Source: Falsochrobactrum shanghaiense (GTDB taxonomy: Bacteria > Pseudomonadota > Alphaproteobacteria > Rhizobiales > Rhizobiaceae). From it: a stretch of 64,000 nt of DNA. Every line of letters starts with the position of its first letter. Within the stretch, counting starts at the first letter, position 1. The notes under the pieces were generated by a model. The model ran no database searches. It was not told the origin of the DNA and worked only from the letters and a program-made list of their open reading frames with translations. Shown here piece by piece: positions 1 through 64,000 of this stretch. The DNA is taken from assembly GCF_003149535.1 (NCBI RefSeq), contig NZ_QGDB01000006.1:62001-126000 (forward strand), in the 5' to 3' direction. Position numbers and translations under genes: made by a program.

Positions 1-579
1 AATGTGCCGGCATTCCTCTATGGGCAGGATTTCGAGGTGGAATGCCCCGATCTTGGGCCGTTAAAGGTGGATGTCGCCTATGGCGGAAATTTTTATGCAA
101 TCGTCGAGCCGCAAGAAAATTACACGGATATGAAAGATTATTCCGCGTTGCAGCTGATCGCATGGAGTCCGGTGCTGCGGCAGCGCCTCAACGAAGCCTA
201 TCAATTCCAGCATCCGGAACTGAAAGATATCAACCGGCTGACCCATATTCTGTGGACAGGAAAGCCGAATCACCCGGAGGCGGATGCGCGCAACGCTGTT
301 TTCTACGGCGACAAAGCCATTGATCGTTCGCCCTGCGGCACCGGCACTTCAGCGCGTATGGCGCAGCTTGCGGCCAGGGGAAAGCTCAAGCCCGGGGACG
401 ATTTCGTGCACGAATCAATCATTGGTTCGCTGTTTCACGGCCGTGTGGAAAAGGCGGTGGAAGTGGCTGGACGCCCCGGAATCGTTCCTTCCATAGCGGG
501 ATGGGCGCGGATGACCGGCTATAATACGATCTTTATCGATGATCGCGATCCGTTCGCGCATGGGTTTAGCGTTGCATAA
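1..579 (+). CDS. prpA: Proline racemase / 4-hydroxyproline 2-epimerase (PrpA), 3' part
   Basis: Only the C-terminal ~192 residues are in the window; the frame is open at base 1, so the gene begins upstream. The motif DRSPCGTGT (about residues 108-116 of the visible part) carries the second catalytic cysteine of the proline racemase/hydroxyproline epimerase family. The first cysteine motif (MLCGHG type) and roughly 140 residues lie outside. The enzyme is cofactor-independent and uses two thiols to invert C-alpha of proline or hydroxyproline. In Brucella the protein called PrpA is known as a B-cell mitogen and virulence factor, and homologues act as 4-hydroxyproline epimerases. The position before the liv operon matches that gene, but substrate preference cannot be read from this fragment. 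Confidence 0.85.
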   Translation, partial: NVPAFLYGQDFEVECPDLGPLKVDVAYGGNFYAIVEPQENYTDMKDYSALQLIAWSPVLRQRLNEAYQFQHPELKDINRLTHILWTGKPNHPEADARNAVFYGDKAIDRSPCGTGTSARMAQLAARGKLKPGDDFVHESIIGSLFHGRVEKAVEVAGRPGIVPSIAGWARMTGYNTIFIDDRDPFAHGFSVA

Positions 580-870
580 ACCGGTACGGTTGACAGGAAT
601 TGCGATCTGTGCCCAATTTTTTGCGATTTAGCCAGCGGGAAAAAAATGGAATAAGCCACCGCTGGCAGGAGAAAAAAACGTATACAGGGCGCTTTATAGG
701 GGACATAACTAGTTTCGGGGAGAGGATGGGAACTTAGTCTTTTGTCGAAGACAAAAAGGGTTGCAATCCTCCATACAGCCGTTAGGTGTAAATAACCGGA
801 AATAAAATGAAGCCGCACGAAATAATGATGCGGCAATAAAATTCCGGCAGAGTAAATGGGTGGCTTCTCT

Positions 871-1779
871 ATGGAATATTTCCTCCAGCAGGTGATCAAC
901 GGGCTTGCGCTCGGATCGATCTATGGGCTGATCGCCATCGGCTATACGATGGTCTACGGCATTATCGGCATGATCAACTTCGCGCATGGTGACGTTTTCA
1001 TGCTCGGCGCCTTCATGGCGCTTATTGTTTTCCTGATAATCACCACTTTCATCGGCGCGCTTCCACTGGCGCTGATGCTGCTTGTGATGATGGTTGTCGC
1101 CATGCTTCTGACGGGGCTTTGGAGCTGGGTCATCGAGCGCGCGGCCTACAGGCCCTTGCGCGGCTCGTTCCGGCTTGCGCCGCTGATTACGGCAATCGGC
1201 ATGTCCATCGCATTGTCGAACTTCGTTCAGGTGACGCAGGGGCCGCGCAACAAGCCGGTGCCAAATCTGCTCAGCGGCACTTATAACCTGTTTGGCACCA
1301 ATGTCACGATTTCGCTCAAGCAGATCGTGGTCATCGTGGTGACGGCGGTGCTGCTGACGATCTTCTGGTATATCGTCAATCGCACGTCGCTGGGTCGTGC
1401 GCAGCGCGCCTGCGAGCAGGATCGCAAGATGGCGGCGCTGCTCGGCATCAATGTCGACCGGGTGATCTCGCTCACCTTCGTCATGGGCGCGATGCTCGCC
1501 GCGGTGGCCGGGACGCTTTATCTGAGCTTTTATGGCGTGATTTCCTTTGCGGACGGTTTCATTCCCGGCGTCAAGGCGTTCACGGCTGCGGTTCTGGGTG
1601 GCATCGGCTCGCTTCCGGGCGCGGTTGTCGGCGGTCTGCTGATCGGTCTCATCGAGGCATTGTGGTCAGCTTATTTCTCGATCGACTACAAGGATGTTGC
1701 CGCGTTCTCGATCCTTGCCATCGTGCTTATCTTCATGCCGTCCGGCATTCTTGGCCGTCCTGAAGTCGAAAAGGTGTAA
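871..1779 (+). CDS. livH: Branched-chain amino acid ABC transporter permease LivH
   Basis: A 302-residue, highly hydrophobic inner-membrane protein with the family features: N-terminal [20 protein letters not shown], the [18 protein letters not shown] segment, and an EAA-like cytoplasmic loop ([20 protein letters not shown]). It forms half of the permease pair of the HAAT-type importer. An in-frame ATG exists 15 bp upstream (856), but 871 gives the N-terminus typical of the family. First gene of livHMGF, with livM two bases after its stop. Confidence in function is high; the exact substrates of this system (Leu/Ile/Val or broader) cannot be read from the sequence. Confidence 0.93.
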
Positions 1780-1781
1780 TC

Positions 1782-3161
1782 ATGGCCGTACAAACAGGTT
1801 CACGCCCGGATTCCCTTTTTGGCCGGGCCATTCGCGAAGGCATCATCGCCGGCCTGCTGGCACTGGGGCTGTTCATTCTCATCGTCGGCTTCAAGACCGA
1901 TCAGAACATCAACAACGCACTGGTGCTGGACCAGCGCTGGGGCGCACTTGCGGTTCTCGTTGCGCTGTCGGCGGTCGGGCGGTTTGTCTTTATCGCTTTC
2001 GTCAACCCTTGGCTCGATGCGCGCAAGCTGGAAAAAAGCAGCCGCGCGGCGGTGGCGCCGGAAGACCGCTCCTTTTTTGTCCGGCATTTTTCACAAATCG
2101 GAGTGTTGTTCCTTTTCGCCTATCCGATCTTCATCGTCACCACGCTCGGCTGGCAGGGATCGCTCAAATGGGTGGATAATTTCGGCGTCCAGATCCTCAT
2201 CTATGTGATGCTTGCATGGGGCCTCAATATCGTGGTCGGCCTCGCTGGCCTTCTTGATCTTGGCTATGTGGCATTTTATGCGGTGGGCGCTTATTCCTAC
2301 GCTATCCTGTCGAGCTATTTCGGCCTTTCCTTCTGGGTTCTGTTGCCGATTGCAGGGCTTCTGGCGGCGACATGGGGCGTCATTCTCGGTTTCCCCGTCC
2401 TGCGCCTGCGCGGTGACTATCTGGCCATCGTGACGCTGGCATTCGGTGAAATCATCCGCCTTGTGCTGATCAACTGGACCGACCTGACAAGAGGCACGTT
2501 CGGTATTTCGGGCATCGCAAAGGCGACGTTCTTCGGCCTGCCGTTCAATGCCAGCAAAGACGGCTTTGCCGCCTATTTCGGCCTGTCGTTTTCGGCGGCG
2601 CATTACAAATTCTTCCTCTATTATATCATTCTGCTGCTTGCTCTGCTGACGGCATGGGTCACCATCCGCATGCGCCGCATGCCGGTGGGGCGCGCATGGG
2701 AAGCCTTGCGTGAAGATGAGATCGCCTGCCGCTCGCTCGGCATCAATACGACGACAACCAAGCTGACCGCCTTTGCGACGGGCGCGATGTTCGGCGGCTT
2801 TGCCGGGTCGTTCTTTGCGGCGCGCCAGGGGTTCGTCAGCCCTGAATCCTTTATCTTCCTTGAATCCGCGGTCATTCTGGCCATCGTGGTTCTCGGAGGC
2901 ATGGGGTCGCTCGTCGGTATCGCGATCGCTGCGGTTCTCATGATCGGCGGTACGGAAATCCTGCGTGAGATGAGCTTCCTGAAAGTTGTTTTCGGAGCCA
3001 ACTTCACGCCTGAACTCTATCGCATGCTGATTTTCGGTCTGGCCATGGTGATCGTCATGGTCTGGAAGCCGCGCGGCTTCGTCTCAAACCGGGAACCGAG
3101 TGCATTTCTCCACGAGAAAAAATTGGTGTCAGGTGCCTTTACCAAAGAGGGGCACGGCTGA
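1782..3161 (+). CDS. livM: Branched-chain amino acid ABC transporter permease LivM
   Basis: A 459-residue polytopic membrane protein, the second permease subunit of the liv importer. It has an N-terminal region of about 130 residues with two predicted membrane segments and a polar linker before the conserved core. The core contains [27 protein letters not shown] and the ATPase-contacting loop [20 protein letters not shown]. Many LivM proteins are shorter (about 320-420 residues), so the N-terminal extension is a rhizobial-type feature. The stop overlaps the livG start by one base (TGATG), which points to translational coupling. Confidence 0.93.
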
Positions 3162-4456
3162 TGGCGGAGACAATCAATATGGCCGGGAATATGGCTGGCA
3201 ATGGTTCGAAAGACACCATTCTCACAGTTGAACACCTGTCGATGCGCTTTGGGGGCCTCATTGCGATCAATGATCTGAGCTTCGAAGTGAAGCGCGGCGA
3301 GATCACAGCGATCATCGGGCCGAATGGTGCAGGCAAGACCACGGTCTTCAACTGCATCACCGGCTTCTACAAGCCGACCGGTGGCATGCTGTCCATGCAC
3401 AGCAGTACGGGCGAGGAGTTTCTTCTTGAGCGCCTGCCCGACTTCAAAATTACCAAACAGGCGAAAGTGGCGCGTACATTCCAGAATATCCGGCTTTTTT
3501 CCGGCCTTACCGTTCTGGAAAACCTTCTTGTCGCACAGCATAATACGCTGATGCGGGCTTCCGGCTTCACCATATTGGGATTGTTCGGCCTGCCCAGTTA
3601 CAAGACGGCTGCGCAGGACGCCATCGAGAAGGCGCGGCACTGGCTCGAAAAGATCAACCTGATTGCCCGCGCCGATGATCCGGCGGGTGATCTGCCCTAT
3701 GGTGATCAGCGCCGGCTGGAAATTGCCCGCGCAATGTGCACCGAACCGGAAATCCTCTGCCTCGACGAGCCGGCAGCGGGTCTGAACCCGCGCGAATCGG
3801 CGCAGCTTAACAAGCTGCTGCTTGATATTCGCAATGAGACGGGCACGTCGATCCTGCTGATCGAGCATGACATGTCGGTGGTGATGGAGATTTCCGACCA
3901 TGTCATCGTGCTCGAATATGGCACCAAGATTTCCGACGGCTCGCCCGAAAACGTCAAGAATGATCCGCGCGTCATCGCCGCTTATCTCGGCGTTGATGAC
4001 GAGGAGGTCGTGGAACTCATCGAGGATGCGGACAAGCCCGGTGCGGTCGATCCAATCGAAGCGGTGACGGCGCAGCTTGCCGATGAGGCCATCGAGGAAG
4101 TGGAGGCTGAAGAAGCCGCCCGTCTTTCCGGGGGGCTTTCTGGCGCGCGCGATGGCAAGCCTGATAATCTCACGCTTATCAAGGGCATCGGGCCTGTCAA
4201 TGAACGCAAGCTCAATGCGCATGGCATCTATCATTTCGATCAGATCGCAGCGTGGAGCGAAGCCGATATAGTTCAGGCCGAATCCTATCTGGCCTTTGAC
4301 GGGCGCATCGCCCGCGAGGACTGGGTCGGGCAGGCAGGAAAACTGGCGAAAGGCGAGGCAACGGAATTTTCCGCACGGGTGGAATCCGGTGACGTTCCCA
4401 CGAGCCACAAGACATCTCCCGCAAGGGCTTCCGGGCCCAGGAAGGGAGACAAGTGA
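3161..4456 (+). CDS. livG: Branched-chain amino acid ABC transporter ATPase LivG with fused C-terminal helix-hairpin-helix domain
   Basis: Residues ~20-278 are a normal LivG ATPase: Walker A GPNGAGKT (53-60), Q-loop in ARTFQNIRLFSG, signature LPYGDQRRLEIA (178-189), Walker B ILCLDEP (198-204), and H-loop IEHDMS. Usual LivG is ~255-260 residues; this one is 431. The extra part is an acidic linker (about 280-325) followed by a ~60-residue module beginning LTLIKGIGPVNERKLNAHGI (337-356) and ending in GRIAREDW (381-388). That module resembles the small helix-hairpin-helix/flap-endonuclease-like domain found in rhizobial NuoE and ribosomal L21 extensions. Its role here is unknown. The gene overlaps livM and livF, and no frameshift is visible. 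Confidence 0.9.
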   Translation: MAETINMAGNMAGNGSKDTILTVEHLSMRFGGLIAINDLSFEVKRGEITAIIGPNGAGKTTVFNCITGFYKPTGGMLSMHSSTGEEFLLERLPDFKITKQAKVARTFQNIRLFSGLTVLENLLVAQHNTLMRASGFTILGLFGLPSYKTAAQDAIEKARHWLEKINLIARADDPAGDLPYGDQRRLEIARAMCTEPEILCLDEPAAGLNPRESAQLNKLLLDIRNETGTSILLIEHDMSVVMEISDHVIVLEYGTKISDGSPENVKNDPRVIAAYLGVDDEEVVELIEDADKPGAVDPIEAVTAQLADEAIEEVEAEEAARLSGGLSGARDGKPDNLTLIKGIGPVNERKLNAHGIYHFDQIAAWSEADIVQAESYLAFDGRIAREDWVGQAGKLAKGEATEFSARVESGDVPTSHKTSPARASGPRKGDK

Positions 4457-5202
4457 TGCAGGCTGAAACCATGCAGAAAAAGCAACCTCTTCTGGCCGTC
4501 GAAAAGGTCGAAACCTATTATGGCAATATCCGTGCCCTCAAGGGTATCGATATGTCCGTGGAGCAGGGAGAGATCGTCACGCTGATTGGCGCGAACGGGG
4601 CGGGCAAATCGACGCTGATGATGACGATTTTCGGGTCGCCGCGCGCACGATCAGGCCGTATCCTGTTTGAAGGCCACGATATTACGCAGCTTCCGCCGCA
4701 TGAAATCGCCAAGCTGCGCATTGCGCAGTCGCCGGAAGGTCGGCGCATTTTTCCGCGGATGACCGTTCTTGAAAACTTGCAAATGGGTGCGAGCCTCGAT
4801 AATCAGGCGCATTTCGAAGAAGATGTGGCGCTGATGTTCGACCTGTTTCCGCGTCTGAAGGAACGTATCAACCAGCGCGGCGGCACACTTTCGGGCGGTG
4901 AACAGCAGATGCTGGCAATCGCGCGCGCGCTGATGGCGCGTCCGCGCCTGCTGCTGCTGGACGAGCCGTCTCTGGGGCTTGCGCCGCTGATCGTCAAGCA
5001 GATTTTCGAGGCGATCAAGGAGCTGAACCAGACAAAGGGGCTGACGGTATTTTTGGTCGAACAGAATGCTTTCGGCGCGCTCAAGCTGGCGGATCGCGGC
5101 TATGTGATGGTCAATGGATCGATTACCATGAGCGGCTCTGGCCGCGAATTGCTGGCCGATCCGGAGGTCCGCGCGGCCTATCTCGAAGGCGGAAGGCATT
5201 AG
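4456..5202 (+). CDS. livF: Branched-chain amino acid ABC transporter ATPase LivF
   Basis: A 248-residue ATP-binding subunit. Walker A is GANGAGKS, the signature LSGGEQQMLAIARAL and Walker B LLLLDEPSLGLAP. The order LivH-M-G-F is the standard one, and LivF pairs with LivG under the LivHM membrane pair. The ATG at 4456 overlaps the livG stop (TGATG); a GTG one codon earlier is possible. The TAG stop at 5200-5202 is also the first three bases of a palindromic intergenic repeat, as seen for several other genes in this window. Confidence 0.93.
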   Translation: MQAETMQKKQPLLAVEKVETYYGNIRALKGIDMSVEQGEIVTLIGANGAGKSTLMMTIFGSPRARSGRILFEGHDITQLPPHEIAKLRIAQSPEGRRIFPRMTVLENLQMGASLDNQAHFEEDVALMFDLFPRLKERINQRGGTLSGGEQQMLAIARALMARPRLLLLDEPSLGLAPLIVKQIFEAIKELNQTKGLTVFLVEQNAFGALKLADRGYVMVNGSITMSGSGRELLADPEVRAAYLEGGRH

Positions 5203-5305
5203 AGCGGTTCCGGTTTTGACACAAGCCTTGGAACTGCTCTATTTATTTGATTGACGCATTGTCCTGACGCAAAACCGTTTCACACTTTTGCTGGCAATGC
5301 TCGAG
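5200..5305 (+). repeat. Composite intergenic palindromic repeat after livF
   Basis: The first part (5200-5241) is an imperfect palindrome: TAGAGC-GGTTCC at the left and GGAAC-TGCTCTA at the right. Its first three bases are the livF stop. The second part (about 5265-5303) contains AAAACCGTTTCACACTTTT and GAAATGCTC-like sequence, and matches the copy at 47519-47550 closely. Such elements are common in Brucella and related Rhizobiales. The hairpin may serve as a transcript end for livHMGF, but there is no clear U-tract. Confidence 0.75.
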
Positions 5306-5314
5306 GGAGAAATC

Positions 5315-5659
5315 ATGCAGGGAATTCTTTACGAAGAACCGTCGTTCTGGCTGTTTTTTCTCATTACCTGTCTTCTGGGCGGCTGGGCAGCATGGATGAC
5401 AGGCCGCGCCTGTGCGCAGACATGGCGCCCCTATGGCGTCTTGCTGCTTTATCTCATTCCGCTGGGCGCCGCCGTCCGGTTCATCCACTATGCGCTCTTT
5501 GAAGGCACGCTTTTGTCGCTCCATTACTATCTGGTCGATGTGATCGTGCTGATCATCATCGGGTCGGTTGGTTTCCGGTATACAAGGACCAAACAGATGG
5601 TGCGCCAATATAGCTGGCTTTACGAGAAAGCTTCTCCGCTGAACTGGAGGGCTAAATAA
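5315..5659 (+). CDS. Small membrane protein of the liv locus (DUF6867-like)
   Basis: A 114-residue protein beginning MQGILYEEPSFWLFFLITCL. The ATG at 5315 follows GAGGGAGA at a normal distance, which is why it is preferred over upstream in-frame starts. Three hydrophobic segments are visible (about 12-32, 45-65 and 75-95), and the C-terminus is basic (RYTRTKQMVRQYSWLYEKASPLNWRAK region). It lies on the same strand between livF and the binding-protein genes. Similar small membrane proteins accompany liv genes in Rhizobiales, so a role tied to the transporter is plausible but not shown. Function unknown. Confidence 0.75.
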   Translation: MQGILYEEPSFWLFFLITCLLGGWAAWMTGRACAQTWRPYGVLLLYLIPLGAAVRFIHYALFEGTLLSLHYYLVDVIVLIIIGSVGFRYTRTKQMVRQYSWLYEKASPLNWRAK

Positions 5660-5793
5660 ATCAGGCTCCGTCATTTTGAGCATTCCACCAAAAACAAACG
5701 ATTTTGACCGGGGAATGCATAAAACAAAAGAAAGAGCGGCTCCGGAAAGCTTCATAAACCGGGTGCTCGAAATGGCGGAGTTTTAAAAGAATC

Positions 5794-5865
5794 ACGTTGA
5801 AAACAAGGTTCAACGTAGATGTTGCTGGGTATTCAGCACGGCATAAGGCGATGCAGAAACATCGC
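5794..5865 (+). promoter_or_regulatory. Two hairpins in the leader of the first LivJ gene
   Basis: A perfect 8-bp inverted repeat ACGTTGAA/TTCAACGT (5794-5801 and 5809-5816, 7-nt spacer) is followed by GCGATG/CATCGC (5848-5853 and 5860-5865). Both lie 30-100 bases before the ATG of the binding protein. They could be an operator or a leader RNA structure; no known regulator or riboswitch is recognised. Confidence 0.4.
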
Positions 5866-5895
5866 TTCGGGGTAACTAAAACGGGAGTTCAAGGA

Positions 5896-7011
5896 ATGAA
5901 GAAGTCGCTTTTCTCAGGCGTAGCGCTTGCGGCAGTCATCGCGTTTACAGGGTCGGCCTGGGCCGATGTCCTGCTCGGAATCGGCGCACCGCTGACCGGT
6001 CCCAATGCTGTTTACGGGGCGCAGATTCAGCGGGGCGCAGAAGCTGCAATCAAGGAAATCAATGATGCCGGCGGCCTCAACGGCGAAAAAATCGTCATTA
6101 CGCTCGGTGACGACGTGTCCGATCCGAAGCAGGGTATTTCCGTCGCCAACAAATTTGCCGCCGATGGCGTCCAGTTTGTCATTGGCCACTTCAATTCCGG
6201 TGTCTGCATCCCGGTTTCGACCGTTTATGCAGAAAACGGCATTCTGCAAATCTCGCCGGGCTGCACCAATCCGGTTTATACGGAACAGGGTCTGTGGAAT
6301 ACATTCCGCACCTGCGGTCGTGACGACCAGCAGGGCGTCGTTGCCGGTCAGTACATTGCCGATCATTTCAAGGATGCCAAGATCGCGGTAATCCACGACA
6401 AGACGCCTTATGGCCAGGGCCTTGCCGACGAAACCAAGAAAAAACTGAACGAACTGGGCATCAAGGAAACCGTCTATGAAGGCGTGAATGTGGGCGAGAA
6501 GGATTTCTCTGCTCTGATCGCCAAGCTCAAACAGCAGGATATTGGTGTTCTCTACTGGGGTGGATTGCACGCCGAAGCCGGTCTTATCATGCGGCAGCTG
6601 GCCGATCAGGGGCTGAAGGCGCAGTTTATTTCCGGTGACGGCATTGTTTCCAACGAACTGGCATCGATTGCAGGCGATGCGGTTGAGGGAACGCTCAATA
6701 CGTTTGGTCCTGATCCGCGCAACAACCCGGACAATGAGGCACTCGTGAAGAAATTCCGCGATGCCGGGTTCGAGCCTGAAGCCTACACGCTTTATTCCTA
6801 CGCAGCCGTCCAGTCACTTGCAGAAGCGGCCAAGGCTGCCGGCAGCAATGATCCGCAGGAAGTGGCAAAAGCGATGAAGGAGAAAGGCCCGTTCAAGACC
6901 ACGCTTGGCGATCTCGCCTATGACGAGAATGGTGATCCGAAGCTTCCCGGCTACGTCTTGTACAAGTGGGAAAAAGATGCTGACGGAAAATATAATTACG
7001 TTCAGCAGTAA
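5896..7011 (+). CDS. Branched-chain amino acid ABC transporter substrate-binding protein (LivJ type, copy 1)
   Basis: A 371-residue periplasmic binding protein. The N-terminus [19 protein letters not shown]...SAWA is a Sec signal peptide, and the mature part starts at about [18 protein letters not shown]. Family motifs are visible: [18 protein letters not shown] and [13 protein letters not shown], plus [14 protein letters not shown]. The start is placed at 5896 because a signal peptide begins there and GGGAG lies 8 bases before; an open frame continues upstream to 5797 but adds non-signal sequence. It captures amino acids for LivHMGF. A close paralogue follows. Confidence 0.92.
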
Positions 7012-7042
7012 TATTTGTCAGTATTATTTCGTACTGATAGAG

Positions 7043-7076
7043 AATGCCCGGCTTTCAGCCGGGCATTTTTATTTTA
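7043..7076 (+). terminator. Rho-independent terminator after LivJ copy 1
   Basis: An 11-bp stem AATGCCCGGCT/AGCCGGGCATT with a TTC loop (7043-7067) runs into a T-rich tract (TTTTTATTTT). The same hairpin recurs after copy 2. Confidence 0.93.
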
Positions 7077-7274
7077 TAATTTCTGTAATTGCATGATGTC
7101 ATGAATAAAGAATTTGAAGTCGGCTATTTCTTGGGATGGACAATCTTCTCCCGGTGTCACTCTATCTGTCATGGCGAAGTTGTTTGCATGGCATGCAATA
7201 AGCATTTCGTTTCGCGGACAAGCCTGAATATCGGGATTTGATGCGGGACTCGTATTGAATGGGAGTTGATTGAA

Positions 7275-8390
7275 ATGAAGAAATCTTTGTTCTGCGGCGT
7301 TTGCTTTTCGGCACTCGTGGCCATGGGAGGCGCGTCCTTTGCCGATGTGCTTCTTGGTGTCGGAGCGCCGCTGACCGGCGGTCAGGCTGCGTTCGGTGAA
7401 CAGGTCAAGCGCGGCGTGGAGGCAGCTGTTGCGGAAGTCAACGCCAATGGCGGGATGAACGGCGAGAAAATCTCGATCGTGTACGGTGATGACGCCGCCG
7501 ATCCACGCCAGGGCATCTCGGTTGCCAACAAGTTCGTAGGCGATGGCGTTCAGTTCGTGATCGGCCATTTCAATTCCGGCGTGAGCATACCCACTTCGGA
7601 TATTTATTCCGAAAACGGCGTATTGATGATTGCTCCGGGAACCACCAATCCGACTTTTACCGAACGCGGTCTGTGGAATACATTCCGCACCTGCCGCCGC
7701 GATGACCAGCAGGGCATTGTCGCGGGTAAATATATCGCCGATCATTATGCGGACGGCAAGGTCGCCATCCTGCATGACAAGACCCCTTATGGACAAGGCC
7801 TTGCCGACGAGACGAAAAAGTCGCTGAACGCCAATGGCAAGGAAGAGGCGCTTTATGAAGGCGTCAATCAGGGCGACAAGGACTTTTCCGCGCTGATCTC
7901 CAAGATGAAGGCTGCGGGCATCACGGTCGTTTACTGGGGTGGCATGCATGGCGAAGCCGGTCTGATCATTCGCCAGATGGCCGACCAGAATCTTGATGCG
8001 CAGTTCATTTCCGGCGACGGTATCGTATCGAACGAACTGGCTTCCATCGCGGGCGATGCGGTGGCGGGCGTCATGAACACCTTTGGCCCCGACCCGCGCG
8101 AAGATGCGGCCAATGCTGAACTGATCAAGGCATTCCGTGACAAGGGCTTTGAGCCGGAAGCCTATACGTTCTATGCCTATGCCGGTGTGCAGTCGCTCGT
8201 CGATGCAGCCAATGCCGCAGGCAGCAATGATCCGCAGGAAGTGGCGGAAGCGCTGAAAGGCAAGGGACCGTTCAAGACCGTGCTCGGGGATCTTTCCTAT
8301 GACACGAATGGCGATCCAAGCCTTTCGCCCTATGTCATGTTCGAATGGCGCAAGGGCGACGATGGCAGGTATAATTACGTTCAGAAATAA
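7275..8390 (+). CDS. Branched-chain amino acid ABC transporter substrate-binding protein (LivJ type, copy 2)
   Basis: A 371-residue paralogue of the preceding gene, the same length. It has a signal peptide [20 protein letters not shown] and shares blocks such as [27 protein letters not shown] and [20 protein letters not shown]. By eye roughly two thirds of the positions agree. Its start has GGGAG nine bases before the ATG at 7275. Each copy has its own terminator, so the two can be expressed separately. Divergence in the first 40 residues and in the ligand-domain loops suggests different ligand ranges; this is inference. Confidence 0.92.
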
Positions 8391-8432
8391 TTTGTCTGAA
8401 GTCAGAGCGTAACAAGCACTGAATTCTTCATG

Positions 8433-8464
8433 ATGCCCGGCTTTTAGCCGGGCATTTTGTTTTT
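8433..8464 (+). terminator. Rho-independent terminator after LivJ copy 2
   Basis: A 10-bp stem ATGCCCGGCT/AGCCGGGCAT with a TTT loop, followed by TTTTGTTTTT. It is almost the same sequence as the terminator at 7043. Confidence 0.92.
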
Positions 8465-8550
8465 GCACGCCTTTTGCATAGTTCGTTGCACTCGATCCCA
8501 TTGCAGGGTAAGCAAATGCAAAATCATCGTTGCAGTTTGGGAGTTCTGTC

Positions 8551-11500
8551 TTGCCTATCAGAAAAATTCTGGTCGCCAACCGTTCCGAAATCGCCATTCG
8601 CGTGTTCCGCGCGGCCAATGAGCTGGGCCTTAAAACGGTGGCGATATGGGCGGAAGAAGACAAGCTCTCACTGCATCGTTTCAAGGCGGATGAAAGCTAT
8701 CAGGTCGGGCGCGGGCCGCATCTCGCGCGTGATCTGGGGCCGATTGAAAGCTATCTTTCCATTGATGAAGTGATCCGCGTTGCCAAGCTTTCGGGCGCGG
8801 ATGCAATCCATCCGGGCTATGGGCTTCTGGCGGAAAGCCCGGAATTTGCCGAAGCCTGCGCGCAAAACGGCATCATCTTCATCGGCCCGAAGCCGGAAAC
8901 CATGCGACGGCTCGGCAACAAGGTGGCCGCGCGCAATCTGGCCATCGAGGTCGGCGTGCCGGTGGTGCCTGCGACCGAACCCTTGCCTGACGATATGGAC
9001 GAGGTGAAGAAGCTCGCCGCCGGGATCGGCTATCCGCTGATGCTCAAGGCAAGCTGGGGCGGCGGCGGGCGCGGTATGCGTGTCATCCGTGCGGAAGAGG
9101 ACCTTGAACGCGGCGTGACGGAAGCCAAGCGCGAAGCCAAGGCGGCTTTCGGCAAGGATGAAGTTTATCTCGAAAAGCTGGTCGAGCGCGCGCGCCATGT
9201 GGAAGTGCAGGTTCTGGGCGATACGCATGGCAATGCGGTGCATCTTTATGAGCGCGACTGCTCCATCCAGCGCCGCAATCAGAAGGTGGTGGAGCGCGCG
9301 CCAGCGCCCTATCTCGATGACGCGCAGCGGCAGGAACTTGCCGGATATGCGCTCAAAATTGCCCATGCGACCGATTATGTCGGTGCGGGCACGGTCGAAT
9401 TCCTGATGGATGTCGACACCGGCGCGTTTTATTTCATCGAGGTCAATCCGCGCATTCAGGTGGAACATACCATCACGGAAGAAGTGACGGGGATCGACAT
9501 CGTCAAGGCGCAGATTCATATTCTCGACGGTGCGGTGATTGGCACGCCGGAATCGGGAGTGCCGCCGCAGGAGGAAATCCGCCTCAACGGCCATGCGCTG
9601 CAATGCCGTATCACCACTGAAGACCCGGAACAGAACTTCATTCCCGATTATGGCCGCATCCAGGCCTATCGTTCGGCATCGGGTTTCGGCATCCGTCTGG
9701 ATGGTGGCACGGCCTATTCGGGCGCGGTCATCACCCGTTATTACGATCCGCTGCTGGTGAAGGTCACCGCATCGGGCGCAAGCCCGCTGGAAGCCATCCG
9801 GCGCATGGACCGCGCGCTGCGCGAGTTCCGCATTCGCGGGGTTGCCACCAATCTGACTTTTGTTGAAGCGATCATCAATCATCCGAAATTCCTGTCGAAT
9901 GATTATACGACGCGCTTCATCGACACGACGCCTGAACTTTTCACGCAGATGAAGCGGCAGGACCGTGCGACCAAGCTTCTGACCTATATTGCCGATGTGA
10001 CGGTGAACGGGCATCCCGAAACCAAGGGCCGCGCCGAGCCATCGCGCGATGCAGCCCGGCCAATCGTACCGTGGTTTGGCGATCATCCGCCTGCGGACGG
10101 CAGCAAGCAGTTGCTCGACAGGCTTGGTCCGCAAAAGTTTGCCGAGTGGATGCGCAATGAAAAGCGCGTTCTGGTGACGGATACGACCATGCGCGACGGT
10201 CATCAGTCGCTGCTGGCGACGCGCGTTCGCACCTATGATATTGCGCGCATCGCCAATGCTTATGCGCAGGCGCTGCCCAATCTGTTTTCGCTCGAATGCT
10301 GGGGCGGCGCTACCTTCGATGTTTCCATGCGCTTTCTCACGGAAGATCCGTGGGAGCGTCTGGCCAAGGTGCGTGAGGGCGCGCCCAATATCTTGTTGCA
10401 GATGCTTTTGCGCGGCGCCAATGGCGTCGGCTACAAGAGCTATCCCGACAATGTGGTGAAATATTTCGTCCGTGAAGCAGCCAGAGGCGGCATGGACCTG
10501 TTTCGCGTGTTCGACAGTCTCAACTGGGTCGAGAATATGCGCGTATCGATGGATGCGGTGCTTGAAGAGAACAAGCTCTGTGAAGCAGCCATCTGCTATA
10601 CGGGTGATATTCTCAATCCGGAACGCGCCAAATATGATCTTAAATATTATGTCGATCTGGCCAAGCAAGTCGAAAAGGCCGGTGCGCATATCATTGCGGT
10701 CAAGGATATGGCGGGGCTTTTGAAGCCTGCCGCAGCCCGCGTTCTGTTCAAGGCATTGCGCGAGGAAACCGATCTGCCGATCCATTTCCACACCCATGAT
10801 ACGTCCGGCATTTCTGCTGCCACCGTGCTGGCGGCGGTTGATGCAGGTGTCGATGCGGTCGATGCGGCTATGGATGCATTTTCGGGCAACACGTCGCAGC
10901 CGTGCCTCGGTTCGATTGTCGAGGCACTGCACGGATCCGAGCGCGATCCGGGGTTGGATACGGAATCGATCCGCCGCATTTCCTTCTACTGGGAAGCGGT
11001 GCGCAACCAATATGCGGCCTTTGAAAGTGATCTCAAGGGCCCGGCTTCGGAGGTTTACTTACATGAAATGCCGGGCGGTCAGTTTACGAACCTGAAAGAA
11101 CAGGCTCGTTCGCTGGGGCTTGAAACGCGCTGGCATGAAGTGGCGCAGGCCTATGCCGATGTGAACCGCATGTTCGGCGATATTGTCAAGGTCACGCCGT
11201 CTTCCAAGGTGGTGGGTGATATGGCGCTGATGATGGTGAGCCAGGACCTGACTGTGGCCGATGTCGAAGATCCCGACAAGGATATTGCTTTCCCCGATTC
11301 GGTGGTTTCAATGATGCGCGGTGATCTGGGCCAGCCGCCAGCCGGATGGCCGCAGGCGCTTCAGAAGAAGGTGCTGAAGGGTGAAAAGCCGTTCACCGAA
11401 CGCCCCGGTTCGCTGCTTAAACCGGCTGATCTGGAAGCCGAGCGCAAGTCGGTTGAGGAAAGTGTCGAGCGCGAAATCACCGATCAGGAATTTGCATCCG

Positions 11501-12012
11501 CACTGATGTATCCCAAGGTCTTCACCGACTATGCGGCAGCGCATGAAAATTATGGGCCGACCAGCGTTTTGCCAACGCCGGTCTATTTCTACGGTCTCAA
11601 GCCGGAAGAAGAGGTTTTTGTCGATCTCGAACGTGGCAAGACGCTGGTGATCGTCAATCAGGCGATCAGCGAGACGGATGAGAAGGGCATGGTGACGGTG
11701 TTCTTCGAGCTCAACGGACAGCCGCGCCGCGTCAAGGTGCCCAACCGCGCCAAGGGCGCTTCGGGTGGTGTGAAACGCAAGGCGGAACTGGGCAATGACC
11801 GGCAGGTTGGCGCGCCGATGCCGGGCGTGGTTTCGACCGTCGCGGTCGCCGTGGGGCAGAGTGTCAAGGCGGGGGATGTGCTGCTTTCCATCGAGGCCAT
11901 GAAGATGGAGACGGCGCTGCGTGCCGAGCGTGATGGCGCAATTGCCGAAGTGCTGGTGCGGCCCGGCGAGCAGATCGACGCCAAAGACCTGTTGATTGTT
12001 TATGCGGAGTGA
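8551..12012 (+). CDS. pyc: Pyruvate carboxylase
   Basis: A single-chain biotin enzyme of 1153 residues that converts pyruvate, bicarbonate and ATP to oxaloacetate. Domains in order: biotin carboxylase (about 1-455; PIRKILVANRSEIAIRVFRA at the start, ERDCSIQRRNQKVVE further on), carboxyltransferase (from about 540; LVTDTTMRDGHQSLLATR), an allosteric/linker region, and the biotinyl domain with SIEAMKMETAL near residue 1117 (Lys is the biotin site). The start is TTG at 8551: GGGAG lies 7 bases before it, and the family N-terminus begins exactly there. The gene stands alone, with a repeat directly after the stop. Confidence 0.97.
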   Translation: MPIRKILVANRSEIAIRVFRAANELGLKTVAIWAEEDKLSLHRFKADESYQVGRGPHLARDLGPIESYLSIDEVIRVAKLSGADAIHPGYGLLAESPEFAEACAQNGIIFIGPKPETMRRLGNKVAARNLAIEVGVPVVPATEPLPDDMDEVKKLAAGIGYPLMLKASWGGGGRGMRVIRAEEDLERGVTEAKREAKAAFGKDEVYLEKLVERARHVEVQVLGDTHGNAVHLYERDCSIQRRNQKVVERAPAPYLDDAQRQELAGYALKIAHATDYVGAGTVEFLMDVDTGAFYFIEVNPRIQVEHTITEEVTGIDIVKAQIHILDGAVIGTPESGVPPQEEIRLNGHALQCRITTEDPEQNFIPDYGRIQAYRSASGFGIRLDGGTAYSGAVITRYYDPLLVKVTASGASPLEAIRRMDRALREFRIRGVATNLTFVEAIINHPKFLSNDYTTRFIDTTPELFTQMKRQDRATKLLTYIADVTVNGHPETKGRAEPSRDAARPIVPWFGDHPPADGSKQLLDRLGPQKFAEWMRNEKRVLVTDTTMRDGHQSLLATRVRTYDIARIANAYAQALPNLFSLECWGGATFDVSMRFLTEDPWERLAKVREGAPNILLQMLLRGANGVGYKSYPDNVVKYFVREAARGGMDLFRVFDSLNWVENMRVSMDAVLEENKLCEAAICYTGDILNPERAKYDLKYYVDLAKQVEKAGAHIIAVKDMAGLLKPAAARVLFKALREETDLPIHFHTHDTSGISAATVLAAVDAGVDAVDAAMDAFSGNTSQPCLGSIVEALHGSERDPGLDTESIRRISFYWEAVRNQYAAFESDLKGPASEVYLHEMPGGQFTNLKEQARSLGLETRWHEVAQAYADVNRMFGDIVKVTPSSKVVGDMALMMVSQDLTVADVEDPDKDIAFPDSVVSMMRGDLGQPPAGWPQALQKKVLKGEKPFTERPGSLLKPADLEAERKSVEESVEREITDQEFASALMYPKVFTDYAAAHENYGPTSVLPTPVYFYGLKPEEEVFVDLERGKTLVIVNQAISETDEKGMVTVFFELNGQPRRVKVPNRAKGASGGVKRKAELGNDRQVGAPMPGVVSTVAVAVGQSVKAGDVLLSIEAMKMETALRAERDGAIAEVLVRPGEQIDAKDLLIVYAE

Positions 12013-12018
12013 CCCGCA

Positions 12019-12184
12019 CTAGTGGATTGAATTTGACGTTTGAATCCCGGCTGAAACATATGCTGTTTCAAACGTCAAATTTGAAAAATCCACTAGATAC
12101 ATATACTTGCTAGTGGTCTTTTTGATCCCAACATTTGCTCAGCGCTTGAGCCGAGGGATGCAAATGTTGGAATCAGACCACTAG
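12019..12184 (+). repeat. Tandem pair of CTAGTGG-ended palindromes
   Basis: Two large inverted repeats lie side by side. The first (12019-12096) is bounded by CTAGTGGATT and AATCCACTAG, with inner arms TTTGACGTTTGAA/TTTCAAACGTCAAA. The second (12110-12184) is bounded by CTAGTGGTCT and AGACCACTAG, with inner arms CCAACATTTGC/GCAAATGTTGG. They share only the CTAGTGG ends. They fill the whole gap between pyc and the MFS gene. No ORF is inside, so they look like non-autonomous elements or paired transcript-end structures. Confidence 0.85.
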
Positions 12185-12198
12185 AATTGACGAGAGCT

Positions 12199-13392
12199 AT
12201 GATGGAACAGCTTGCCGGACGGGAAAATGCGGTGGGAAAATCCCTGCCGCTTATCACCAGAGAACGCGTCGCCGTCGCGCTGCTGTTCCTGATGAACGGC
12301 TATATTTTCGGCGGCTGGGCTCCGAAAATCCCTGAATTCGCTGCACGGCTCGGTTTCGACAGCGCGGCGATGGGATTGATGATTTTCGTTTTCGGTGTCG
12401 GCTCGCTGGCCTGCATGCCCATTGCGGGCGCTCTGTCGGCGCATCACGGTTCGAGCATCGTCGCACGCATTGCGGCACTTGCGCTCGTGCCTGCCTTGTT
12501 CATCATCGCCTTGGTTCCCAATGTGCCTGCGGCCATTGCGGCCATGCTTTATTTTGGCGGCACGATCGCGGCCATGGATGTGGCGATGAATACCAATGCG
12601 GTCGCGGTGGAAAAATCCATGCGCCGCGCCATCATGTCATCCTGCCATGCCTTCTGGAGCCTTGGCGGCTTGATCGGCTCGGCGACGGGCGGTCTTCTGA
12701 TCGCGCGTGTCGGCGCGACGACCCACGCTGTCATCACGATGGTCGTGGCCGCAATCCTGCTTGCCATCGCATGGCCGAAAGTCATTTCGGACCAGCCGGT
12801 TCATCAGTCCGGGCAAAAGCAGAAATTGCGATTGCCGCGCAATCCGTTGCCGTGGCTGATTGGCGTCATGGCGCTGTTTTCCATGATCCCGGAAGGGGCA
12901 ATCCTTGATTGGGGCGCCTATTATCTGCGCGACGAGTTGGGTGCGTCGGTCGTGGTGGCGGGGTTTGGCTTTGCGGCCTTTTCCTTCACCATGGCGATCA
13001 TGCGCTTTGCCGGCGATCTGGTGCGCGACCGTTTTGGCGCAGTGAAGACATTGCGGGTCTGCACATTGATTGCGATGGCAGGCTTGCTGACTGCCGGGCT
13101 TTCCAGCCATCCCTATGCGGTGATCGTGGGCTTTGCCATTTGCGGCATCGGGATTTCCAATATGGTACCCATCGCCTTTTCCATGGCGGGGAACCTGCCG
13201 GGCGTCAATCCGGGCGTCAGCCTGTCCATCGCCACGACGCTTGGCTATTCGGGCATGCTGGTCGCGCCTTCGCTGATCGGCTTTGTGGCGCGCCATAGCG
13301 GCTTTGGCGTGGTGTTCGTCGCCATGCCCGTGCTGCTGCTGGTTGTCCTGTCGTTTTCAGGTCTTGCGCGCTACGCCGATCAGAAACATTAA
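12199..13392 (+). CDS. MFS transporter (YbjJ-like)
   Basis: A 397-residue inner-membrane carrier with about 12 hydrophobic segments, split into two halves by a polar loop near residue 200 (VISDQPVHQSGQKQKLRL). The stretch FGGWAPKIPEFAARLGF after the first helix is typical of the YbjJ-type MFS group. Substrate unknown. ATGs at 12199 and 12202 are both possible. The gene starts just beyond the palindrome pair and is convergent with hbdH: its stop at 13392 abuts the end of hbdH at 13393. Confidence 0.85.
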   Translation: MMEQLAGRENAVGKSLPLITRERVAVALLFLMNGYIFGGWAPKIPEFAARLGFDSAAMGLMIFVFGVGSLACMPIAGALSAHHGSSIVARIAALALVPALFIIALVPNVPAAIAAMLYFGGTIAAMDVAMNTNAVAVEKSMRRAIMSSCHAFWSLGGLIGSATGGLLIARVGATTHAVITMVVAAILLAIAWPKVISDQPVHQSGQKQKLRLPRNPLPWLIGVMALFSMIPEGAILDWGAYYLRDELGASVVVAGFGFAAFSFTMAIMRFAGDLVRDRFGAVKTLRVCTLIAMAGLLTAGLSSHPYAVIVGFAICGIGISNMVPIAFSMAGNLPGVNPGVSLSIATTLGYSGMLVAPSLIGFVARHSGFGVVFVAMPVLLLVVLSFSGLARYADQKH

Positions 13393-14184
13393 TTATTCCG
13401 CGGTCCAGCCGCCATCGACCGGCAGGGCTGCGCCATTGATCTGTGCTGCCGCATCGGTGATCAGGAAAGCGGCGAGCGCGCCGATCTGGCCTGCGGTAAC
13501 GAATTGCTTTGTGGGCTGTTTTTCCAGCATCACATCATGGATGACCGTTTCGCGATCCATATTATAGGCTTTCATCTGATCGGGAATCTGCGCCTCGACC
13601 AAGGGGGTCAGCACATAGCCGGGGCAGATGGCGTTGGCTGTGATCTGGTGCTGCGCAAGTTCAAGTGCGGTGGTTCTGGTCAGCCCGACAATGCCGTGCT
13701 TGGCTGCCACATAGGCCGATTTATAGGGCGAAGCCACGAGGCCATGGGCGGAAGCAATATTGATGATGCGACCCCAGCCTGCTTTTTTCATATGTGGGAT
13801 CGCTGCGGCAATCGTATGAAAGGCCGAAGTCAGGTTGATTGCGATGATGCGGTCCCACTGTTCGGGCGGGAAGTCTTCAATCGGGGCCACATGCTGGATA
13901 CCGGCATTGTTGACGAGGATGTCGGCGCTGCCGAGCGCTGCGACGCTCTTGTCGATGAGCGCGCGGCATTGGTCCGCCTTTGCCATGTCGGCCTGAATAT
14001 AGATCACGTTAACGCCATGTTTTCTGGCGATTGTCTGCGCCAGTGCGTGGTCCTCTTCCCGGTCGGTGAACGAATTGATCACGACATTGTGCCCTGCCGT
14101 GGCAATCGCATGGGCGATGGCAAGGCCGATGCCCGAATTGGAACCGGTAATGATTGCAGTCTTGCGGTCCGGGGATGCGCTCAT
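13393..14184 (-). CDS. hbdH: 3-hydroxybutyrate dehydrogenase
   Basis: A 263-residue short-chain dehydrogenase. NAD site TGSNSGIG (residues 14-21), NNAG motif in ILVNNAGIQHVAPIEDFP, catalytic Ser in NIASAHG, and the Tyr-x3-Lys in SAYVAAKHG. The block GIQHVAPIEDFPPEQWD and the ICPGYVLTPLVEAQIPDQ region are typical of D-3-hydroxybutyrate dehydrogenases, which oxidise 3-hydroxybutyrate to acetoacetate. An acetyl-CoA acetyltransferase gene 4 kb away could act in the same ketone-body/PHB route. Confidence 0.9.
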   Translation of the reverse strand: MSASPDRKTAIITGSNSGIGLAIAHAIATAGHNVVINSFTDREEDHALAQTIARKHGVNVIYIQADMAKADQCRALIDKSVAALGSADILVNNAGIQHVAPIEDFPPEQWDRIIAINLTSAFHTIAAAIPHMKKAGWGRIINIASAHGLVASPYKSAYVAAKHGIVGLTRTTALELAQHQITANAICPGYVLTPLVEAQIPDQMKAYNMDRETVIHDVMLEKQPTKQFVTAGQIGALAAFLITDAAAQINGAALPVDGGWTAE

Positions 14185-14281
14185 CGACTTATATCCTGTT
14201 TGCCAATCGGGACATAATGAGAGGGCGACAGCGCGACGGCAAGAGATTATATAGAGGAAACCACAGGCGGACGGACATTGA

Positions 14282-15652
<1,371 letters not shown>

Positions 15653-16567
15653 TCAGCTTTGCCGCTCGGCGATAAAACGCGCAGCCTGTTTGAGGGTGGC
15701 GGCGTCTTCTCCGAATGGCTCAAGCAGGCTTTCGGCCTGCTTGACGAGCCCCGCCAGTTGCTTGCGCGTCCAGTCGATGCCATGCAGCGCGACCAGAGTG
15801 GCCTTGCCTGCTTGCGCATCCTTGCCGGTGGCCTTGCCCATGGCGGATGCATCCGCCGTCACATCGAGAAGATCATCGGCAAGCTGGAAGGCGAGACCGA
15901 TTGCCGAGCCGAATTCGGCCATGCGCTCGCGATCTTCGCGCGGCGCATTGGCAATGATTGCGCCTGCCTCGCAGGCAAAGCGGATCAGCGCGCCGGTTTT
16001 CATGGCTTGCAGCGTGATGATGCCCGCTTCGTCCGGCTTGTCGGTTTCGGCCATCAGATCGAACGCCTGACCTCCGACCATGCCGCCAATACCTGCGGCG
16101 CGGGCAAGGGCTGCGACAAGCTGCACGCGGACATGCGGCGCAAGGTCTGTTCCGTCGGATGCGATAATGTCGAATGCATAGGTGAGCAGGCCATCGCCTG
16201 CCAGAATGGCTGCGGCTTCGTCGAAAGCCCGATGCACGGTGGGCTGGCCGCGGCGCATATCGTCATTGTCCATGGCGGGCAGATCGTCGTGAACCAGCGA
16301 ATAGCAATGAATACATTCGAGCGCCGCCGCAACACGCAAAACCGGCTCGCCGGTCTTGCCGAACATGGCGGCACTTTCGATCACCAGAAAAGGGCGCAGC
16401 CTCTTGCCGCCGTTCAACACGCCGTGACGCATGGCCGCAAGCAGGCGCTGCGGTCGTGCAATCTCGCCGGTGCGCAGGCGCATGTCGAGCATGCCGGCCA
16501 GCATCGTTTCCACTTCGAGCGCGCGGCGGTTGAGAGAGTGAACAAAATCGTCAGACAGGTTTTCCAT
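15653..16567 (-). CDS. ispA: Farnesyl/geranyl diphosphate synthase (polyprenyl synthetase family)
   Basis: A 304-residue trans-prenyltransferase that condenses IPP with DMAPP/GPP. The first aspartate-rich motif is in SLVHDDLPAMDNDDMRRG and the second in FQLADDLLDV; GGKRLRPFLV is the IPP-binding region. The ATG at 16567 (MENLSDDFVHSLNRR) is preferred by family length; a TTG 12 codons upstream is possible, and neither start has a strong ribosome site. Product chain length (C15 likely) is inferred from family similarity. Confidence 0.9.
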   Translation of the reverse strand: MENLSDDFVHSLNRRALEVETMLAGMLDMRLRTGEIARPQRLLAAMRHGVLNGGKRLRPFLVIESAAMFGKTGEPVLRVAAALECIHCYSLVHDDLPAMDNDDMRRGQPTVHRAFDEAAAILAGDGLLTYAFDIIASDGTDLAPHVRVQLVAALARAAGIGGMVGGQAFDLMAETDKPDEAGIITLQAMKTGALIRFACEAGAIIANAPREDRERMAEFGSAIGLAFQLADDLLDVTADASAMGKATGKDAQAGKATLVALHGIDWTRKQLAGLVKQAESLLEPFGEDAATLKQAARFIAERQS

Positions 16568-16795
16568 ATAAAAGGGGATGGACGAAAGCGGTTGCGCGGT
16601 CAACTGGTCATGCAGATGAGCACAGGCTTTTTCATATGGCGGTCATCCTGCGTCCATTTGGAATCTAAAATGGGTCCCAACTTTTCGGAATGCATGTGAG
16701 CCGAGCGTTTGCGGCTTGTGTCACGCGCAAGATTATGGAATCGAGTTCAAACCTGTTAAGGAATACCATAAAGGCGCAGGCAACGGGCAGGGATC

Positions 16796-17527
16796 GTGGC
16801 GAAAATCATCATCAAGAACAGAGGCGGACGCAGCTATCTCGCCGAGCCGCCGCGCTGGGGCCGAAGGATCGTGATCGCGTTCTGGCTTCTTCTGGTGCTG
16901 GCATTGCTGCCTTTCGCGCTGCTGTTTCTCTACTCCGTGCCGTCCGTCCGTCCCGTTTCGACACTGATGGTCGTGGATAAGGTGCTGTTGCAGGACGTGG
17001 ATCGGCAATGGGTGAATATCGAGGATATAGCCCCCGTGCTGGTCAATACGGTCATGATGTCGGAGGACGGGCAGTTTTGCAGCCATGATGGCGTCGACTG
17101 GCATCAGCTCAGTCTCGTCCTCGAAGATGCGGGCGATGGCGCGCCAAGCCGTGGCGCATCGACGATCACGATGCAGGTGGTCAAGAACCTCTTTTTGTGG
17201 AATGGGCGTTCCTATATCCGCAAGGGATTGGAGTTCCCTCTCGCGATCGCTACCGATACGATCCTTTCCAAGCGGCGCATTATGGAAATCTATCTCAATA
17301 TTGCCGAATGGGGGCCGGGCATTTACGGGATCGAAGCCGCAGCGCAGCATTATTTCAAAAGACCGGCGGCAAAACTGACTGCGCAGCAATCGGCGCTTCT
17401 GGCCGTCACCCTGCCCAATCCGGCAATGCGCAACCCGACCAAGCCGACCCGCGCCATGCAGCGTACCGCGCGGATCGTTTCGGGCCGTGCGGCAAGGGCC
17501 GGACCCTATGTTACTTGCGTCAGATAG
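16796..17527 (+). CDS. mtgA: Monofunctional biosynthetic peptidoglycan transglycosylase
   Basis: A 243-residue GT51 enzyme that polymerises lipid II glycan chains at the inner membrane. One N-terminal membrane helix (about residues 25-47) is followed by the glycosyltransferase domain: SEDGQFCSHDGVDW with the catalytic Glu, GASTITMQVVKNLFLW, and the RIMEIYLNIAEWGPGIYGIEAA block. There is no transpeptidase domain. The start is GTG at 16796, with AGGGA close before it. rpmF follows downstream. Confidence 0.93.
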   Translation: MAKIIIKNRGGRSYLAEPPRWGRRIVIAFWLLLVLALLPFALLFLYSVPSVRPVSTLMVVDKVLLQDVDRQWVNIEDIAPVLVNTVMMSEDGQFCSHDGVDWHQLSLVLEDAGDGAPSRGASTITMQVVKNLFLWNGRSYIRKGLEFPLAIATDTILSKRRIMEIYLNIAEWGPGIYGIEAAAQHYFKRPAAKLTAQQSALLAVTLPNPAMRNPTKPTRAMQRTARIVSGRAARAGPYVTCVR

Positions 17528-17676
17528 GGCTGTAAGCTAAAAAAAGATCAGACTCCCGCTGGTCAAATGCCGCGAGAGCGTGTATAGGCACCTGACTTTC
17601 CGGAATTTTGTCCGCTGTGACAGGCTCCGCCGGGGCCGTGCCGGACCTTTATTGACCGATCAGTGGAGCTGAATCC

Positions 17677-19220
<1,544 letters not shown>

Positions 19221-19243
19221 GCCTTGAAATTGAGCGACTGAGC

Positions 19244-19267
19244 AAGGCGGCCTTCGGGCCGCTTTTT
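19244..19267 (+). terminator. Rho-independent terminator after the thiolase gene
   Basis: Stem GCGGCC/GGCCGC extended by AAG/TTT pairs, with a TTCG loop (19253-19256), followed by TTTTTT. Confidence 0.88.
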
Positions 19268-19410
19268 TATTCAGGCTTTGCCGAAAGCGCTGCAAACCTT
19301 AACAAGATCCGGATTTCTGGTTCTTTTGAAGGCGATAGGCGGCAATTATATAGGGGTGTTGCGGCCATCACCTACCAGATATTGTGGGAACAAACAGGGA
19401 AATGTTCTCA

Positions 19411-19430
19411 ATCAGCGATTCGTCGCTGAT
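19411..19430 (+). repeat. TTCG-loop hairpin repeat, copy 1
   Basis: ATCAGCGA-TTCG-TCGCTGAT forms an 8-bp perfect stem with a UUCG tetraloop, followed by TCGTTCC. The same block occurs at 19696. Confidence 0.8.
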
Positions 19431-19695
19431 TCGTTCCGGCTTTGGCCTGAAGGTTAATGACGGGGAGTGTTTTCTTGCGGCACGAGCATTAAACAACTAT
19501 CGGGATTTATTGATATTCACTCGCTTTGCATGCCTCTCGTCCTTTCGTCGTAAGCCGCATCGGGCAAAGGTTAACAGGCCCGGCATTTTGTTCCGCGACC
19601 GGATTAATCCTTAACGGGCCTGATTCACCATATGGTGGCGGGCCTCTGTATGAACACTATATATGGGGCGTGAACAAAAGGCGAAGAGACCGGAG

Positions 19696-19713
19696 TCAGC
19701 GATTCGTCGCTGA
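19696..19713 (+). repeat. TTCG-loop hairpin repeat, copy 2
   Basis: TCAGCGA-TTCG-TCGCTGA forms a 7-bp perfect stem with a UUCG loop, again followed by TTCGTTCC, in the same orientation as copy 1 and 286 bases from it. Confidence 0.8.
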
Positions 19714-19878
19714 TTCGTTCCAGACTCGTTCCATTTCTTAAAATGCGGGTTTGTTAAAATCCGCAACGACGGCTAAAACACTGGCTGAAACTTAACAAGA
19801 GCGCTTCCGGGCGAAGCCATAGAGTGCTATTCGCGTGGTTTCGTATATCGCCTTTGCTCGGGGAATTTTATTATTGGC

Positions 19879-22800
19879 ATGAACCAACTCTCTGCCCAGG
19901 ATTTACCGCTGATTTTAAGCGGTCGTGACGTTACGGCGGTGTTAGGTCCAACCAATACCGGCAAGACGCATCTGGCTATCGAGCGCATGCTGTCGCATGA
20001 AAGCGGCATGATCGGCCTGCCGCTGCGGCTTCTGGCGCGCGAGGTCTATAATCGCGTCGCCGAAAAAGTCGGGAGCGCCAATGTCGCGCTGATCACCGGC
20101 GAGGAGAAGATCGCCCCGCCCGGCGCGCGTTTTTCGGTTTGCACGGTGGAAGCGATGCCGCGCCGTACCGACGTTGCTTTTGTCGCCATCGATGAAGTGC
20201 AACTGGCGGGCGATCTGGAACGCGGGCATATTTTCACTGATCGCATCCTGCATTTGCGCGGGCGGCAGGAAACCCTGCTGCTGGGCGCTGCAACCATGCG
20301 CGGCATTCTCGAAAAGCTGCTGCGCGGCATCAATGTCGTAACGCGGCCGCGCCTGTCGCAACTGACCTATGCGGGGTCGAAGAAGATCACGCGCCTGCCC
20401 AATCGTTCGGCAATCGTGGCATTCTCAGCCGATGAGGTCTATGCCATCGCCGAACTGATCCGCCGCCAGCGCGGCGGTGCGGCGGTGGTCATGGGTGCAT
20501 TGTCGCCGCGCACCCGCAATGCGCAGGTCGAGCTTTATCAATCCGGGGATGTGGATTTTCTGGTTGCCACCGACGCAATCGGTATGGGCCTCAATCTCGA
20601 TGTCGATCATGTCGCCTTCGCGCAGAACCGCAAATTCGACGGTTATCAGTTTCGCGATCTGACGCCTGCCGAAGTCGGCCAGATCGCGGGCCGGGCCGGA
20701 CGCCATATGCGCGACGGCACGTTTGGCGTGACCGGGCAGGTCGATCCGTTCGACATTGAACTGGTGGAACGGGTCGAGGGGCATGCATTCGATCCGGTAA
20801 AAGTCTTGCAATGGCGCACGGCACGTTTTGATTTTTCGTCGTTTGATGCCTTGCGCCGCTCGCTGGAAACACCCAGTCCCGTCGAAGGGCTTGCCAGGGC
20901 CTTGCCCGCCGTCGACCAGCAGGCGCTCGAATATCTGTCGCGGGATGAAAACATCACCCGGCTGGCGACCACGCCGGAGCGGATCGCACTTTTATGGGAT
21001 GCCTGTGCGCTTCCCGACTATCGCAAGATTGCGCCAGCGCAGCACGCTGATATTATTGCAACCATCTACCAGGATCTGGTGCGCCGGGGGAGCGTTGATG
21101 AAGATTATATGAGCAAACAGGTACGTCTCGCCGATAGTACCGAGGGAGAAATTGATGCTCTCTCGCATCGCGTGGCGCAAATTCGAACCTGGACTTTTGT
21201 GTCGCACAGGCCCGGATGGCTTGCCGATCCGACACACTGGCAGGAAAAGACGCGCGAAATAGAGGACAGACTGTCCGACGCGCTGCATGAAAGGTTGACG
21301 AAACGCTTTGTAGACCGCAGGACAAGCGTGCTTATGAGGCGCCTGAGAGAGAATGCCATGCTTGAAGCAGAAATCAGCCCGACCGGAGATGTGATTGTCG
21401 AAGGTCATAATGTCGGGCAACTGGAAGGGTTCCGTTTCACTGCCGATGTTCAGGCCGAAGGGCCGGACGCGAAAGCAGTAAAAGGGGCCGCACAAAAGGC
21501 GCTTGCCGCCGAATTCGAACGCCGGGCCGAACGGTTCGCCGCCGCGCCCAACAGCGACTTTGCGCTGGGTTCGGATGGCGTGCTGCGCTGGGTTGGCGCA
21601 ACCGTCGCAGCACTGGTCGCGGGCGAGGACGTGCTCAAGCCGCGCGCGGTCATTCTGGCCGATGAACAGCTGACGGGACCGGCACGCGACAAGGTTGCCG
21701 CCCGTATCGACCGCTTCGTGGCGCATCATATCGAAACGGTCCTCAAACCGCTCACCGATCTTGCCGCTGCCGATGCCCTGACGGGGATGACGCGCGGCCT
21801 CGCATTCCAGATCGTGGAAAATCTCGGCATTCTCCAGCGCCGCGACGTGGCGGAGGAAGTGCGCGGACTTGATCAGGATTCGCGCGCGGCCCTGCGCCGT
21901 CTTGGCGTGCGCTTCGGCGCCTATCACATTTTCATGCCGATGCTGCTCAAGCCCGCACCGGCAGGCATGATTACGCTGCTCTGGGCCTTGAAGAATGACG
22001 GGCGCGAGCGTCCCGGCTATGGCGATGTCGTCAATGTTCTGGCCGCTGGCCGTACATCGGCGGTGATCGATCCCGCATTCGATCCGATGTTCTATCGTCT
22101 GGCAGGCTATCGCGTGCTTGGTCGCCGCGCCGTGCGCATCGATATTCTGGAACGGCTTGCGGACCTCCTTCGTCCAGCGCTTGCCTGGCGTCCGGGATCG
22201 GGCGCGCGCCCGGAAGGCGCATATATTGGCGGACGTTTCATCGTAACGCCTGCCATGATGTCTATCCTCGGCGCGACTTCCGAAGACATGGAAGAAATCC
22301 TCAAGAGCCTTGGCTATCGCCATGAAGAGGCGGCTGCGGAAGAAGTAACGGCCAAGCTTGCAGAACTCGATGCCTTTGCGGCGGAGGCTGCGGCCAAGGA
22401 AACCGTCTTCAAAGCGGCAGGTGAGAGCACACCGGCATCTGCCCAAGACGATAAGCCCGCCGTTCCGCCAGCCGAACCGGTGCCTGCACCGGTGGTTCAG
22501 GAAAAACCTGCCGAAGAAAAGCCTGTTGAAGCCGCGCCTGCTGCTCAAACGCTTGCAGAGGACAAGCCAGCTTCCGAGACCGGGGAAGAGGCGGCTGCCG
22601 AAAAGCCCAAGCCTGTACTTCTCTGGCGTCAGGGTCGTTTTGATGGTCGTAATCAGGGTCAGAACCGGCAGGGTCAGAACCGGCAGCGCCAAAATCGCGA
22701 TCAGCAGGGAAGGGCTGGCAGTGAAGCCGGAAAGCCGGAAGGCGAAGAGCAGCGCCGCGGCGGCAAGCGTTTTGACAGAAACAAGCGCCCGGACGGTGAG

Positions 22801-22998
22801 AATCAGGGGCAGGGCCATGGCAAGCGGGACGGCTTCAAGGGCAAGCCGCGCGATGGCGGTGGGCGTGAACGCCAGCCGAAGCGGGAGAATGCGGCTCAGC
22901 AGGGCAATAAACGCTTCGAGCAGGAACGTCCCGCCCGCATCGATCCCGATTCGCCATTTGCCAAATTGCTTGCTCTCAAGGAGCAGATGAAGAAGTAA
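19879..22998 (+). CDS. Suv3-like DExH RNA helicase with long basic, Q/N/R/G-rich tail
   Basis: A 1039-residue protein. The helicase core has Walker A GPTNTGKT (23-30), a DEVQ motif in VAIDEVQLAGDLERG, AAT motif III, and motif VI in GQIAGRAGRHMRDG, in the arrangement of the mitochondrial Suv3 RNA helicase family. A middle region (about 330-830) carries the family's C-terminal domains. From about 840 the chain is Ala/Glu/Pro-rich, and about 910-1010 is a low-complexity stretch of repeated NRQGQN and RQRQNRDQQ units plus RG-rich runs. An RNA-unwinding role, perhaps with a nuclease, is inferred. The next gene, an S4 protein, starts one base after the stop. Confidence 0.88.
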   Translation: MNQLSAQDLPLILSGRDVTAVLGPTNTGKTHLAIERMLSHESGMIGLPLRLLAREVYNRVAEKVGSANVALITGEEKIAPPGARFSVCTVEAMPRRTDVAFVAIDEVQLAGDLERGHIFTDRILHLRGRQETLLLGAATMRGILEKLLRGINVVTRPRLSQLTYAGSKKITRLPNRSAIVAFSADEVYAIAELIRRQRGGAAVVMGALSPRTRNAQVELYQSGDVDFLVATDAIGMGLNLDVDHVAFAQNRKFDGYQFRDLTPAEVGQIAGRAGRHMRDGTFGVTGQVDPFDIELVERVEGHAFDPVKVLQWRTARFDFSSFDALRRSLETPSPVEGLARALPAVDQQALEYLSRDENITRLATTPERIALLWDACALPDYRKIAPAQHADIIATIYQDLVRRGSVDEDYMSKQVRLADSTEGEIDALSHRVAQIRTWTFVSHRPGWLADPTHWQEKTREIEDRLSDALHERLTKRFVDRRTSVLMRRLRENAMLEAEISPTGDVIVEGHNVGQLEGFRFTADVQAEGPDAKAVKGAAQKALAAEFERRAERFAAAPNSDFALGSDGVLRWVGATVAALVAGEDVLKPRAVILADEQLTGPARDKVAARIDRFVAHHIETVLKPLTDLAAADALTGMTRGLAFQIVENLGILQRRDVAEEVRGLDQDSRAALRRLGVRFGAYHIFMPMLLKPAPAGMITLLWALKNDGRERPGYGDVVNVLAAGRTSAVIDPAFDPMFYRLAGYRVLGRRAVRIDILERLADLLRPALAWRPGSGARPEGAYIGGRFIVTPAMMSILGATSEDMEEILKSLGYRHEEAAAEEVTAKLAELDAFAAEAAAKETVFKAAGESTPASAQDDKPAVPPAEPVPAPVVQEKPAEEKPVEAAPAAQTLAEDKPASETGEEAAAEKPKPVLLWRQGRFDGRNQGQNRQGQNRQRQNRDQQGRAGSEAGKPEGEEQRRGGKRFDRNKRPDGENQGQGHGKRDGFKGKPRDGGGRERQPKRENAAQQGNKRFEQERPARIDPDSPFAKLLALKEQMKK

Positions 22999-22999
22999 G

Positions 23000-23386
23000 A
23001 TGGCGGGCGAAGCGATTGCAAGGCAGCGTATCGACAAGTGGCTGTTCTTTGCACGCGTGGTCAAATCCAGATCGCTGGCGGCGAAACTCGCCGCTGGCGG
23101 TAAAGTCCGCGTCAATCGCGACAAGATCGATCAGGCGTCGCATCAGGTGAAGATCGGCGATGTGCTGACCATCGCGCTGGAACGCCGCATCCTCGTCTAT
23201 AAGATATTGGGAACGGGTGAGCGGCGCGGCCCGGCACCGGAAGCTCAGCTTCTTTACGAGGATATGTCTCCACCGCCCGAGGAGCGGCCCGGCATTGCGA
23301 ATGCGGCTATACCGCAGCGCGAAAGCGGAGCGGGCCGACCCACCAAAAAAGAGCGCCGCGACACGGATCGCTTGCGGGGAGCGTAG
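23000..23386 (+). CDS. S4-domain RNA-binding protein (Hsp15-like)
   Basis: A 128-residue protein whose N-terminal ~70 residues are an S4 fold: RIDKWLFFARVVKSRSLAAKL then GGKVRVNRDKIDQASHQVKIGD. This matches the Hsp15 family, which binds stalled 50S subunits carrying nascent chain. The C-terminal ~45 residues are proline-rich and then basic (GRPTKKERRDTDRLRGA). It lies one base after the helicase stop, so the two are almost surely co-translated, which suggests shared RNA or ribosome work under stress (inference). Confidence 0.9.
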   Translation: MAGEAIARQRIDKWLFFARVVKSRSLAAKLAAGGKVRVNRDKIDQASHQVKIGDVLTIALERRILVYKILGTGERRGPAPEAQLLYEDMSPPPEERPGIANAAIPQRESGAGRPTKKERRDTDRLRGA

Positions 23387-23761
23387 TGATTTTGGAGAGG
23401 GCTGGCTGGCGGATGTCGCTTTTTCAGCTGGACGCGATGCCGCAGGGCTGATTGCCGCTGTAACAGAAGTTGCGTCATAAGCCCTTAGAATAAAAGTCTT
23501 TTCCGAATGCAGGCGCTACAGGGAAATGCTGTTTCAAACTGCTGCAAGATATTCAGATTGCGGCGATTGGACCCTTGTCACGGGCTGATAAAATCGTTAC
23601 CTCACCCGTGGTTGTTGCAAGAATATGAGCTGGCCTCGCGATAACGTTTTTGCCGCTGCGGCGGTTCGATCATTTCCTTTGCCTGATCGTGAAACTGAGG
23701 CAACCAGCTTGGGATAGAAAAGCCATGTCTTCCGTGCAAGAATGGCAACAGGAGTTGGACA
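23387..23761 (+). other. Intergenic region before fdxA
   Basis: About 375 bases without a supportable gene. No terminator with a T-tract, repeat or known motif was seen. The fdxA promoter should be here; the ribosome site AGGAG lies at the right end. Confidence 0.5.
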
Positions 23762-24100
23762 ATGACTTATGTCGTGACCGATAATTGCATCCGATGCAAA
23801 TATACGGACTGCGTCGAAGTCTGTCCGGTGGACTGCTTCTATGAAGGCGAGAACATGCTCGTCATCAATCCGGACGAGTGCATCGATTGCGGCGTCTGCG
23901 AGCCGGAGTGCCCCGCTGAAGCCATCAGCCCCGATACGGAACCCGGTCTCGACAAGTGGCTGGAGCTGAACGCCGAATATGCCGTGAAATGGCCGAACAT
24001 CACCGCCAAGAAGGACGAGATGCCGGAAGCCAAGGAAATGGACGGCGTGCCGGGCAAATTCGAACAGTTCTTCTCGGCGGAGCCGGGCACAGGCGATTAG
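23762..24100 (+). CDS. fdxA: Ferredoxin II, 7Fe type
   Basis: A 112-residue ferredoxin. The N-terminal cluster motifs [21 protein letters not shown] and [16 protein letters not shown] match the FdxA family, which holds one [3Fe-4S] and one [4Fe-4S] cluster; the C-terminal ~50 residues ([16 protein letters not shown] region) are the usual extension of this family. It is a cytoplasmic low-potential electron carrier. Monocistronic by spacing, between the S4 gene and carD. Confidence 0.95.
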
Positions 24101-24507
24101 AACGCCCTCGATATATTTGCCATGGATCGACGCGGCGGGCGATGACAGGCCTGCGCGGCAGAGCCGTGAAATCGCCAAATACGACATAATTGGCAATTTG
24201 TTGATTCTTTCGCGAAATTGTGTTAGCTTGCGTTAATAATTTCGGTGACTGGACGTCAATTCGTGGCGCAAATGCGTTAATCTCTGAAAGGCTGCTTCTT
24301 TATACTGGGCTTTATGGCACCGGAACGGTCGAGTGCGATTTTCGCGTCCGTTCCTCACCTGTAACTCCCGGTCAACAAGCTTGCGCTTTCCGGAAACGCT
24401 TTCAGTTCAAATCCGAACACGACTCCCGCACATCCTGCAAGATGCGCGGTTGGTATCATGTGTCAACCGGCGAATTGCGCCGGGCACAACAGGGAGTATT
24501 GAAGCGT
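24101..24507 (+). other. Long leader/intergenic region before carD
   Basis: About 407 bases between fdxA and carD with no supportable gene. An inverted repeat GGAACGG (24322-24328)/CCGTTCC (24348-24354) could form a hairpin, and TTTATACT near 24299-24306 resembles a -10 box. An open frame runs into carD from 24220, but its N-terminal part matches nothing in the CarD family. Confidence 0.5.
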
Positions 24508-25098
24508 ATGTCATCCCAGCAGAAGAAATCCTCCGCCCGTCAGGGTTTCAAGACCGGTGAATCCATTGTTTATCCTGCCCACGGCGTTGGCCAGATCGTC
24601 GCCATTGAAGAGCAGGAAGTTGCCGGCCATAAGCTTGAGCTTTTTGTAATCGATTTTGAAAAAGACAAGATGCGCCTGAAGGTGCCTGTCGCGAAGGCCG
24701 TGAGCATCGGCATGCGTAAGCTGTCGGAGACGGATTATGTCGAGCGCGCGCTCAAGGTCGTGCAGGGCCGCGCCCGCGTCAAGCGCACCATGTGGTCGCG
24801 CCGCGCGCAGGAATATGATGCCAAGATCAATTCCGGCGATCTTATCTCGATTTCGGAAGTTGTGCGTGACCTGCATCGTGCTGAAAACCAGCCGGAGCAG
24901 TCCTATTCAGAGCGCCAGCTTTATGAAGCAGCGCTTGACCGCATGGCGCGCGAAATCGCAGCCGTAAACAAGCTGTCGGAAACCGAAGCGGTTCGTCTCA
25001 TCGAAGCCAATCTTGCCAAGGGACCCAAGCGCGGCAAGGCTGATGCGGAAGCCGATGCCGAAGGTGATGTTGAAGGCAGCGAAGTCGAAGCAGCATAA
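24508..25098 (+). CDS. carD: CarD/CdnL-family RNA polymerase-binding transcription regulator
   Basis: A 196-residue protein. The N-terminal RNAP-interaction (Tudor-like) domain contains GESIVYPAHGVGQIVAIEEQ and the C-terminal helical domain contains the MWSRRAQEYDAKINSGDLI block; the last ~25 residues are an acidic Ala/Glu/Asp tail. CarD stabilises open promoter complexes, notably at growth-related promoters. The ATG at 24508 (MSSQQKKSSARQGFKTGE) fits family length; AGGGAG lies 11 bases before. It is followed by a terminator and then rpoH2. Confidence 0.93.
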   Translation: MSSQQKKSSARQGFKTGESIVYPAHGVGQIVAIEEQEVAGHKLELFVIDFEKDKMRLKVPVAKAVSIGMRKLSETDYVERALKVVQGRARVKRTMWSRRAQEYDAKINSGDLISISEVVRDLHRAENQPEQSYSERQLYEAALDRMAREIAAVNKLSETEAVRLIEANLAKGPKRGKADAEADAEGDVEGSEVEAA

Positions 25099-25130
25099 GA
25101 AGATCAAGTTCTTCCGAACATTTCCCGCAA

Positions 25131-25164
25131 AAGCCCGGCTCTGCAAAGAGGCCGGGCTTTTTGT
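25131..25164 (+). terminator. Rho-independent terminator after carD
   Basis: Stem AAGCCCGGC/GCCGGGCTT with a loop of about 11 bases, followed by TTTTT. Confidence 0.88.
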
Positions 25165-25242
25165 TGATGCGGCTTCCAGCATATGGGCGCGGACAGTCTT
25201 GTCATGGCGCTTTTCAACGAAGGAGAATTTAAGCGGCATGAT

Positions 25243-25267
25243 GGAACCGGACGGTTCTTCCCGCGTT
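25243..25267 (+). promoter_or_regulatory. EcfG-type (general stress sigma) promoter motif upstream of rpoH2
   Basis: GGAAC at 25243-25247, a 16-base spacer, and CGTT at 25264-25267. This is the bipartite consensus of EcfG/RpoE2-type ECF sigma factors of alphaproteobacteria. In Sinorhizobium rpoH2 is under RpoE2. The motif lies about 190 bases before the chosen rpoH2 start, leaving a long leader. Confidence 0.6.
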
Positions 25268-25457
25268 CTACTTTCTACCAGTTCGAATACAGGCCATTTC
25301 GAACGCGGCTTTGTTTTGGGGCGTTCAACGTATTTCAGGGCGCTTTAGGGCCGGTCTGCAACGATAACCGGCAAATGCGATGGTCATTTGTGGGCGTTGG
25401 GAGACTGGCAACACCAGAACCGGGCAATGGAATAGAGCGCCAGAACAGGAGAGCCAG

Positions 25458-26393
25458 ATGAAGCCGTCGTCTACGAGCAGTTCCTCCACCGTTTCGCCAG
25501 CCCGCCTAGCCTCGGTTTCCCCTAAATTTCCGGCCCCCGCCGCATCCTCCCAGTCCATGATCCGCAATGCGATGTCCGCGCCTTATCTGGAGCGTGAAGA
25601 AGAGCACGCCCTTGCCATCCGCTGGAAGGAATATGAAGATCAGGAAGCGCTTCATCGCATCACCGCGTCGCATATGCGGCTGGTTATTTCGATGGCCGGG
25701 CGTTTTCGCAAATTCAAGCTGCCGATGAGCGATCTTATCCAGGAAGGCTATGTCGGGCTTCTGGAGGCGGCGGCACGGTTTGATCCGGAGCGCGGCGTGC
25801 GCTTTTCTACTTATGCCTCCTGGTGGATTCGTGCATCCATGCAGGATTACATATTGCGCAACTGGTCCATTGTGCGCGGCGGCACGAGTTCAGTACAGAA
25901 GTCGCTGTTTTTCAATCTGCGCCGATTGCGCTCCAAGCTGGCGCAGGAAGACGAAACGATGAGCAAGGCGCAGATCTATCGGGAAATATCCGAGCAATTG
26001 GGCGTTTCGCAGAGCGATGTCGAATTCATGGACAGCAGGCTTTCCGGTCCCGACAGTTCGCTGTCCGCTTCGATGAACAACGATGAATCGGGTGTTTCGC
26101 GCCGGATGGATTTTCTTGTCGATGACCGTCCCTTGCAGGACGAGGTCGTGGAAAGCGTGATCGACATGGAGCGGCGCGTAAGCTGGCTTCACGTTGCCCT
26201 TGATTCCCTCAATGAGCGTGAACTGCACATCATTCGCGAGCGCCGCCTCGATGATGATGGCGTGACATTGGAGGCTTTAGGGCAGAAGCTCGGTATTTCA
26301 AAGGAGCGTGTCAGGCAGATCGAAAGCCGGGCCATGGAGAAGCTCAAGCTCGCCTTGCTCGATCAGCATGAACAGGCTGCCTATCAGGCCTAA
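25458..26393 (+). CDS. rpoH2: RNA polymerase sigma factor RpoH2 (sigma-32 family)
   Basis: Up to 311 residues. Region 2 is LIQEGYVGLLEAAARFDPERGVRFSTYASWWIRASMQ (read in parts), the RpoH box is QKSLFFNLRRLRSK, and region 4 is VTLEALGQKLGISKERVRQIE. It directs RNA polymerase to heat- and stress-response promoters. The ATG at 25458 follows CAGGAGAG; the first ~30 residues are Ser/Pro-rich and unlike the family, so a later ATG (for example the one starting MSAPYLEREEE) could be the real start. The stop TAA is also the first three bases of a palindromic repeat. In Brucella RpoH2 is linked to stress and virulence gene control. Confidence 0.93.
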   Translation: MKPSSTSSSSTVSPARLASVSPKFPAPAASSQSMIRNAMSAPYLEREEEHALAIRWKEYEDQEALHRITASHMRLVISMAGRFRKFKLPMSDLIQEGYVGLLEAAARFDPERGVRFSTYASWWIRASMQDYILRNWSIVRGGTSSVQKSLFFNLRRLRSKLAQEDETMSKAQIYREISEQLGVSQSDVEFMDSRLSGPDSSLSASMNNDESGVSRRMDFLVDDRPLQDEVVESVIDMERRVSWLHVALDSLNERELHIIRERRLDDDGVTLEALGQKLGISKERVRQIESRAMEKLKLALLDQHEQAAYQA

Positions 26394-26443
26394 AGCATGT
26401 CGCCCGAAAGTGGGAACCGGTTTCGGGATAACGACATGCTTTA
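26391..26443. repeat. 53-bp palindrome bounded by two stop codons
   Basis: TAAAGCATGTCG at the left pairs perfectly with CGACATGCTTTA at the right; inside, CCGAAA pairs with TTTCGG. The left TAA is the stop of rpoH2 (+ strand) and the right TTA is the stop of the MOSC gene (- strand). Related sequences are at 37754 and 43715. It probably serves as a bidirectional transcript end. Confidence 0.9.
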
Positions 26444-27157
26444 CAGCCGTTCCTGTTTGTCGCCTTGAAGGCGGGACGACCAGTCTTCGACTTTGCGGTT
26501 TTCGAGGCGGCGCACGGCATATCGTTTCCAGCCATCCGCGAGATGCGGAAGCCGGGCCATCAGGGCAAGCTCGTCATAATTGAGCATATCGACATAAAGC
26601 AGATGCCAGAGGCGATGCAGCGTCCATTCGGGCGATAGCCGCTCGATGAGGACCATCGTGTCGCCTGCCTCGACTTCGCCTTCCTCGACAACGCGGTAAT
26701 ACCAGCCGGTGCGCCCGGTCTTCTGGACCCGGATCGCCATGTCGGGCAGATCGAAACGGGCATTGAGTTTCCAGCAGGGCTGGCGACCTTGGGAAACTTC
26801 GATAATGGCGCCGCCCAGCCGGAAGCGGTCGCCTATCGCTACATTATGCTCGGTCAATCCGCTGGTGGAGAGATTTTCGCCAAAAGCGCCTGCTGCATCA
26901 AGGCGCGGATTATCGCCAATATCCGCGCGCCAGTCGGCATAATGCTCACGCGGGTAGTGATGCAACGCTTTTTCCGGTCCGCCATGGACCCTGCGATCGC
27001 CCTGCGCATCGCCGTCAAGTCCTTCGCGCAACACCTTGAGGCGGCCGCTTACCGGCTTTTTGTCGATGCCGCTTGGCGCCTGTCGCGCTCCGAGCGGGGC
27101 AATCCCGCCGATGAGCAAGGCTTCGATGCAGACCGCCATTTCAGCCCCCACGCTCAT
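26441..27157 (-). CDS. MOSC-domain protein (YiiM-like)
   Basis: A 238-residue protein. The MOSC core contains GLDGDAQGDRRVHGGPEKALHHYP, GAFGENLSTSGL, and the presumed cofactor-binding cysteine in SQGRQPCWKLNARF; a C-terminal helical domain follows (LHRLWHLLYVDMLNYDELALMARL in parts). YiiM proteins handle molybdenum-cofactor-type sulfur or reduce N-hydroxylated compounds. Its ATG overlaps the stop of the M48 gene (TAATG), so the two form an operon. Its own stop lies inside the 53-bp palindrome. Confidence 0.88.
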   Translation of the reverse strand: MSVGAEMAVCIEALLIGGIAPLGARQAPSGIDKKPVSGRLKVLREGLDGDAQGDRRVHGGPEKALHHYPREHYADWRADIGDNPRLDAAGAFGENLSTSGLTEHNVAIGDRFRLGGAIIEVSQGRQPCWKLNARFDLPDMAIRVQKTGRTGWYYRVVEEGEVEAGDTMVLIERLSPEWTLHRLWHLLYVDMLNYDELALMARLPHLADGWKRYAVRRLENRKVEDWSSRLQGDKQERL

Positions 27158-28668
27158 TATTCACTGATCAGCTTGACGCGGTCGCCGACCGAGACGGACG
27201 CTCCCGCCGACATGGCGTTGAGCAGACGGAAAAGGTCGAGCTTGCGTGTGGCGCCCTGCATGCGCGCGGCAAGGCTTGCCATCGTGTCGCCCGGCTTCAC
27301 CGTGACGACGCGGATGCGCAATGGCTTGATCGCGGTGCGCTCAGCTTCAGAAAGCTCGCGGAACGATTGCGTCGCGGTCTGCGTGGCGGGCGCCAAGGCA
27401 CTGCTTCCCCGAGGGGCTGCGATCAGGAAGCGATAGACCTTGTCGTTCAGGCTGATCACCACAATATCGAACTGCCAGCGGTCGGCACTGGCGCGCGCGG
27501 AAGCGGCAGGCAGGCCGTTGATCGTCAGCGTGCGAATAGAGCCTTCTTCAAGCCCCTTTACCCAGCCGGAGCGAATATAATCGGTGAGGTTGGAACCGGC
27601 AGGCAAAGCTGCGCCGTCAAAGCGGATTGCGACTTCGCCGGGGCCGCTCGCCATGACGGCATTGGCCGAATTGTCGATGCTGAAGCCAGCGGGCACGCGG
27701 AAGGTTATGCCAAGCTTGGGATGAATGAAGGCCTGATCGCGGACGTAGCCTTCGGTGGGCGAATCGCCATAGAGAATGCCGTCTATGCCGTCGAGGAAGG
27801 AATCGCGGTCGGCGGAACCGACGCCGGGTGCGCCGACACGGCGGGCATGGCGCAATGCCAGTTCGATGCGCTGCGGTGTTGCCGGATGGCTCGCCAGGAA
27901 ATCGAGGCTGGCATCGGTTGCGCCCGAAACCGAGCGAAAGCTGTTATAGGCTTCCATGGATTGCAGGAAACGAGCCGAAGCAAAGGGATCATATCCCGCT
28001 TCGCCGATCATCTTGATGCCCAGTACGTCGGCTTGCAGTTCCTGATTGCGTGAGAATTGCGCCAGACGCAATTTACCGCGGATGGTCGCCTCGCGGCTTG
28101 CGGCCTCGTTATGCAGAACCTCGCTGGCGACGCGCCCGGCAATCGCCGTTTCCGTCTCCTTTTCCTGACGCAGAATGCCGTGATTGGCAACGACATGGCC
28201 CATCTCATGGGCGATGACTGCCGCCACTTCCGACGAATCATTGGCAAGCGCGAGAAGGCCGCGCGTTATATAGAGAAAGCCGCCGGGCAGGGCGAAGGCA
28301 TTGATATTGGGCGAATCAAGGATCGTGATTCGATAGGTCTGATCGGGCTTGTCGGAAACGGTCGTCAGCTTGCCGACGATCTTGGCCACCATGCGTTCGA
28401 GTTTGGGATCCTTGTATTCGCCGCCATAGGTCGCAAGGATGCGCGGATGTTGCCGTGCGCCGATCTGCGCCAGGCGGTCGTTGCGCGTGACGTTTTCGAC
28501 CGTTACCGGGTTGGAGGACGGTTGAAGTCCCAGATCGCTGCTTGAATTGAGCGACTGGCAACCGGAGATCAGCGACACCGCCAGCAAGCCAAGCCCGAGG
28601 GCCGGTTTCCGCCAATTGCGCTGCGTCCGAACTGGCAGAAGGTCTGGAAGACGCAGGGAGGCCCGCAT
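27157..28668 (-). CDS. M48-family zinc metalloprotease lipoprotein with C-terminal LysM-like domain
   Basis: About 503 residues from the ATG at 28668. A hydrophobic segment ends in a lipobox (LISGC, Cys 37), so it is probably a lipoprotein of the envelope. The zinc motif is HEMGH in AAVIAHEMGHVVANHG, with the M48 region ELQADVLGIKMIGEAGYDP providing the third ligand. The C-terminal ~50 residues (VVTVKPGDTMASLAARMQG region, then SVGDRVKLI) look like a LysM-type peptidoglycan-binding module. This layout resembles BepA-like outer-membrane quality-control proteases. A TTG start 22 codons upstream is possible. Confidence 0.85.
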   Translation of the reverse strand: MRASLRLPDLLPVRTQRNWRKPALGLGLLAVSLISGCQSLNSSSDLGLQPSSNPVTVENVTRNDRLAQIGARQHPRILATYGGEYKDPKLERMVAKIVGKLTTVSDKPDQTYRITILDSPNINAFALPGGFLYITRGLLALANDSSEVAAVIAHEMGHVVANHGILRQEKETETAIAGRVASEVLHNEAASREATIRGKLRLAQFSRNQELQADVLGIKMIGEAGYDPFASARFLQSMEAYNSFRSVSGATDASLDFLASHPATPQRIELALRHARRVGAPGVGSADRDSFLDGIDGILYGDSPTEGYVRDQAFIHPKLGITFRVPAGFSIDNSANAVMASGPGEVAIRFDGAALPAGSNLTDYIRSGWVKGLEEGSIRTLTINGLPAASARASADRWQFDIVVISLNDKVYRFLIAAPRGSSALAPATQTATQSFRELSEAERTAIKPLRIRVVTVKPGDTMASLAARMQGATRKLDLFRLLNAMSAGASVSVGDRVKLISE

Positions 28669-28830
28669 GGGGGTCTTTTGACGGAACAGTATTTTATCCT
28701 CGCAAATGAAGTGTACCGGGTCGATCTGCCGCAAATCTAGCTACAGATGCGAACGGGTACAAGCGGCAGATCATTGCCGAAGGCGGTTGTTAAAGGTGAT
28801 TGCGAACAAAATATGTCCGTCATTGTAACT

Positions 28831-29568
28831 CTATTTCAGATTTAAAACCTGCTCCCCGATATAGCGTCTGAGCGCTTCCGGTCCAGACGGCGAGAGCAAT
28901 TCGCGCGCCGGACCCTGAGCGCGGATGCTGCCATTGTCGAGAAACAGCAGTTGCGTATCGAGATAAAGCGCGTCTTCAGGTGTATGCGTCACCATCAAAA
29001 CGCTCATGCCGGTCTCGCTTTGCAACTGTTTGACGAGATCGAGCATCTGATGGCGCAGAGCCGGGCCAAGTGAAGCGAAAGCTTCATCAAGAAGCAATAC
29101 GGGCCTTTCGCGCACCAGTGCACGGGCAATGGCGACGCGCTGACGCTCGCCGCCCGAAAGCGCTTCGGGCTTGCGTTTTTCCTTGCCTTGCAGCCCGACG
29201 CGGGCAAGCGCATTGGCGACAGCCTTATGATCCTGCGCGCTCAGCCTGAGGTTTGGCGCGCGGCCAAGGCCGACATTTTGTTCGACATCGAGATGTGCGA
29301 AAAGATTGTTTTCCTGAAACACCATGGAAACGGGGCGGCGGGCGGGAGGAAGCGCGGTAATATCCCGGTTTGCAATGAGAATGCGACCGGCCTGCGGCTC
29401 TTCGAACCCGGCGATGAGATTGAGCAGGGTGGATTTTCCCGATCCGCTCGGCCCGACGATTGCGGCAATGGTTCCGCCCGGCACATGCGCATCAAAATGC
29501 ATTGCCGTTTCGCCATAGCTGAACTGCACGTCTTCAAGATGGATTTCGGCGGCAGGGGAGGTGGTCAT
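28831..29568 (-). CDS. thiQ: Thiamine ABC transporter ATPase ThiQ
   Basis: A 245-residue ATPase: Walker A GPSGSGKS, signature [15 protein letters not shown], Walker [17 protein letters not shown], and [12 protein letters not shown] with the switch His. It energises ThiBP import of thiamine and its phosphates. It is the last gene of thiBPQ and overlaps thiP (start ATG over the thiP stop). Gene order and the upstream TPP riboswitch make the assignment firm. Confidence 0.93.
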
Positions 29569-31184
29569 GAGGGCCTATTCTTCTGGCTGGCGGCACGATC
29601 GGCAATCATCATCAGGCCAAGGCAGAGCAGGCCAAGAATGAGCGCAAGGCCAGCCGCGTCATATGTGCGGTAGCTGCCCATGCGCTGCAACAGCAAATAG
29701 GGCAGGGTTTGCAGCGCGTCACTGCCGAAAAGGGCGATTGTGCCCAGATCGCCCAAGGAAAGCGCCATGGCAAAGGCAAAGGCCATGCCGGATGGCCTGC
29801 GGATGGATGGCCAGTCGATGATTTTCAGCCGGTTGATCCCATGAATGCCAAGCTGGGCGCAGAGCCGGTCATGGCGTGCTGCCGCCGTATCCCAGGCGGG
29901 GCGCAGCAGCCTTACCGCAAAGGGCATGGCCATGGCGGCATTCACGGTTATGACCATGAGAGCGGCCATGGCGAAAGGGTCCGTGAAATGGCGTAACAGC
30001 ACGAACCAGCCCGCGCCGATGACAATCGGTGGAATGACCAGAATGAGGCTTGAGCCGGTATCGAAGAAGTTTGCCAGTCTGGCGTTTTTCGTTGCGGCAC
30101 GCGCCATGACAAGCGCAAGCGACAGGAGAAGCGCCAAAAGCGCTGCCGAAAAGCCCAGAACGATGCTGGTGCCGATAGCGTGCCAGACGGCGCGCTCACC
30201 CAGGAGCCGGGCCAGATCGGAGGCAAGGCCGGAGATGACGACCCCGGCAATGGGCAGCGCCACATAAAGAAATCCGATCGTGATGACGACGATATTGAAA
30301 AGGCGCTCGGACGCCGATGGCTTGCCATAGCGGCGCGCGCTGGTCGCAAGGGTGAAGCCTTCTTCCGAAGGCTTGCCGGTCAGGCGTAAAGCGAGCAGAA
30401 CCAGCAGGGTCAGCGCCAGTTGCGCGAAGGTGAGGGTCACGGCGCGGGCGGGGTCGAAATCGAAATGCAGGCTCTGGTAGATTGCTACTTCCAGCGTCGT
30501 GGCGCGCGGGCCGCCGCCCAGCGTCAGAACCGTGGTAAAGCTCGTAATGCAGAGCATGAAGATGAGGCCCGTCATTCCCGGCAGGTTGCGGCGGATGACC
30601 GGCCATTCGATGAGGCGCAAGCGTGCGCGATTATCCATGCCCAATTGGGCGGCAAGCTTGAAGTAATCGGCGGGAATCGTTTCGTAGGACGCAAGAATGA
30701 GCCGCACGGCCAGCGGCATATTGAAGAAGACATGGGCGATGAGAATGCCCGTAATGCCGTAAATGTCGGGCTGCAACGGATAGGAGGTCAATTGCGAAAT
30801 CTGGGCGATAAAACCGTTGCGCCCGTAAATGCTGGTGACGCCCAAAACCGCAACGAGCGCAGGCAGGGCCAGAGGCAGGGCAAAAAGGCGCAGGATGAAA
30901 GCGCGACCGGGAAATCGTGGCTGCGAATAGAGCGCGCGGGCGACGGGAACTGCAAACAGAACCGATAGCAGGCTCGATGCGATGGCCTGCAAGACCGTGA
31001 AGCGCGCGACCCGCAGCAGATAGGCATCGATATGGATTTGCGCTCCAAAACCACTCGCTTCCAGAGCAAGCGCAAGAAGCGCGCCGCCGGTGAGCACTGC
31101 AAGAAACAGCAATGCCAGCATTCCCGCGACGGGCTTCATCGCGGGTGCATGGTTGAAGCGGTTTTGTGCGTGTGAATGGCTCAT
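29565..31184 (-). CDS. thiP: Thiamine ABC transporter permease ThiP
   Basis: A 539-residue protein with about 12 membrane segments and two permease domains in tandem, as usual for ThiP. The two ATPase-contact loops are visible ([20 protein letters not shown] and [20 protein letters not shown]). The start ATG at 31184 overlaps the thiB stop (ATGA), which is why the longer upstream reading is not used. Confidence 0.93.
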
Positions 31185-32179
31185 TTGCTCGTGGCAGCAA
31201 GCCATTCATCGATCCATGCCCTGCGGTTTTTCGCAACCTCATCAGGCGGCAGGAGCAGTGTTTTTTCAGGTTTTGCCAATTGGTCGAAAGCAGCGGGAAG
31301 CGGATTTGACGTCTTGCCCGCCGGATACATCCAGTTTGTTTCAGGGATTACATCCTGAAAACCCGGCCCGGTCATGAAGGCAAGGAATTTCTGTGCCAGC
31401 GGGTTTTTTGCGCCTGTCGTCGTCTGGGCTGCCAGTTCTATCTGGAGATAATTGCCTTCCGGATAGGCCAGCGCCTTATAGCGCTGCGTATCTTCCGCGA
31501 TCATGTGATAGGCGGGGGAAGTGGTATAGGAAAGCACCATCGGCGCTTCGCCCTTGGTGAAAAGCCCATAGGCTTCGGACCAGCCCGGCGTGACGGTGAG
31601 AATGCGCTTTTGAAGCTTTTCCCAGGCCTGCCCCGCCTGATCGCCATAGACCGCTTTCATCCAGAGCAGGATTCCAAGCCCCGGCGTCGATGTGCGCGGG
31701 TCTTGTATGACGATCTTCTGCGAAGGGTCGCCTTCCACCAGTTCCTTGAGGCTTTGCGGCGGACGGGCAAGCTTTTCGGAATCATAGACCACGGCGAAAT
31801 AACCGTAATCATAGGGCACGAAAATATCATCCCTGAAATCGCCGGGAATGCTGATATTGGACTGGTCGATGAGGCTGGGCGCGAAATAGCCGGTCGCGCG
31901 CGCCTCGCTCGTCAGATTGGTGTCCAGCCCCAGCACGATGTCGGCCTTGGTATTGCCGCCTTCGAGCTTGAGGCGATTGAGAAGGGCGACGCCATCGGCG
32001 GAAGCGACCCATTGCAGCTCGCAATCGCATTCCTTCTCGAAATTTTCCTTGATTTTGGGGCCGGGGCCCCAGTCGGCGACGAAACTGTCATAGGTATAGA
32101 TCGTAAGCGTGTCTTTTGCCTGCGCCGCAGGAGCGAGAATGACAGCCGCCGAAAAGGCGAGCAAAGATAAAAGCCGCAT
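31181..32179 (-). CDS. thiB: Thiamine ABC transporter substrate-binding protein ThiB
   Basis: A 332-residue periplasmic protein with signal peptide [21 protein letters not shown], mature start near [19 protein letters not shown]. The YDSF and tryptophan-rich N-terminal region and [24 protein letters not shown] are typical of thiamine/TPP-binding proteins. AAGGA lies about 9 bases before the ATG at 32179. The TPP riboswitch is 64 bases upstream of that start, so thiamine pyrophosphate should repress the operon. Confidence 0.94.
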
Positions 32180-32243
32180 AGGGGCACTTTCCTTTTCAAG
32201 TTCGAGAGGATCGAGCGCCGCTATCATTGTATCGGGCAGCATC

Positions 32244-32335
32244 TAATCCCTCCGCCGGTGCAAACCGGATCAGGTTCAGCGGGTTGGCCGGAGTGCGGCC
32301 TCTCAGCCATTGCGATTGCGAATGGCACCCCGTTA
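32244..32335 (-). ncRNA. TPP riboswitch (THI element) controlling thiBPQ
   Basis: On the minus strand the conserved core reads in order: GGGGTGCC, GGCTGAGAGG, ACCCGCTGAACCTGATC, and CGGAGGGATTA. These are the hallmark blocks of the THI-box. It lies just upstream of thiB and reads toward it. The downstream 64-base stretch to the thiB start would be the expression platform; a U-rich terminator is not obvious, so translational control is more likely. Confidence 0.95.
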
Positions 32336-32438
32336 GAGCAAATATGACAATAGTGCTTTCGTACCCGAAGGGCAAGGGAGGGCGCGCGTGGGCAAAACCG
32401 GGCTTCCGGCTGCGATTTGGTCGTGTTATGAGCAGCTT

Positions 32439-33092
32439 ATGAGCACATTCGTCATTTTGCTGGGCGGCGATCTCGTCGTCACCGACCGCCTGAAGCGCCA
32501 GATTTCCGATGCGCGGGTTTTTGCTGCCGACAGCGGCATGCGTCATGCGCAAATGCTTGGCGTCGAGCCGGAACTGTGGCTGGGCGATTTCGACTCGACA
32601 TCGGAAGACCTGCACAGGCAATACGCCCATATACCGAAAAAGACCTTTCCGCGCGCCAAGGACAAGACCGATGGGGAACTGGCGCTGGATGAGGCTTTCG
32701 AGCGCGGAGCAACGAAAGTCGTTCTTTGCGGAGCCTTTGGCGGATCGCGCGTCGATCACACATTGCTGCATCTGACGATGGCGAGCGCGCAGGCGGCCAG
32801 AGGCCGCAATATCATGCTCACAAGCGGAACGGAGGAGGCGTGGCCCCTTGTGGCCGGAAGCCATCAGTTTGATTTCGGGCAGGAAACAATTTTCAGCGTT
32901 GTCAACTTCAGTACTGTTGAAGGGCTTTCAATCACGAACGCGCAATGGCCGTTAGATAATGTGACCCTTCCTTTCGGCTCTTCATGGACGGTTTCCAATA
33001 TAGCCTATGGAACTCTTGGCGTTACCATGCGTTCTGGTCTTGCAATACTTGTCGCTAACTTCGAGTTGGCGGCGTCCGCCGAGGGGCGCTAA
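32439..33092 (+). CDS. thiN: Thiamine pyrophosphokinase
   Basis: A 217-residue enzyme that transfers pyrophosphate from ATP to thiamine to make TPP. Family motifs: LLGGD at the N-terminus, AADSGMRHAQMLGVEPELWLGDFDS, PRAKDKTDGELAL, GAFGGSRVDHTL, and a C-terminal beta domain with LSITNAQWPLDNVTL. It is divergent from thiBPQ and shares its intergenic region. The riboswitch reads away from it, so it is not controlled by that element. The start is the ATG at 32439 (MSTFVILLGGD). Confidence 0.93.
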   Translation: MSTFVILLGGDLVVTDRLKRQISDARVFAADSGMRHAQMLGVEPELWLGDFDSTSEDLHRQYAHIPKKTFPRAKDKTDGELALDEAFERGATKVVLCGAFGGSRVDHTLLHLTMASAQAARGRNIMLTSGTEEAWPLVAGSHQFDFGQETIFSVVNFSTVEGLSITNAQWPLDNVTLPFGSSWTVSNIAYGTLGVTMRSGLAILVANFELAASAEGR

Positions 33093-33111
33093 CCTTAAAA
33101 TCTGAAAAGGC

Positions 33112-33140
33112 TTGACGCTTGCAAGCAAAATGTATTGTAA
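33112..33140 (+). promoter_or_regulatory. Probable housekeeping promoter of the small lipoprotein gene
   Basis: TTGACG (33112-33117) followed by TGTATTGTAA with the -10 at about 33133-33140, a spacer of 15-17 bases. It lies ~85 bases before the lipoprotein ATG and just after thiN. Confidence 0.5.
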
Positions 33141-33226
33141 ATGATTCAAGCGGGTATCATCTGCTTTACGCCGAAATTGGGGACGCAAAGTCGGTGATTG
33201 TGTCAATTCTTGAAGGAGATTGTTTC

Positions 33227-33511
33227 ATGAAGTCACGTCTTTCCATGATTGCAATTGTCGGCGTGTTTGCGTTCTCGATGGCTGCATGCACGACCTCGGA
33301 AAAGCGTACCGCTGGTTATGGTGTCGGCGGTGCGGCTCTTGGCGCGCTGGCTGGCGGCGCTATCACGGGTAGCGGCCGCGGTGCGTTGGCCGGTGCTGCC
33401 ATTGGCGGTGCTGCCGGTACGCTGGTGGGTGCTGCACAGACGCGCAACGGCGTGCAATATTGCCGTTATCGCGACAATTATGGCCGTATCTACGAAGCTC
33501 CATGTAACTGA
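33227..33511 (+). CDS. Small glycine-zipper lipoprotein
   Basis: A 94-residue protein with a lipoprotein signal: MKSRLSMIAIVGVFAFSMAAC, Cys 21 as the lipidation site. The mature part holds a glycine-zipper (YGVGGAALGALAGGAITGSG then RGALAGAAIGGAAGTLVG) typical of the 17-kDa antigen/Rickettsia-type outer-membrane lipoproteins, then a short C-terminus with two cysteines. GAAGGAG lies 8 bases before the ATG. Probable small outer-membrane lipoprotein; function unknown. Confidence 0.88.
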   Translation: MKSRLSMIAIVGVFAFSMAACTTSEKRTAGYGVGGAALGALAGGAITGSGRGALAGAAIGGAAGTLVGAAQTRNGVQYCRYRDNYGRIYEAPCN

Positions 33512-33550
33512 TCAGCAGTTGCAGGCTGCCGGATGCAGCAAGGTTCAAGG

Positions 33551-33582
33551 AAGGCCGGGGCAACCCGGCCTTTTCCTTTTTG
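33551..33582 (+). terminator. Rho-independent terminator after the lipoprotein gene
   Basis: Stem AAGGCCGGG/CCCGGCCTT with a GCAA tetraloop, followed by TTTTCCTTTTT. Confidence 0.9.
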
Positions 33583-33660
33583 AGCGGTTCCATTTGACAG
33601 AACGGCTTTTGTCCCCGACAAGCAGGGCGCAAATTTCAACGGCATTTTTCAAAGAGAACC

Positions 33661-35472
33661 ATGGCACCTCCCCTTCTTCGTCTCGATCAGGTAAAACTCA
33701 CCTTTGGCGGCACACCGCTTCTGGAAGAGGCCGCGCTTTCCGTCAGCGAAGGTGATCGGATCGCGCTGGTCGGCCGCAACGGCTCGGGCAAGTCCACCCT
33801 GCTCAAGATTGCCGCCGACATGGTGGAGCCGACTTCGGGTGAAGTGTTCAAACATCCCGGCGCGACGATCCGCTATTTGCCGCAGGCGCCCGATCTGGAT
33901 GGATTTGCCAATGTGCGCGCCTATGTCGAAGCGGGGCTTGGTCCGGCGGATGATCCGCATCGCGTGACCTATCTGCTCGAACATCTGGGGCTGACGGGGG
34001 AAGAAAAGCCGGACCATCTCTCAGGCGGGGAGGCGCGCCGCGCAGCACTTGCAAGGGTGATCGCGCCGCAGCCCGATGTGCTGCTGCTGGACGAGCCGAC
34101 CAACCATCTCGATCTCAACACCATCGAATGGCTGGAAGACGAGTTGCGGCAGATACGTTCGGCAATCGTGCTGATTTCCCACGACCGCCGTTTTCTCGAA
34201 AATGTCAGCCGTTCGACGGTATGGCTCGACCGTGGCATTACGCGCCGTCTGGAGCAGGGCTTTGCGCATTTCGAGGAATGGCGTGACAAGGTTCTCGAAG
34301 AAGAGGAACGCGATCTGCACAAGCTGGGTCGTCAGATCGCGCGCGAGGAACATTGGCTGCGCTATGGCGTGACCGCGCGCCGCAAGCGCAATATGCGCCG
34401 ACTGGGCGAGTTGCACACGATGCGCGCCGAGTTTCGCAATCATCGCAAGGCGCAGGGCAATGCCGTGCTTGCCGCAAGCGATTCAAAGGAATCGGGCAAG
34501 CTGGTGATCGAAGCCAAGGGGCTTAACAAGGCCTATGGCGAGCGGGTTCTGGTCAAGGACTTTTCGACCCGCATCCAGCGCGGCGACCGTATCGGTCTGG
34601 TGGGGCCGAACGGGGCGGGAAAAACGACACTTCTGTCGCTTCTCACCGGAAAGCTGGAACCCGATTCCGGCACGTTGCGGCTTGGCGTCAATCTGGAAAT
34701 GGCCGAACTCGACCAGAAGCGCGAGAGCCTCAATCTTGATGACACTCTGGCGCATTATCTGACCGATGGTCGTGGCGAAAGCCTCATCGTCAATGGCGAA
34801 CAGCGTCATGTCGTTTCCTATATGAAGGACTTTCTGTTCCAGCCCGAACAGATACGGACACCGATCCGCGAACTTTCGGGCGGCGAAAGAGCACGGCTGA
34901 TGCTTGCCCGCGTGCTGGCGCGGCCTGCCAATCTGCTGATTCTCGACGAACCGACCAATGATCTCGATATGGAAACGCTCGATCTGTTGCAGGAACTGGT
35001 CGCGGGCTTTCCCGGCACGGTCATTCTGGTCAGCCATGACCGCGATTTTCTTGACCGCACCGTCACTTCGGTCATTGCCCCGGAAGGGGATGGTAACTGG
35101 CTCGAATATGCGGGCGGCTATGCCGATATGATGGCGCAGCGCAAGGAACAGGCTTTGGCGCGGCGCAATGTGAAGACGGCTTCACGCAGCGATGACAAAG
35201 GCGCAGAGGCTGCACAGCCAAAGCGCGAGGAGAAGCGCAAGCTTTCCTACAAGCAGAAATTCGCGCTTGAAACACTGCCGGGCAAAATGGACGTGCTGGG
35301 CAAGGAAATCGCTATGCTTGAAGGCAAGCTTGCCGATCCGCAGCTTTACACCAAGGACCCGGCCCTGTTTGCGAAGACCGCTGATCTTCTGGAAAAGAAG
35401 CGCGCTGAGCATTCGGCCATGGAAGAAGAATGGCTGGAGCTGGAAATGCTGCGCGAGGAACTGGAAGGGTAA
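33661..35472 (+). CDS. ABC-F family ATPase (Uup-like)
   Basis: A 603-residue soluble protein with two ABC domains and no membrane segment. Domain 1: GRNGSGKS and LSGGEARR, then LLLDEPTNHLDL. Domain 2: GPNGAGKT and LSGGERAR, then LILDEPTNDLDM. The interdomain linker is helical and charged, and the C-terminal ~95 residues form a Lys/Glu-rich coiled coil (KLSYKQKFALETLPGKMDVL region), as in Uup. ABC-F proteins act on ribosomes; Uup-type proteins also bind branched DNA. Exact role unassigned. Confidence 0.9.
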   Translation: MAPPLLRLDQVKLTFGGTPLLEEAALSVSEGDRIALVGRNGSGKSTLLKIAADMVEPTSGEVFKHPGATIRYLPQAPDLDGFANVRAYVEAGLGPADDPHRVTYLLEHLGLTGEEKPDHLSGGEARRAALARVIAPQPDVLLLDEPTNHLDLNTIEWLEDELRQIRSAIVLISHDRRFLENVSRSTVWLDRGITRRLEQGFAHFEEWRDKVLEEEERDLHKLGRQIAREEHWLRYGVTARRKRNMRRLGELHTMRAEFRNHRKAQGNAVLAASDSKESGKLVIEAKGLNKAYGERVLVKDFSTRIQRGDRIGLVGPNGAGKTTLLSLLTGKLEPDSGTLRLGVNLEMAELDQKRESLNLDDTLAHYLTDGRGESLIVNGEQRHVVSYMKDFLFQPEQIRTPIRELSGGERARLMLARVLARPANLLILDEPTNDLDMETLDLLQELVAGFPGTVILVSHDRDFLDRTVTSVIAPEGDGNWLEYAGGYADMMAQRKEQALARRNVKTASRSDDKGAEAAQPKREEKRKLSYKQKFALETLPGKMDVLGKEIAMLEGKLADPQLYTKDPALFAKTADLLEKKRAEHSAMEEEWLELEMLREELEG

Positions 35473-35493
35473 GGTTTACCCTTCCATCCATTG

Positions 35494-36441
35494 TCAGTTG
35501 CTGGCTTGGTTGAGACGCGCGATGGCGTCGTCATCGAGCTTCAGCCGGGCGGCGTCGATCAATTCGCCAAGCTGGGCGGAACTGGTCGCGCTGGCAATCG
35601 GCGCCGTGATCGCCGGATGGGCGATCAGCCATGCAATGGCGATCTGGGCGGGCGTGGCATTATTGGCCTGCGCCACTTCATCAAGTGCCGCGAGAATGCG
35701 CAAGCCGCGATCGGTGAGATATTTTTCCACCGAACTGCCGCGCGCACTCTGGCCAAGATCGTCCTTTGAGCGGTATTTGCCGGTAAGGAACCCGGCGGCG
35801 AGCGAATAATAGGGAATGACGCCCAAGCCGTTATCGCGGCAGATGGCCTCAAGCCCGTTTTCAAAATCGGCGCGATCATAGAGATTATAAAGCGGCTGCA
35901 AGCTTTCATAGCGCGGCAGGTTATGCTTTTTTGCGGTATCGAGCGCTTCCGACAGGCGTTCCGGCGTCAGGTTGGAACAACCGATGGCGCGCACCTTGCC
36001 TGCTTCGATCAGTTCCTTATAGGTGCCGAGCACATCCTCGAAAGGGGTTTCGGGGTCGTCCCAATGGGACTGGTAGAGATCGATATAGTCGGTTTGCAAC
36101 CGTTTGAGGGAGGCATCGACGGCCTTGCGGATATAGGCCGGAGACAGGCCCTTTTCTCCCGGCCCCATTTCCGAGCCGACCTTGGTGGCGATGACGACCT
36201 TATGGCGCAGGCCGCGGGATTTGAGCCAGTTGCCGATGATGGTTTCGGATTCGCCGCCGATATTGCCGGGCGCCCAGGAGGAATAGGCGTCGGCTGTGTC
36301 GATGAAATTCAGCCCTGCATCGACGAAACGGTCGAGCAGCGAAAAAGATGTCGCTTCATCGACCGTCCATCCGAATACATTGCCGCCAAAACACAGCGGC
36401 GAGACCTCAAGTCCGGTCTGTCCGAGCTTTCTTGATTCCAT
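35494..36441 (-). CDS. Aldo/keto reductase
   Basis: A 315-residue (beta/alpha)8 NADPH oxidoreductase. The catalytic residues are visible as Asp/Tyr in FIDTADAYSSW, Lys in VIATKVG, and His in DLYQSHWDDP. The start ATG at 36441 (MESRKLGQTGLEVSPLCFGG) follows GGGAAGGA. Substrate unknown; the AKR fold and the ARLNQASN C-terminus resemble general stress-type reductases. It converges with the ABC-F gene. Confidence 0.88.
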   Translation of the reverse strand: MESRKLGQTGLEVSPLCFGGNVFGWTVDEATSFSLLDRFVDAGLNFIDTADAYSSWAPGNIGGESETIIGNWLKSRGLRHKVVIATKVGSEMGPGEKGLSPAYIRKAVDASLKRLQTDYIDLYQSHWDDPETPFEDVLGTYKELIEAGKVRAIGCSNLTPERLSEALDTAKKHNLPRYESLQPLYNLYDRADFENGLEAICRDNGLGVIPYYSLAAGFLTGKYRSKDDLGQSARGSSVEKYLTDRGLRILAALDEVAQANNATPAQIAIAWLIAHPAITAPIASATSSAQLGELIDAARLKLDDDAIARLNQASN

Positions 36442-36520
36442 GGATTCAATTCCTTCCCTGGAATGCAAATCCTCATGGATTCGCAGGGTTGTGATTCTGC
36501 GAAGAGAAAGGCCCTTGAAA

Positions 36521-36781
36521 TCAGCTCATGCCAAGTGCGTCCATATAAAGCTGGAGCATGGCTTCCTCTTCCTGACGCTCATGATCTTCTTTCTTACGCA
36601 AACGAATAATGGTCCTTACGACCTTGCTGTCAAATCCTGAACCCTTCAATTCCGCGTAAACTTCCTTGATGTCGTCGCCGATGGTCTTCTTTTCCTCTTC
36701 GAGACGCTCGATGCGTTCGATGAAGGCACGTAACTGGCCAACGGCAATGGTCTGGGCTTCGCTGGTAATATCGTCGCTCAC
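36521..36781 (-). CDS. gapR: GapR-family nucleoid protein (DUF2312)
   Basis: An 86-residue, highly charged helical protein ([20 protein letters not shown] region then [21 protein letters not shown]). It matches GapR, an alphaproteobacterial protein that binds AT-rich, overtwisted DNA and supports replication. The start is GTG at 36781 with GGAG six bases before; upstream in-frame sequence does not match the family. Confidence 0.9.
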
Positions 36782-36935
36782 GGGTTTCTCCAATACAAGT
36801 CGATGATGAATGCGCGGATGCATCCAGTTAGAGGAATAAGAGGGCGGTCGAAAGGAGGAAAGATTTGTCCTGCGGGTCGCAGGCAAAATTTAGGGTTTTT
36901 GATGCCAACACCCTGTGGATAGCGGGTAAAGCTGT

Positions 36936-37724
36936 TCAGATGACAGGGCCTGTGCGCGAGCCGAAATGGCGGATTTCATGAATCTCCGGTTGTGCATTGA
37001 TGGATTCGAGCATGGGCGCGAGGCGTTCCGCCCATTGTCCGGCCCCGCTTTTTTCCGCGATGAGATCCTGGCGCACTTCGATCAGCACATGGGCGTAGCC
37101 ATTGGCGGTTGCATGGCGATACATCGCATCATTGCGCAGGGCGCCATCATAAGGCTCGTTATCGCCGACGATGAGATCAGGATTTTCCCGCAGCATGGAA
37201 AGAAGCGGCGTTACGGCGCGCGGATCGCTATCCCACAACAGGCCGATATGCCACGGGCGGGCCCGGCCTTTCCAGTGCGGCGTAAACGAATGGATGGAGA
37301 CGATGAAAGGGGCCTTGCCGCTCGTGGAAGCCACCCGGGCGCTCTGGCGGGCGACCGCATCATGATAGGGGCGGTAAAAATGCTTCAGGCGGGTTTCGCG
37401 TTCATGCGCGGATAAAGGATAATTGCCGGAAATCACCGCCCCGTCCGACAATTGCATGATGAGGGTGGGATCGTCCTCGCCCCGATTGGGGTCGATCAGG
37501 AGGCGGGAAAACCCGCCCATGACCGCCGGGGCATTCAGGCGCAGAGCCAGTTGCCGCGTCAGTTCTTCCACGCCGATGTCATAGGCGATATGGCGGTCGA
37601 ACTGGCTTTGCGCCAGACCCAGCGAGCCATATTCGGAAGGGACGTCACGCCGCGCATGATCTGCCGTCAGCAGCAGGCCGACGCTGAAATCACCATCGAT
37701 CAGGTGGGCAGGCGAGAATGGCAT
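36936..37724 (-). CDS. N-formylglutamate amidohydrolase family protein
   Basis: A 262-residue protein of the FGase family: LLLTADHARRDVP near the N-terminus, the DIGVEELTRQLALRL segment, SRLLIDPNRGEDDP, and the IVSIHSFTP metal-site region. Family members hydrolyse N-formylglutamate in histidine breakdown or act on related amides; this copy is not next to hut genes, so the substrate is uncertain. It is on the same strand as gapR, 154 bases upstream of it. Confidence 0.85.
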   Translation of the reverse strand: MPFSPAHLIDGDFSVGLLLTADHARRDVPSEYGSLGLAQSQFDRHIAYDIGVEELTRQLALRLNAPAVMGGFSRLLIDPNRGEDDPTLIMQLSDGAVISGNYPLSAHERETRLKHFYRPYHDAVARQSARVASTSGKAPFIVSIHSFTPHWKGRARPWHIGLLWDSDPRAVTPLLSMLRENPDLIVGDNEPYDGALRNDAMYRHATANGYAHVLIEVRQDLIAEKSGAGQWAERLAPMLESINAQPEIHEIRHFGSRTGPVI

Positions 37725-37753
37725 GAAGTGATTTACCCCGGTTATTTCGAGAC

Positions 37754-37920
37754 TAAAGCATGACGCCCGAAAGTGGGAACCGGTTTCGGGATGACGACAT
37801 GCATTAAAACAACAACTTAAAGCGCATCCCGAAAAGTGTGAAACGGTTTTCGGAAAAGATGCGCGTTAAAACAACAACTGAAAGCGCAAGGAGCGAATCT
37901 GAAAGATCGCGACACGCTTT
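37754..37920 (+). repeat. Composite ~165-bp palindromic repeat, left copy
   Basis: Starts TAAAGCATGACGCCCGAAAG and contains, in order, the CCCGAAA/TTTCGGG hairpin, AAAACAACAACTTAAAGCGC, the GCATCCCGAAAAG/TTTTCGGAAAAGATGCGCG hairpin, and GAAAGATCGCGACACGCTTT at the end. The whole unit is present in reverse orientation at 43715-43877 with few differences. It lies between the FGase and DUF1036 genes. Confidence 0.88.
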
Positions 37921-38113
37921 ATGCGGCCAAAGAACGTGCAGAGGCCAGATCTGTCATGAGAAAACCCCGATTGCAACGATCATTCTTGTATCTACGTCCC
38001 GCTTCTCGGTGGGATTGCGTTGACATCAAAGGCGAAACTGCCGAAAAGAGAGCGACCGAAAGAGGATTTCCCTGGTGAGACACAAGCGATTGCGGGCTGA
38101 AGGAGTTCGGCGA

Positions 38114-38575
38114 ATGCGACTTCCACTGTTTCTTGGTTTGTTTGCCAGTGCGCTGGTAGCTGCAATGGGCATGACATCCACGGAAGCGCGGGCCGATTTC
38201 AGGGTATGCAACTCCACGCAAAACCTCGTCGGCGTCGCTATCGGCTACCGGGCGAAGGCTGGCTGGGTGACCGAAGGCTGGTGGCACATCGACGGCTCGA
38301 CCTGCAAGACGCTGATCGAAGGCCCACTCACCTCCCGCTATTATTATCTCTATGCCGAAGATTCCCAAAGCGGCGGACGCTGGGAAGGCAAGGTCAATAT
38401 GTGCGTAGCGGAAAAGGAATTCCGCATCACAGGCGTGCAGGATTGCTTTGCACGCGGCTTTCAACGCAACGGCTTTCAGGAGTATGACACCGGCGAGCAA
38501 TCGAGCTGGATGGTGCAGCTCACCGATGAAGCGCCGTTGGACAACCCCACAGTTACAGGAACGAACAGTCAATGA
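38114..38575 (+). CDS. Secreted DUF1036 protein
   Basis: A 153-residue protein with a signal peptide (MRLPLFLGLFASALVAAMG then ...ARA) and a DUF1036 core: DFRVCNSTQNLVGVAIGYR, GWVTEGWWHIDGSTCKTL, and YYYLYAEDSQSGGRW. Four cysteines in the mature part could form two disulfides. The ATG at 38114 has AGGAG 8 bases before. Its stop overlaps the pyk start (ATGA), an arrangement that implies co-translation. Function unknown. Confidence 0.88.
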   Translation: MRLPLFLGLFASALVAAMGMTSTEARADFRVCNSTQNLVGVAIGYRAKAGWVTEGWWHIDGSTCKTLIEGPLTSRYYYLYAEDSQSGGRWEGKVNMCVAEKEFRITGVQDCFARGFQRNGFQEYDTGEQSSWMVQLTDEAPLDNPTVTGTNSQ

Positions 38576-40008
38576 AGCGCAACCGCAAGGTCAAGATTCT
38601 CGCAACGCTGGGTCCGGCGTCAGGCGAAGAAGCTATCATCGCCGAGCTCTTTGAAGCCGGGGCCGATGTCTTCCGCATCAATATGAGCCATGCGGATCAT
38701 GATCTGATGCGCACGCTCGTCAAACGTATCCGCAGCGTGGAAAAGAAGCTTGGCCGCCCCATTGGTATTCTTGCCGACCTGCAAGGCCCAAAGCTGCGCG
38801 TTGGCAAATTCAGGGATGGCAAGGTCGAACTCGTTCCCGGCCAGACCTTCACGCTGGACGACAATGATGCACCGGGCGACGAAAATCGCGTTTTCCTGCC
38901 GCATCCTGAAATTCTCGAAGCCGTGCAGCCGGGACATCGCCTGCTGATCGATGATGGCAGGCTGCATCTGGTCGCAGAAGCCTGCGACGGCAAGTCGATC
39001 CGCTGCAAGGTGATTTCGGGCACCCGGATTTCCGACCGCAAGGGTGTGAGCCTGCCGGACACGACGCTGGGCGTCGGTGCGCTGACCGAGAAGGATCATC
39101 GTGACCTTGAAGCCGTGCTGAAGGAAGAAATCGACTGGGTGGCGCTATCCTTCATCCAGCGCCCCGAAGATCTGGCCGAAGTGCGCAAAATCTCGCGCGG
39201 CAAGGTCGGACTGATGTCGAAAATCGAAAAGCCGCAGGCGGTGACAAGGCTTGACGAGATCATCGAGCTTTCGGACGCAATCATGGTTGCGCGCGGAGAT
39301 CTCGGTGTCGAGATGCCGCTTGAAAGCGTTCCGGGCATCCAGAAGCAGATCACCCGCAAGGCGCGCCGTGCCGGCAAGCCGGTGGTGGTTGCAACGCAGA
39401 TGCTCGAATCGATGATTACCGCGCCGGTGCCGACGCGCGCAGAAGTGTCGGACGTGGCAACCGCCGTCTTCGAAGGGGCGGATGCGGTCATGCTTTCCGC
39501 CGAATCCGCTTCCGGTCAATATCCGGTGGAAGCGGTTGCCACCATGAACCGTATTGCCGAGAAGGTGGAGCGGGAGCCGACCTATTCGAGCATCATCGAC
39601 GCACAGCGCGCCATTCCGGAGCCGACGGGCGCGGATGCGATTTCGCTGGCTGCGCGGCAGATTGCCGAAACGCTGCGGCTGTCGGCGATCGTCACCTACA
39701 CCGCTTCCGGCACGACTGGGCTGCGGGCTGCGCGCGAGCGTCCAAGCACGCCGATCATCGCGCTGTCTCCGGTGGTCGATACCGCACGCAGGCTTTCCCT
39801 CGTATGGGGTCTGCATTGCGTGGTGACCCATGATGCTGAAGAACTGGAAGGCATGGTCGATCATGCCTGCCAGATCGCCTACAAGGAAAAATTCGCAAAA
39901 GCGGGCGACCGTATCATCATTACGGCAGGGGTGCCGTTCGGCACGCCCGGCGCAACCAACATGCTGCGCATCGCCTATATCGGGGCGGATGGCCAATCGG
40001 CCATCTGA
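38572..40008 (+). CDS. pyk: Pyruvate kinase
   Basis: A 478-residue glycolytic enzyme (PEP + ADP to pyruvate + ATP). Motifs: KILATLGPASGEEA and FRINMSHADHD, ILADLQGPKLRVG, LMSKIEKPQAVTRLDEI, and the active-site signature IMVARGDLGVEMP; the C-terminal domain carries ITYTASGTTGLRA-like sequence (IVTYTASGTTG). It overlaps the upstream DUF1036 gene by four bases. A terminator follows about 33 bases after the stop. Confidence 0.96.
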   Translation: MKRNRKVKILATLGPASGEEAIIAELFEAGADVFRINMSHADHDLMRTLVKRIRSVEKKLGRPIGILADLQGPKLRVGKFRDGKVELVPGQTFTLDDNDAPGDENRVFLPHPEILEAVQPGHRLLIDDGRLHLVAEACDGKSIRCKVISGTRISDRKGVSLPDTTLGVGALTEKDHRDLEAVLKEEIDWVALSFIQRPEDLAEVRKISRGKVGLMSKIEKPQAVTRLDEIIELSDAIMVARGDLGVEMPLESVPGIQKQITRKARRAGKPVVVATQMLESMITAPVPTRAEVSDVATAVFEGADAVMLSAESASGQYPVEAVATMNRIAEKVEREPTYSSIIDAQRAIPEPTGADAISLAARQIAETLRLSAIVTYTASGTTGLRAARERPSTPIIALSPVVDTARRLSLVWGLHCVVTHDAEELEGMVDHACQIAYKEKFAKAGDRIIITAGVPFGTPGATNMLRIAYIGADGQSAI

Positions 40009-40041
40009 CCGGTTCCCCTTGCGGGCAACATGCTCTAAGTA

Positions 40042-40072
40042 AAAACGCGCCTCTTCGGGGCGCGTTTTGGTT
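40042..40072 (+). terminator. Rho-independent terminator after pyk
   Basis: Stem AAAACGCGCC/GGCGCGTTTT with a short loop, then TTGGTTT. It lies between pyk and the convergent TPR gene and can serve both. Confidence 0.85.
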
Positions 40073-40089
40073 TGCAAATCACGCAAGGA

Positions 40090-40803
40090 TCAGGTGCGGG
40101 TGTCGGTCAGTTCTTCGGTGAGGTCGATATAGTTTTTTTGTGCGTCGCGCATCATCGGGTTGATGGTCAGCGCCTTCTCATAGGCTTTCATGGCCTGTTC
40201 CTTGAGGCCGCGCGCGCGCAGGATCGCGGCCATGCCGCTCAGCGCGCCATAGTGGCGGGGTTCAAGCTCCAGCGTACGATAAATGTCATGCATGGCATGG
40301 GCGTAATCATTGCGCAGAAAATGCACGGTCGCGCGCCGGTTCCATGCCTCGGCATAGTCCGGGTCAAGTGCTATGGCTTCGTTGAGGAAATCGAGCGCCG
40401 AGGCGTAACGGCGTTCAAGCATGGCGGCATTGGCCCATTGCACCAGCAGATCAACGGTGGCGCTGCCCGATTGTGACCATATACGATTGATCTGGATCGT
40501 GATGCGACGCGCCTTGGCTTCGTTGCTTGCGCGGCGAAGATCGGCAAAGAGCTTGTCGAGGCGATCTTCCTGTGTCTGCGCTTGGGGTGCCGCAGGAGCC
40601 GTCCGGGCGGGCTTTTGCTCGCTGTCAGGGCCAATCTGCACGGGGAGGAGAGGCGCTATGAGCGCAGAGGACGCCGGTGCGGGGGGCGGCCTGGTTTCTG
40701 CATGTGCAGGCATGTCGAGAGACAGGCCTGTTCCCATAATGGCGGCAAGCGCTATCGGATGCAAATATGCAAAAACGTTCCGCATACGCATAATGTCGAT
40801 CAT
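40090..40803 (-). CDS. Periplasmic TPR-repeat protein
   Basis: A 237-residue protein. A signal-like N-terminus (MRNVFAYLHPIALAAIMG to PAHA) precedes a Pro/Ala-rich linker and then about four TPR units (ALDFLNEAIALDPDYAEAW and AMHDIYRTLELEPRHYGAL are clear ones). The likely role is protein-protein scaffolding in the periplasm. Three in-frame ATGs (40803, 40791, 40785) compete, none with a strong ribosome site. L36 is encoded 37 bases upstream. Confidence 0.82.
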   Translation of the reverse strand: MIDIMRMRNVFAYLHPIALAAIMGTGLSLDMPAHAETRPPPAPASSALIAPLLPVQIGPDSEQKPARTAPAAPQAQTQEDRLDKLFADLRRASNEAKARRITIQINRIWSQSGSATVDLLVQWANAAMLERRYASALDFLNEAIALDPDYAEAWNRRATVHFLRNDYAHAMHDIYRTLELEPRHYGALSGMAAILRARGLKEQAMKAYEKALTINPMMRDAQKNYIDLTEELTDTRT

Positions 40804-40840
40804 GCGTAGCGAAACGTCAAATGCAAAATGCGAAATAAGA

Positions 40841-40966
40841 TCAGCCCTGACGAGCCTTGAAGCGCGGGGCAGTCTTGTTGATGAGGTAAACGCGGCCCTT
40901 GCGGCGGACGAGCTGGCAGTCGCGATGACGGGCCTTGAGCGCCTTGAGCGAGTTCTTGATCTTCAT
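40841..40966 (-). CDS. rpmJ: 50S ribosomal protein L36, zinc-free (YkgO) type
   Basis: A 41-residue protein beginning [20 protein letters not shown] and ending [11 protein letters not shown]. Only one cysteine remains, so the CxxC...H zinc site is lost; this is the C-minus form typical of alphaproteobacteria. The longer open frame to 41041 does not match L36 and is not used. Confidence 0.93.
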
Positions 40967-41189
40967 GTCAATCACCGGTCTGGTTGGCCCATCGACAAGC
41001 ATGCCGCCGGGCGTCATAAAAACAGGCGCCCGAAGCGCCAATTGGTTACAGACACGGATATGTGCCTGAAGGGTTGGCCGAAATACACAAGAATCCGGCC
41101 TTATGTCAACTCCCGCATGACAGATTCACAGGCGCGGGCGCTGAAAAACTTGCCCCAAGCGCAAGCTTTTCGCAAAATATGCGGATTCA

Positions 41190-42287
41190 TCACGCTTGAT
41201 GCGGGCTGCGCGGTCTGATCCGGGTCACATGACCCATCTTGCGGCCCGGTCGTGCTTCCTTTTTACCGTAAAGCTGGAGGACGGCATCGGGTTCGGACAG
41301 AATCGCCGGCACGCTCTTTACATCGTCGCCGATGAGATTCTGCATGATGCAGTCAGAATGACGGTTCGTATTGCCCAAAGGCAGGCCGGCGACCGCACGT
41401 ATATGCTGCTCGAACTGCGAGATGGCGCAGGCCGCTTCCGTCCAGTGGCCGGAATTATGCACGCGCGGTGCAAATTCATTGGCAAGCAGGGTTCCGTCTT
41501 CAAGCACGAAGAATTCGAGGCCGAGCACGCCGACATAATCGAGCGCATGCAGGAGTTTCTCTGCGGCGCTGCGGGCCGCTTGCGCGGTCTGCGCGGAGAT
41601 TGTGGCGGGAACCGTCGAAGTTGCGAGAATTCCGTCCCGATGCACGTTTTCGGCAATGTCGAAAATCGCCACATTGCCGATGCGGTCGCGCGCGGCAATG
41701 ACGGAGACTTCACGCTCGAACGCGACAAGGCCCTCAAGAATGGCAGGGGCGTGGTTTATGGCTTCAAGCGCGCTTCTTGCCTGCGCCTCATCGAGAGAGT
41801 CGAGGCGGACCTGTCCCTTGCCGTCATAGCCGAGGCGGCGGGTCTTGAGGATGCCGCGCCCGCCGAGCGCTCCAAGGGCTGCAATGAGGGATTCCTCATC
41901 GTCGACCAGACGCCATGGCGCGGTCTCGATGCCGCTTTCATTGAGAAACTGTTTTTCGGTAAAGCGGTCCTGCGAGATTTCAAGGGCTGCGGGCGGCGGC
42001 AGGACGAGCGCCGTCTGTGCCAGGCTGTCGGCAGCATGGACCGGCACGTTTTCGAATTCATAGGTGATGACATCACAAGCCGACGCCAGTTTTGCCAAGG
42101 CTTCCGCGTCGTCATAGGCGGCGATGATCTGGCTATTTGCCGTCTGTGCCGCAGGGCAATCCGTTTGCGGTTCCAGAATCACGGTTTTATAGCCAAGGCG
42201 TGCTGCGGCCATGGCGAGCATGCGGCCCAGCTGGCCGCCGCCGATTATGCCAATGGTGGAGCCGGGTTGCAGCGCGTTCTTATCCAT
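41190..42287 (-). CDS. purK: N5-carboxyaminoimidazole ribonucleotide synthase
   Basis: A 365-residue ATP-grasp enzyme that carboxylates AIR to N5-CAIR in purine synthesis. Motifs: TIGIIGGGQLGRMLA at the start, VITYEFENVP, ILKTRRLGYDGKGQV, and EFAPRVHNSGHWTEAA. The ATG at 42287 lies two bases after the purE stop; another ATG at 42299 would overlap purE. The pair purE-purK is the usual operon. Confidence 0.94.
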   Translation of the reverse strand: MDKNALQPGSTIGIIGGGQLGRMLAMAAARLGYKTVILEPQTDCPAAQTANSQIIAAYDDAEALAKLASACDVITYEFENVPVHAADSLAQTALVLPPPAALEISQDRFTEKQFLNESGIETAPWRLVDDEESLIAALGALGGRGILKTRRLGYDGKGQVRLDSLDEAQARSALEAINHAPAILEGLVAFEREVSVIAARDRIGNVAIFDIAENVHRDGILATSTVPATISAQTAQAARSAAEKLLHALDYVGVLGLEFFVLEDGTLLANEFAPRVHNSGHWTEAACAISQFEQHIRAVAGLPLGNTNRHSDCIMQNLIGDDVKSVPAILSEPDAVLQLYGKKEARPGRKMGHVTRIRPRSPHQA

Positions 42288-42288
42288 A

Positions 42289-42783
42289 TCAGACCTCATC
42301 GGATGGGCGTTCCGCCACGCTTTCGGTTTGGGCTTTGCGCCACTCGTCCAGCCGGTCGGCGAGGGCCTCGTCATGAAGGGCGAGAACGGCTGCGGCAAGC
42401 AGAGCGGCGTTGACGGCGCCAGCGCGACCAATCGCCAATGTTCCGACCGGAATTCCGGCTGGCATCTGCACGATGGACAAAAGCGAATCCTGTCCTGACA
42501 AGGCCTTCGATTGCACCGGCACGCCGAAAACCGGCAGTGGCGTCATTGCCGCCGTCATGCCGGGGAGATGGGCCGCGCCGCCTGCACCGGCAATCACCAC
42601 GCTGAAGCCTTCAGCCTTGGCTCCCTTGGCAAAATCGACAAGGCGATCGGGGGTGCGATGCGCTGAAACGATGCGCGCATCATAGGTAATTTGCAGCGCA
42701 TCCAGTGTTTCCGCTGCATGGCGCATGGTTTCCCAGTCGGACTGGCTGCCCATGATAATGGCGACATCTGCATTGGCGCTCAT
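42289..42783 (-). CDS. purE: N5-carboxyaminoimidazole ribonucleotide mutase
   Basis: A 164-residue class I PurE. The family motifs are [10 protein letters not shown] near the start, the catalytic-histidine region VSAHRTPDR, and [13 protein letters not shown]. It converts the PurK product to CAIR. First gene of purE-purK. The C-terminal ~15 residues (VAERPSDEV end) vary from family length but nothing is missing. Confidence 0.95.
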
Positions 42784-42858
42784 TGATTTCCCTTATGGCG
42801 TTGTGAATGAAAAACAAAGCCGGGCAAGGCCCGGCTGCGAGAAAATGTGGTCGGCAGT

Positions 42859-43062
42859 TCAGGCGATGATGTCGGGTATCACCAGATCTTCCATTTCCTG
42901 AAGCTTGTCCTTGACGGCCAGTTTTTTCTTCTTCATCCGCTGGATTCGCAATTGATCGCAGCCGGTCGCCATCATGGCGTTGATGGCTGCATCGAAATCC
43001 GCATGTTCCTGTTTCAGACGTGCTACGGCCAATCTGATTTCGGCCTGTTCCTGATCGGACAT
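42859..43062 (-). CDS. DUF465 (YdcH-like) small helical protein
   Basis: A 67-residue, highly charged coiled-coil-like protein (RLKQEHADFDAAINAMM then RIQRMKKKKLAVKDKLQEME). Matches the DUF465/YdcH family. It is on the same strand as purE, 75 bases upstream of it, and is divergent from a paralogue at 43346. Function unknown. Confidence 0.85.
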   Translation of the reverse strand: MSDQEQAEIRLAVARLKQEHADFDAAINAMMATGCDQLRIQRMKKKKLAVKDKLQEMEDLVIPDIIA

Positions 43063-43345
43063 GCGGCTTGCCCCATTGGTTCAAAATGATGTTACAGGCC
43101 CCGCCGCCAAATGGCTGGCTATGGCGTTTGAACGCCTGCTGGCGAAGCCCTTATCACATTTTTCGAGTTTGGAAAATGCTACCACATCAAATTCGACTTT
43201 CCACCAAACTCGTGCCAAACTGTCATGGTTCTGTCATGAATGGTGGTCGCCACGCCTTCCATGTCATGGCGGCTGCAAAGCGGATGAGGCGTTGTGGTTG
43301 CGCTGCATCGGTTCATCCGATGGGAAATCAATCAAAGGAGAAATG

Positions 43346-43528
43346 ATGATGGCTATCGAGTCCCATCTTGCCACGCTCGAAAAAAAGCACGGCGCGCTGG
43401 AACAGGAAATCTCCGAAGCTATTGCGTCACCGGCAATGGATAACCTTCATGTTGCATCTCTCAAACGCAGGAAGCTGGCTCTCAAGGAGCAGATTGAAAA
43501 ATTGAAATCCCAAGTCACTCGCCATTAA
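43346..43528 (+). CDS. DUF465 (YdcH-like) small helical protein, divergent paralogue
   Basis: A 60-residue protein (MMAIESHLATLEKKHGALEQ start; SLKRRKLALKEQIEKLKSQ near the end) of the DUF465 family. AAAGGAG precedes three consecutive ATGs (43343, 43346, 43349); spacing favours the second or third. The long open frame upstream of this point has no family match. It shares the RKKLA-LKEQ heptad layout with the opposite-strand gene. Confidence 0.88.
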   Translation: MMAIESHLATLEKKHGALEQEISEAIASPAMDNLHVASLKRRKLALKEQIEKLKSQVTRH

Positions 43529-43714
43529 AAACAAAGCCTGACATCAGACTTTTGCGGGTCCGCAAGCAGGCAGCAATGCTTCAACCTTCTGGACCTTTGC
43601 TCTTGTAAGCGAAGATATTTCATTGGCGGCTGGGACACGGCCGCCAAATAATTGATTTCAGCACTATTCTGGAATTCCCCTGTTCAAAGGGAACCGTCAC
43701 ACTCATCCGCACTT

Positions 43715-43877
43715 AAAGCGTGTCGCGATCTTTCAGATCCGCTCCTTACGCTTTTGTTGTTTTAACGCGCATCTTTTCCGAAAACCGGTTCCCACTTTTC
43801 GGGATGCGCTTTAAGTTGTTGTTTTAACGCATGTCGTTATCCCGAAACCGGTTCCCACTTTCGGGCGACATGCTTTA
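43715..43877 (-). repeat. Composite ~165-bp palindromic repeat, right copy (inverted)
   Basis: Reverse complement of the unit at 37754-37920 with only scattered changes. Read on the minus strand it starts TAAAGCATGTCGCCCGAAAG, and that TAA is the stop codon of the MFS gene. The remaining bases between the DUF465 gene and the repeat (43529-43714) show no gene or terminator. Confidence 0.88.
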
Positions 43878-45113
43878 GTTATCCGGCTCCGCCCTTGGGT
43901 CCAGCTTCATGACTTCGGGCGTTGCGCTGCGGCTTGCCGGCATGCTTTTGAAATTGTCTTTTTCCTCTTTCGAGGGGGCCGCGCGCTGGCGATAGCGGAA
44001 CAAGGCATAGCCGGCGATCGATATATGGGCGAGGGCCGTTATCGCAAAAAGTGCGGATGGCCAGAAAATACCCATGAAGGCCGCGCCGAGCAGGGGGCCG
44101 AGCATGGTTCCAAAACCGTATAGTAGCAGCAGGCCGCTCGATACTTTCACGAAGCTTTCCGAAGAGGCGTGGTCATTTGCATGGGCGACGGCGACCGGAT
44201 AAAGCGCGTAGGCCAGTGCGCCATAGCAGCCGGTCATCATGATGATGACCGTTCCATCGGAAGGCCCGATGATGAAGGCGAGAAGCCCGACAAGGGCTGC
44301 GAGCGAGGCCACGCCTGCAAGCACGAAACGGCGATCGACCAGATCGGAAATGCGCCCGACGGGGATTTGCATGAGCGCCCCTGCGGCAATGGTGACGCTG
44401 ACCATCAGGGCGATTTCGACGGTTGAGATGCCCGATTGCGCGCCGAAGACTGCGCCAAGCGTTCCCCATGCGCCATTGGCTATGCCGATCAATATGCAGC
44501 CGACGAAGGCTGCGGGCGAATTGCGATAGAGCGCTTTGAGATCAAGCTGCACTTCCGTAAGCGGCCTGGGGCTGACTGCGGTGGAAATAGCGGTGGGAAT
44601 GAGGGCAAGACAGAAGAAAATGCCGGTGATCATGAACAGATGGTCTGTATGGATGTCTCCGGTGGCAACGAGCATCTGCCCGCTCATCGTCGCTCCGTAA
44701 TTGACCATCATATAGAGGCCGAAAATCCTGCCGCGCGATTCGTTGGTGGCGCGCTCATTGAGCCAGCTTTCGATGACCATGAATGCGCCCGCCATGGAAA
44801 AGCCGGTGAAGGCACGCAGGACGATCCAGGCCGTCGCATCGATATAGATGCCCGACAGCAATGCGATGATGGCGGCTGAGGCGGCAAAGCAGCCAAAGGC
44901 GCGCACATGGCCGACCCGGCGCACGAGGCGGGGTGCGAAAACGCATCCGGCGACGAAACCGCCTGCCCAGGTCGTGCCGAGCAGGCCCAGCGACGCCACG
45001 GAAAAACCTTCGATGCCGCCGCGTAACGGCAGCAGAAGCCCATGCAGGCCCGAAGCGATCAGAAGAAAAGCAGTTCCGCAAAGGAGGGCGAGAACCTGAA
45101 TGTAAATGCGCAA
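43875..45113 (-). CDS. MFS transporter (YcaD-like)
   Basis: A 412-residue carrier with about 12 membrane helices. The stretch GFSMAGAFMVIESWLNERATN in the first half is typical of the YcaD group. The C-terminal ~40 residues are a polar tail. The start is TTG at 45113: GGGAAG lies six bases before and no closer ATG is in frame. Substrate unknown. The stop codon is provided by the edge of the composite repeat. Confidence 0.87.
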   Translation of the reverse strand: MRIYIQVLALLCGTAFLLIASGLHGLLLPLRGGIEGFSVASLGLLGTTWAGGFVAGCVFAPRLVRRVGHVRAFGCFAASAAIIALLSGIYIDATAWIVLRAFTGFSMAGAFMVIESWLNERATNESRGRIFGLYMMVNYGATMSGQMLVATGDIHTDHLFMITGIFFCLALIPTAISTAVSPRPLTEVQLDLKALYRNSPAAFVGCILIGIANGAWGTLGAVFGAQSGISTVEIALMVSVTIAAGALMQIPVGRISDLVDRRFVLAGVASLAALVGLLAFIIGPSDGTVIIMMTGCYGALAYALYPVAVAHANDHASSESFVKVSSGLLLLYGFGTMLGPLLGAAFMGIFWPSALFAITALAHISIAGYALFRYRQRAAPSKEEKDNFKSMPASRSATPEVMKLDPRAEPDN

Positions 45114-45157
45114 GTGAAACTTCCCGGAATTATAGATGCAGCGTCAGTGGAATTATC

Positions 45158-45352
45158 TTAACGAAAAAGAGCCTCTGCTGCTGCCCGACTGTCGCCTTTT
45201 TTCAGCTTTTCCACCTTCAGCCGCTCGATCTCGGATTGAAGGACGGCGATATGCTGATCGATCTCGGCAAGAGAGAGCAAAGACAATTCTTCTTCGCTCA
45301 GGATCAAGCTGCGGCGTGGCTTCATTATGTCATCGTCATCTAAACCGCTCAT
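45158..45352 (-). CDS. DUF1192 small protein
   Basis: A 64-residue acidic/helical protein (MSGLDDDDIMKPRRSLILSE start; a coiled-coil IAVLQSEIERLKVEKLKKG in the second half). Family DUF1192 occurs widely in alphaproteobacteria. The ATG at 45352 follows GGAGG closely. It is divergent from the quinone oxidoreductase gene. Function unknown. Confidence 0.85.
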   Translation of the reverse strand: MSGLDDDDIMKPRRSLILSEEELSLLSLAEIDQHIAVLQSEIERLKVEKLKKGDSRAAAEALFR

Positions 45353-45466
45353 GAGCCTCCTCCAAAGCCAATGCGCGCGCCTAAAGCAGCCAGGCGCCGA
45401 TAAAAGATTTAACACCTTGAATCTTCGCATATATATTTGCGAAAATCGATGAAGATTTCCCTCATT

Positions 45467-45521
45467 CCCGCTGAAGCCCTTTCAGGCGGGTATAATGCGA
45501 GACCGTCACGCGATGACGGTC
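45467..45521 (+). promoter_or_regulatory. TATAAT promoter framed by two inverted repeats
   Basis: A consensus TATAAT (45491-45496) is preceded by an imperfect dyad CCCGCTGAA/TTCAGGCGGG (45467-45490) and followed by a perfect dyad GACCGTCA/TGACGGTC (45501-45508 and 45514-45521). The second dyad would cover the start of transcription. This is the layout of an operator-controlled promoter for the quinone oxidoreductase gene. Confidence 0.5.
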
Positions 45522-45546
45522 AGGCGGAACCGACAGGAGTTTGACG

Positions 45547-46551
45547 ATGATGGCCGAATTGCCTTCCCAGATGATAGCGATCGAAATTGCTGAACCGGGC
45601 GGTGCACATATGCTGCGGCCGACGCATCGCTCCGTGCCTGTGCCCAGCGGCAGGGAAATTCTGGTGCGGGTGCGTGCGGCCGGCGTGAACCGGCCGGATG
45701 TGGTGCAGCGGCAGGGCAATTATGCGCCGCCGCCGGGCGCATCTGATATACCGGGGCTGGAAATCGCCGGCGATATAGTGGCGCTGGGAGACGAGGTTGA
45801 ACGCTACAGGATCGGCGATCAGGTGATGGCGCTGCTTGCTGGCGGCGGCTATGCCGAATATGCGGTCGTGCATGAGACCAATGCGCTGCCGCTTCCCAAA
45901 GGTTATGGCTATATCGAGGCTGCGGCCATACCTGAAACCTTCTTTACGGTCTGGCATAATGTGTTCGAGCGCGGAGGCTTGAAGAGCGGGGAAACGCTGC
46001 TGGTGCATGGCGGCTCGTCGGGCATTGGAACCACGGCGATCCAGCTTGGCAAGGCTTTTGGCGCCCATGTCATTGCGACGGCGGGTTCGCCGGAAAAATG
46101 CGAGGCCTGCCTGAAGCTTGGCGCGGAAAAGGCGGTAAATTATCGCGAGGAGGATTTTGTCGCTGCCGTAAAGGAAGCGACCGGCGGCAAGGGCGCGGAT
46201 GTCATTTTAGACATGGTGGGCGGCGATTATGTCGATCGCAATTACAAGGCTGCGGCGGAGGATGGCCGTATCGTGCAGATCGCGTTTCTGAACGGTGCCA
46301 AGGCGACGGTCAATGTCGGAATATTGATGACCAGGCGACTGACCCATACCGGCTCCACGCTGCGACCGCGTTCTGTCGAATTCAAGGCAGGCATCGCGCA
46401 CCAGTTGGAGGCGAAGGTCTGGCCGCTTCTGGCGGAACGGCAGGTCGCCCCGGTAATGGATATGATTTTTCCGTTCAAGGATGCATGGCGCGCGCATGAA
46501 CGCATGGAAAGCAGCAAGCATATCGGCAAGATCGTGCTGGATGTCGCCTGA
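45547..46551 (+). CDS. NAD(P)H:quinone oxidoreductase (MDR family)
   Basis: A 334-residue medium-chain dehydrogenase without the structural zinc cysteines. Substrate-side motifs: VNRPDVVQRQGNYAPPPGAS; nucleotide site GGSSGIGTTAIQLGKAFGA; NYREEDF and the HTGSTLRPRS loop follow. It reduces quinones or enals. The start is taken at the ATG at 45547 with AGGAG seven bases before; the next codon is also ATG. It may be induced by electrophiles, given the dyads at its promoter (inference). Confidence 0.9.
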   Translation: MMAELPSQMIAIEIAEPGGAHMLRPTHRSVPVPSGREILVRVRAAGVNRPDVVQRQGNYAPPPGASDIPGLEIAGDIVALGDEVERYRIGDQVMALLAGGGYAEYAVVHETNALPLPKGYGYIEAAAIPETFFTVWHNVFERGGLKSGETLLVHGGSSGIGTTAIQLGKAFGAHVIATAGSPEKCEACLKLGAEKAVNYREEDFVAAVKEATGGKGADVILDMVGGDYVDRNYKAAAEDGRIVQIAFLNGAKATVNVGILMTRRLTHTGSTLRPRSVEFKAGIAHQLEAKVWPLLAERQVAPVMDMIFPFKDAWRAHERMESSKHIGKIVLDVA

Positions 46552-46704
46552 CGGCGCGGCGGTTTTTCAACAATGAGCGGGTAATCGCAGCGCTTTCTTG
46601 CTCTGGATGGAAAAAAAATATATATAAGCCGTGATTTCCCGGAAATTGTGGTTTTTGCCCACGGCCCGCGCCCCCGGAGCGGACGAACAAGAGGATTATA
46701 TCTA

Positions 46705-47391
46705 ATGGCCACCCAGCTTCTTATGCCGAAAGCAACGGCCGTCTGGCTTGTCGATAATACGGCGCTGTCTTTTGACCAGATCGCAGCATTCTGCAAATTG
46801 CACCCGCTCGAAGTAAAGGCTATCGCGGACGGTGAGGCTTCGCAGGGCATCAAGGGACTTGATCCGGTCATTACCGGCCAGCTTTCGCGCGAGGAGATCG
46901 TCAAGGGCGAGAAGGATCCCAATCACCGCCTGAAACTTGCCGAACCCAAGGTGCGGGTGCCGGAGGCCAAGCGCAAGGGACCGCGCTATACGCCCCTGTC
47001 CAAGCGTCAGGATCGTCCGAACGCGATTCTGTGGCTGGTGCGCAACCATCCCGAACTCAAGGATGCCCAGATTTCGCGCCTGATCGGCACGACCAAGTCG
47101 ACCATTGAACAGATTCGCAATCGCACGCACTGGAATTCAGCCAATCTTACCGCGATGGACCCGGTGACGCTGGGCCTTTGCTCGCAGATCGATCTGGATC
47201 TGGAAGTGGATCGTGCGGCGCGCAATCGCCCGGCTACCGCAGATGACAGCACGCTGCTGCCTGCATCCGCGACCGAGAATCTCGACTATCGCGATGAGAC
47301 GCCAGCGGAAGAGGAAGAGCTGGACGCGGACAAGGTTTTCGCCAAGCTTTCGTCCCTTCAGGGTTCGAAAGATGACGAAGACGAGGAATAA
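46705..47391 (+). CDS. trcR: TrcR-family cell-cycle transcriptional regulator (DUF1013)
   Basis: A 228-residue protein beginning MATQLLMPKATAVWLVDNTAL. The conserved DUF1013 part includes FDQIAAFCKLHPLEVKAIAD and LIGTTKSTIEQIRNRTHWN, the latter probably a helix-turn-helix. The C-terminal ~45 residues are acidic and disordered-looking. Caulobacter TrcR is a cell-cycle regulator of the same family. It is monocistronic with its own terminator. Confidence 0.9.
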   Translation: MATQLLMPKATAVWLVDNTALSFDQIAAFCKLHPLEVKAIADGEASQGIKGLDPVITGQLSREEIVKGEKDPNHRLKLAEPKVRVPEAKRKGPRYTPLSKRQDRPNAILWLVRNHPELKDAQISRLIGTTKSTIEQIRNRTHWNSANLTAMDPVTLGLCSQIDLDLEVDRAARNRPATADDSTLLPASATENLDYRDETPAEEEELDADKVFAKLSSLQGSKDDEDEE

Positions 47392-47410
47392 TCGTCTGGC
47401 CGTGAATTGA

Positions 47411-47440
47411 AAAAAGCCCGGTTTCGCCGGGCTTTTTGTT
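47411..47440 (+). terminator. Rho-independent terminator after trcR
   Basis: Stem AAAAAGCCCGG/CCGGGCTTTTT with a TTTCG loop (47411-47437). Confidence 0.92.
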
Positions 47441-47454
47441 GGGAGGATGGGTTG

Positions 47455-47555
47455 GCGTGTCGCGATCTTTCAGATTCGTTTCTTACGCTTCAAGTTTTGC
47501 TTTATCGCATTATCCAAACGTAAAACCGTTTCACACTTTTGCTGGAAATGCTCTA
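47455..47555. repeat. Intergenic repeat between trcR and the WYL gene
   Basis: Contains GTGTCGCGATCTTTCAGATT (same block as the left end of the 43715 repeat) and then AAAACCGTTTCACACTTTTG...GAAATGCTCTA (same as 5265-5303). It therefore links the two repeat types. Its right edge CTA (47553-47555) is the stop of the WYL gene on the minus strand. Confidence 0.8.
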
Positions 47556-48254
47556 ATCTTTGAACGCGTTATATTCGCTCGATTCCATCTGCCGGTAGAA
47601 GTCCTTGAGCGTTTTGCCGCGCTCGGAGTGAAAATTGCGACCGGCATTATTGGCTTCAAGGATGCGGTCGGTGCGGAACGTACGAAATGCATCGCGCAAT
47701 TCGCACCAGCCGATCACCGTCCATACCTTGCCCCAGAACCACAAGCCCAAAGGGCGAATATCGCGCTCGCTTTCTTTTGCCTCCAGATCGCGATAGCGGA
47801 TATTGAGGACATTGCTCCGGTCGACGGCGCGTTCAACGGTATCGATAATGTGGCGTTCACCCTCGCTGATGCTGGTGGAGGGGGAGTGAATCTGCGTTCC
47901 GGTGATCCGCATACGCTCCTGTCTGGGCAAGACCGCTTCAATCTTGACCAGAGCTTCTTCCGCGCCCCGCGCCATGGAAGCACCGCCCCAGGCGCGGACC
48001 AGACGCGCCCCGGCAACCAGTGCGACGATCTCATCGCGGGTGAACATCAGCGGCGGCAGCTCGAAACCCTGACGCAATAAATAGCCGACGCCCGCTTCAC
48101 CGTCGATGGGTACTCCCGTCGATTGCAGATCGGCTATATCGCGGTAAATCGTGCGTTCGGAGACTTCCAGCCGTTCGGCAAGCTGGTGCGCGGTGACGAG
48201 CCTGCCACCGCGCAGGTGCTGAACTATCTGAAACAGGCGATCGGCGCGACGCAT
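47553..48254 (-). CDS. WYL-domain transcriptional regulator (DeoR-like HTH)
   Basis: A 233-residue regulator. The N-terminal winged HTH is RLVTAHQLAERLEVSERTIYRDIADLQSTG (read in parts); the C-terminal WYL domain (about 130-225) contains LNIRYRD, LWFWGKVWTVIGWCEL and FRTFRTDRI. WYL regulators sense small ligands, often nucleic acids or nucleotides. The ATG at 48254 has AGGA before it and lies seven bases after the stop of a 57-residue gene, so the two are an operon. Confidence 0.9.
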   Translation of the reverse strand: MRRADRLFQIVQHLRGGRLVTAHQLAERLEVSERTIYRDIADLQSTGVPIDGEAGVGYLLRQGFELPPLMFTRDEIVALVAGARLVRAWGGASMARGAEEALVKIEAVLPRQERMRITGTQIHSPSTSISEGERHIIDTVERAVDRSNVLNIRYRDLEAKESERDIRPLGLWFWGKVWTVIGWCELRDAFRTFRTDRILEANNAGRNFHSERGKTLKDFYRQMESSEYNAFKD

Positions 48255-48261
48255 TGTCCTG

Positions 48262-48435
48262 TCACTCTCCTCTGCGGCACTGTTTAAGATAGCGGTCGGG
48301 CCATCCCATATCCTTGCGCAGCTCCATCGGCAGGCCATCGAGGGTGCGCTGGGTGCGCACGAAGCGGCGGCGTGCATCCTGCCTGCGTTTATAGGCCTTC
48401 AATATGGCAATCAGCGGTGCAATCGCGATAGTCAT
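48262..48435 (-). CDS. 57-residue basic protein (DUF1127-like) upstream of the WYL regulator
   Basis: Starts MTIAIAPLIAILKAYKRRQD, followed by RRRFVRTQRTL and LPMELRKDMGWPDRYLK; ends CRRGE. GGGAG lies 9 bases before the ATG at 48435. The short hydrophobic start, basic middle and LRKDMGW block resemble small DUF1127-type proteins of Rhizobiales. The stop is seven bases from the start of the WYL gene. Codon usage fits neighbouring genes. Function unknown. Confidence 0.75.
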   Translation of the reverse strand: MTIAIAPLIAILKAYKRRQDARRRFVRTQRTLDGLPMELRKDMGWPDRYLKQCRRGE

Positions 48436-48494
48436 GGCAAATCTCCCTCATTCGTGGAAACGCACTATCGCATAGTCCTCCTGACAACCTTCTG

Positions 48495-49277
48495 TCAGGA
48501 GGGTGGAACGATATAACCGGATGCCTGCCGCCCGCCATCCGCATAAATCGTCTGGCCGGTCACGTAACTTGCATCGGGTGAGGCGAGGAAGGATGCGATT
48601 GCGGCTATCTCATCGGGCTGGCCGATGCCGCCTGTTGGTGCAGGCGATGTTGCGGGGCCGGTATTTTCGTTGCCGGGATCAAGTGCGGAAAGCATATCCG
48701 TCTCGACGGGACCGGGGCCGATACCATTTACGCGAATGCCCCATTGGGTCAGCGCCGCCGCCATTGCGCGGGTAAGCTGGTTCAGGCCGCCCTTGGAAAC
48801 GGCGTATGCCAGATGGCCCGGCAGGGCGGTCAATGCGTTCAGCGAGGATATATTGATGATGGTGCCTGCATCCGCACCCGCCTCCACCTGTGCGACCATG
48901 CGTCTGGCGGCTGCCTGCCCGCACAGGAATGCCCCTTTGAGATTGACGCGCAGGACGCGGTCGAAATCCGCTTCCTTGAGATCAAGGAAAGCCGCCTGAT
49001 GCGTGATTGCGGCATTGTTGACGAAAATATCGAGCCTGCCCATGCTGGTGGCGGTATAGGTCAGCATGTTGTGAATATCCAGCTTGTCGCCGACATCGGC
49101 GGCAACAGGCTCGATATTGCCATATTGTTCAAGCTCCCTGGCCGCGCGGGACGCTGCCGCGCTATTTACGTCCGACAGGACGACGCTTGCGCCGTCCATC
49201 AGAAAACGCTTCGCTATCGCATAGCCGATGCCGCGCGCTGCTCCCGTGACGATTGCTACCTTGCCTTCCAGCCGCAT
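48495..49277 (-). CDS. SDR-family oxidoreductase
   Basis: A 260-residue short-chain dehydrogenase: TGAARGIG at residues 11-18, NNAAITHQAAF, catalytic Ser in INISSLNALTALPG, and Tyr-x3-Lys in LAYAVSKGG. The C-terminal block ASYVTGQTIYADGGRQASGYI is typical. Homologues act on sugars or hydroxy-acids; substrate unknown. The ATG at 49277 has CGGAGTG in front. It is 53 bases after the prpE stop on the same strand and may be co-transcribed. Confidence 0.88.
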   Translation of the reverse strand: MRLEGKVAIVTGAARGIGYAIAKRFLMDGASVVLSDVNSAAASRAARELEQYGNIEPVAADVGDKLDIHNMLTYTATSMGRLDIFVNNAAITHQAAFLDLKEADFDRVLRVNLKGAFLCGQAAARRMVAQVEAGADAGTIINISSLNALTALPGHLAYAVSKGGLNQLTRAMAAALTQWGIRVNGIGPGPVETDMLSALDPGNENTGPATSPAPTGGIGQPDEIAAIASFLASPDASYVTGQTIYADGGRQASGYIVPPS

Positions 49278-49330
49278 GAAATCACTCCGTTTGGGGGAAG
49301 AGTGAACTTGTGCAGGCGGGCGGTCAATAG

Positions 49331-51241
49331 TCAGGCGAAGGCATGGCCGATATGCCTTTCGCGCAGGATCGCGCTTATCTCCTCTAAAATCGCCGGGTCG
49401 TCTATGGTTGCAGGCATTTTCCATTGTTCGCCATCGGCGATTTTCTGGATCGTCGAGCGCAATATCTTGCCGGAACGCGTCTTGGGCAGGCGATTGACGG
49501 TGAGGGCCAGCCGGAAAGCGGCAACGGGTCCGATCTTGTCGCGAATCATGGCCGCGCATTCCGCCTCGACCTCATGCGGGTCACGGTCGATATTGGATTT
49601 GAGCACGATGAGGCCGCAAGGAACCTGTCCCTTGAGCGGGTCGGCAATGCCCAGCACCGCGCATTCGGCGACATCGGGGTGCGAGGAGAGCACTTCCTCC
49701 ATCGCGCCCGTCGACAGGCGATGCCCGGCAACGTTGATGATGTCGTCGGTGCGGCCCATGATGTAGAGATAGCCATCCTGATCCATATAGCCGGCATCGG
49801 CTGTTTTATAGTAGCCGGGGAATTCGGAGAGATAGGCTTTGCGGAAGCGGTCATCGGCATTCCACAGCGTCGGCAGGCATCCGGGCGGCAGCGGCAGCTT
49901 GACGAGAATATTGCCAAGCTGGCCGCGTTCGACTTCATGGCCTTCATCGTCAAGCACGCGAATATCATAGCCCGGCAGACAGACCGTAGGGGAGCCATAT
50001 CTGGTCTTGAGCAGCCCCAGACCCAGCGGGTTTGCCACCATCGGCCAGCCGCTTTCCGTCTGCCACCAATGATCGATGACCGGACATTTCAGCAGGTTTT
50101 CCGCCCAGTTGATCGTATCGGGGTCGGCGCGCTCTCCGGCCAGAAAGAGTGCGCGGAGTTTCGACAGATCGTAGTGACGAACGAATTTTCCGTCCGCGTC
50201 CTCTTTCTTGATGGCGCGCAGGGCCGTGGGGGCGGTGAACATCACTTCGACGCCATGCTCGGCGGCGATGCGCCAGTACGTGCCTGCGTCGGGCGTACCG
50301 ATGGGTTTGCCCTCGAAGAGAATGCTGGTGGCCCCCGCAATCAGCGGGGCATAGACAATATAGGAATGGCCGACGACCCAGCCGACATCGGATGCGGTCC
50401 AGAAGACCTGCCCGGGGCTGACGTCAAAGACGTGCTTCATCGACCAGGCCAGCGCGACCATATGGCCACCATTGTCGCGCACCACGCCTTTGGGTTCGCC
50501 CGTGGTTCCGGATGTATAAAGCACATAGAGCGGGTCGGTGGCCTCGACCGGCGTGCAGGGAATGTGGCGACCGCGCGCAGCGTCCACTGCGGCCCGGTAA
50601 TCGATGTCGCGACCCTCGAGCGGATTATGCGCATGTTCGGGGCGTTGCAGGATGATGCAATGCGCAACCTTGTGGCGCGCCTGATCAATGGCCTTGTCGA
50701 GCATGTCCTGATAGGGCACCACGCGCGACGGCTCGATGCCGCAGGAAGCGGCGATGATCATGACCGGCTGCGCATCGTCGATGCGGGTTGCCAGTTCTGT
50801 GGCGGCGAAACCGCCAAAGACCACGGAATGCACCGCGCCGATGCGCGCGCATGCCAGCATGGCGGCGGCAGCTTCCGGCACCATGGGCATATAGATGATG
50901 ATGCGATCGCCTTTTTTAACGCCATGGTCAATCATGACGGCGGCAAGCGCCTCGACCTCTGCGAGCAATTCGCGATAGCTGATCTTGCGCACCCGGTTGG
51001 TGACGGGACTTTCATGGATCAGCGCGTTCTGGTCTCCCCGCCCGTTGGCCACATGGCGGTCGAGTGCATTATAGCAGGTATTGCATTGTCCCCCGACAAA
51101 CCAGCGGCCATAAACGCCCTGATCGCCCGCAAAGACCTGCTCATAGGGCGTGAACCAGTCGATTGCCTTGGCGGCGTCCGCCCAGAAGACTTCCGGGTTG
51201 CTCTGCCATGCTCCGTATATTTCGGCATATTTTGAAGTCAT
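49331..51241 (-). CDS. prpE: Propionyl-CoA synthetase (acyl-AMP ligase)
   Basis: A 636-residue AMP-forming acyl-CoA ligase. The ATP loop is YVLYTSGTTGEPKGV, adenine-site HWWQTESGWP, the hinge region YYKTADAGYMDQDGYLYIMGR, and the regulatory lysine in LPKTRSGKILR. The overall sequence fits PrpE better than acetyl-CoA synthetase: the N-terminal start is MTSKYAEIYGAWQSNPEVFW. Propionate enters metabolism through it. GGAGGAG precedes the ATG at 51241. Confidence 0.9.
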   Translation of the reverse strand: MTSKYAEIYGAWQSNPEVFWADAAKAIDWFTPYEQVFAGDQGVYGRWFVGGQCNTCYNALDRHVANGRGDQNALIHESPVTNRVRKISYRELLAEVEALAAVMIDHGVKKGDRIIIYMPMVPEAAAAMLACARIGAVHSVVFGGFAATELATRIDDAQPVMIIAASCGIEPSRVVPYQDMLDKAIDQARHKVAHCIILQRPEHAHNPLEGRDIDYRAAVDAARGRHIPCTPVEATDPLYVLYTSGTTGEPKGVVRDNGGHMVALAWSMKHVFDVSPGQVFWTASDVGWVVGHSYIVYAPLIAGATSILFEGKPIGTPDAGTYWRIAAEHGVEVMFTAPTALRAIKKEDADGKFVRHYDLSKLRALFLAGERADPDTINWAENLLKCPVIDHWWQTESGWPMVANPLGLGLLKTRYGSPTVCLPGYDIRVLDDEGHEVERGQLGNILVKLPLPPGCLPTLWNADDRFRKAYLSEFPGYYKTADAGYMDQDGYLYIMGRTDDIINVAGHRLSTGAMEEVLSSHPDVAECAVLGIADPLKGQVPCGLIVLKSNIDRDPHEVEAECAAMIRDKIGPVAAFRLALTVNRLPKTRSGKILRSTIQKIADGEQWKMPATIDDPAILEEISAILRERHIGHAFA

Positions 51242-51493
51242 ATTGCTCCTCCGCACAACACGCCTCGCTCTTTTCGAAGAATAGCAAGCGTGATCCTGAG
51301 TGAGAAGCACATAATCCGCTGGCGGACCTCCTCCATGGCTTCTCATCCTCGCTGGTGCCAGTTAAGCAAAGCAGCAAGCCCGCGTCCATCGAACTTAAGA
51401 TTGATACGCGATTAAAGCGGGGCGGGCGCTGTGGCGGCTTGCAGCTTTGGCATGGCTGCGGCACAAGAGAGTTGAAATGATAAAAGGTGTGCC

Positions 51494-51664
51494 GTGACAA
51501 AGATATTGCCCGTGCTGCTTCTTATGCTGATGGGACTGCACATTATCAAGCCATTGGGGCTTCCCGGGCTGCGGCGGCGCAGTGATTTCTGGAAAATCGC
51601 GGTTCTCGCCCTTTTCATCATGGCGCTGATCGTCGGCTTTCATCTTTCCGATAGACCGGTTTAA
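51494..51664 (+). CDS. 56-residue membrane protein
   Basis: GTG start at 51494 with AAAGGTG before it. The product has two hydrophobic segments: TKILPVLLLMLMGLHIIK at the start and WKIAVLALFIMALIVGF toward the end, joined by a basic loop (GLRRRSDF). It is followed 126 bases later by the PQQ-type dehydrogenase gene. Size, composition and ribosome site support a real gene, but no family is recognised. Confidence 0.55.
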   Translation: MTKILPVLLLMLMGLHIIKPLGLPGLRRRSDFWKIAVLALFIMALIVGFHLSDRPV

Positions 51665-51790
51665 GGACGGCAGCAGAAAGAACCGGGCCGCACCCGCCTT
51701 GATAAATAATGTTGAAGGGCAGGCCGCGTCACGCTTTTGACATTAATGTCGCCGATCCCCATTTGGTGGATAGCAGACACAGGAGGAGAA

Positions 51791-52939
51791 ATGCGCCGGG
51801 TCCTTACAAGCCTTTCGATGCTTCTGGGAGCATCCATGCTCATTCTTGCGCCGCATTTTGTCCGCGCGGAAAGCATCAATGCCGGTGAACGGGTTGCCAA
51901 GGCCGAAGCACCCTTCAACGTCACTTCCATTGCTGAATTCGATACGCCCTGGGCGATTGCGTTTCTGCCTGATGGCCGGCTGCTTCTTACGGAAAAAGGC
52001 GGCAGGATTTTCATCGTGACCCAGGAAGGCCAAAAGACCGAGGTAGCCGGTGTTCCCGAGGTTGCCGCCACGGGGCAGAACGGATTGCTTGATATTGCGC
52101 CCGCACCGGATTTCAAGACGAGCAGGGCAGTTTATTTTACATTCAACGCACCAGCGAAGGGCGGCAGCTATGTGATCCTCGTGCGCGCCGTGCTCAACGA
52201 GGATGGCGGCAAGGCGGTGCTTGAGGACAGAACCGCGATTTGGGAACAGGCAACGGTCGCGCGCGGCGGGCAACCGGGTGGCATCATCACCTTCACGCCG
52301 GATGGCAAGCATCTGTTTCTGAGCGTCGGGGACCGGATGGAGCCTGCAAGCGCGCAGGATGACAACGCGCCGATGGGCAAGATCTTGCGGATGAACCCCG
52401 ATGGCTCCGTACCGGCGGATAATCCTTATGCGAATGAAGGCGGTATCAGAGCGCTCACCTGGTCGACCGGGCATCGCAATCCCTATGGGCTTGCTTTCGC
52501 GGCGGACGGGAAATTATGGGAACACGAAATGGGACCGCGCGGCGGAGATGAGTTCAATCTCATCAAGCCGGGTCTCAATTATGGCTGGCCCGTTGTCTCC
52601 AATGGCGACAATTACAGCGGCAGGCCGATACCGCGCCACAGCACCCGACCGGAATTCGAGGCTCCGCCCCTGTTCTGGACGCCGGTGATCGCTCCGGCAG
52701 GACTGGTTTTCTATGAAGGCAAGATGTTTGCGGACTGGGACGGGTCGGCGCTGATCGGCGCTCTTTCATCCATGGCCTTGGTGCGGGTTGTCATAAACAG
52801 CGACGGTCAGCCCGATGAGGTCGAGCGCTTCGCCATGGAAAACCGCATCCGCGATGTCGCGGTTGCTTCCGACGGCGCGATCTGGCTGATCGAGGATGAC
52901 AATCCGGGGCGCTTGCTGCGGCTGACGCCAAAGGAATAA
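51791..52939 (+). CDS. PQQ-dependent sugar dehydrogenase (soluble glucose/sorbosone dehydrogenase type)
   Basis: A 382-residue periplasmic protein. A signal peptide (MRRVLTSLSMLLGASMLILA to RAES) precedes a six-bladed beta-propeller. Family motifs: PWAIAFLPDGRLLLTEKGG and GQNGLLDIAPAP, GHRNPYGLAF, and EHEMGPRGGDEFN. These Asd-type aldose sugar dehydrogenases use PQQ in the family; no PQQ synthesis gene is nearby. AGGAGGAGAA sits directly before the ATG at 51791, a strong ribosome site. Confidence 0.9.
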   Translation: MRRVLTSLSMLLGASMLILAPHFVRAESINAGERVAKAEAPFNVTSIAEFDTPWAIAFLPDGRLLLTEKGGRIFIVTQEGQKTEVAGVPEVAATGQNGLLDIAPAPDFKTSRAVYFTFNAPAKGGSYVILVRAVLNEDGGKAVLEDRTAIWEQATVARGGQPGGIITFTPDGKHLFLSVGDRMEPASAQDDNAPMGKILRMNPDGSVPADNPYANEGGIRALTWSTGHRNPYGLAFAADGKLWEHEMGPRGGDEFNLIKPGLNYGWPVVSNGDNYSGRPIPRHSTRPEFEAPPLFWTPVIAPAGLVFYEGKMFADWDGSALIGALSSMALVRVVINSDGQPDEVERFAMENRIRDVAVASDGAIWLIEDDNPGRLLRLTPKE

Positions 52940-52960
52940 GCCCGGCTGAACCGGGCTTAT
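52938..52960. terminator. Hairpin between the sugar dehydrogenase and pgk
   Basis: Stem TAAGCCCGG/CCGGGCTTA with a CTGAA loop; its left edge overlaps the TAA stop of the dehydrogenase. There is no long T-tract, but it lies between two convergent genes. Confidence 0.65.
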
Positions 52961-52964
52961 CGAT

Positions 52965-54155
52965 CTATTTCTTCAATACATTCACACCGGGAAGCGGCTT
53001 GCCTTCCATCCATTCGAGGAAAGCGCCGCCAGCGGTTGAAATATAGGTGAAGTCATCAGCCACGCCCGCATGGTTGAGGGCTGCGACCGTGTCACCACCG
53101 CCGCCGACCGAAACCAGCTTGCCCGCTTTGGTGCGTTCGGCAACATGCCGGGCCGTCTTGACGGTTGCCGTATCGAAGGGACGCAGTTCAAATGCGCCGA
53201 GCGGGCCATTCCAGATGAGCGTTGCCGCGTCGTCTACGGCGGAGGCGATCAGGTCCGTGGACAGGCTGCCCGCATCGAGAATCATGCCGTCAGCGGGGAT
53301 CGCATCGACACCATAGGTCTGGTTGGGTGTGTCGGCGGCAAAATGCCAGCCCACCACCGCGTCAACCGGCAGGATGATGGCGCATTTCGTCTTTTCCGCC
53401 TTGGCCATGATGTCGCGTGCGGTCTGCGCGAGATCGTGTTCGCAAAGCGATTTGCCGACATCGCGGCCCTGGGCTGCGAGAAATGTATTGGCCATGCCGC
53501 CGCCGATAACCAGCGCATCGACCTTTTCGATCAGGTTGGAAAGCAGGTCGAGCTTGGTTGAAACCTTGGCACCGCCGACAATCGCAACAACGGGGCGAGC
53601 CGGGTCGCCGAGGCCCTTTTCCAGCGCTTCAAGCTCCGCCTGCATGGCGCGACCGGCATAGGCTGGCAGGACATGAGCAAGTCCTTCCGTCGATGCATGG
53701 GCACGATGGGCGGCGGAAAAGGCGTCATTGACGTAAAGATCGCCATTGGCGGCGAGGGCCTGCACGAATTCCGGGTCGTTCTTTTCCTCACCCTTGTGGA
53801 AACGGGTGTTTTCGAGAAGCAGAATGTCGCCATCCTTGAGCGCATCGATTGCGGCTTTGGCCTTGTCGCCAATGCAGTCGGCCGCGAAGTGAACCGCGTG
53901 ACCGAGCACTTTTGCGAGCGGCTTGACGACCTGCTTGAGCGAATTTTCATCCGATGCAACGCCCTTGGGGCGACCAAAATGCGCAAGGAGAATGACCTTC
54001 GCGCCCTTTTTTGCCAGTTCCTCAATGGTCGGCACGATGCGTTCGATGCGGGTCAGATCGGTGACTTCTCCGCCGGCCATCGGCACGTTGAGATCAACGC
54101 GGACCAGAACGCGTTTTGATTTGACGTCGGCATCATCCAGCGTGCGAAAACCCAT
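52965..54155 (-). CDS. pgk: Phosphoglycerate kinase
   Basis: A 396-residue glycolytic enzyme. N-terminal [33 protein letters not shown], and the ATP-domain motif [14 protein letters not shown]; the C-terminal [12 protein letters not shown] is the usual glycine-rich loop. It acts after gap in the triose-phosphate pathway. Its gene follows gap on the same strand with a weak hairpin between. Confidence 0.96.
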
Positions 54156-54187
54156 CAGCCTATCCTCGAAATGTCATAAAAGAGAAA

Positions 54188-54213
54188 AGCGCCCCTCGTG
54201 GGAGAGGGGCGCT
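54188..54213 (-). terminator. Hairpin between gap and pgk
   Basis: Stem AGCGCCCCTC/GAGGGGCGCT, read on the minus strand and followed by TTTTCTCTTTT. It lies six bases after the gap stop and may attenuate read-through into pgk. Confidence 0.75.
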
Positions 54214-54218
54214 GATAA

Positions 54219-55226
54219 TCAGATCAGCTTGCCCATGGCGACAGCGGTGTCGCTCATGCGGTTGGAGAAGCCCCATTCATTGTCGTACCACGACATCACG
54301 CGCACCAGATTGCCCTCGATGACCTTGGTCTGGTCGAGCGCGAAGGTGGACGATGCCGGATTGTGGTTGAGGTCGATGGAGACGAGCGGGTCCTTGGTGA
54401 AGGCCAGAATGCCCTTGAGTGGGCCTTCGGAGGCTGCAACGAGAGCAGCGTTCACTTCATCGACGGTCACGTTCTTTTTGGCGATGAACTTGAAGTCGAT
54501 GACCGAAACATTCGGGGTGGGAACGCGGATCGACGTGCCGTCAAGCTTGCCCTTGAGTTCCGGCAGAACGAGGCCGACAGCCTTGGCGGCACCCGTCGAG
54601 GTGGGGATCATCGACATGGCGGCAGCACGCGCGCGGTAAAGATCCTTGTGCATGGTGTCGAGGGTCGGCTGGTCGCCCGTATAGGCGTGGATCGTCGTCA
54701 TGAAGCCTTTTTCGATGCCGAAAGCCTCGTTGAGGATCATGGCCACCGGGGCAAGGCAGTTGGTGGTGCACGAAGCGTTGGAGACGACGATGTGGTCCTT
54801 GGTCAGCTTGTCGTGATTGACGCCGTAAACGACGGTCAGGTCGGCGCCATCGCCGGGAGCCGAAACGAGCACGCGCTTGGCGCCTGCTTCCAGATGCAGG
54901 GCCGCCTTGTCGCGGGCGGTGAAGATGCCGGTGCACTCAAGAGCGATGTCGACGCCTTCTTCCTTCCACGGCAGTTCAGCCGGGTTGCGGACGGCATGGA
55001 CCTTGATCGGGCCATAGCCGACGTCGATGGTGTCGCCAGCGACCTTTACTTCATGGGGGAAACGGCCATGGACGCTGTCATAGCGCAGAAGATGCGCATT
55101 GGTTTCGACCGGGCCGAGATCGTTGATCGCAACGACCTGAATATCGGTGCGGCCCGATTCCACGATGGCGCGGAGAACATTGCGGCCAATGCGGCCAAAA
55201 CCGTTGATTGCGACGCGAACTGCCAT
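54219..55226 (-). CDS. gap: Glyceraldehyde-3-phosphate dehydrogenase
   Basis: A 335-residue enzyme. NAD site [17 protein letters not shown] at the N-terminus, catalytic cysteine in [12 protein letters not shown], and [20 protein letters not shown]. The ATG at 55226 ([14 protein letters not shown]) has GGGAG upstream; the longer upstream frame is not family-like. It sits between tkt and pgk, all on the minus strand. Confidence 0.97.
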
Positions 55227-55291
55227 TTTCTCTAAATCTCCCGACGGGGTTCTGCATATGGTGCGGTTGGGTAATCCGGACTGGAAAGACA

Positions 55292-55319
55292 AACGCCGGC
55301 GTTTTGCGACACCGGCGTT
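55292..55319 (-). terminator. Hairpin between tkt and gap
   Basis: Stem AACGCCGG/CCGGCGTT with a 12-base loop; on the minus strand it is followed by TTTGTCTTT. It lies just after the tkt stop. Confidence 0.7.
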
Positions 55320-55326
55320 CCAAAAA

Positions 55327-57321
55327 TCATGCGGCGGCGTTGAGCTTCTTTTCCGCAGCCTCGGCGGCATGTTCCGCCGTGATGCCGAAATGCTTGTAGA
55401 GATCGCTGATCTCTCCGGAAGCGCCAAAGCCCTTCATGCCGATAAAGACGCCGTTTTCGCCGATAAAGCGCTCCCAGCCCAGTGAAATCGCCGCTTCAAT
55501 GGCGATCTTGACCGGCGCATTGCCAAGCGTTGCCTGCTTGTATGCGTCGCTCTGCTCTTCAAAAAGCTCAAAGCAGGGGACGGAAACCACGCGGGTCGCA
55601 ATGCCCTTGGCTTCGAGCAGATCGCGCGCTTTCAGGGCGATTTCCACTTCCGAGCCGGATGCGAAGATCGTGACCTTGGCGTCGCTGCTTGCGGCGGCGA
55701 GTTCATAGGCGCCATGAGCGCAGAGGTTCTCTTCACGGTGCTCGGTGCGAACGGTCGGCAGGTTCTGGCGCGTGAGAGCCAGCGTCGAGGGGGTTTTCTT
55801 CGACTTGAGCGCCAGTTGCCAGCATTCGGCCGCTTCCACGGCGTCTGCCGGGCGGAAGACATTATGGTTGGGGATCGCGCGCAATGCCGCCAGATGTTCC
55901 ACCGGCTGGTGGGTCGGGCCGTCTTCGCCAAGTCCGATGGAATCATGCGTCATGACATAGACGACACGGATGCCCATCAGCGAGGAAAGGCGCATGGCTG
56001 GGCGGGCATAATCGGAGAAGGTCAGGAAGGTGCCGGAATAGGGAATCAGGCCGCCATGCAGCGTGATTCCATTCATCGCAGCAGCCATGCCGTGCTCGCG
56101 GATGCCGTAATGGATATAACGGCCACCATAGTTTTCCGGCGTGACGGGTTTGGTCTGGCTGGTCTTGGTGTTGTTGGAACCGGTCAGGTCGGCAGAGCCG
56201 CCGAGTGTTTCCGGCACAACGCCATTGATGACTTCCAGCGCCATTTCCGAGGATTTGCGGGTGGCGACCTTCGGCTTGTCGGCGGAAAGCTTCTTCTTGT
56301 ATTCGTTGATCGCCTCATCGAAACCGATGGGCAGATCGCCGCGCATGCGGCGCTCGAATTCGGCGCGGGTTTCAGAATCGGCAGCAGCAAGGCGCTTTTC
56401 CCATTCCTGGCGCTTCTTGGCGGCATTGAGACCGGCCACGCGCCAGGCATCGAGGATTTCCGCCGGAACGGTGAAGGGTTCGGCGGTCCAGTCAAGCGCC
56501 TTGCGGGTCGCAGCGATTTCTTCCGCGCCCAGCGGCGAGCCGTGAACCTTGTTGGTGCCAGCCTTGTTGGGCGAGCCAAAACCGATGGTCGTCTTGCAGG
56601 CGATCAGCGTCGGGCGGTCGGAAACCCGGGCCAGTTCGATGGCCTTTGCGATGGCTTCCTGATCGTGGCCGTCAACGGCCATGGTGTTCCAGCCGGAGGC
56701 GGCGAAACGGGCAGGCTGGTCGGTATTGTCGGAAAGCGTGACGGGGCCGTCGATGGAGATATTGTTATCGTCCCAGAAGACGATGAGCTTGTTGAGCTTG
56801 AGATGACCGGCAAGCGCTATGGCTTCCTGGCTGATGCCTTCCATGAGGCAGCCGTCGCCGACAAGTGCATAGGTATAGTGATCGACGAGACTGTCGCCGA
56901 ACTGCGCATTGAGAATGCGTTCCGAAAGCGCCATGCCGACAGCATTGGCGATACCCTGGCCAAGCGGGCCTGTGGTGGTTTCAATGCCTGCGGCGTGGCC
57001 ATATTCAGGATGGCCTGCGGTGCGCGCGCCAAGCTGACGGAAGTTCCTGATCTCATCGATGGAAATATCTTCGTAGCCCGAAAGATACAGAAGCGAATAA
57101 AGCAGCATCGAGCCATGACCGGCGGAAAGCACGAAACGGTCGCGATCGGGCCAATGCGGGTTCTGCGGATCGTGCGAAAGAAAGCGGGTATAAAGCGTGG
57201 TCGCAATGTCGGCTGCGCCCATCGGCAGGCCGGGATGGCCGGAATTCGCCTTTTCAACCGCATCCATAGAGAGGAAGCGGATTGCATTGGCCATCTGGTT
57301 CTGTTTGTCGGAATTGGTCAT
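55327..57321 (-). CDS. tkt: Transketolase
   Basis: A 664-residue TPP-dependent enzyme of the pentose phosphate pathway. Motifs: [18 protein letters not shown] near the N-terminus, TPP site [14 protein letters not shown], and the second-domain block [22 protein letters not shown] (read in parts). It exchanges two-carbon units between sugar phosphates. First of tkt-gap-pgk; ATG at 57321. Its TPP need links it to the thiamine genes in this window. Confidence 0.97.
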
Positions 57322-57727
57322 GGTCTCGGCCGTCTTTCCATAGAGGGTTTAACGGGGTTGCGGCGATGCCTTGTTCGGACATGGGGTCTGAACAAGGCGT
57401 TCAAACCTTGTGATCATGCTTTGAAAAAAGGCATGGGGACACATAGCACCTGCACAAGAGGAGTCAATAAATCGATGAGTTTTGCGCAGCAAACGCCGCG
57501 AGAATGCCGCAATAAAGAGAAGGAAGGGGGGCTTTCGTCGCCGAAAAGCCCTTTTTGAGCGGATAACAGTGCATGAGTCCTGACTTGGCTCCCTCATTTG
57601 TTGCTTATCACGGAGCTGATTATTACACTATTTTGAACAAAGCCGTCTGGCAGACGCGATTCGATGTCGGGGGTGCGGGGCCGGTGCGATGGACCTGAAA
57701 GCCTGTGAAACCATAGAAAGGATATGG
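57322..57727. other. Intergenic region between tkt and the DUF4164 gene
   Basis: About 400 bases between divergent genes. No protein family, RNA or strong hairpin is recognised. It must hold the promoters of tkt (minus) and of DUF4164-zapA (plus). Confidence 0.5.
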
Positions 57728-58000
57728 ATGGCACCTGAAACGACCCTCAGGCACGTTCTGGAACGGCTGGAAAAGGCACTCAATGCGCTTGAAGAGGCGG
57801 TTGACCTGCGGCTGGACAAGGAAGGCGATTTTGCCGAGGCCGAGGAAGAGGTGCAGCGCATGAATGCGGACCGCAGCCGGCTGGCGCAGGAACTGGATCA
57901 GTCCGAAGCACGCGCTGAACGGCTGGAAGCTGCAAATCGCGAAGTATCGCGCCGACTGGTGACGGCAATGGAAACAATCCGCGCCGTTCTGGATCGATAG
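57728..58000 (+). CDS. DUF4164 coiled-coil protein
   Basis: A 90-residue helical protein (LRHVLERLEKALNALEEAVD, then RSRLAQELDQSEARAERLEA), predicted coiled coil along almost its whole length. The ATG at 57728 follows GAAAGGATATGG; an upstream ATG at 57689 would add 13 residues. It is eight bases before zapA, a conserved rhizobial pair, so a role near the division apparatus is plausible. Confidence 0.83.
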   Translation: MAPETTLRHVLERLEKALNALEEAVDLRLDKEGDFAEAEEEVQRMNADRSRLAQELDQSEARAERLEAANREVSRRLVTAMETIRAVLDR

Positions 58001-58008
58001 GAGAGGCC

Positions 58009-58380
58009 ATGGCAACCGTAACCGTTACCATTGACGGCAAAGCCTATCGGATGGCTTGTGACGAAGGGCAGGAAGAACATCTTGCCGGGCTTGCCGCTCG
58101 TTTCGATCAATATGTCTCGCATCTCAAAACCTCCTTCGGGGAGATCGGCGACCTGCGCCTGACGGTCATGGCAGGCATCATGGTGGTCGATGAGCTTGCT
58201 GAATTGCAGCAGCGGATCAAGGGGCTGGAGAACGAGGCGGAGACCCTGCGGCGTTCACGCGATGAAGCCCTTGCCAGCGCCGACAGGAACGATGCCCTGC
58301 TGACCGACATGCTTTCGGACATGGCGACACGTATCGAACAGGCCGCTGGCCGCATCCTGCCTGCTTCCGGCAATTCCTGA
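58009..58380 (+). CDS. zapA: Cell division protein ZapA
   Basis: A 123-residue ZapA-family protein that bundles FtsZ filaments. The N-terminal ZapA head (TVTIDGKAYRMACDEGQEEHL) is followed by the LRLTVMAGIMVVDELAELQQ core helix and a coiled-coil C-terminal half. AGGAGAGG precedes the ATG. It is directly upstream of a 6S RNA and fau, the same order as in enterobacteria. Confidence 0.92.
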   Translation: MATVTVTIDGKAYRMACDEGQEEHLAGLAARFDQYVSHLKTSFGEIGDLRLTVMAGIMVVDELAELQQRIKGLENEAETLRRSRDEALASADRNDALLTDMLSDMATRIEQAAGRILPASGNS

Positions 58381-58466
58381 CGCGACGCGCAGAATCCGGA
58401 CGAAACTTTTCCCGGTCAAGCATTGCAAACCACTGGCGCCAGGGTGTGACAAGGACTATATAGGTC

Positions 58467-58628
58467 TTGGCGTACTGCGCTTCCCGACAGGAGTAATAGC
58501 ATCCCCGGGGCCTTATTGATCTCTAAGGGAGCTGTCCCTGTGAAGGCCCGTGGGCTTTCGCATATGGCGCCCACCTACTTTGTAGGTTCCCGGGATCAAT
58601 CTCTTCCATCGGTCGTCGTGGTCGCCAC
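58467..58628 (+). ncRNA. ssrS: 6S RNA
   Basis: A ~160-nt non-coding RNA between zapA and the 5-formyl-THF cyclo-ligase gene, its classic position. The 5' end GGCGTACTGCG can pair with CGTCGTGGTCGCC at the 3' end; CCCGGG arms (about 58502 and 58590) pair further in, leaving the large central bubble. TATATA at 58457-58462 is a suitable -10 box, giving a start near 58468. 6S RNA mimics an open promoter and sequesters sigma-70 RNA polymerase. Exact ends are estimates. Confidence 0.82.
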
Positions 58629-58700
58629 TCTCTTTCATCTGGATGTTTCCCTTGTTCCCGACATGCTTTATGAACGTCATGAAGCATGGGAGGAGTTGCG

Positions 58701-59297
58701 ATGACGCAAGCGGGGGAAAACCGCAATGATGACAAGCAGGCGCTCAGACGCGAAGTTCTCGCGCGCCGCGATGCGCTTGATCCACGTTATCGCTATGAGG
58801 CATCGCTGCGCGCAGCCGGGCAGGCGGAAACGGTGATTACCCTTCCCCGCGGTGCGATGGTTGCCGGTTATTGGCCGATCCGCTCCGAAATCGATCCGCG
58901 ACCGCTTTTATCGAACTGGCGTACTCAGGGCGCAAGGCTTTGCCTGCCCGTGGTCATCGACAGGGAAACAATTGCCTTTCGCGAATTCTTGCCCGATGCG
59001 GATCTGGTCCCCACCGGCTTCGGCACGATGGGGCCGGATGAGGATGCGCCTTTGGCGGAGCCGGCGATCATGTTGATGCCGCTGGCCGGTTTCGATGAGC
59101 GCGGCCACAGGCTTGGCTATGGCGCGGGCCATTATGACCGGGCGCTGGCGCGGTTTTCGGCACAAGGACTCCAGCCGCTATTGATCGGCATGGCGTTTGA
59201 TTGTCAGGAAGTGGCCTATGTGCCCAATGAGCCGCATGATATAGCTCTTCACCGGATACTGACCGAGAGCGGCTTGCGCATTTTCCATCAAGACTGA
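58701..59297 (+). CDS. fau: 5-formyltetrahydrofolate cyclo-ligase
   Basis: A 198-residue enzyme (YgfA family) that converts 5-formyl-THF to 5,10-methenyl-THF with ATP. N-terminal LRREVLARRDALDP, the central motif EIDPRPLL, and the phosphate/substrate loop RLGYGAGHYDRALAR. GGGAGGAG precedes the ATG at 58701, favouring it over the ATG five codons upstream. In Brucella as in E. coli the gene follows 6S RNA and may be read from the same transcript. Confidence 0.93.
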   Translation: MTQAGENRNDDKQALRREVLARRDALDPRYRYEASLRAAGQAETVITLPRGAMVAGYWPIRSEIDPRPLLSNWRTQGARLCLPVVIDRETIAFREFLPDADLVPTGFGTMGPDEDAPLAEPAIMLMPLAGFDERGHRLGYGAGHYDRALARFSAQGLQPLLIGMAFDCQEVAYVPNEPHDIALHRILTESGLRIFHQD

Positions 59298-59309
59298 TAA
59301 AGACCCGGC

Positions 59310-60134
59310 ATGAGATTACTTTTTCTTGGCGATATGGTGGGGCGCTCGGGGCGCTCGGTGGTGTATCAGAAGCTTCCGGGGCTGGTTTCCGACCTGAAAC
59401 TGGACTTCGTGGTCGTCAACGGCGAAAATGCCGCTGGCGGCTTCGGGATCACCGAAGAAATCTTTCATGACACGATCCGCGCGGGCGCGGATGTCGTGAC
59501 GACGGGCAATCATGTCTGGGACCAGCGCGAGGCGCTGGATTTTTCCAAGCGCGAAGAGCGGTTCCTGCGGCCCGCCAATTTTCCCAAAGGGACGGCAGGC
59601 AAGGGCGAGGGGCTTTATATCGCGCGCAACGGCGCGCGCGTGCTCGTTTCCAATGTGATGGGGCGGGTTTTCATGCATCCCGATCTGGATGATCCTTTCA
59701 TGGCGGCGGAACGGATTCTCGAAGCCTGCCCGCTGGGTGAGCAGGCGGATGCCGTCTTCTTTGATTTCCACGCCGAGGCGACCAGCGAGAAGCAATGTTT
59801 TGCGCATTTCGTCGATGGGCGCGCCAGCGCGGTCATCGGCACGCATACCCATGTGCCGACGGCGGATTATCAGGTCCTGCATGGCGGCACGGCCTATATG
59901 TCGGATGCGGGCATGTGCGGGGATTACGATTCCTCGCTTGGCATGGACAAGGAGGAGCCGCTCAATCGTTTTCTCTCCAAGGTGCCCAAAAGGCGGTTTG
60001 AGGCGGCAAATGGCGAAGCGACCCTGTGCGGCGTGGGCATAGAGATTTCCGACCGGACCGGGCTTGCCGAAAAAATTGCGCCTTTGCGCATCGGACCGCG
60101 GCTCCAAGAAACAATTCCCGATTTCTGGCGATAA
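59310..60134 (+). CDS. YmdB-family metallophosphoesterase
   Basis: A 274-residue phosphoesterase. Metal ligands are visible in LFLGDMVGRSGR, VVNGENAAGG, TTGNHVWDQREAL, and THTHVPTADYQVLHGG. Relatives hydrolyse cyclic nucleotides (YmdB of Bacillus). It is 12 bases after fau on the same strand, so probably co-transcribed. Substrate here unknown. Confidence 0.9.
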   Translation: MRLLFLGDMVGRSGRSVVYQKLPGLVSDLKLDFVVVNGENAAGGFGITEEIFHDTIRAGADVVTTGNHVWDQREALDFSKREERFLRPANFPKGTAGKGEGLYIARNGARVLVSNVMGRVFMHPDLDDPFMAAERILEACPLGEQADAVFFDFHAEATSEKQCFAHFVDGRASAVIGTHTHVPTADYQVLHGGTAYMSDAGMCGDYDSSLGMDKEEPLNRFLSKVPKRRFEAANGEATLCGVGIEISDRTGLAEKIAPLRIGPRLQETIPDFWR

Positions 60135-60238
60135 TTTTTTTATCCAGCAATTGAAGCCGCGCTCAATCGACTTATTTCCTCATAACGCTTTCTGTCTGCA
60201 TCGGGCGGCCAGAGGGGACCGTTAACCGAGGAGTTTTT

Positions 60239-60982
60239 ATGGAGTTTCTTGCCGAGCATCTGGCCTTTCTCTCAAGCCCGGCCGGTTGGGCCGCGCTCAT
60301 CACGCTGGTTACGATGGAAATCGTGCTTGGCATCGACAATCTGATCTTCATATCGATCCTCACCAACAAGCTTCCCGCAGAGCAGCAATCGCGTGCGCGC
60401 CGGATCGGTATCGGCGCGGCCCTTATCCTGCGTCTGGGGCTGCTGTTTACCATTTCCATTATCGTGCAATTGAGAGAGCCGGTCTTTTCAGCTTTCGGAC
60501 ATGGGTTTTCCTGGCGCGATATTATCCTGATTGCGGGTGGACTTTTCCTGGTCTGGAAAGCGACCAAGGAGATTCACCACACGGTCGACCCCAATGACGG
60601 CAAGGAGAATATCGGCAGCAAAGCCGCGCAACTGACCGCAGGCGCGGCGATCGTCCAGATATTGCTGCTCGATCTTGTCTTCTCGGTTGATTCGATCATC
60701 ACCGCAGTCGGCATGACCGATGAAATCGCCATCATGGTCATTGCGGTGGTCGCCGCCGTGACGGTCATGCCGCTGGCCGCAGATCCGCTTTCGCGCTTCA
60801 TCGCCGCCAATCCGACGATCGTCATGCTGGCGCTGGCCTTCCTGCTGATGATCGGCATGACGCTGATTGCCGACGGTTTCGGCTTCCATGTCCCCAAGGG
60901 ATATATTTACGCTGCGATGGGCTTTTCCGCGCTGGTCGAAGCACTCAACATGCTGGCGCGGCGCAGGCGAACGCAACAATAA
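60239..60982 (+). CDS. TerC-family integral membrane protein
   Basis: A 247-residue polytopic protein. Both TerC acidic helices are present: [20 protein letters not shown] and [18 protein letters not shown]. About seven membrane segments. No C-terminal CBS or CorC domain, so it is the short (YgdQ/YoaE head-only) form. Recent work on TerC proteins points to metal-ion (manganese) export; here inferred only from the family. Confidence 0.88.
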
Positions 60983-61007
60983 CTTCATTGCGCCGGACAG
61001 AATTGAA

Positions 61008-61040
61008 AAAGCCGCCCTTGGCAAAAGGGCGGCTTTCTTC
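61008..61040. terminator. Bidirectional terminator between TerC and bioY
   Basis: Stem AAAGCCGCCCTT/AAGGGCGGCTTT with a GGCAA loop (61008-61036), then TCTTCTTTCT. The genes are convergent, so it can serve both. Confidence 0.88.
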
Positions 61041-61053
61041 TTTCTGGCTGAGT

Positions 61054-61620
61054 TTATTTGCGGGCCGCAGCCTTGAGAATGGCTGCGCCAAGGGCGGATT
61101 TGATCAGCGCGCCCACGAGGAACGGCGTTACGCCGAAAGCGACAGCCTTTTCGATGCCGATCAGGCTCGACAGCCACAAGGCGCCAAGCGTCAGGCAAAG
61201 CAGATTGGCAGCGAGGAAGGAGACGAAGGCAAGGCTCACGCGCTGGCCATTCCAGCCGCGCTCGGCCAGATAGCCGGTCATGGCCGCGATGATCGGGAAG
61301 GCGGCCAGATAGCCGCCGGTAGCGCCTGCGAAATGATGAATGCCGCCAGCGCCGCCGGCAAGCACCGGCAGGCCGATCATGGCTTGACCAAGCCATGCCA
61401 GAACGGTCGCCGTACCCAGCCGCCAGCCATAAAGCGCACCGATCAGCGGCACGATAAGGGTTTGCAGCGTGATGGGAACGGGAATCATCGGAACTTCGAC
61501 CTGCGAGGTGAGCGCAAGGATCAATGTGCCCAAAACAACCGCCGCAAGGCGAAGCGCGGGCGAACGGGATTCGAGGTTGAGCGGGCTGAAGGACGGGTGC
61601 GCCTGGGTGATGCTGGTCAT
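61054..61620 (-). CDS. bioY: Biotin transporter substrate-binding membrane subunit BioY
   Basis: A 188-residue S-component protein with about six membrane helices. The conserved QVEVPMIPVPITLQTLIVPL and GGAGGIHHFAGATGGYLAAF motifs identify it. It imports biotin; no bioM/bioN energising genes are adjacent, so it may act alone as other solitary BioY proteins do. A BioR operator lies 12 bases before the ATG. Confidence 0.93.
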   Translation of the reverse strand: MTSITQAHPSFSPLNLESRSPALRLAAVVLGTLILALTSQVEVPMIPVPITLQTLIVPLIGALYGWRLGTATVLAWLGQAMIGLPVLAGGAGGIHHFAGATGGYLAAFPIIAAMTGYLAERGWNGQRVSLAFVSFLAANLLCLTLGALWLSSLIGIEKAVAFGVTPFLVGALIKSALGAAILKAAARK

Positions 61621-61632
61621 AGGATCCTCAAA

Positions 61633-61642
61633 TTATAGATAA
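61633..61642. promoter_or_regulatory. BioR operator upstream of bioY
   Basis: TTATAGATAA, matching the BioR-box consensus TTATMKATAA. A related half-match ATCTATATAA at 61655-61664 sits beside it. BioR should repress bioY when biotin is plentiful. Confidence 0.82.
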
Positions 61643-61767
61643 AATGGCGATTCGATCTATATAACTTCCAGAGAAGCAGCGTATTTTGCAAGCAAGAAAT
61701 TCTACAGCCCGCAAATGCCGGGTTTTGCGAGGCGGGAAGGGCGGGAAACCGGGGGAGGAAATGAAAG

Positions 61768-62448
61768 TCAGCCGACGATTGCAAACGAATCACGGGTCTT
61801 GCCCGATGCCGTCCGGATGGGGCGATGGCCGATCCATTGCACATGGCGAGCAAGGATAGCGGCTGCCTGATCGATGTCATTGCGGCGCAGGGCATCCAGA
61901 ATGGCGCGATGGTCATGATCGGTGTGCGTTTCCCATTCCGAGCGCCAGGTGGCGAAGAGAAAGCGGGCGCTGGCCGCATGCAGATCATCAATGGCCGCGA
62001 GCAGGCGCGGCATGCCGCAGGGTTCGAGAATCAGGCGATGAAAGCGGCGATTGGCTTCTTCCCAGCTTCTGACATCGCGCGACTTGTCGCCTTCGAGCGT
62101 CGCCTGTTCTGCGGCGTCCAGCGTGGCGCGGGTTATATGGGCTGCGGCATGGCGCAGGGCCAGCACCTCCAGCGCGGCGCGCATTTCCGCCACTTCGCGG
62201 ATTTCGCCGATGTCGAAGGAGGCGACGCGGACCCCGCGCCGCGGTTCGGAAACCGCAAGTCCTTGCGCTTCCAAGCGGCGGAAGGCTTCGCGTACGGGGA
62301 CATGGCTGGTTTCGAACTCGGCTGCGATGTGATCCTGCCGCAGCTTTGCGCCAGGCTCGATCTCGCCCGCGATGATGCGGTCGGCAAGGATGCGGCTGAT
62401 GCGGGCGGCAATGGTCTCGCTGCCATGCTGGTTTGTGGTCTGGTTCAT
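61768..62448 (-). CDS. bioR: GntR-family biotin regulator BioR
   Basis: A 226-residue regulator. The winged HTH (about residues 12-75) includes LRQDHIAAEFETSHVPVREAFRRLEAQG (in parts); the C-terminal FCD-type helical domain follows with DHDHRAILDAL near its end. Rhizobial BioR represses biotin synthesis and uptake genes. It is next to bioY and divergent from yebC. A BioR box sits four bases before its own start codon, implying autorepression. Confidence 0.92.
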   Translation of the reverse strand: MNQTTNQHGSETIAARISRILADRIIAGEIEPGAKLRQDHIAAEFETSHVPVREAFRRLEAQGLAVSEPRRGVRVASFDIGEIREVAEMRAALEVLALRHAAAHITRATLDAAEQATLEGDKSRDVRSWEEANRRFHRLILEPCGMPRLLAAIDDLHAASARFLFATWRSEWETHTDHDHRAILDALRRNDIDQAAAILARHVQWIGHRPIRTASGKTRDSFAIVG

Positions 62449-62451
62449 GTT

Positions 62452-62466
62452 TTATAGATAATCTAT
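62452..62466. promoter_or_regulatory. BioR operator at the bioR start
   Basis: TTATAGATAA (62452-62461) inside the palindrome ATAGATAATCTAT. It sits four bases before the bioR ATG (62448), in the leader of the gene. Confidence 0.8.
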
Positions 62467-62517
62467 TTAACCGGCTGAGGTCGAGTGCCGTCATTATTAT
62501 CGACAGAGAAATTGCAA

Positions 62518-62574
62518 GCCCATGCTTTTGCTGGATGCCCACGCTTTTGCTGGACGCCCATGCTTTTACTGGAC
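62518..62574 (+). repeat. Three tandem 19-bp repeats
   Basis: Consecutive units GCCCATGCTTTTGCTGGAT, GCCCACGCTTTTGCTGGAC and GCCCATGCTTTTACTGGAC differ at one to three positions. They lie between bioR and yebC, about 125 bases before yebC. A short array like this is liable to copy-number change between strains. Confidence 0.9.
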
Positions 62575-62697
62575 GAATGAGGCTCAATTCCCTATAAAGC
62601 GGCCATCTGCACGGAGAGCATGGCGGCCCGAACCGTGGCCTGCCCCAATTGGTGAAGCTTCTCCCGTGTATTTCAAACGAACGGAACAGGGGTGCTA

Positions 62698-63444
62698 ATG
62701 GCTGGCCATTCACAGTTTAAGAATATCATGCACCGCAAAGGGCGTCAGGATGCTGTGCGGTCGAAAATGTTTTCCAAGCTGGGGCGCGAAATTACCGTTG
62801 CCGCCAAGCAGGGTCTGCCTGACCCGGCCATGAACCCGCGCCTGCGTCTGGCTATCCAGAACGCCAAGGCGCAGTCCATGCCCAAGGACAATATCGAGCG
62901 CGCCATCAAGAAAGCTGCGGGAAATGACGGCGAAAACTATGATGAAGTGCGTTATGAGGGCCGTGGCCCGGGTGGCGTTTCCGTCATCGTCGAAGCGCTG
63001 ACGGATAATCGCAACCGTACCGCTTCCAATGTGCGCGCAGCCTTCACCAAGGCTGGCGGTTCGCTCGGTGAAACCGGCTCGGTTTCCTTCATGTTCGATC
63101 GTGTCGGTGAAATCATCTACAAGGCCGAAGTCGGCGATGCCGACAAGGTGATGGAAGCGGCGATTGAAGCGGGGGCGGAAGACGTGCAGTCGGGCGAGGA
63201 AGAGCATGTCGTCTTCTGCGCCTTCGAGGATATTGGCGAGGTATCCAAGTCGCTTGAAGCGGCACTTGGCGAGGCGGAATCGATCAAGACAGTCTGGAGG
63301 CCGCAGACCAATACCGAGCTTGACGAGGAAAAGGCGCGCTCCGTGCTCAAGCTGCTGAACGTGCTCGAGGATGATGACGACGTGCAGAACGTCTACACCA
63401 ATTTCGAAGTCAGCGATGAAATCATGGAAAAGCTCAGCGCCTGA
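62698..63444 (+). CDS. yebC: YebC/PmpR-family (TACO1) protein
   Basis: A 248-residue protein: [20 protein letters not shown] at the N-terminus, [40 protein letters not shown], and the acidic C-terminal domain. Once called a transcription regulator, the family is now seen as helping translation of difficult (poly-proline) sequences. The ATG at 62698 is the family start. A terminator follows. Confidence 0.94.
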
Positions 63445-63465
63445 TCTCAAGCGTCGGCCTGAAAC

Positions 63466-63497
63466 AAAAACTCCCGGCTTGTCCGGGAGTTTTTTTA
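63466..63497 (+). terminator. Rho-independent terminator after yebC
   Basis: Stem ACTCCCGG/CCGGGAGT, extended by AAAA/TTTT, loop CTTGT, then TTTTTTTAT. Confidence 0.95.
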
Positions 63498-63514
63498 TAT
63501 CGGATGGTTATGGG

Positions 63515-63541
63515 CAATAAAAAACCCCGCCGAAGCGGGGT
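63515..63541 (-). terminator. Rho-independent terminator after rpmE
   Basis: On the minus strand: ACCCCGC-TTCG-GCGGGGT stem-loop (63524-63541), followed by TTTTTATT. It faces the yebC terminator. Confidence 0.92.
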
Positions 63542-63563
63542 CTTTGATCTGCTGCATCTGTTA

Positions 63564-63785
63564 TCAGATGCCGAGATTGCCGAAGCGGTTCTTGAACTTC
63601 GAAACGCGGCCGCCGCGATCGACGAGGGTCTGCGAACCGCCGGTCCAGGCCGGATGCGTGGTCGGATCGATGTCGAGGTTCATCGTGTCGCCTTCCTTGC
63701 CCCAGGTCGAACGGGTCAAGTACTCGGTGCCATCGGTCATCACGACCTTGATGGTGTGGTAGTCGGGATGGATATTGGCTTTCAT
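63564..63785 (-). CDS. rpmE: 50S ribosomal protein L31, zinc-free type
   Basis: A 73-residue protein starting [20 protein letters not shown] and ending [14 protein letters not shown]. There are no cysteines, so it is the C-minus form that does not bind zinc. Convergent with yebC; its own terminator is present. Confidence 0.95.
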
Positions 63786-63957
63786 CTTCTCAATCCTGAA
63801 AATCTGGGAGCGAAAAGCGCAGTTTCTATGTTCGAACCTGTAGCACTTCCGCCCTATGGCAGATATGAAGACGCGTTACTGGCTGGTAACGGCTTCCAAA
63901 AGGGTTGGCGTGCCTATACATCAGGCACACGCCAATAACAAGGGCACAAACTCAAGA

Positions 63958-64000
63958 ATGGCGAGCGGAGGCAATCAAATTCGCATGAATCCCGATATTG
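63958..64000 (+). CDS. Possible start of a gene cut by the window end
   Basis: ATG at 63958 opens MASGGNQIRMNPDI and remains open to the window end; a second ATG at 63985 has GGAGG 15-20 bases upstream. It is divergent from rpmE. Only 14 residues are visible and no family can be named. Confidence 0.35.
   Translation, partial: MASGGNQIRMNPDI

What the first reader, a model, noticed from the sequence alone, without database searches (positions are those of the whole stretch)
26391..26443. A 53-bp palindrome whose two ends are the stop codons of two convergent genes
Seen directly: TAAAGCATGTCG...CGACATGCTTTA begins with the rpoH2 stop (TAA, + strand) and ends with the MOSC-gene stop (TAA on the - strand). 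The inner CCGAAA/TTTCGG arms complete a long hairpin. Because the element carries TAA at each end in each orientation, insertion or spread into a gene end would always supply stop codons to both sides. This suggests a role as a shared stop-and-terminate module rather than neutral filler.
Basis: partly seen in the sequence, partly recalled or inferred. Interest (0 to 1): 0.7.

Follow-up and report, generated by a model that had tools for sequence, protein, structure and literature searches.

The report
Mobile palindrome sitting on stop codons
A short jumping DNA hairpin, one of dozens in this bacterium, sits exactly on the stop signals of two facing genes; because it targets the letters TA and its next letter is A, the genes keep their stop signals, so it looks like a tolerated passenger more than a purpose-built terminator.

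Summary
The 53-bp palindrome is real; its ends are the TAA stops of a sigma-32 gene and a MOSC gene. It is the shortest form of a repeat with 63 copies located in this genome: 33 of 105-107 bp, 10 of 163-168 bp, 7 of 53-55 bp, others cut. The short form fits a 53-bp deletion between two 8-mers of the 106-bp form. Size and layout match Bru-RS/CIR repeats (sequences not compared). Best reading: a MITE of an IS630-family transposon, since intact IS630 elements in relatives end in TAAAGC[A/G]TGTCGC as this repeat does. It lies in YTAR contexts; landing on a TAA/TAG stop rebuilds TAA. 22 gene stops sit exactly on copy ends and none of the called genes reads deeper into a copy. For 13 of 17 ends tested some relative stops at the same codon, so most stops predate the repeat. 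Overlap exceeds random TA sites 3.7-fold, but YTAR sites near gene ends only 1.5-2 fold (own genome P=0.08; pooled P=0.01). None of the 22 stop-overlapping copies holds an intrinsic terminator. A 'stop-and-terminate module' is not shown; a tolerated mobile element explains most of it.

The parts
26391..26443 (.). 53-bp element: short (arm A only) form of the repeat, imperfect palindrome
26391..26403 (+). left terminus TAAAGCATGTCGC, same letters as one end of IS630-family elements in relatives
26432..26443 (-). right terminus TAAAGCATGTCG (12 bp)
26391..26393 (+). TAA stop of the sigma-32 gene; its TA is the inferred target
   Evidence: same codon in 22 of 22 same-genus loci L050-L071
26441..26443 (-). 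TAA stop of the MOSC gene; the relatives shown end 3-5 residues earlier
25557..26393 (+). RNA polymerase sigma-32 factor (rpoH2 by recall)
26441..27157 (-). MOSC / YiiM-like protein
37754..37921 (+). 168-bp (A-B-C) copy of the same repeat, between divergent genes
43714..43877 (-). 164-bp (A-B-C) copy; its A end holds the TAA stop (43875-43877) of an MFS gene 43875-45113 (-)
47449..47555 (-). related copy (limits by eye) with another head, TAGAGCATTTCC, and the same C tail; its TAG is the stop of the gene called at 47553-48254 (-)
   Evidence: IS630 relatives with TAGAGC ends

Best explanation
The palindrome is a short derivative of a MITE that was moved by an IS630-family transposase and resembles the Bru-RS/CIR repeats of alphaproteobacteria. 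The full forms (A-C ~106 bp, A-B-C ~168 bp) end in TAAAGC[A/G]TGTCGC and lie at a TA in a YTAR context, with (inferred) duplication of the TA. Because the base after TA is A at both ends, insertion into a TAA or TAG stop codon rebuilds TAA for that gene, and also for a gene on the other strand if two convergent stops share the TA. Such insertions and others in 3' flanks are tolerated; insertions inside genes and between divergent genes are absent or rarer, presumably purged. The 53-bp form fits a 53-bp deletion between CGACATGC (end of arm A) and CGACACGC (end of arm C). Shown by calls: copies, forms, termini, flanking bases, stop overlap, stop position in relatives, shared termini with IS630. 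Inferred: TA duplication at this site, movement in trans, the deletion, purging, neutrality.
For: 63 copies located in the window plus 65 stretches of the same genome; 37 exact and 23 one-mismatch seeds genome-wide, 95 in all at up to 2 mismatches against 4 for the reversed pattern. Flanking bases Y and R at 42 of 51 full copies. Five of 360 plasmid records with a match were fetched: 4 of 5 show TAAAGC[A/G]TGTCGC at both ends of a ~1.05-kb element, 1 of 5 at one end only. A search for TA-bounded inverted ends that did not use the repeat finds the same ends in 7 of 29 transposase loci of the genus; 5 of 29 have TAGAGC ends and 17 of 29 give nothing. The window genome keeps an IS630-type fragment with one end TAAAGCGTGTGGC. 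22 of 22 gene stops on copy ends are in the TAA frame, and 0 of 63 copies lie inside a called gene. Same residue count to the stop in at least one relative for 13 of 17 ends. In 27 of 33 copies of 105-107 bp the two 8-mers lie 53 bp apart; the seven short copies show either version at the junction.
Against: No transposition was tested. The window genome has one PF13358 match, a fragment, and no second end of it was found. Leaving out the element and one TA here gives TAC, no stop, for sigma-32; a later base change must be assumed (silent in the last MOSC codon). 9 of 51 full copies have other flanking bases, and a few ends are not TA. A 1.5-2 fold excess at stops remains after target control. 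Arm A is at a stop more often than arm C (33 of 82 against 9 of 56, P=0.003; full copies only 18 of 79 against 9 of 79, P=0.09), which neutrality does not predict, though cut copies were found only through arm A. In other genomes 3 genes run past the copy's end.
Confidence: 0.83

Rival explanations
1. Shared stop-and-terminate module: the element is kept because it ends translation and transcription of both neighbours.
For: Exact stop overlap on 22 gene ends, strong hairpin, convergent bias 31 of 62, hairpin pairs kept through two-sided changes at two pairs, pooled 1.9-fold excess with P=0.01.
Against: No T-tract terminator at 26300-26550 and 0 of 22 inside stop-overlapping copies; 5 of 22 have an ordinary terminator within 150 nt beyond the copy. 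Of 22 relatives that the scan took as element-free, 12 have a terminator after the sigma-32 stop and 10 none (one of the 22, L059, shows a degenerate related copy by eye). Most tested stops predate the element. Two of three frames miss the end TAA.
Confidence: 0.07
2. REP-like RNA element: the hairpin is transcribed at mRNA 3' ends and protects or processes the message, or acts with Rho; the stop overlap is a by-product.
For: Location downstream of genes; pairs kept between subfamilies; arm A preferred at stops. Such roles or transcription are discussed for other repeats in PMC3733652 and PMC2873474 (passages).
Against: Little site conservation: most relatives examined lack an element at the same junctions. 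No expression data were available. Paired ends are also what a transposase substrate needs.
Confidence: 0.2
3. Chance palindrome at a gene junction.
For: None found.
Against: 63 copies; fold z -7.7; 18 seed matches in the window at up to 2 mismatches, 0 of 100 shuffles reach that.
Confidence: 0

Closest known systems
Bru-RS1/Bru-RS2 (Halling and Bricker 1994, not held; seen through passages of PMC2267715, PMC3163539, PMC2266754, PMC10800456)
   Same: Palindromic repeat of 103-106 bp in tens of intergenic copies in Brucella; main form here 105-107 bp. YTAR, reported there as the target of IS711 (which can insert in Bru-RS1), is the context of this repeat too.
   Different: Sequence identity not tested (published letters not in the held text). 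The window copy is a 53-bp form. Termini here match IS630 elements; no matching pair of ends was found near the PF13340 transposases.
CIR, CcrM-associated intergenic repeats (Chen and Shapiro 2003, not held; seen through passages of PMC2229807)
   Same: ~110 bp, two arms joined by a linker, GANTC in an arm, TA at the termini, Caulobacter and Brucella; here 27 of 33 copies of 105-107 bp hold GANTC.
   Different: PMC2229807 lists no terminal inverted repeat and an unknown duplication for CIR; here the termini pair. The short forms lack GANTC (0 of 7).
RUP of pneumococcus with IS630-Spn1 (PMC2229807, passages)
   Same: ~107-bp repeat with termini like those of an IS630-family element and a TA target: the same logic.
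   Different: Different host; sequences were not compared.
BOX and GTAG-REP repeats at stop codons (PMC3049150, PMC3733652, passages)
   Same: BOX encodes the stop codon in 36 of 58 overlapped genes without strong evidence of truncation; GTAG REP ends often provide a TAG stop.
   Different: Other repeats; the passages seen give no TA/YTAR reasoning.

Membership tests
IS630-mobilised MITE | termini match those of an IS630-family element | tested here: met
   TAAAGC[A/G]TGTCGC at both ends in 4 of 5 plasmid elements fetched (left end anchored on TAAAGC) and in 7 of 29 genus loci
IS630-mobilised MITE | TA target-site duplication | tested here: inconclusive
   TA at both ends of most full copies and Y/R flanks at 42 of 51; no near-identical empty site at hand
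IS630-mobilised MITE | short and many copies | tested here: met
   53-168 bp, 63 copies
IS630-mobilised MITE | moved in trans by the transposase | not testable with these tools
   needs a transposition assay
Bru-RS | 103-106 bp palindromic form in tens of copies | tested here: met
   33 of 63 copies are 105-107 bp
Bru-RS | sequence identity to Bru-RS1/2 | not tested
   published letters not in the held text
CIR | GANTC in one arm | tested here: not met
   not met by the short forms (0 of 7, the window copy included); 27 of 33 copies of 105-107 bp and 8 of 10 long copies do have it
Intrinsic terminator | GC hairpin followed by a T tract | tested here: not met
   0 found around the element; 0 of 22 inside stop-overlapping copies
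REP with GTAG or CGTC tag | GTAG or CGTC at one end | tested here: not met
   neither word occurs on either strand of the 53 bp (read by eye)

The most novel reading that the evidence does not exclude
Stop codons are a preferred landing site for these IS630-type MITEs and some copies have been kept as gene-end modules: in other species a repeat of a different subfamily has its end on the stop of the same gene (L112, L135, L149, L156, and L051 on the MOSC side), and arm A is used at stops more often than arm C. A shared old insertion with later replacement is not excluded.
Probability: 0.13. Interest if true: 0.6.

Novelty: new member of a known kind. Interest (0 to 1): 0.36.

Why it matters
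It gives a simple rule for how a mobile repeat can enter gene ends without harm (TA target plus a terminal A rebuilds TAA on either strand), and names a candidate mobiliser, an IS630-family transposase, for a kind of repeat whose means of movement PMC2229807 (passages) leaves open. It also cautions against reading a repeat on a stop codon as a designed terminator.

Tried and rejected
PF13340 (IS5/IS427-type, by recall the IS711 group) transposases as mobiliser: five matches in the genome, one of them below the curated cut-off; single end-like words with two mismatches turned up in two of the five loci but no matching pair. Rfam: no family at this site. Intrinsic terminator: not met. Truncation of genes by the element: not seen for 13 of 17 ends; 4 of 17 (the MOSC end, L029, L031 right, L040) differ by 1-5 residues from each relative shown and stay open (one search prints at most 8 relatives per end). 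A first background of all non-coding or stop YTAR sites gave a 3.8-fold excess (15 of 51 against 62 of 634); it was replaced by sites near gene 3' ends because the repeat is rare between divergent genes. Limits: genes come from a home-made codon-usage finder, not a published caller. The copy scan keys on arm A, so copies without it (L100, L103, L104) and a hybrid (L105) are outside the counts; one of the seven short copies (L106) has lost its left end. In one search one more gene (L047) ends on TGA at a degenerate copy end and is not among the 22. In one search genes ending just before or one to two bases off the copy (L180, L182, L186, L195) were not counted as stops, and L196 has a gene overlapping a right-cut copy. 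The figures for other genomes (20 at stops, 30 elsewhere) were tallied by hand; a recount gives 29. Two pairs of copies look orthologous (L188/L189, L079/L080) and were not merged. The background for the pooled test comes from the window genome alone.

Full report
What is there. Window 26391-26443 is a 53-bp imperfect palindrome between two convergent genes. Its left TAA is the stop of a sigma-32 gene (NF005693) and its right end, read on the minus strand, is the stop of a MOSC/YiiM-like gene. It folds far better than shuffles (z -7.7 and -6.2). A terminator scan of 26300-26550 finds nothing and no Rfam family reaches its cut-off here. The statement that the element always gives stops is wrong: of the four remaining frames one stops inside and three stay open.

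It is one of many. The seed AAAGCATGTCGCCCG has 37 exact, 23 one-mismatch and 35 two-mismatch matches in the 3.84-Mb genome, against 4 for the reversed pattern. In the window plus 65 stretches of the same genome I located 63 copies that hold the palindrome: 33 of 105-107 bp, 10 of 163-168 bp, 7 of 53-55 bp (one of them, L106, with a lost left end), 1 of 85 bp, and 12 whose right end is lost. The long forms are mosaics: arm A (the palindrome seen here), a linker GTTAAAACAACAACTTAAAGCG, an optional arm B, and arm C, which holds GAATC and ends CGACACGCTTTA. GANTC, the CcrM site, is in 27 of 33 copies of 105-107 bp, 8 of 10 long copies and 0 of 7 short ones. In 27 of 33 copies of 105-107 bp the 8-mer at the end of arm A lies exactly 53 bp before its near-copy at the end of arm C, so one deletion between them would give a 53-bp closed palindrome. 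The seven short copies have either version at that junction, as several separate deletions would give. Whether the window copy was shortened before or after insertion is not known.

What moves it. The window genome has one PF13358 match, an IS630-type fragment (L216), one end of which reads TAAAGCGTGTGGC beside an IS110-like gene (the IS110 label is recalled); a second end was not found. A search of plasmid records with this fragment finds 360 records, none covering 80% of the query. Of five fetched (Ochrobactrum and Rhizobium), four carry an IS630 family annotation; four of the five show TAAAGC[A/G]TGTCGC at both ends of a 1052-1054-bp element and the fifth at one end (the script anchored the left end on TAAAGC). 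A second search, for TA-bounded inverted ends around 29 transposase loci of the genus and made without the repeat's letters, finds TAAAGC[A/G]TGTCGC ends in 7 of 29, TAGAGC ends in 5 of 29 and nothing in 17 of 29. The repeat's arm A end is TAAAGCATGTCGC and its arm C end TAAAGCGTGTCGC. This is the relation described for RUP and IS630-Spn1 in PMC2229807 (passages). PF13340 transposases gave no matching pair of ends.

Why stops. The bases before and after the element fit YTAR at 42 of 51 full copies; 9 do not fit. Because both ends read TAAAGC, insertion at the TA of TAA or TAG leaves TAA on that strand, and likewise on the other. 15 of 63 left ends and 7 of 51 right ends are exactly the stop of a neighbouring gene, no called gene runs past the end TAA into a copy, and no copy lies inside a called gene. 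Random truncation would put two thirds of such genes in other frames. In 47 copies from other genomes (the first 40 same-genus copies in the order of the list, and the 7 loci from Aquamicrobium and Mesorhizobium) 18 left and 2 right ends are stops, TAA and TAG ten times each, and 3 genes run past.

Did the repeat create the stops? For 17 of the 22 gene ends I compared relatives. In 13 of 17 at least one relative has the same number of residues to the stop; in 4 of 17, the MOSC end here among them, the relatives shown differ by 1-5 residues. The sigma-32 stop lies at the same codon in 22 of 22 same-genus loci printed (L050-L071; TAA, TAG or TGA); the 23rd same-genus locus, L072, was not aligned there. 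Two of these loci, L051 and L059, have related repeats of other types in the same junction. So at this gene the stop is older than the element. Leaving the element and one TA out here gives CTAC: a TAG stop for MOSC but TAC for sigma-32, so a later base change must be assumed; it would be silent in the last MOSC codon. At L031, the other copy with stops on both ends, the same exercise gives CTAA, a stop on both strands, with no such assumption, and three relatives read TAA followed by a similar stretch (L142-L144).

Is the overlap more than expected? Compared with any TA near gene ends it is 3.7-fold (P=1e-5; within convergent pairs 2.6-fold, P=0.006). Compared with YTAR near gene ends it is 1.7-fold (22:39 against 65:199, P=0.08), within convergent pairs 1.5-fold (P=0.32); with CTAR or YTAG 1.4-fold (P=0.32) and 1.1-fold (P=1). 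With the copies of other genomes pooled it is 1.9-fold, P=0.01, and for those copies alone 2.0-fold, P=0.04 (hand tally, some copies orthologous, background from the window genome only). So target availability accounts for much of the effect; the rest may be hot spots, survivorship or selection. Survivorship fits one figure: 15 of 31 right-cut copies sit on a stop with their left end against 18 of 79 full copies (P=0.01). Convergent junctions are enriched (31 of 62 against 95 of 561) and divergent ones depleted (8 of 62 against 198 of 561); PMC3049150 (passages) reports the convergent bias for pneumococcal repeats and IS elements and explains it by tolerance downstream of genes.

Does it terminate? 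A hairpin-plus-T-tract scan finds 0 of 22 inside the stop-overlapping copies and 5 of 22 within 150 nt beyond them (shuffled 0); 39 of 103 ends in relatives taken as element-free (shuffled 2); 75 of 296 other gene ends of this genome (shuffled 6), 30 of 80 among convergent ones. At this junction 12 of 22 such relatives have a terminator after the sigma-32 stop and 10 have none; 3 of 22 on the MOSC side. L059, counted as element-free, shows a degenerate related copy by eye. Rho-dependent or RNA-stability effects cannot be judged here. Hairpin pairs are mostly kept: among 61 distinct arm A sequences, two-sided changes are common at two of 15 pairs (16 and 9 sequences) and seen once at three others. 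A transposase substrate would explain this as well as an RNA role; no relatedness control was run.

Known relatives. Size, copy number, palindromes and YTAR fit Bru-RS; two arms with a linker, GANTC and TA ends fit CIR. I saw these only through passages of PMC2267715, PMC3163539, PMC2266754, PMC10800456 and PMC2229807; the 2003 paper is not held, the 1994 paper was not looked up, and no letters were compared. Repeats that provide stop codons are known: BOX (PMC3049150) and GTAG REPs (PMC3733652), passages. Passages of PMC2759123, PMC5896051, PMC7589603, PMC2873474, PMC2245857, PMC10459465 and PMC1273637 were also looked at. A link of Bru-RS/CIR to IS630 did not show in the listings, which is no proof of absence from print.

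Noticed in passing
window 47449-47555: A related repeat with a different head (TAGAGCATTTCC) and the same arm C tail ends a minus-strand gene with TAG; its head resembles the TAGAGC ends of a second IS630 group in relatives.
   Followed up: partly
window 58469-58670: A 6S RNA gene (RF00013) is followed about 30 bp later by CCCGACATGCTTTA, which looks like a lone end of the repeat.
   Followed up: no
L105 near 3010-3065: A hybrid short palindrome with a B-like left arm and an A-like right arm, suggesting recombination between arms.
   Followed up: no
L051 and L059, sigma-32/MOSC junction: Two relatives carry repeats of other types in the same junction, in opposite orientations, apparently separate insertions.
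   Followed up: partly
window 32230-32342: TPP riboswitch on the minus strand.
   Followed up: no
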